11,620 nucleotides of DNA from an uncultured Phascolarctobacterium sp. (GTDB lineage: Bacteria > Bacillota > Negativicutes > Acidaminococcales > Acidaminococcaceae), in assembly GCA_949287345.1 (NCBI GenBank), contig CASEGD010000015.1:1-11620 (forward strand), written 5' to 3'. Shown piece after piece: positions 1-11,620 of this stretch. How positions within the stretch are numbered: the stretch's first letter is position 1; each line of letters starts with the position of its first letter. Below the pieces are notes generated by a model. That model searched no databases and was not told the DNA's origin. It saw only the letters and a list, made by a program, of their open reading frames with translations. A program made the position numbers and the translations under genes.

Positions 1-587
1 ATTATCGATTCTAAAAACGCCCTTACGACGTTGGGGTCGAAGTCGGTGCCGGATTTGTCTTTCATCTCTTTAATTGCTTCCAGCGGCGTTTTTTGCCAGT
101 AGTGGGTGCAAGGGTTGACAATGCGGTCGTAGTAGTTTGCTACGGCGATTATGCGCGCGCCAAGGGGAATGTTTACACCCTTTAAGCGTTTGGGGTAACC
201 GGTGCCGTCCCATTTTTCGTGGTGGCTGTAAATGATATCAATAATATGGGTAAATTCCGGAATGTTTTCCAGAATGCTCGCCCCGGCCTGGCAGTGGCGT
301 TTGTAGGTGGCAAGCTCGCGCGTGCTTAAATACGGCGATTTTTTTAATATCGCGTTAGGCACGGAAAGATGCCCGATGTCATGCAGAAGCGCGGCGCTTT
401 TAATAGAGGCGATTTCTGCCGGGGGCAGGCCCAGTTTGGCCGCTATGCACGCCGAATAGTTGGCAACCTGCTGGCTGTGCATGTACAATGCCGTGTCCTT
501 CTTTTGCAGCAGCGTCAGCAGCGAGTTGCATATCTCACGTATGTTGTTTTCTTTTGGAAAGTCCAGTACCTGGGGTAAAGCGATCAT
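1..587 (-). CDS. HD-GYP domain protein, probable cyclic-di-GMP phosphodiesterase (C-terminus cut by window edge)
   Basis: Reading the minus strand from the ATG at 587 gives 195 codons that stay open to the left edge, so the end of the protein is missing. The translation has the HD-GYP hallmarks: a leading His (H37), LLHDIGH (H69, D70), a later metal-type His (H98), SHHEKWDGTGYP (H122, H123, then the GYP signature) and a YYD (D154), ending in a GTDFDP segment typical of the domain's C-terminal part. Known HD-GYP enzymes hydrolyse the second messenger cyclic-di-GMP in the cytoplasm. Only about 30 residues precede the domain, so there is no room for an N-terminal sensor or receiver domain. The segment after D154 (RIVNPC) departs from the common 'ALTSDRPYR' form, so substrate preference is uncertain. 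An AGGA ribosome site lies about 9 bases before the ATG. The gene is transcribed away from the rest of the window. Confidence 0.9.
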   Translation of the reverse strand, partial: MIALPQVLDFPKENNIREICNSLLTLLQKKDTALYMHSQQVANYSACIAAKLGLPPAEIASIKSAALLHDIGHLSVPNAILKKSPYLSTRELATYKRHCQAGASILENIPEFTHIIDIIYSHHEKWDGTGYPKRLKGVNIPLGARIIAVANYYDRIVNPCTHYWQKTPLEAIKEMKDKSGTDFDPNVVRAFLESI

Positions 588-636
588 AAAACAACCATCC
601 TGTCAAAAATCCGTCCAATCAAATCTTGCACATAAT

Positions 637-664
637 AGTATACTACAACGCGGCAAAATATCAA
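637..664 (-). promoter_or_regulatory. Sigma-A-type promoter for the HD-GYP gene
   Basis: On the minus strand, TTGATA (complement of 659-664) and TATACT (complement of 637-642) are separated by 16 bases. It lies about 50 bases before the HD-GYP start codon. Both boxes match consensus at five of six bases or close to it. The call is by sequence only. Confidence 0.6.
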
Positions 665-699
665 AGGGGATTTTAAGAAAAATTTTTATCGCCGGGGGC

Positions 700-727
700 T
701 TGCAATTTTTTTACCAGCGGATATAAT
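700..727 (+). promoter_or_regulatory. Strong sigma-A promoter for the structured RNA
   Basis: TTGCAA at 700-705 and a perfect TATAAT at 722-727 are separated by 16 bases. The expected start, about 7 bases downstream, falls at G734. That is exactly where the closing helix of the downstream RNA begins. The upstream stretch 671-690 is A/T-rich and could act as an UP element. The promoter is back-to-back with that of the HD-GYP gene, with about 35 bases between the two -35 boxes. Confidence 0.75.
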
Positions 728-733
728 TATAAT

Positions 734-995
734 GCAGCTCAGGTCTGTGGTTGCAAGTCGATGCCAGTTGCGGGCAAAACGATCCACGTAAGCAGTTAAA
801 ATTGACTGTGAGCACGGCGCAGCTTAGAGGTAAGTCCTGCCGCGAAAAGCGAGAGGGGTAGTAGTGGGGAGCGCAAGGCTTAGGAGCGAACCCTCCGGCA
901 GGCGGGTGTGGGGGCGAAGACCAGGTCAGCTGAGTTGCTTTAATTTATAAAAATTAGCCCTTTTTGCATATTTTTACTTGTGCAGAAGGGCTTTT
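734..995 (+). ncRNA. Structured non-coding RNA, about 205 nt plus terminator; family not identified (raiA motif is a candidate)
   Basis: There is no credible reading frame here, but the sequence folds well. GCAGCTCAG (734-742) pairs with CTGAGTTGC (930-938) as a 9-bp closing helix (with one G-U pair and one A-U in place of G-C), continued by GTCT (743-746) with AGAC (918-921). Inside are a hairpin closed by GTGG/CCAC (747-750 with 784-787), a hairpin CAGTT/GACTG (793-797 with 804-808), and a helix CCTGCCG/CGGCAGG (836-842 with 896-902) followed directly by GAGGG/CCCTC (853-857 with 891-895). A consensus promoter places the 5' end at the helix, and a Rho-independent terminator follows. I do not see the conserved elements of RNase P, tmRNA, SRP RNA, a T-box or cobalamin and lysine riboswitches. 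The branched fold argues against 6S RNA, which is a rod. In Firmicutes the raiA-motif RNA is of similar size and often sits near raiA/hpf, and an hpf gene lies 3.4 kb downstream. This identity is an inference and I could not match its consensus from memory. Confidence 0.72.
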
Positions 996-997
996 GG
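956..997 (+). terminator. Rho-independent terminator of the structured RNA
   Basis: The arm 956-968 (AGCCCTTTTTGCA) pairs with 981-992 (TGCAGAAGGGCT), about 12 bp with one bulge. The loop is 12 bases long. A T-rich tail follows (TTTT at 992-995, then GGTTTT). It ends the RNA transcript and separates it from the first binding-protein gene. Confidence 0.7.
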
Positions 998-1006
998 TTT
1001 TATAAT
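978..1006 (+). promoter_or_regulatory. Promoter of the first amino acid-binding protein gene
   Basis: TTGTGC (978-983) and a perfect TATAAT (1001-1006) are separated by 17 bases. The -35 box lies within the loop and descending arm of the upstream RNA's terminator, so terminator and promoter share bases. The expected transcript start is near 1013, which leaves a leader of about 45 bases. Confidence 0.6.
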
Positions 1007-1057
1007 ATAGTTTATTACAACAATGCCTTACGGCAGATACTGGAGGGGGATAACCTG

Positions 1058-1831
1058 ATGAAAAAAGTTTTAGTGTTTATGATGGCTGTTTTGATGCTGG
1101 CAGCTTTGGCAGTTGCAGGCTGCGGCGGCAGCGATGAAAAAGAAGCGGGCGGCGAAAAAATTATGCGCGTCGGCACGGAGCCTTCGTTTGCACCGTTTGA
1201 AATGCAGGCGGAGGGCAGCGAGGAGCTGACCGGCTTTGACATGGATTTAATCCGCGCTATCGGCAAGCACCTTGGCTATAAGGTGGAAATCAGCGCCATG
1301 GGCTTTGACGCTTTAATCCCTGCCTTGCAGGCGGATAACATTGACGTTGCGCTGGCCGGCATGAGCATTACCGAGGAGCGCAAGCAGCAGGTAATTTTTT
1401 CCGACCCGTATTATAAATCCGGCTTACTTGTAATGGTGCCGAAGGATAACAACGACATTAAGAGCATCGACGACCTGAAGGGCAAGCGCATTGCCGTGCA
1501 GATTGGCACTACCGGCGCTTTCCGTGCGGAAAAGGTTGAGGGCGCAAAGGTTACCGCGTTTAACGATAACGGCAGCGCGGTGCTGGAGATGAAAAACGGT
1601 GCGGCCGACGCTGTTATTAACGACGCGCCTGTATTAAAATACTTTTTGGCGCAGGGCGGCAGCGAATATGCCAAAACCGTCGGTGAAGTGCTGAACGCCG
1701 AAGATTACGGCATTGCCGTAAAAAAAGGCAACGACAAGCTGGCGGCAGAGATTAACAAGGCGCTGAACGACCTGAAAGCAAACGGCGAATTTGACAAGAT
1801 TTACAATAAATGGTTCGGCGAAGCTAAATAA
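1058..1831 (+). CDS. glnH: Polar amino acid (glutamine-type) ABC transporter substrate-binding lipoprotein, copy 1
   Basis: This 257-residue family 3 solute-binding protein captures an amino acid outside the cytoplasmic membrane and passes it to the permease. The lipoprotein signal peptide is MKK, then a hydrophobic stretch, then lipobox VAGC with Cys22 as the lipidation site. Family motifs follow: GTEPSFAPFE, GFDMDLIRAIG, MGFDALIPALQ, AGMSITEERK (the Arg that normally binds the ligand carboxylate), FSDPYYKSG, IAVQIGTTGA and VINDAPV (the Asp that normally binds the ligand amino group). The ATG at 1058 is chosen because GGAGGGGG (1042-1049) sits 8 bases before it. An in-frame GTG at 980 would begin inside the upstream terminator and put 26 residues ahead of the signal peptide. 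The gene has its own promoter. It aligns without gaps to the next gene, with about two thirds or more of the mature residues identical by eye. Glutamine as ligand is a family guess; glutamate, cystine or another polar amino acid is possible. Confidence 0.9.
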   Translation: MKKVLVFMMAVLMLAALAVAGCGGSDEKEAGGEKIMRVGTEPSFAPFEMQAEGSEELTGFDMDLIRAIGKHLGYKVEISAMGFDALIPALQADNIDVALAGMSITEERKQQVIFSDPYYKSGLLVMVPKDNNDIKSIDDLKGKRIAVQIGTTGAFRAEKVEGAKVTAFNDNGSAVLEMKNGAADAVINDAPVLKYFLAQGGSEYAKTVGEVLNAEDYGIAVKKGNDKLAAEINKALNDLKANGEFDKIYNKWFGEAK

Positions 1832-1875
1832 TGATTTTTTATGCAGCTTTTTGTAAGTTTTTTATCATTTAACAC

Positions 1876-1904
1876 TTGCTTAACCTGCTGTTTAGAGCTA
1901 TAAT
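1876..1904 (+). promoter_or_regulatory. Promoter of the second amino acid-binding protein gene
   Basis: TTGCTT (1876-1881) and a perfect TATAAT (1899-1904) are separated by 17 bases. The predicted start near 1911 gives a leader of about 44 bases. The second binding protein can therefore be expressed independently of the first, and this promoter probably also drives the permease and ATPase genes. Confidence 0.65.
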
Positions 1905-1954
1905 ATTTTAACAGATGAAAGTTTTGTAAATTTATGCGTGTGGAGGTTATGTTT

Positions 1955-2734
1955 ATGAAAAAATTATTAGTGTTTATGATGGCTGCACTGATGCTTGTGG
2001 CTTTAGCGGTTACCGGCTGCGGCGGCGAAGAAAAGAAAGCCGCGGAAGCTCCGGAAAAGGTTCTGCGCGTTGCTACCGAACCGACCTTTGCTCCGTTTGA
2101 GTTCCAGGAAGAAGGCAGCGATAAGCTATCCGGCTTCGATATGGATTTAATCCGTGCTATCGGCGCTAAAATGGGCTATAAAGTAGAAATTGCCAACATG
2201 GGCTTTGATGCTCTTATCCCGGCGCTGAACACCGGCAACATTGACGTTGCCATTGCCGGCATGAGCATTACCGACGAAAGAAAACAGGCTGTAGGCATGT
2301 CCGACCCGTACTATACTTCCGGCCTTATCGTTATGGTTCAGAAAGACAACAACGATATCAAGAGCATTGAAGATTTGAAGGGCAAACGCATTGCCGCACA
2401 AATCGGCACCACCGGCGCTGCTAAAGCACACAGCGTTGAAGGCGCAGTTGTTACCGAATTCAACACCAACACCGAATCCGCTATGGAACTGACCAACGGC
2501 GGCGTTGACGCAGTTATCAACGACAGCCCGGTTATCGGTTATTATCTGGCACAGGGCGGCAGCGAAGTTGCCAAAACCGTTGGCGACGTTATGGAAGCTG
2601 AACAGTATGGCATTGCCGTTAAAAAAGACAACACCAAACTGCTTGAGGACATTAACAAAGCCCTTGCTGAGCTGAAAAAAGACGGCGAATACGACAAGAT
2701 TTACAAAACCTGGTTCGGTGAAGTGAAGAAATAA
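1955..2734 (+). CDS. glnH: Polar amino acid (glutamine-type) ABC transporter substrate-binding lipoprotein, copy 2
   Basis: This 259-residue family 3 binding protein is a paralogue of the preceding gene. Its signal peptide is nearly the same, with lipobox VTGC and Cys22 as the lipid anchor. It has the same ordered motifs: ATEPTFAPFE, GFDMDLIRAIG, AGMSITDERK, SDPYYTSG, IAAQIGTTGA and VINDSPV. The ligand-contacting Arg and Asp positions are kept, while nearby residues differ (for example FSDPYYKSG against MSDPYYTSG). The two copies may therefore differ in affinity or ligand. The ATG at 1955 is preferred because GGAGG (1942-1946) lies 8 bases upstream. The in-frame ATGs at 1934 and 1949 have no well-spaced ribosome site and would extend the signal peptide. 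The permease and ATPase follow on the same strand, after a hairpin that could reduce their expression relative to this gene. Confidence 0.9.
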   Translation: MKKLLVFMMAALMLVALAVTGCGGEEKKAAEAPEKVLRVATEPTFAPFEFQEEGSDKLSGFDMDLIRAIGAKMGYKVEIANMGFDALIPALNTGNIDVAIAGMSITDERKQAVGMSDPYYTSGLIVMVQKDNNDIKSIEDLKGKRIAAQIGTTGAAKAHSVEGAVVTEFNTNTESAMELTNGGVDAVINDSPVIGYYLAQGGSEVAKTVGDVMEAEQYGIAVKKDNTKLLEDINKALAELKKDGEYDKIYKTWFGEVKK

Positions 2735-2747
2735 GCATTGAGCCTGA

Positions 2748-2795
2748 ATGCGGGGTACACTGGCGGCGACGAAGGTGGGCCCCGTATTTTATTTA
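2748..2795 (+). terminator. Terminator or attenuator hairpin between binding-protein and permease genes
   Basis: ATGCGGGG (2748-2755) pairs with CCCCGTAT (2780-2787) as 8 bp with one G-U pair. CAC/GTG (2758-2760 with 2775-2777) extends the stem, and TTTTATTTATT follows. No promoter is obvious between it and the permease start at 2828. It probably allows partial read-through, giving more binding protein than membrane components. Confidence 0.6.
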
Positions 2796-2827
2796 TTGCA
2801 GGCTGACGGGAAGGAACGAAAACTTCT

Positions 2828-3484
2828 ATGGAATTGAATTTTGAACTTATTCAGGGCGCTATACCGCTTTTGCTGGCAGGCGCGGGCATTACGCTGGAAA
2901 TTACAGCCATGAGCGTGGGCTTCGGCCTTCTGATTGGCATGATTATCGGCGTGGCGCGCCTTGCAAGCGTTAAACCGGTGCGTTATGCTGCCAATTTTTA
3001 TGTAGATTTTATTCGCGGTACGCCGCTTCTGGTACAAATCTTTCTGGTTTATTTTGCGCTGCCGACGATTATCGGCCAGCGTATTGACCCGTTTTTTGCG
3101 GCAATCTGCGCGTGCTCCATCAACAGCGGCGCTTACATTGCCGAAATTTTCCGCGCAGGCATCCAGTCTATCGACAAGGGCCAGATGGAAGCGGGCCGTT
3201 CGCTGGGCATGACCTGGTACCAGACGATGCGCTATGTTATCATGCCGCAGGCATTTAAGCGCATTATTCCGCCGCTCGGCAACGAATTTATCGCCATGCT
3301 GAAGGATTCCTCGCTGGTTTCCGTTATCGGCTTTGAAGAACTGACAAGGCGCGGTCAGCTGATTATTGCCCGCACCTACGCTTCTTTTGAAATCTGGCTG
3401 GCGGTTGCCGTAATTTACCTTATTATGACCTTTACGGTTGCACGCCTTGTTGGGCTGATGGAGCGGAGGTTTGACACGAAATGA
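2828..3484 (+). CDS. glnP: Polar amino acid ABC transporter permease
   Basis: This 218-residue membrane subunit forms the amino acid channel and couples to the ATPase. It belongs to the HisM/GlnP type of binding-protein-dependent permeases. Hydrophobic segments are seen at about residues 12-42, 65-82, 88-108, 155-170 and 188-208. The motif [13 protein letters not shown] near 61-73 and the EAA loop (E121-A122, G127, P140) are characteristic; the EAA loop is where the ATPase docks. Length is normal for a single-domain permease of this family. An AAGGA site is centred about 13 bases before the ATG, slightly far. The stop TGA overlaps the next gene's ATG (ATGA at 3481-3484), which implies translational coupling with the ATPase. 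Confidence 0.95.
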
Positions 3485-4212
3485 CGACTGAAATGATTAA
3501 AATTACCGGGCTGAAGAAAAATTACGGCAGCCTTGAAGTTTTAAAGGGCATTGACCTGACGATTGCCGAAAAGGAAGTAGTGGTAATCATCGGCCCCAGC
3601 GGCAGCGGCAAAAGTACGCTGCTGCGCTGCATGAACTACCTTGAAGAACCTACCGAAGGCACGATTGTTGTGGACGGCATTAAGCTGGACGGCGAAGCCA
3701 ATATCAACGAAGTGCGCAAGGAAGTAGGCATGGTATTCCAGCGTTTTAACCTGTTCCCACACATGACTGTTCTGGACAACCTTGTGCTTGCGCCGATGAA
3801 GGTACGCGGCATCAGCCGTAAGGACGCCGAAGCTACCGCGATGGAGCTGTTGGGCAAGGTAGGCCTTTCTGATAAGGCGTCTTCCTACCCCGACCAGTTA
3901 AGCGGCGGCCAGCAGCAGCGTGTTGCCATTGCCCGCGCGCTGGCGATGAAGCCGAAAGCACTTTTGTTTGACGAACCGACCTCTGCGCTTGACCCGGAAA
4001 TGATTAAAGAAGTGCTGGACGTTATGAAAACGCTGGCCAACGAAGGCATGACGATGGTTGTCGTTACGCACGAAATGGGCTTTGCGCGCGAAGTGGGCGA
4101 CAGGGTGCTGTTTGTTGACGAAGGTAAAATTTTAGAGCAGGGCGCGCCCGACGATATCTTTTTGCATGCTAAGGAAGAACGCACACGCAGCTTCCTCTCC
4201 AAAATTTTATAA
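3481..4212 (+). CDS. glnQ: Polar amino acid ABC transporter ATP-binding protein
   Basis: This 243-residue cytoplasmic ATPase powers the uptake system. All core ABC elements are present: Walker [10 protein letters not shown] (38-46), Q-loop Gln87 in [10 protein letters not shown], signature LSGGQ (140-144), Walker B LLFDEP (161-166), D-loop SALD (168-171) and switch His197 in VTHEMGFA. The spacing and the [12 protein letters not shown] segment are typical of the GlnQ/HisP amino acid subgroup. GGAGG at 3465-3469 lies 11 bases before the ATG, within the end of the permease gene. A second in-frame ATG at 3493 is a possible alternative start. A strong terminator follows, closing the transporter unit. 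Confidence 0.96.
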
Positions 4213-4240
4213 GCAAACTGTTACAATTTTATCATACTGT

Positions 4241-4280
4241 AAACTCGTGCAGAAAAAAGACTTTTTTGCACGAGTTTTTG
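4241..4280 (+). terminator. Rho-independent terminator after the transporter operon
   Basis: AAACTCGTGCA (4241-4251) pairs with TGCACGAGTTT (4267-4277), with further A/T pairing in the inner arm and a tiny loop. TTTTTG follows. The long, near-perfect stem with a T-tract is convincing. The A-rich ascending side could also stop transcripts on the other strand. Confidence 0.85.
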
Positions 4281-4306
4281 TAATTTTTTGCAGGAGTTTT
4301 AATTAT
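4278..4306 (+). promoter_or_regulatory. Possible promoter of hpf
   Basis: TTGTAA (4278-4283) and AATTAT (4301-4306) are spaced by 17 bases, between the glnQ terminator and the hpf leader hairpins. The match is modest. The true promoter could use another sigma factor, since hpf genes are often stress-controlled in Firmicutes. A promoter must lie in this gap because a strong terminator precedes it. Confidence 0.3.
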
Positions 4307-4323
4307 TGCGGCGAATACTAATA

Positions 4324-4361
4324 ATAACAAACAAAGAGTTTGTTATCCCGGACCTCGGGAT
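4324..4361 (+). promoter_or_regulatory. Two tandem hairpins in the hpf 5' leader
   Basis: ATAACAAAC (4324-4332) and GTTTGTTAT (4338-4346) form a perfect 9-bp stem with loop AAAGA. ATCCCG (4345-4350) and CGGGAT (4356-4361) form a second, 6-bp stem with loop GACCT. The two share the bases AT at 4345-4346, so they either stack or compete. The second ends just before the Shine-Dalgarno AAGGAGG (4363-4369). No T-tract follows, so these are not a terminator. A role in mRNA stability or translation control is an inference. Confidence 0.5.
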
Positions 4362-4377
4362 TAAGGAGGGATAATTT

Positions 4378-4908
4378 ATGAACGTTAACGTAAGAGGAAA
4401 GAACATTGTTGTAACACCGGCGCTCAAAGAGTATGTTGAAAAGAAAATCACGAAAATCACCAGGCAGTTTAAAACCGTTGGCGATATCAGCGCAGTGCTG
4501 AAAGTTGAAAAAGGCAACCACATCGTAGAAATTACCGTTCCTGCCAGCGGCATTTTAATCAGAGCCCAGGAAACCACGAAAGACATGTACTCATCCATTG
4601 ATTTGGTAGTGGAAAAAATCGAACGCCAGGTACATAAATATAAAACACGCCTCGCTAAACGTAAATACAGCAACTTTGTAGAACCGGTACCTGTAACCGA
4701 GGTGGAAGCAGCACCGGATGAAGAATTCAAGATTATCAAGAACAAGAAGTTCTCGATGAACCCGATGACGGCTGAAGAAGCAATCCTGCAAATGAACCTT
4801 CTGGATCATGACTTCTTCGTATACTTCGACCCCGACTATGGCGGAGTAAATGTTGTATACCGCCGCAAAGACGGCAACTATGGCCTGCTTCAGCCGGAAT
4901 TAAAATAA
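4378..4908 (+). CDS. hpf: Long-form ribosome hibernation promoting factor (HPF/RaiA family)
   Basis: This 176-residue protein binds the 30S subunit at the decoding channel and brings two 70S ribosomes together into inactive 100S dimers in stationary phase. The N-terminal HPF/RaiA domain covers about residues 1-97, starting MNVNVRGKNIVVTPALKEYVE and ending in the basic helix with VHKYKTRLAKRK. A variable acidic linker covers about 101-117. The C-terminal dimerisation domain covers about 121-176 and contains FSMNPMTAEEAILQM, FFVYFDPDYG and VVYRRKDGNYGLLQPE. The full two-domain length marks the long form usual in Gram-positive lineages, rather than the short enterobacterial HPF or YfiA. The ribosome site AAGGAGG (4363-4369) is 8 bases before the ATG. 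The gene is monocistronic, with strong terminators on both sides and two leader hairpins. Confidence 0.96.
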   Translation: MNVNVRGKNIVVTPALKEYVEKKITKITRQFKTVGDISAVLKVEKGNHIVEITVPASGILIRAQETTKDMYSSIDLVVEKIERQVHKYKTRLAKRKYSNFVEPVPVTEVEAAPDEEFKIIKNKKFSMNPMTAEEAILQMNLLDHDFFVYFDPDYGGVNVVYRRKDGNYGLLQPELK

Positions 4909-4925
4909 CTTTACATTGATTTCAC

Positions 4926-4965
4926 AAAAAAGCCCGGGACAAAGCTCCCGGGCTTTTGACTTTTT
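4926..4965 (+). terminator. Rho-independent terminator of hpf
   Basis: AAAAGCCCGGGA (4928-4939) pairs perfectly with TCCCGGGCTTTT (4946-4957), a 12-bp stem with a 6-base loop. GACTTTTTGG follows. It is a very stable, textbook terminator. Confidence 0.9.
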
Positions 4966-4984
4966 GGTACGATTTTGATAAAAT
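4956..4984 (+). promoter_or_regulatory. Promoter of the secA-prfB-DUF5693-csaB unit
   Basis: TTGACT (4956-4961) and TAAAAT (4979-4984) are separated by 17 bases; each matches the sigma-A consensus at five of six positions. The -35 box starts within the T-tract of the hpf terminator, so the two signals are interleaved. The predicted start near 4991 gives a leader of about 45 bases. A/T-rich alternatives nearby (such as TATACA at 4985) are less well spaced. Confidence 0.6.
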
Positions 4985-5021
4985 TATACATTAGTATAGT
5001 GTTTATAAAACACGGAAATTT

Positions 5022-5038
5022 AAGGAGTGAGAGTGTTG
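5022..5038 (+). promoter_or_regulatory. Ribosome binding site deciding the secA start
   Basis: AAGGAG at 5022-5027 is followed by three in-frame candidate starts: GTG 5027, GTG 5033 and TTG 5036. The same 8-base spacing is seen for hpf and both binding-protein genes, which favours TTG 5036. Confidence 0.6.
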
Positions 5039-7549
5039 CTCGAAGGTTTATTGAAAAAGATTTTTGGTGACCCGAATGCCAAGGAATTGAAAGACATTCA
5101 GGGCATTGTCGATAAAATCAACGCGTTGGAACCCGAAATGCAGGCATTAAGCTCGGCCAACCTTGCCGCCAAAACCGGCGAGTTCAAGCTGCGCCTTGCC
5201 AAGGGCGAAACCCTTGATGATATTCTGCCGGAGGCTTTTGCCGTTGTGCGCGAAACCAGCAAGCGCGTTACCGGCATGCGCCATTTTGATGTACAGCTGA
5301 TTGGCGGCGTGGTGCTGCACCGCGGTAAAATTGCCGAGATGCGTACCGGCGAAGGCAAAACGCTTGTTGCAACCCTGCCTGCGTACTTAAACGCGCTTAC
5401 CGGCAAGGGCGTGCATGTTGTTACCGTCAACGATTACCTGGCGCGTCGCGACAGCGTTGACATGGGCCGCATTTATAAAGCGCTGGGCCTTAACGTAGGC
5501 CTTATTGTACACGATATGGATTACCCCGACCGCAAAGCCGCTTACGCTGCCGATATTACTTACGGCACCAACAACGAATTCGGCTTCGACTATCTGCGCG
5601 ACAACATGGTTGTTGATGAAAACCAGATGGTACAGCGCGAGCTGAACTTCTGTATCGTCGATGAGGTTGACAGTATCTTAATCGACGAAGCGCGTACCCC
5701 GCTGATTATATCCGGCCCGGGCGAAAAATCCACCGACCTGTACCGCGTGCTGGCACACGTTGTTTCCAACATGAGTGAGGGCGAGGATTACACCGTCGAT
5801 GAAAAACAGAAAACCGTTGCACCGACGGAAGCCGGTATCGCTAAAGCGGAAAAAATGCTGGGCATTTCCAACCTGTATGACGCTGAACACGGCGTGGACT
5901 TCTCGCATCACCTGATGTGCGCTTTAAAAGCCAAAGCCATTATGCACCGCGACAAGGACTACGTTGTTAAGGACGGCCAGGTTATCATCGTCGATGAATT
6001 TACCGGACGTTTGATGTTCGGCCGCCGCTTCTCCGAAGGCCTGCATCAGGCTATTGAAGCCAAGGAAGGCGTTAAGGTTGAACGCGAAAGCCAGACGCTG
6101 GCGACGATTACCTTCCAGAACTACTTCCGTATGTACAACAAGCTGAGCGGCATGACCGGCACGGCCAAAACGGAGGAACAAGAGTTCCAGAAGATTTACG
6201 GTCTGGACGTTATCGTTATCCCGACCAACAAACCGATGATCCGTATCGACTATCCGGACGTTATCTATAAAACCAAACGCGCCAAGTACAAAGCCGCCGT
6301 TGCGGAAATTGAAGAATGCCATAAATCCGGCCGCCCGGTACTGGTTGGCACAACCTCTATCGCGCAGTCCGAGGAGCTTTCCGCCATGCTGAAACGCCGC
6401 GGCATCCCTCATAACGTGCTGAACGCAAAATACCACGAAAAAGAAGCGGAGATTATCTCCCATGCAGGCCAGTACGGCGCTGTAACCATTGCCACCAACA
6501 TGGCAGGCCGCGGTACCGATATCGTGCTGGGCGAGGGCGTGCCTGAACTGGGCGGCCTCCACATTCTCGGCACGGAACGCCACGAAAGCCGCCGTATTGA
6601 TAACCAGCTGCGCGGACGCTGCGCCCGTCAGGGTGACCCGGGTTCTTCCAAATTCTTCCTGTCTTTGGAAGACGATTTGATGCGCCTGTTCGGCAGCGAC
6701 AACATCTCCGGCATTATGGACAAGCTGGGCATGGAAGAAGACGAGCCGATTGAGCACAAGCTGGTAACCAAATCCATCGAATCTGCACAGAAGAAGGTAG
6801 AAGCGCGCAACTTCACCATCCGTAAACAGGTTCTGGAATACGACAACGTAATGAACCAGCAGCGCGAGGTTATTTACAGCCAGCGCCGCAAAATTTTGCA
6901 GCAGGCCAATCTGCGCGATACCATTATGGAAATGGTGCATAAGGTTGTTGACCGCACCATGGCAATGTACGCTCCGCCGGAAGTTTATTCCGAAGACTGG
7001 GATTTGCAGGCACTCATCAACTACGCCGAAGAATTCTATGCTCCGCGCGGACTTTTGACCGTTGAATATTTGCAGAACCTCAGCCGTGAGGAACTGGAGG
7101 AATACCTGCATAAAGTAGCCGACGAGCATTACGCTGAACGCGAAGCCGCCATTACGCCCGAGCTGATGCGCGAGCTGGAAAACCTTGTAATGCTGAAGGT
7201 TGTGGACAACCACTGGATGGAACATCTGGACGCCATGGACATGCTGCGTGAAGGCGTGGGCCTGCGCGCATACGGCCAGAAAGACCCGCTGGTTGAATAT
7301 AAATTTGAAGCCTACGATATGTTCCAGGCTATGATTGACGCTATTCAGGACGACGTTGTACGCTACATTTACCGCGTAAACGTAGTTACCCAGCCGAAGG
7401 TTGAGGACCGCCTTGAAAACGCATCGACCAACGCACAGGACGAAGGCACGAAACAGCCTGTCGTTAAAAAGGAAGAACCGGGCCGCAACGACTCGTGCCC
7501 CTGCGGCAGCGGCAAAAAATATAAAAACTGCTGCGGCAAAGATAAATAA
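5036..7549 (+). CDS. secA: Preprotein translocase ATPase SecA
   Basis: SecA is the cytoplasmic motor that pushes unfolded preproteins through SecYEG. From the TTG at 5036 it is 837 residues, normal for the family. Visible parts in order are: the N-terminal [10 protein letters not shown]; Walker A MRTGEGKT (about 102-109); [20 protein letters not shown] (about 209-220, the DEAD-type Walker B); the second nucleotide-binding fold with [22 protein letters not shown] and [24 protein letters not shown]; the scaffold and wing regions; and a C-terminal zinc tail with Cys821, 823, 832 and 833 ([13 protein letters not shown]), which normally contacts SecB or the ribosome. Start choice: AAGGAG (5022-5027) gives good spacing (8) to TTG 5036, while GTG 5033 is also possible. 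A GTG at 5027 overlaps the ribosome site itself and is unlikely. No terminator separates it from prfB, 41 bases downstream. Confidence 0.97.
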
Positions 7550-7590
7550 GCACAGCTTATAAATAAATTTACCTACGAAGGGATGTGAAT

Positions 7591-8701
7591 TTGGTGCTGA
7601 TAGAGGAATACAAACCGGAAATATCCGCATTAAAGCAAAAATTAGAGGAAATGAGGGGATCTCTTTGACGTCGCTGTCAAAGAGGACCGCATTGCCGAAT
7701 TAGAACATAAAATGGGCGCGCCCGATTTCTGGGACGAGCCGGAAGCCGCGCAGAAAACCGCGCAGGCTGTTACCCAGCTTAAAGCTGAAGTTGAAACCGT
7801 ATATAACCTTGAACAGCGTCTTGACGATCTGGAAGTAATGGTGGAGCTGGCTCTGGAAGAACCGGATTCCGGCATGGAGGACGAACTGGCAAGCGGGCTG
7901 GAAGCTGCCAAAGCCGAGATTGAGCATCTGGAGCTTGGCATGCTGCTTAACGGCGAATACGACGCCAACAACGCCATTTTAACCCTGCACGCAGGTGCGG
8001 GCGGCACGGAAGCACAGGACTGGACGAGCATGCTTTTGCGCATGTTTACCCGTTACGCCGAGCGCGAAGGCTTCCAGATTGAAATGCTGGACTATCTGCC
8101 GGGCGATGAAGCGGGCGTAAAAAGCGCTACGCTGCAAATCAACGGGCACAACGCTTACGGCTATCTGCGCAGCGAAAAGGGCGTACACCGCCTGGTGCGC
8201 ATTTCCCCGTTTGACGCCAACGCACGCCGCCATACATCCTTTGCGGCGGTTGACGTTATGCCGGAGCTGGACGACAGCGTCGATATTAAAATCGACCCGT
8301 CCGATTTGAAGGTTGACACCTACCGTGCCAGCGGTGCGGGCGGCCAGCACGTTAACAAAACAAGCTCCGCCGTGCGCATGACGCATATTCCGACCGGCAT
8401 TATCGTACAATGCCAGAACGAACGCTCGCAGATTCAGAACCGCGAACGCTGCATGCAGCTGTTACGCGCTAAATTATACGAATTTGAACGCGCTAAACAG
8501 GAAGCGCTGAAAAACGATATCGCCGGTGATTATCAGGAAATCGAATGGGGCAGCCAGATCCGCTCCTATGTTTTCCAGCCGTACAAGCTGGTTAAGGACC
8601 ACCGCACCGGCGCGGAAACAGGCAATGTGCAGGCCGTAATGGACGGCGGCATCGACCTGTTTATCGAAGCATATTTACGTTCCCAGCAAAAGAAACTGTA
8701 A
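7591..8701 (+). CDS. prfB: Peptide chain release factor 2, with programmed +1 frameshift
   Basis: RF2 recognises UGA and UAA stop codons and releases the finished peptide. The gene is read as 7591-7665, then +1, then 7667-8701, giving 369 residues. The first part from the TTG at 7591 is 25 codons (VLIEEYKPEIS...EEMRGSL), followed by an in-frame UGA as codon 26. After skipping T7666 the frame continues DVAVKEDRIAELEHK and on through the main body. With this start the stop-recognition tripeptide SPF falls at residues 205-207 and the catalytic GGQ at 250-252, the same numbers as in E. coli RF2. GGQ sits in RASGAGGQHVNKTSSAV. AAGGG near 7578-7582 is spaced 8 bases from TTG 7591; GTG 7594 in the same frame is an alternative. 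A start at the internal ATG 7712 would lose part of the N-terminal helical domain. RF2 controls its own level: low RF2 lets the ribosome shift at the UGA. Confidence 0.96.
7652..7669 (+). promoter_or_regulatory. prfB programmed +1 frameshift site
   Basis: AGGGGATCTCTTTGAC (7654-7669) corresponds to the E. coli site AGGGGGTATCTTTGAC. It has an internal Shine-Dalgarno-like AGGGG, the same 3-base gap, the slippery codon CTT (7663-7665), the in-frame UGA (7666-7668) and a C after the stop, which makes termination weak. The reading frame after the shift is open for 344 codons and is RF2 throughout. Confidence 0.95.
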
Positions 8702-8724
8702 TTTGCTGATTGGTGGAGATAGCG

Positions 8725-10812
8725 ATGAAAAGCCGTTTTAATCCTGTCCTGATTATAGTTATGCTCATCGGGCTTATCGGCGCGGTGTGGCTTAATTACA
8801 CCAGGTATCAGATTGAAGAACAGAATAAAACCGTGGAAATGGCAATGGAGTACGAAGGCTTGCAGCACCTTGCCGATTGGGAAGGGCTGCCCTTTGAAAC
8901 CGTTCTGAAGGATTTTAAGGACGCCGGTGTTACTTCACTGATTGTTTTTGACACTACCTTGCAGAAGCTGAACGACAAGGGAATTGTTTATGCAACGCCG
9001 GGGCGTGAGCTTATGCAGAATGGTACTGCCGGAAGCAGGTTCAGCGCCGTGCCGCAGCAGCAGCTTGTGGCAGACGCCGTTTACATTACGGAGGGCAGCT
9101 CGCCTGTCGCTTTTAAAGAAGTGGAACAGGATTTGCACCTGCGTTATGCAGATAACCGCATTGCCGTTGTCAGCGAAAGCCCGCGCATTATCCGTGTTCT
9201 GGGCGACCCGCGCATTATCGAAAAAGACAATTACGATACCAAGCAGCCGCTGATGCAGGCGCCGCTGGGTCTTTCCACGGAAGAAATGCAGACGGTGGCG
9301 AGTGCAGGCTTTAACGTTATCGTGCGCCCGCAAAACTATCTGCCTGTTACGGAAGCGCAGATTGACTGCGTTTTTGACCGCATCGACAAATCCGGTGCGA
9401 ACGTAGTTTCCTACATCGGCTGCGGCAAAGAAGTTGTCGGCTTCCCGGACAAGCTTGATTACATGGCTGAAAAGCTGCTGGAACGCGATATGGTGTTCGG
9501 CATGGTTGAACACTATACCCAGTTACAGTTTGCGCCGATGGAAGGCTTAATCCCGCTGGCGGAAAAAATGGATTACCAGGTGGCGCGTTCCTACATCATC
9601 GGCCAGGATGAACAGCGCAAGCTGAAAATGCCCGAGGCTTTGCGCCGCTGGGCACTGACGGACGAAGAACGCAACATCCGCATTAACTATATTAAACCCT
9701 TTATGTTGCCGCAGAACGGGCAGGATATTTTAGAACTGAATCTTGATTACGTAAGCAGCATTGCAAGCGATGTGCAGGCGCGCGGCTTTAAGCTGGGCAC
9801 CAGCGATGTGTTTGCCAACCCGGACGGCAGCAATACGGGCTACTTCCCGGATAAAAAGCTGCTGATTTTACCGGCGCTGGCCGTTGTGGCGGCCTGCCTG
9901 ATGTACATCAGCCTGACCTTTGGCTTTTTGCCGTTCAAATGGCAGAACATCATCATGGCTTCTTCCGGCTTATGCGTGGCATGCCTGCTGCTTAAAGCGC
10001 AGTCGCCGCTTTTGCGTCAGGCTCTGGCCTTTGCTTCGGCCTGCGTGTTCCCCGTGCTTTCCATGATTGTAATTGTGGAGTGGTGGGAGAGCGTTAAAGT
10101 GCGCTGCAAATGCCTTGTGCAGTTTATTATGCGTACCACTGTGCAGCTTGGCCTTGCCGTGCTGATGTCGCTGTGCGGCGCGGCGATGATTTCCGCGCTT
10201 CTGGGCGATGTACGCTTCTTTTTGGAAATTGATATTTACCGCGGCGTTAAGCTTACCTTCATTATGCCGGTGCTGTTAATGCTTTTGTGGTACGTCAAAC
10301 GCTTCAACGTGTTTGGCGGCAAAACCGGCGGCGGTATTATCGACGACATCCGTTATCTGTTATTGACGCATATCCGCCTGGAGCACCTGTTTATTTTGGG
10401 TGTGCTGGCGTTTGTGGCATATATTTTTGTAGGGCGCAGCGGCCATACTTCCGGCGTGCCTGTTTTGGGCATCGAGCTTAAAATGCGCGCCATGCTGGAG
10501 CAGCTGATGTACGCACGCCCGCGTACCAAGGAATTTATGATTGGCCATCCGGCCTTTTTCGTAGCGGCTTATGCCGCCTATTACAAAGCGCCGCGCCTGT
10601 GGCAGATGATTTTAGTGGCAGGCGCAGTAATCGGGCAGGGCAGCCTTGTGCAGACCTTTGCGCATATGCGCACGCCCGTGATTATGAGCTATATCCGTGC
10701 GCTGGACGGCTACTGGCTGGGCGCGCTAATCGGCATTTGTGCCGTTATTGTACTTAATTTGTTAATGCCTTATTTACAGAAATGGCAGAGGAGATATTTG
10801 GGTAATGAATAA
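8725..10812 (+). CDS. DUF5693-like polytopic membrane protein of unknown function
   Basis: This is a 695-residue protein whose function I cannot assign. One N-terminal membrane segment (about residues 7-25) is followed by a large soluble region of about 350 residues. Given the positive charge before the first segment, that region is probably outside the cytoplasmic membrane. The remainder, from about residue 379, is a cluster of roughly nine hydrophobic segments with short loops. The layout and the position directly before csaB match what I recall of the DUF5693 family in Firmicutes; this assignment is from memory and gene context. The ATG at 8725 is chosen because GGAG (8715-8718) lies 6 bases upstream; an in-frame TTG at 8710 is less likely. 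It starts 23 bases after prfB and its end overlaps csaB by 8 bases, so it is probably co-transcribed and translationally coupled with csaB. A role in delivering or handling the cell-wall polymer that CsaB modifies is an inference. Confidence 0.75.
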   Translation: MKSRFNPVLIIVMLIGLIGAVWLNYTRYQIEEQNKTVEMAMEYEGLQHLADWEGLPFETVLKDFKDAGVTSLIVFDTTLQKLNDKGIVYATPGRELMQNGTAGSRFSAVPQQQLVADAVYITEGSSPVAFKEVEQDLHLRYADNRIAVVSESPRIIRVLGDPRIIEKDNYDTKQPLMQAPLGLSTEEMQTVASAGFNVIVRPQNYLPVTEAQIDCVFDRIDKSGANVVSYIGCGKEVVGFPDKLDYMAEKLLERDMVFGMVEHYTQLQFAPMEGLIPLAEKMDYQVARSYIIGQDEQRKLKMPEALRRWALTDEERNIRINYIKPFMLPQNGQDILELNLDYVSSIASDVQARGFKLGTSDVFANPDGSNTGYFPDKKLLILPALAVVAACLMYISLTFGFLPFKWQNIIMASSGLCVACLLLKAQSPLLRQALAFASACVFPVLSMIVIVEWWESVKVRCKCLVQFIMRTTVQLGLAVLMSLCGAAMISALLGDVRFFLEIDIYRGVKLTFIMPVLLMLLWYVKRFNVFGGKTGGGIIDDIRYLLLTHIRLEHLFILGVLAFVAYIFVGRSGHTSGVPVLGIELKMRAMLEQLMYARPRTKEFMIGHPAFFVAAYAAYYKAPRLWQMILVAGAVIGQGSLVQTFAHMRTPVIMSYIRALDGYWLGALIGICAVIVLNLLMPYLQKWQRRYLGNE

Positions 10813-11620
10813 AATTGTCATTTCCGGATATTACGGATTTGCCAATGCCGGCGACGAAGCCATGCTTACTTCAATAGTAAGGGCTTTGCGCGGGGTGCAG
10901 CCGGATATTGATTTGACGGTCATCTCCGGCAACCCTGCCGAAACGGCCGCCAAACATAAGGTAAAAAGCATTTACCGTTTTAATTTTTGCGAGATATATA
11001 ATGCCGTTAAAAATGCCGATATGCTTTTAAGCGGCGGCGGCAGCCTTTTGCAGGACGTTACCAGCCTGCGCAGCCTGTTTTATTATCTGTTCATTATCTC
11101 AATGGGCAAAATGGCGGGCAAAAAGGTGCTGCTGTATTCGCACGGCATCGGGCCTATCCGTAATGCGCTGGCAAGGCGCTTAACAAAATTTGTCTGCGGC
11201 AAAGCGGATTTAATTACGGTCAGGGACGCCGATTCCGAAGCGGAGCTTTTAAAAATGGGCTTTGACGGCAGCAATATCATGGTTACTGCCGATTCCGTAC
11301 TGGCCCTGCCGGTGGCGGATAAAGCAATCGGGCAGAAGATACTGGCAGACGCCGGTGTTGATTTAAACAAACCGGTGCTGGGTATTTCCGTGCGCCCGTG
11401 GGCCGACGATATAAATTGCTTTAAGGTAATTGCCGCAGCCTTAAAACAGTTTAAACAGCAGCATGACGCGCAAATTGTGCTGCTGCCCTTGCAGTACCCG
11501 ACGGATTTAAAAAGCTGCGCTGCTCTGGCGGACTTTTTAAAAATGGAAAGCGGCATTTTCTTTTTGGATAAGCCGTTTACCACGGAAGAATTTTTATCGC
11601 TGATAGGCAATTTTAAGCTG
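10805..11620 (+). CDS. csaB: Polysaccharide pyruvyl transferase CsaB (C-terminus cut by window edge)
   Basis: The frame from ATG 10805 is open for 272 codons to the right edge. CsaB-type proteins are usually about 350-370 residues, so roughly a quarter is missing. CsaB transfers a pyruvyl ketal from phosphoenolpyruvate to a cell-wall polysaccharide, making the ligand that SLH-domain surface proteins bind. The start KIVISGYYGFANAGDEAM is the family signature, followed by ADMLLSGGGSLLQDVTS, LLYSHGIGPI, VRDADSEAEL and LGISVRPW. The gene overlaps the previous stop by 8 bases. The ribosome site GAGGAG (10788-10793) lies 11 bases upstream, inside the previous gene. In Negativicutes, SLH-domain outer-membrane proteins are reported to bind modified peptidoglycan directly, so the exact acceptor here is open. 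Confidence 0.9.
   Translation, partial: MNKIVISGYYGFANAGDEAMLTSIVRALRGVQPDIDLTVISGNPAETAAKHKVKSIYRFNFCEIYNAVKNADMLLSGGGSLLQDVTSLRSLFYYLFIISMGKMAGKKVLLYSHGIGPIRNALARRLTKFVCGKADLITVRDADSEAELLKMGFDGSNIMVTADSVLALPVADKAIGQKILADAGVDLNKPVLGISVRPWADDINCFKVIAAALKQFKQQHDAQIVLLPLQYPTDLKSCAALADFLKMESGIFFLDKPFTTEEFLSLIGNFKL

Follow-up and report, generated by a model that had tools for sequence, protein, structure and literature searches.

Identity and structure of the RNA

The window analysed here is a stretch of 11,620 nucleotides from a 1.46-Mb draft genome (89.7% complete) of an uncultured Phascolarctobacterium sp., and it holds, ahead of a transporter operon, a region with the appearance of a free-standing structured RNA, which raised the questions of which RNA this is and how it might act. 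An earlier note, made from the letters alone, had guessed at a raiA-motif RNA in a member of the Negativicutes, with an undescribed RNA as the fallback. The cmscan search against Rfam that it proposed matched the raiA RNA model (RF03072) at positions 734-938 of the forward strand with 197.3 bits, relative to a gathering score of 101.3. The match spanned model positions 1-209 of 209 (E = 2.2e-51), and RF03072 was the sole Rfam family to reach its gathering score anywhere in the window. Positions 734-938 are the gene of a raiA (ModT) RNA, and the RNA is a typical representative of an already characterised family. The guess was confirmed by this match, by covariation, by an hpf gene at 4378-4908 and by the protein which that gene encodes; the latter is 98-100% identical to five Phascolarctobacterium or Acidaminococcaceae records (L031-L035), which places the host in the Acidaminococcaceae, Negativicutes. 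The fallback became superfluous. Neither Rfam cmscan nor ARAGORN returned a match to 6S RNA, RNase P, SRP RNA or tmRNA in the window, so that a housekeeping RNA was ruled out and the claimed absence of such signatures was borne out. The claim that no protein is encoded also agreed with the list of open reading frames, in which none of at least 60 amino acids lies within 734-979.

The closing helix P1 is formed by positions 734-742 (5' strand) and 930-938 and has the 9 bp that had been claimed for it; amongst members of the Acidaminococcaceae, helix 1 had two-sided changes in 8 of 12 pairs. A pseudoknot of 7 bp joins AGTTGCG (766-772) in the P3 loop to CGCAGCT (818-824) in the pk-loop, and was named pk-1 after PMC11751092, the name being assigned to the strands of the window by position. 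In the family alignment 98.9% of its cells were paired, with two-sided changes in two of the seven pairs. A second pseudoknot, pk-2, is described in a passage of PMC11751092 as consisting of two pairs. The P6-P8 domain occupies 836-902 of the forward strand, comprising the helix 836-840/898-902 and all that lies between, and was delimited by the Rfam match, covariation and comparison with the compact relatives described below. This is the helix that had been read as a stack of seven pairs, CCTGCCG with CGGCAGG; the helix is present, but the Rfam model gives it 5 bp and the adjacent bases are part of a neighbouring stem, for which one of three pairs displayed a two-sided change among relatives.

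Covariation was assessed in an alignment of 28 of the 35 raiA RNAs of the Acidaminococcaceae, 27 of them distinct, from which G021 and G031 (long insertions), G034 (truncated) and also G008, G011, G023 and G032 were omitted. The structure tested was that of Rfam with two extra P3 pairs, and the aligned sequences are related. Standard pairs occupied 95.0% of cells, versus 30.5-46.6% when the structure was slid by one to three columns, and two-sided changes occurred in 17 of 56 pairs, versus a shuffle mean of 10.3 and 2-8 in the slid structures. The covariation score was 0.232 (shuffle mean 0.119), a value reached by none of 500 shuffles, and thus the helices do covary among homologues. The Rfam pairs in columns 54-82 and 55-81 were unpaired in all 27 sequences, demonstrating that the projected structure is wrong in places. 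Free energy alone was uninformative and was set aside as evidence for an RNA, given that the folding energy was unremarkable (z = -1.14, with 26 of 200 shuffles as good).

The RNA was found in 54 of 61 genomes (that of the window and 60 relatives), 52 of the matches being over the cut-off, with one match in each genome. Each of the six genomes in the window's GTDB genus had it, as did 35 of the 37 in the family, although in one of the latter (G034) the contig stops within the RNA; this short match was considered as a compact RNA and rejected as a truncation. The raiA RNA is therefore conserved, in single copy, through most of the Negativicutes examined. An even sample of the phylum yielded 18 matches in 199 genomes, 12 of them over the cut-off.

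The family has been characterised as ModT in Clostridioides difficile (PMC11706538), and cryo-EM structures of the C. acetobutylicum RNA have been deposited as 9CXF (PMC11751092) and 9ELY (PMC12286853). Passages of PMC11706538 report that in these two clostridia the RNA is trans-acting, as shown by complementation in trans, that it is highly abundant in exponential phase, and that cells need it to enter stationary phase on time. The RNA of the window shares with the clostridial RNAs the full-length match, the helices of the Rfam model, pk-1, a sigma-A-like promoter, a terminator that would yield the long isoform, and an hpf gene downstream. It differs in its surroundings, with an HD-GYP gene immediately upstream and transporter genes between the RNA and hpf, and in its host, which belongs to a GTDB genus without a GGDEF or Spo0A_C match.

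Transcription and the downstream genes

The earlier note had placed a promoter directly ahead of the RNA, and this held. The site, on the forward strand at 700-727, consists of TTGCAA (700-705), a 16-nt spacer and TATAAT (722-727), and agrees with the consensus in 10 of 12 letters. Three promoter-like sites were found in 580-1080, relative to an average of 0.7 in shuffles, which is weak evidence taken alone. A site with at least 9 of 12 consensus letters was found at the same place in 30 of 31 family loci and in 47 of 60 loci overall (these loci being related), versus 5.8% of shuffled upstream sequences. For the terminator, a pattern scan returned one match where shuffles gave 0.8, and is no evidence by itself. 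The claimed terminator was instead supported by the fold of 939-1000 (-18.9 kcal/mol, z = -3.31, one of 200 shuffles as good), which places an intrinsic terminator hairpin and a following T-run at 956-992 of the forward strand, and by the fact that each of the six GTDB-genus genomes has the hairpin. Among the family loci tested, the hairpin was found in 10 of 30, versus two of 30 after one shuffle of each; given that it was seen in just these ten, the RNA may in some relatives be cotranscribed with the next gene.

From these features and the clostridial work, we consider it very probable that the region is a raiA (ModT) gene that operates in the following manner. Sigma-A would produce a transcript that runs as far as the terminator and measures approximately 259 nt, alongside a shorter, 205-nt form that stops at P1; the RNA would adopt the P1-P8 fold together with pk-1, and would act in trans on the growth transition, upstream of whatever outputs the host possesses. 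In the window's GTDB genus this action would proceed without GGDEF-made c-di-GMP and without Spo0A.

Downstream of the RNA, all on the forward strand, lie genes encoding two family 3 solute-binding proteins (1058-1831 and 1955-2734; both PF00497), an ABC transporter permease that is GlnP-like by position and fold family (2828-3484; PF00528), a GlnQ-like ABC transporter ATPase (3481-4212; PF00005) and, 3.4 kb from the RNA, the long hibernation-promoting factor (hpf/raiA; 4378-4908; PF02482 and PF16321), a gene that the earlier note had correctly placed in the neighbourhood. The binding-protein genes at 1058-2734 are a tandem pair belonging to one transporter, and the number of copies ranges from one to three among relatives. 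Further downstream, prfB has an apparent programmed frameshift site (AGGGGATCTCTTTGAC) at 7654-7669, before a long open reading frame at 7712, which we take to be of the type known from the release factor 2 frameshift mechanism.

A total of 60 RNA-bearing loci, 31 from the family and 29 from outside, were compared with the proteins of the window. The gene order in the family was ComFC-like, divergent HD-GYP, raiA RNA, binding protein(s), GlnP, GlnQ, hpf, secA and prfB. The ComFC-like gene was found beyond the HD-GYP gene in five family loci, with the first 70 amino acids of its product matching DZR_2 only below the cut-off, and is absent from the window, whose edge falls within the HD-GYP gene. 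Synteny of the RNA with binding proteins and hpf is already known: periplasmic-binding-protein genes are named downstream of the RNA in a passage of PMC11477304, and Soares et al. 2024, as quoted in PMC11706538, give comFC as a neighbour in 74% and raiA in 66%.

Such synteny, and the typing of RF03072 by Rfam as a cis-regulatory riboswitch, would fit an RNA that serves as a cis-acting, riboswitch-like leader of the transporter operon. GlnP was indeed encoded downstream in 24 of the 30 testable family loci, that of G012 ending too soon. In G010, G019, G023, G025, G027 and G036, however, the downstream genes differ whilst the RNA and the HD-GYP gene stay, and in the GTDB genus the terminator separates the RNA from the operon. 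Taken with the complementation in trans in two clostridia, these observations render the leader very unlikely.

Outside the family the arrangement is such that a cis role would be allowed. In 19 of the 29 loci, the RNA is followed at 34-67 nt by the start of a zf_Tbcl-like protein (MxFxDK.L.C..CG), of which one was scanned and proved to be PF13451, with the gene mostly preceded by a GTGAGGG-type ribosome-binding sequence; no such gene follows the RNA in any of the 31 family loci. The RNA lies close upstream of this gene in, for instance, L101, L102, L106 and L107. Judged from the sequence of these loci, the raiA RNA and the zf_Tbcl-like mRNA may form one transcript.

Hosts without GGDEF matches and the HD-GYP neighbour

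A six-frame HMM search for GGDEF (PF00990) returned no match in the six genomes of the window's GTDB genus, including G001 (100% complete; taken as strain ET69) and G003 (98%), and PilZ was likewise without a match in these six. Spo0A_C had no match in 41 genomes of the order, the same six included. Across the family, the six-frame search found no GGDEF match in 22 of 37 genomes, six of these 22 being less than 90% complete; G014, whose only match had an E value of 9.8e-4, was counted as possessing GGDEF. An absence across the whole genus Phascolarctobacterium was rejected, as P. faecium falls into another GTDB genus and has GGDEF matches (16 in G006, taken as P. faecium DSM 14760). The absence of GGDEF thus holds for the GTDB genus of the window (six genomes) and not for all Phascolarctobacterium, and the GGDEF-less G001 together with G006 offers a natural comparison pair.

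The RNA was present in 21 of the 22 GGDEF-less family genomes, missing from G029 and cut by a contig end in G034. In the phylum sample it was found in five of 12 GGDEF-less and 13 of 187 GGDEF-bearing genomes, a comparison that is uncontrolled but shows that the raiA RNA can do without GGDEF. These results bear upon a role suggested for C. difficile, namely that the RNA works by setting c-di-GMP levels. A passage of PMC11706538 reports that deletion of the RNA raises c-di-GMP in that organism, with dccA up-regulated; moreover, the divergent neighbour in the Acidaminococcaceae is an HD-GYP gene and some members of the family have many GGDEF proteins. Nonetheless, with neither GGDEF nor PilZ matched in any of the six genomes of the GTDB genus, and with the RNA kept in so many GGDEF-less hosts, we regard this role as extremely unlikely. 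The retention of the RNA without GGDEF or Spo0A matches argues against either c-di-GMP or sporulation as its core function, and c-di-GMP and Spo0A are most likely downstream, species-specific outputs. It has been argued in PMC11706538 that non-sporulating hosts imply a more basic role for the RNA, and the GGDEF-less hosts extend that argument.

The HD-GYP domain protein (PF13487, E = 2.5e-41) is encoded at 3-587 on the reverse strand, divergently from the RNA, with its C-terminus cut by the contig end. A divergent HD-GYP gene adjoins the RNA in all 35 Acidaminococcaceae genomes that have the RNA (the 31 compared loci, together with G008, G011, G032 and G034 by coordinates); none of the 29 non-family loci has it next to the RNA. 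As the family genomes are related, the 35 instances represent one inherited and retained arrangement and not 35 independent events.

The H, HD, H and HH residues did not vary across the 31 family copies, one of which is that of the window. The lysine of HDxGK was retained in two of the 31, and 20 have Asn for Asp in the subsequent A-D-x-x-D motif; considering the roles that these residues have in HD-GYP enzymes, activity is uncertain. The closest solved relatives by sequence were 5z7c, a 3'3'-cGAMP-specific phosphodiesterase and the best of them, 4r8z, a cyclic di-GMP phosphodiesterase, and 4mcw, a metal-dependent phosphohydrolase, along with three others. The neighbour shares with these phosphodiesterases the HD_5 domain, the H/HD/H/HH residues and GYP-type motifs, and differs in its mostly replaced HDxGK lysine, in often having ANxxD in place of ADxxD, and in its length of approximately 200 amino acids. 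Exactly one HD_5 gene was found in 21 of the 22 GGDEF-less family genomes, G017 having three.

The constancy of this neighbour could mean that the RNA and the HD-GYP protein work as one unit: the RNA might be bound by the protein, or might sense or control a nucleotide signal for which the protein is the hydrolase. The gene stays adjacent and divergent also where the downstream genes differ, the single HD_5 gene of most GGDEF-less genomes is this kind of protein, its H, HD, H and HH residues have been kept throughout, and its best solved relative is specific for 3'3'-cGAMP. The pairing is confined to one family, however, and may be inherited synteny, and the substitutions described above leave activity in doubt; a joint unit is accordingly rather unlikely. 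Among possible molecular partners of the RNA in the Acidaminococcaceae, the strongest candidate is the protein encoded by the divergent HD-GYP gene. No published account of this neighbour was found in the literature covered, which was open-access with few subscription papers, and the words HD-GYP, Negativicutes and zinc are absent from the main text of PMC11706538.

Compact raiA RNAs

Six matches in the phylum sample (G091, G157, G182, G247, G205 and G227) fell below the cut-off, at 42.3-57.0 bits, and covered the whole raiA model in 113-120 nt. A covariance model (R1) built from these six found a single copy each in 19 of the order's 22 genomes, which represent eight of its 11 genera, 13 of the copies being new and all measuring 110-121 nt. 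The compact RNAs belong to two families of one order (f55 and f100), and the seven copies scored with the Rfam model were all below its cut-off. They are located at L109 6089-6201 (reverse strand), L110 6065-6177 (reverse), L113 5986-6105 (forward) and L114 5982-6100 (reverse), and in L129-L147, upstream of a zf_Tbcl-like gene whose start lies just downstream in all 19 copies.

The compact and full-length RNAs have in common P1, the GGTCTGTGGTTGAAAGTCGA and ACCAGGTCAG strands, P3 and pk-1. The compact RNAs differ in their length, in having lost P6, P7 and P8 as well as the conserved strand that precedes the 3' core, and in a helix, CCCTC/GAGGG or CCCAG with CTGGG or TTGGG, that closes the P5/pk-1 part and was not seen in the full-length RNA; a P5-like hairpin, as read by eye, has been kept. 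The compact RNAs were segmented by hand, and the pair counts that follow come from related sequences without a shuffle control. Each of the three positions of P3 was paired in all 19 copies, as were four invariant pairs of pk-1, the next two being present in 14 and 13. Of the nine positions of outer P1, positions 2 and 5-9 paired in all 19 copies, position 1 in eight, position 3 in 10 and position 4 in none. In the helix closing P5/pk-1, pairs 1-3 were invariant, pair 4 was UA in eight and AU in 11, pair 5 was CG in eight, GU in nine and GC in two, and a sixth pair was present in 13 of 19.

The same class contains, outside that order, full-length RNAs in G272, G273 and G274 (167.5-182.1 bits), each with a zf_Tbcl-like gene downstream. 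R1 also matched these three over 103-118 nt; they were rejected as compact, being full-length RNAs matched in part. A binding protein, GlnP and GlnQ also follow in G261 (compact) and G274 (full-length). With full-length RNAs and similar neighbours in the same class, the compact form is most simply explained if the same gene became shortened within a single order. No published account of a compact raiA RNA was found in the literature covered (open-access, with few subscription papers).

Since the compact relatives keep P1, P3 and pk-1 along with a P5-like hairpin, the core of the RNA is, on sequence comparison, most likely P1, P3 and pk-1. The purine-rich stretches at 858-870 and 880-890, which the earlier note had picked out as loops of conserved function, were highly conserved in the family, yet they sit in the domain missing from the compact RNAs. 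In so widely conserved an RNA, the half-size form suggests which part of the solved structure is indispensable, and that P6-P8 is dispensable. Relatives of the window thus offer three handles on raiA/ModT function, these being RNA-bearing hosts without GGDEF and Spo0A matches, a protein neighbour constant in one family and a half-size version. A proposal drawing on all three, which we advance as speculative and hold with low confidence, is that the raiA RNA is a c-di-GMP-independent P1-P3-pk-1 module; in the Acidaminococcaceae the HD-GYP protein would be its partner, through another nucleotide signal or through binding of the RNA, and in the other order the 110-121-nt module would suffice.

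A 105-nt raiA match in G047, a member of the Negativicutes (L116 6007-6111, reverse strand), has another internal deletion, from P3 onward, and was for this reason rejected as a member of the compact group; it is either a degenerate copy or an assembly fault, a single oddity in one draft genome. A cspA match below the cut-off lies near this RNA at L116 2876-3257 (reverse). In G273, a c-di-GMP-I riboswitch (56.2 bits) and a cspA-type element below the cut-off were found near the raiA RNA, at L150 1997-2089 (reverse) and 2107-2522 (forward).
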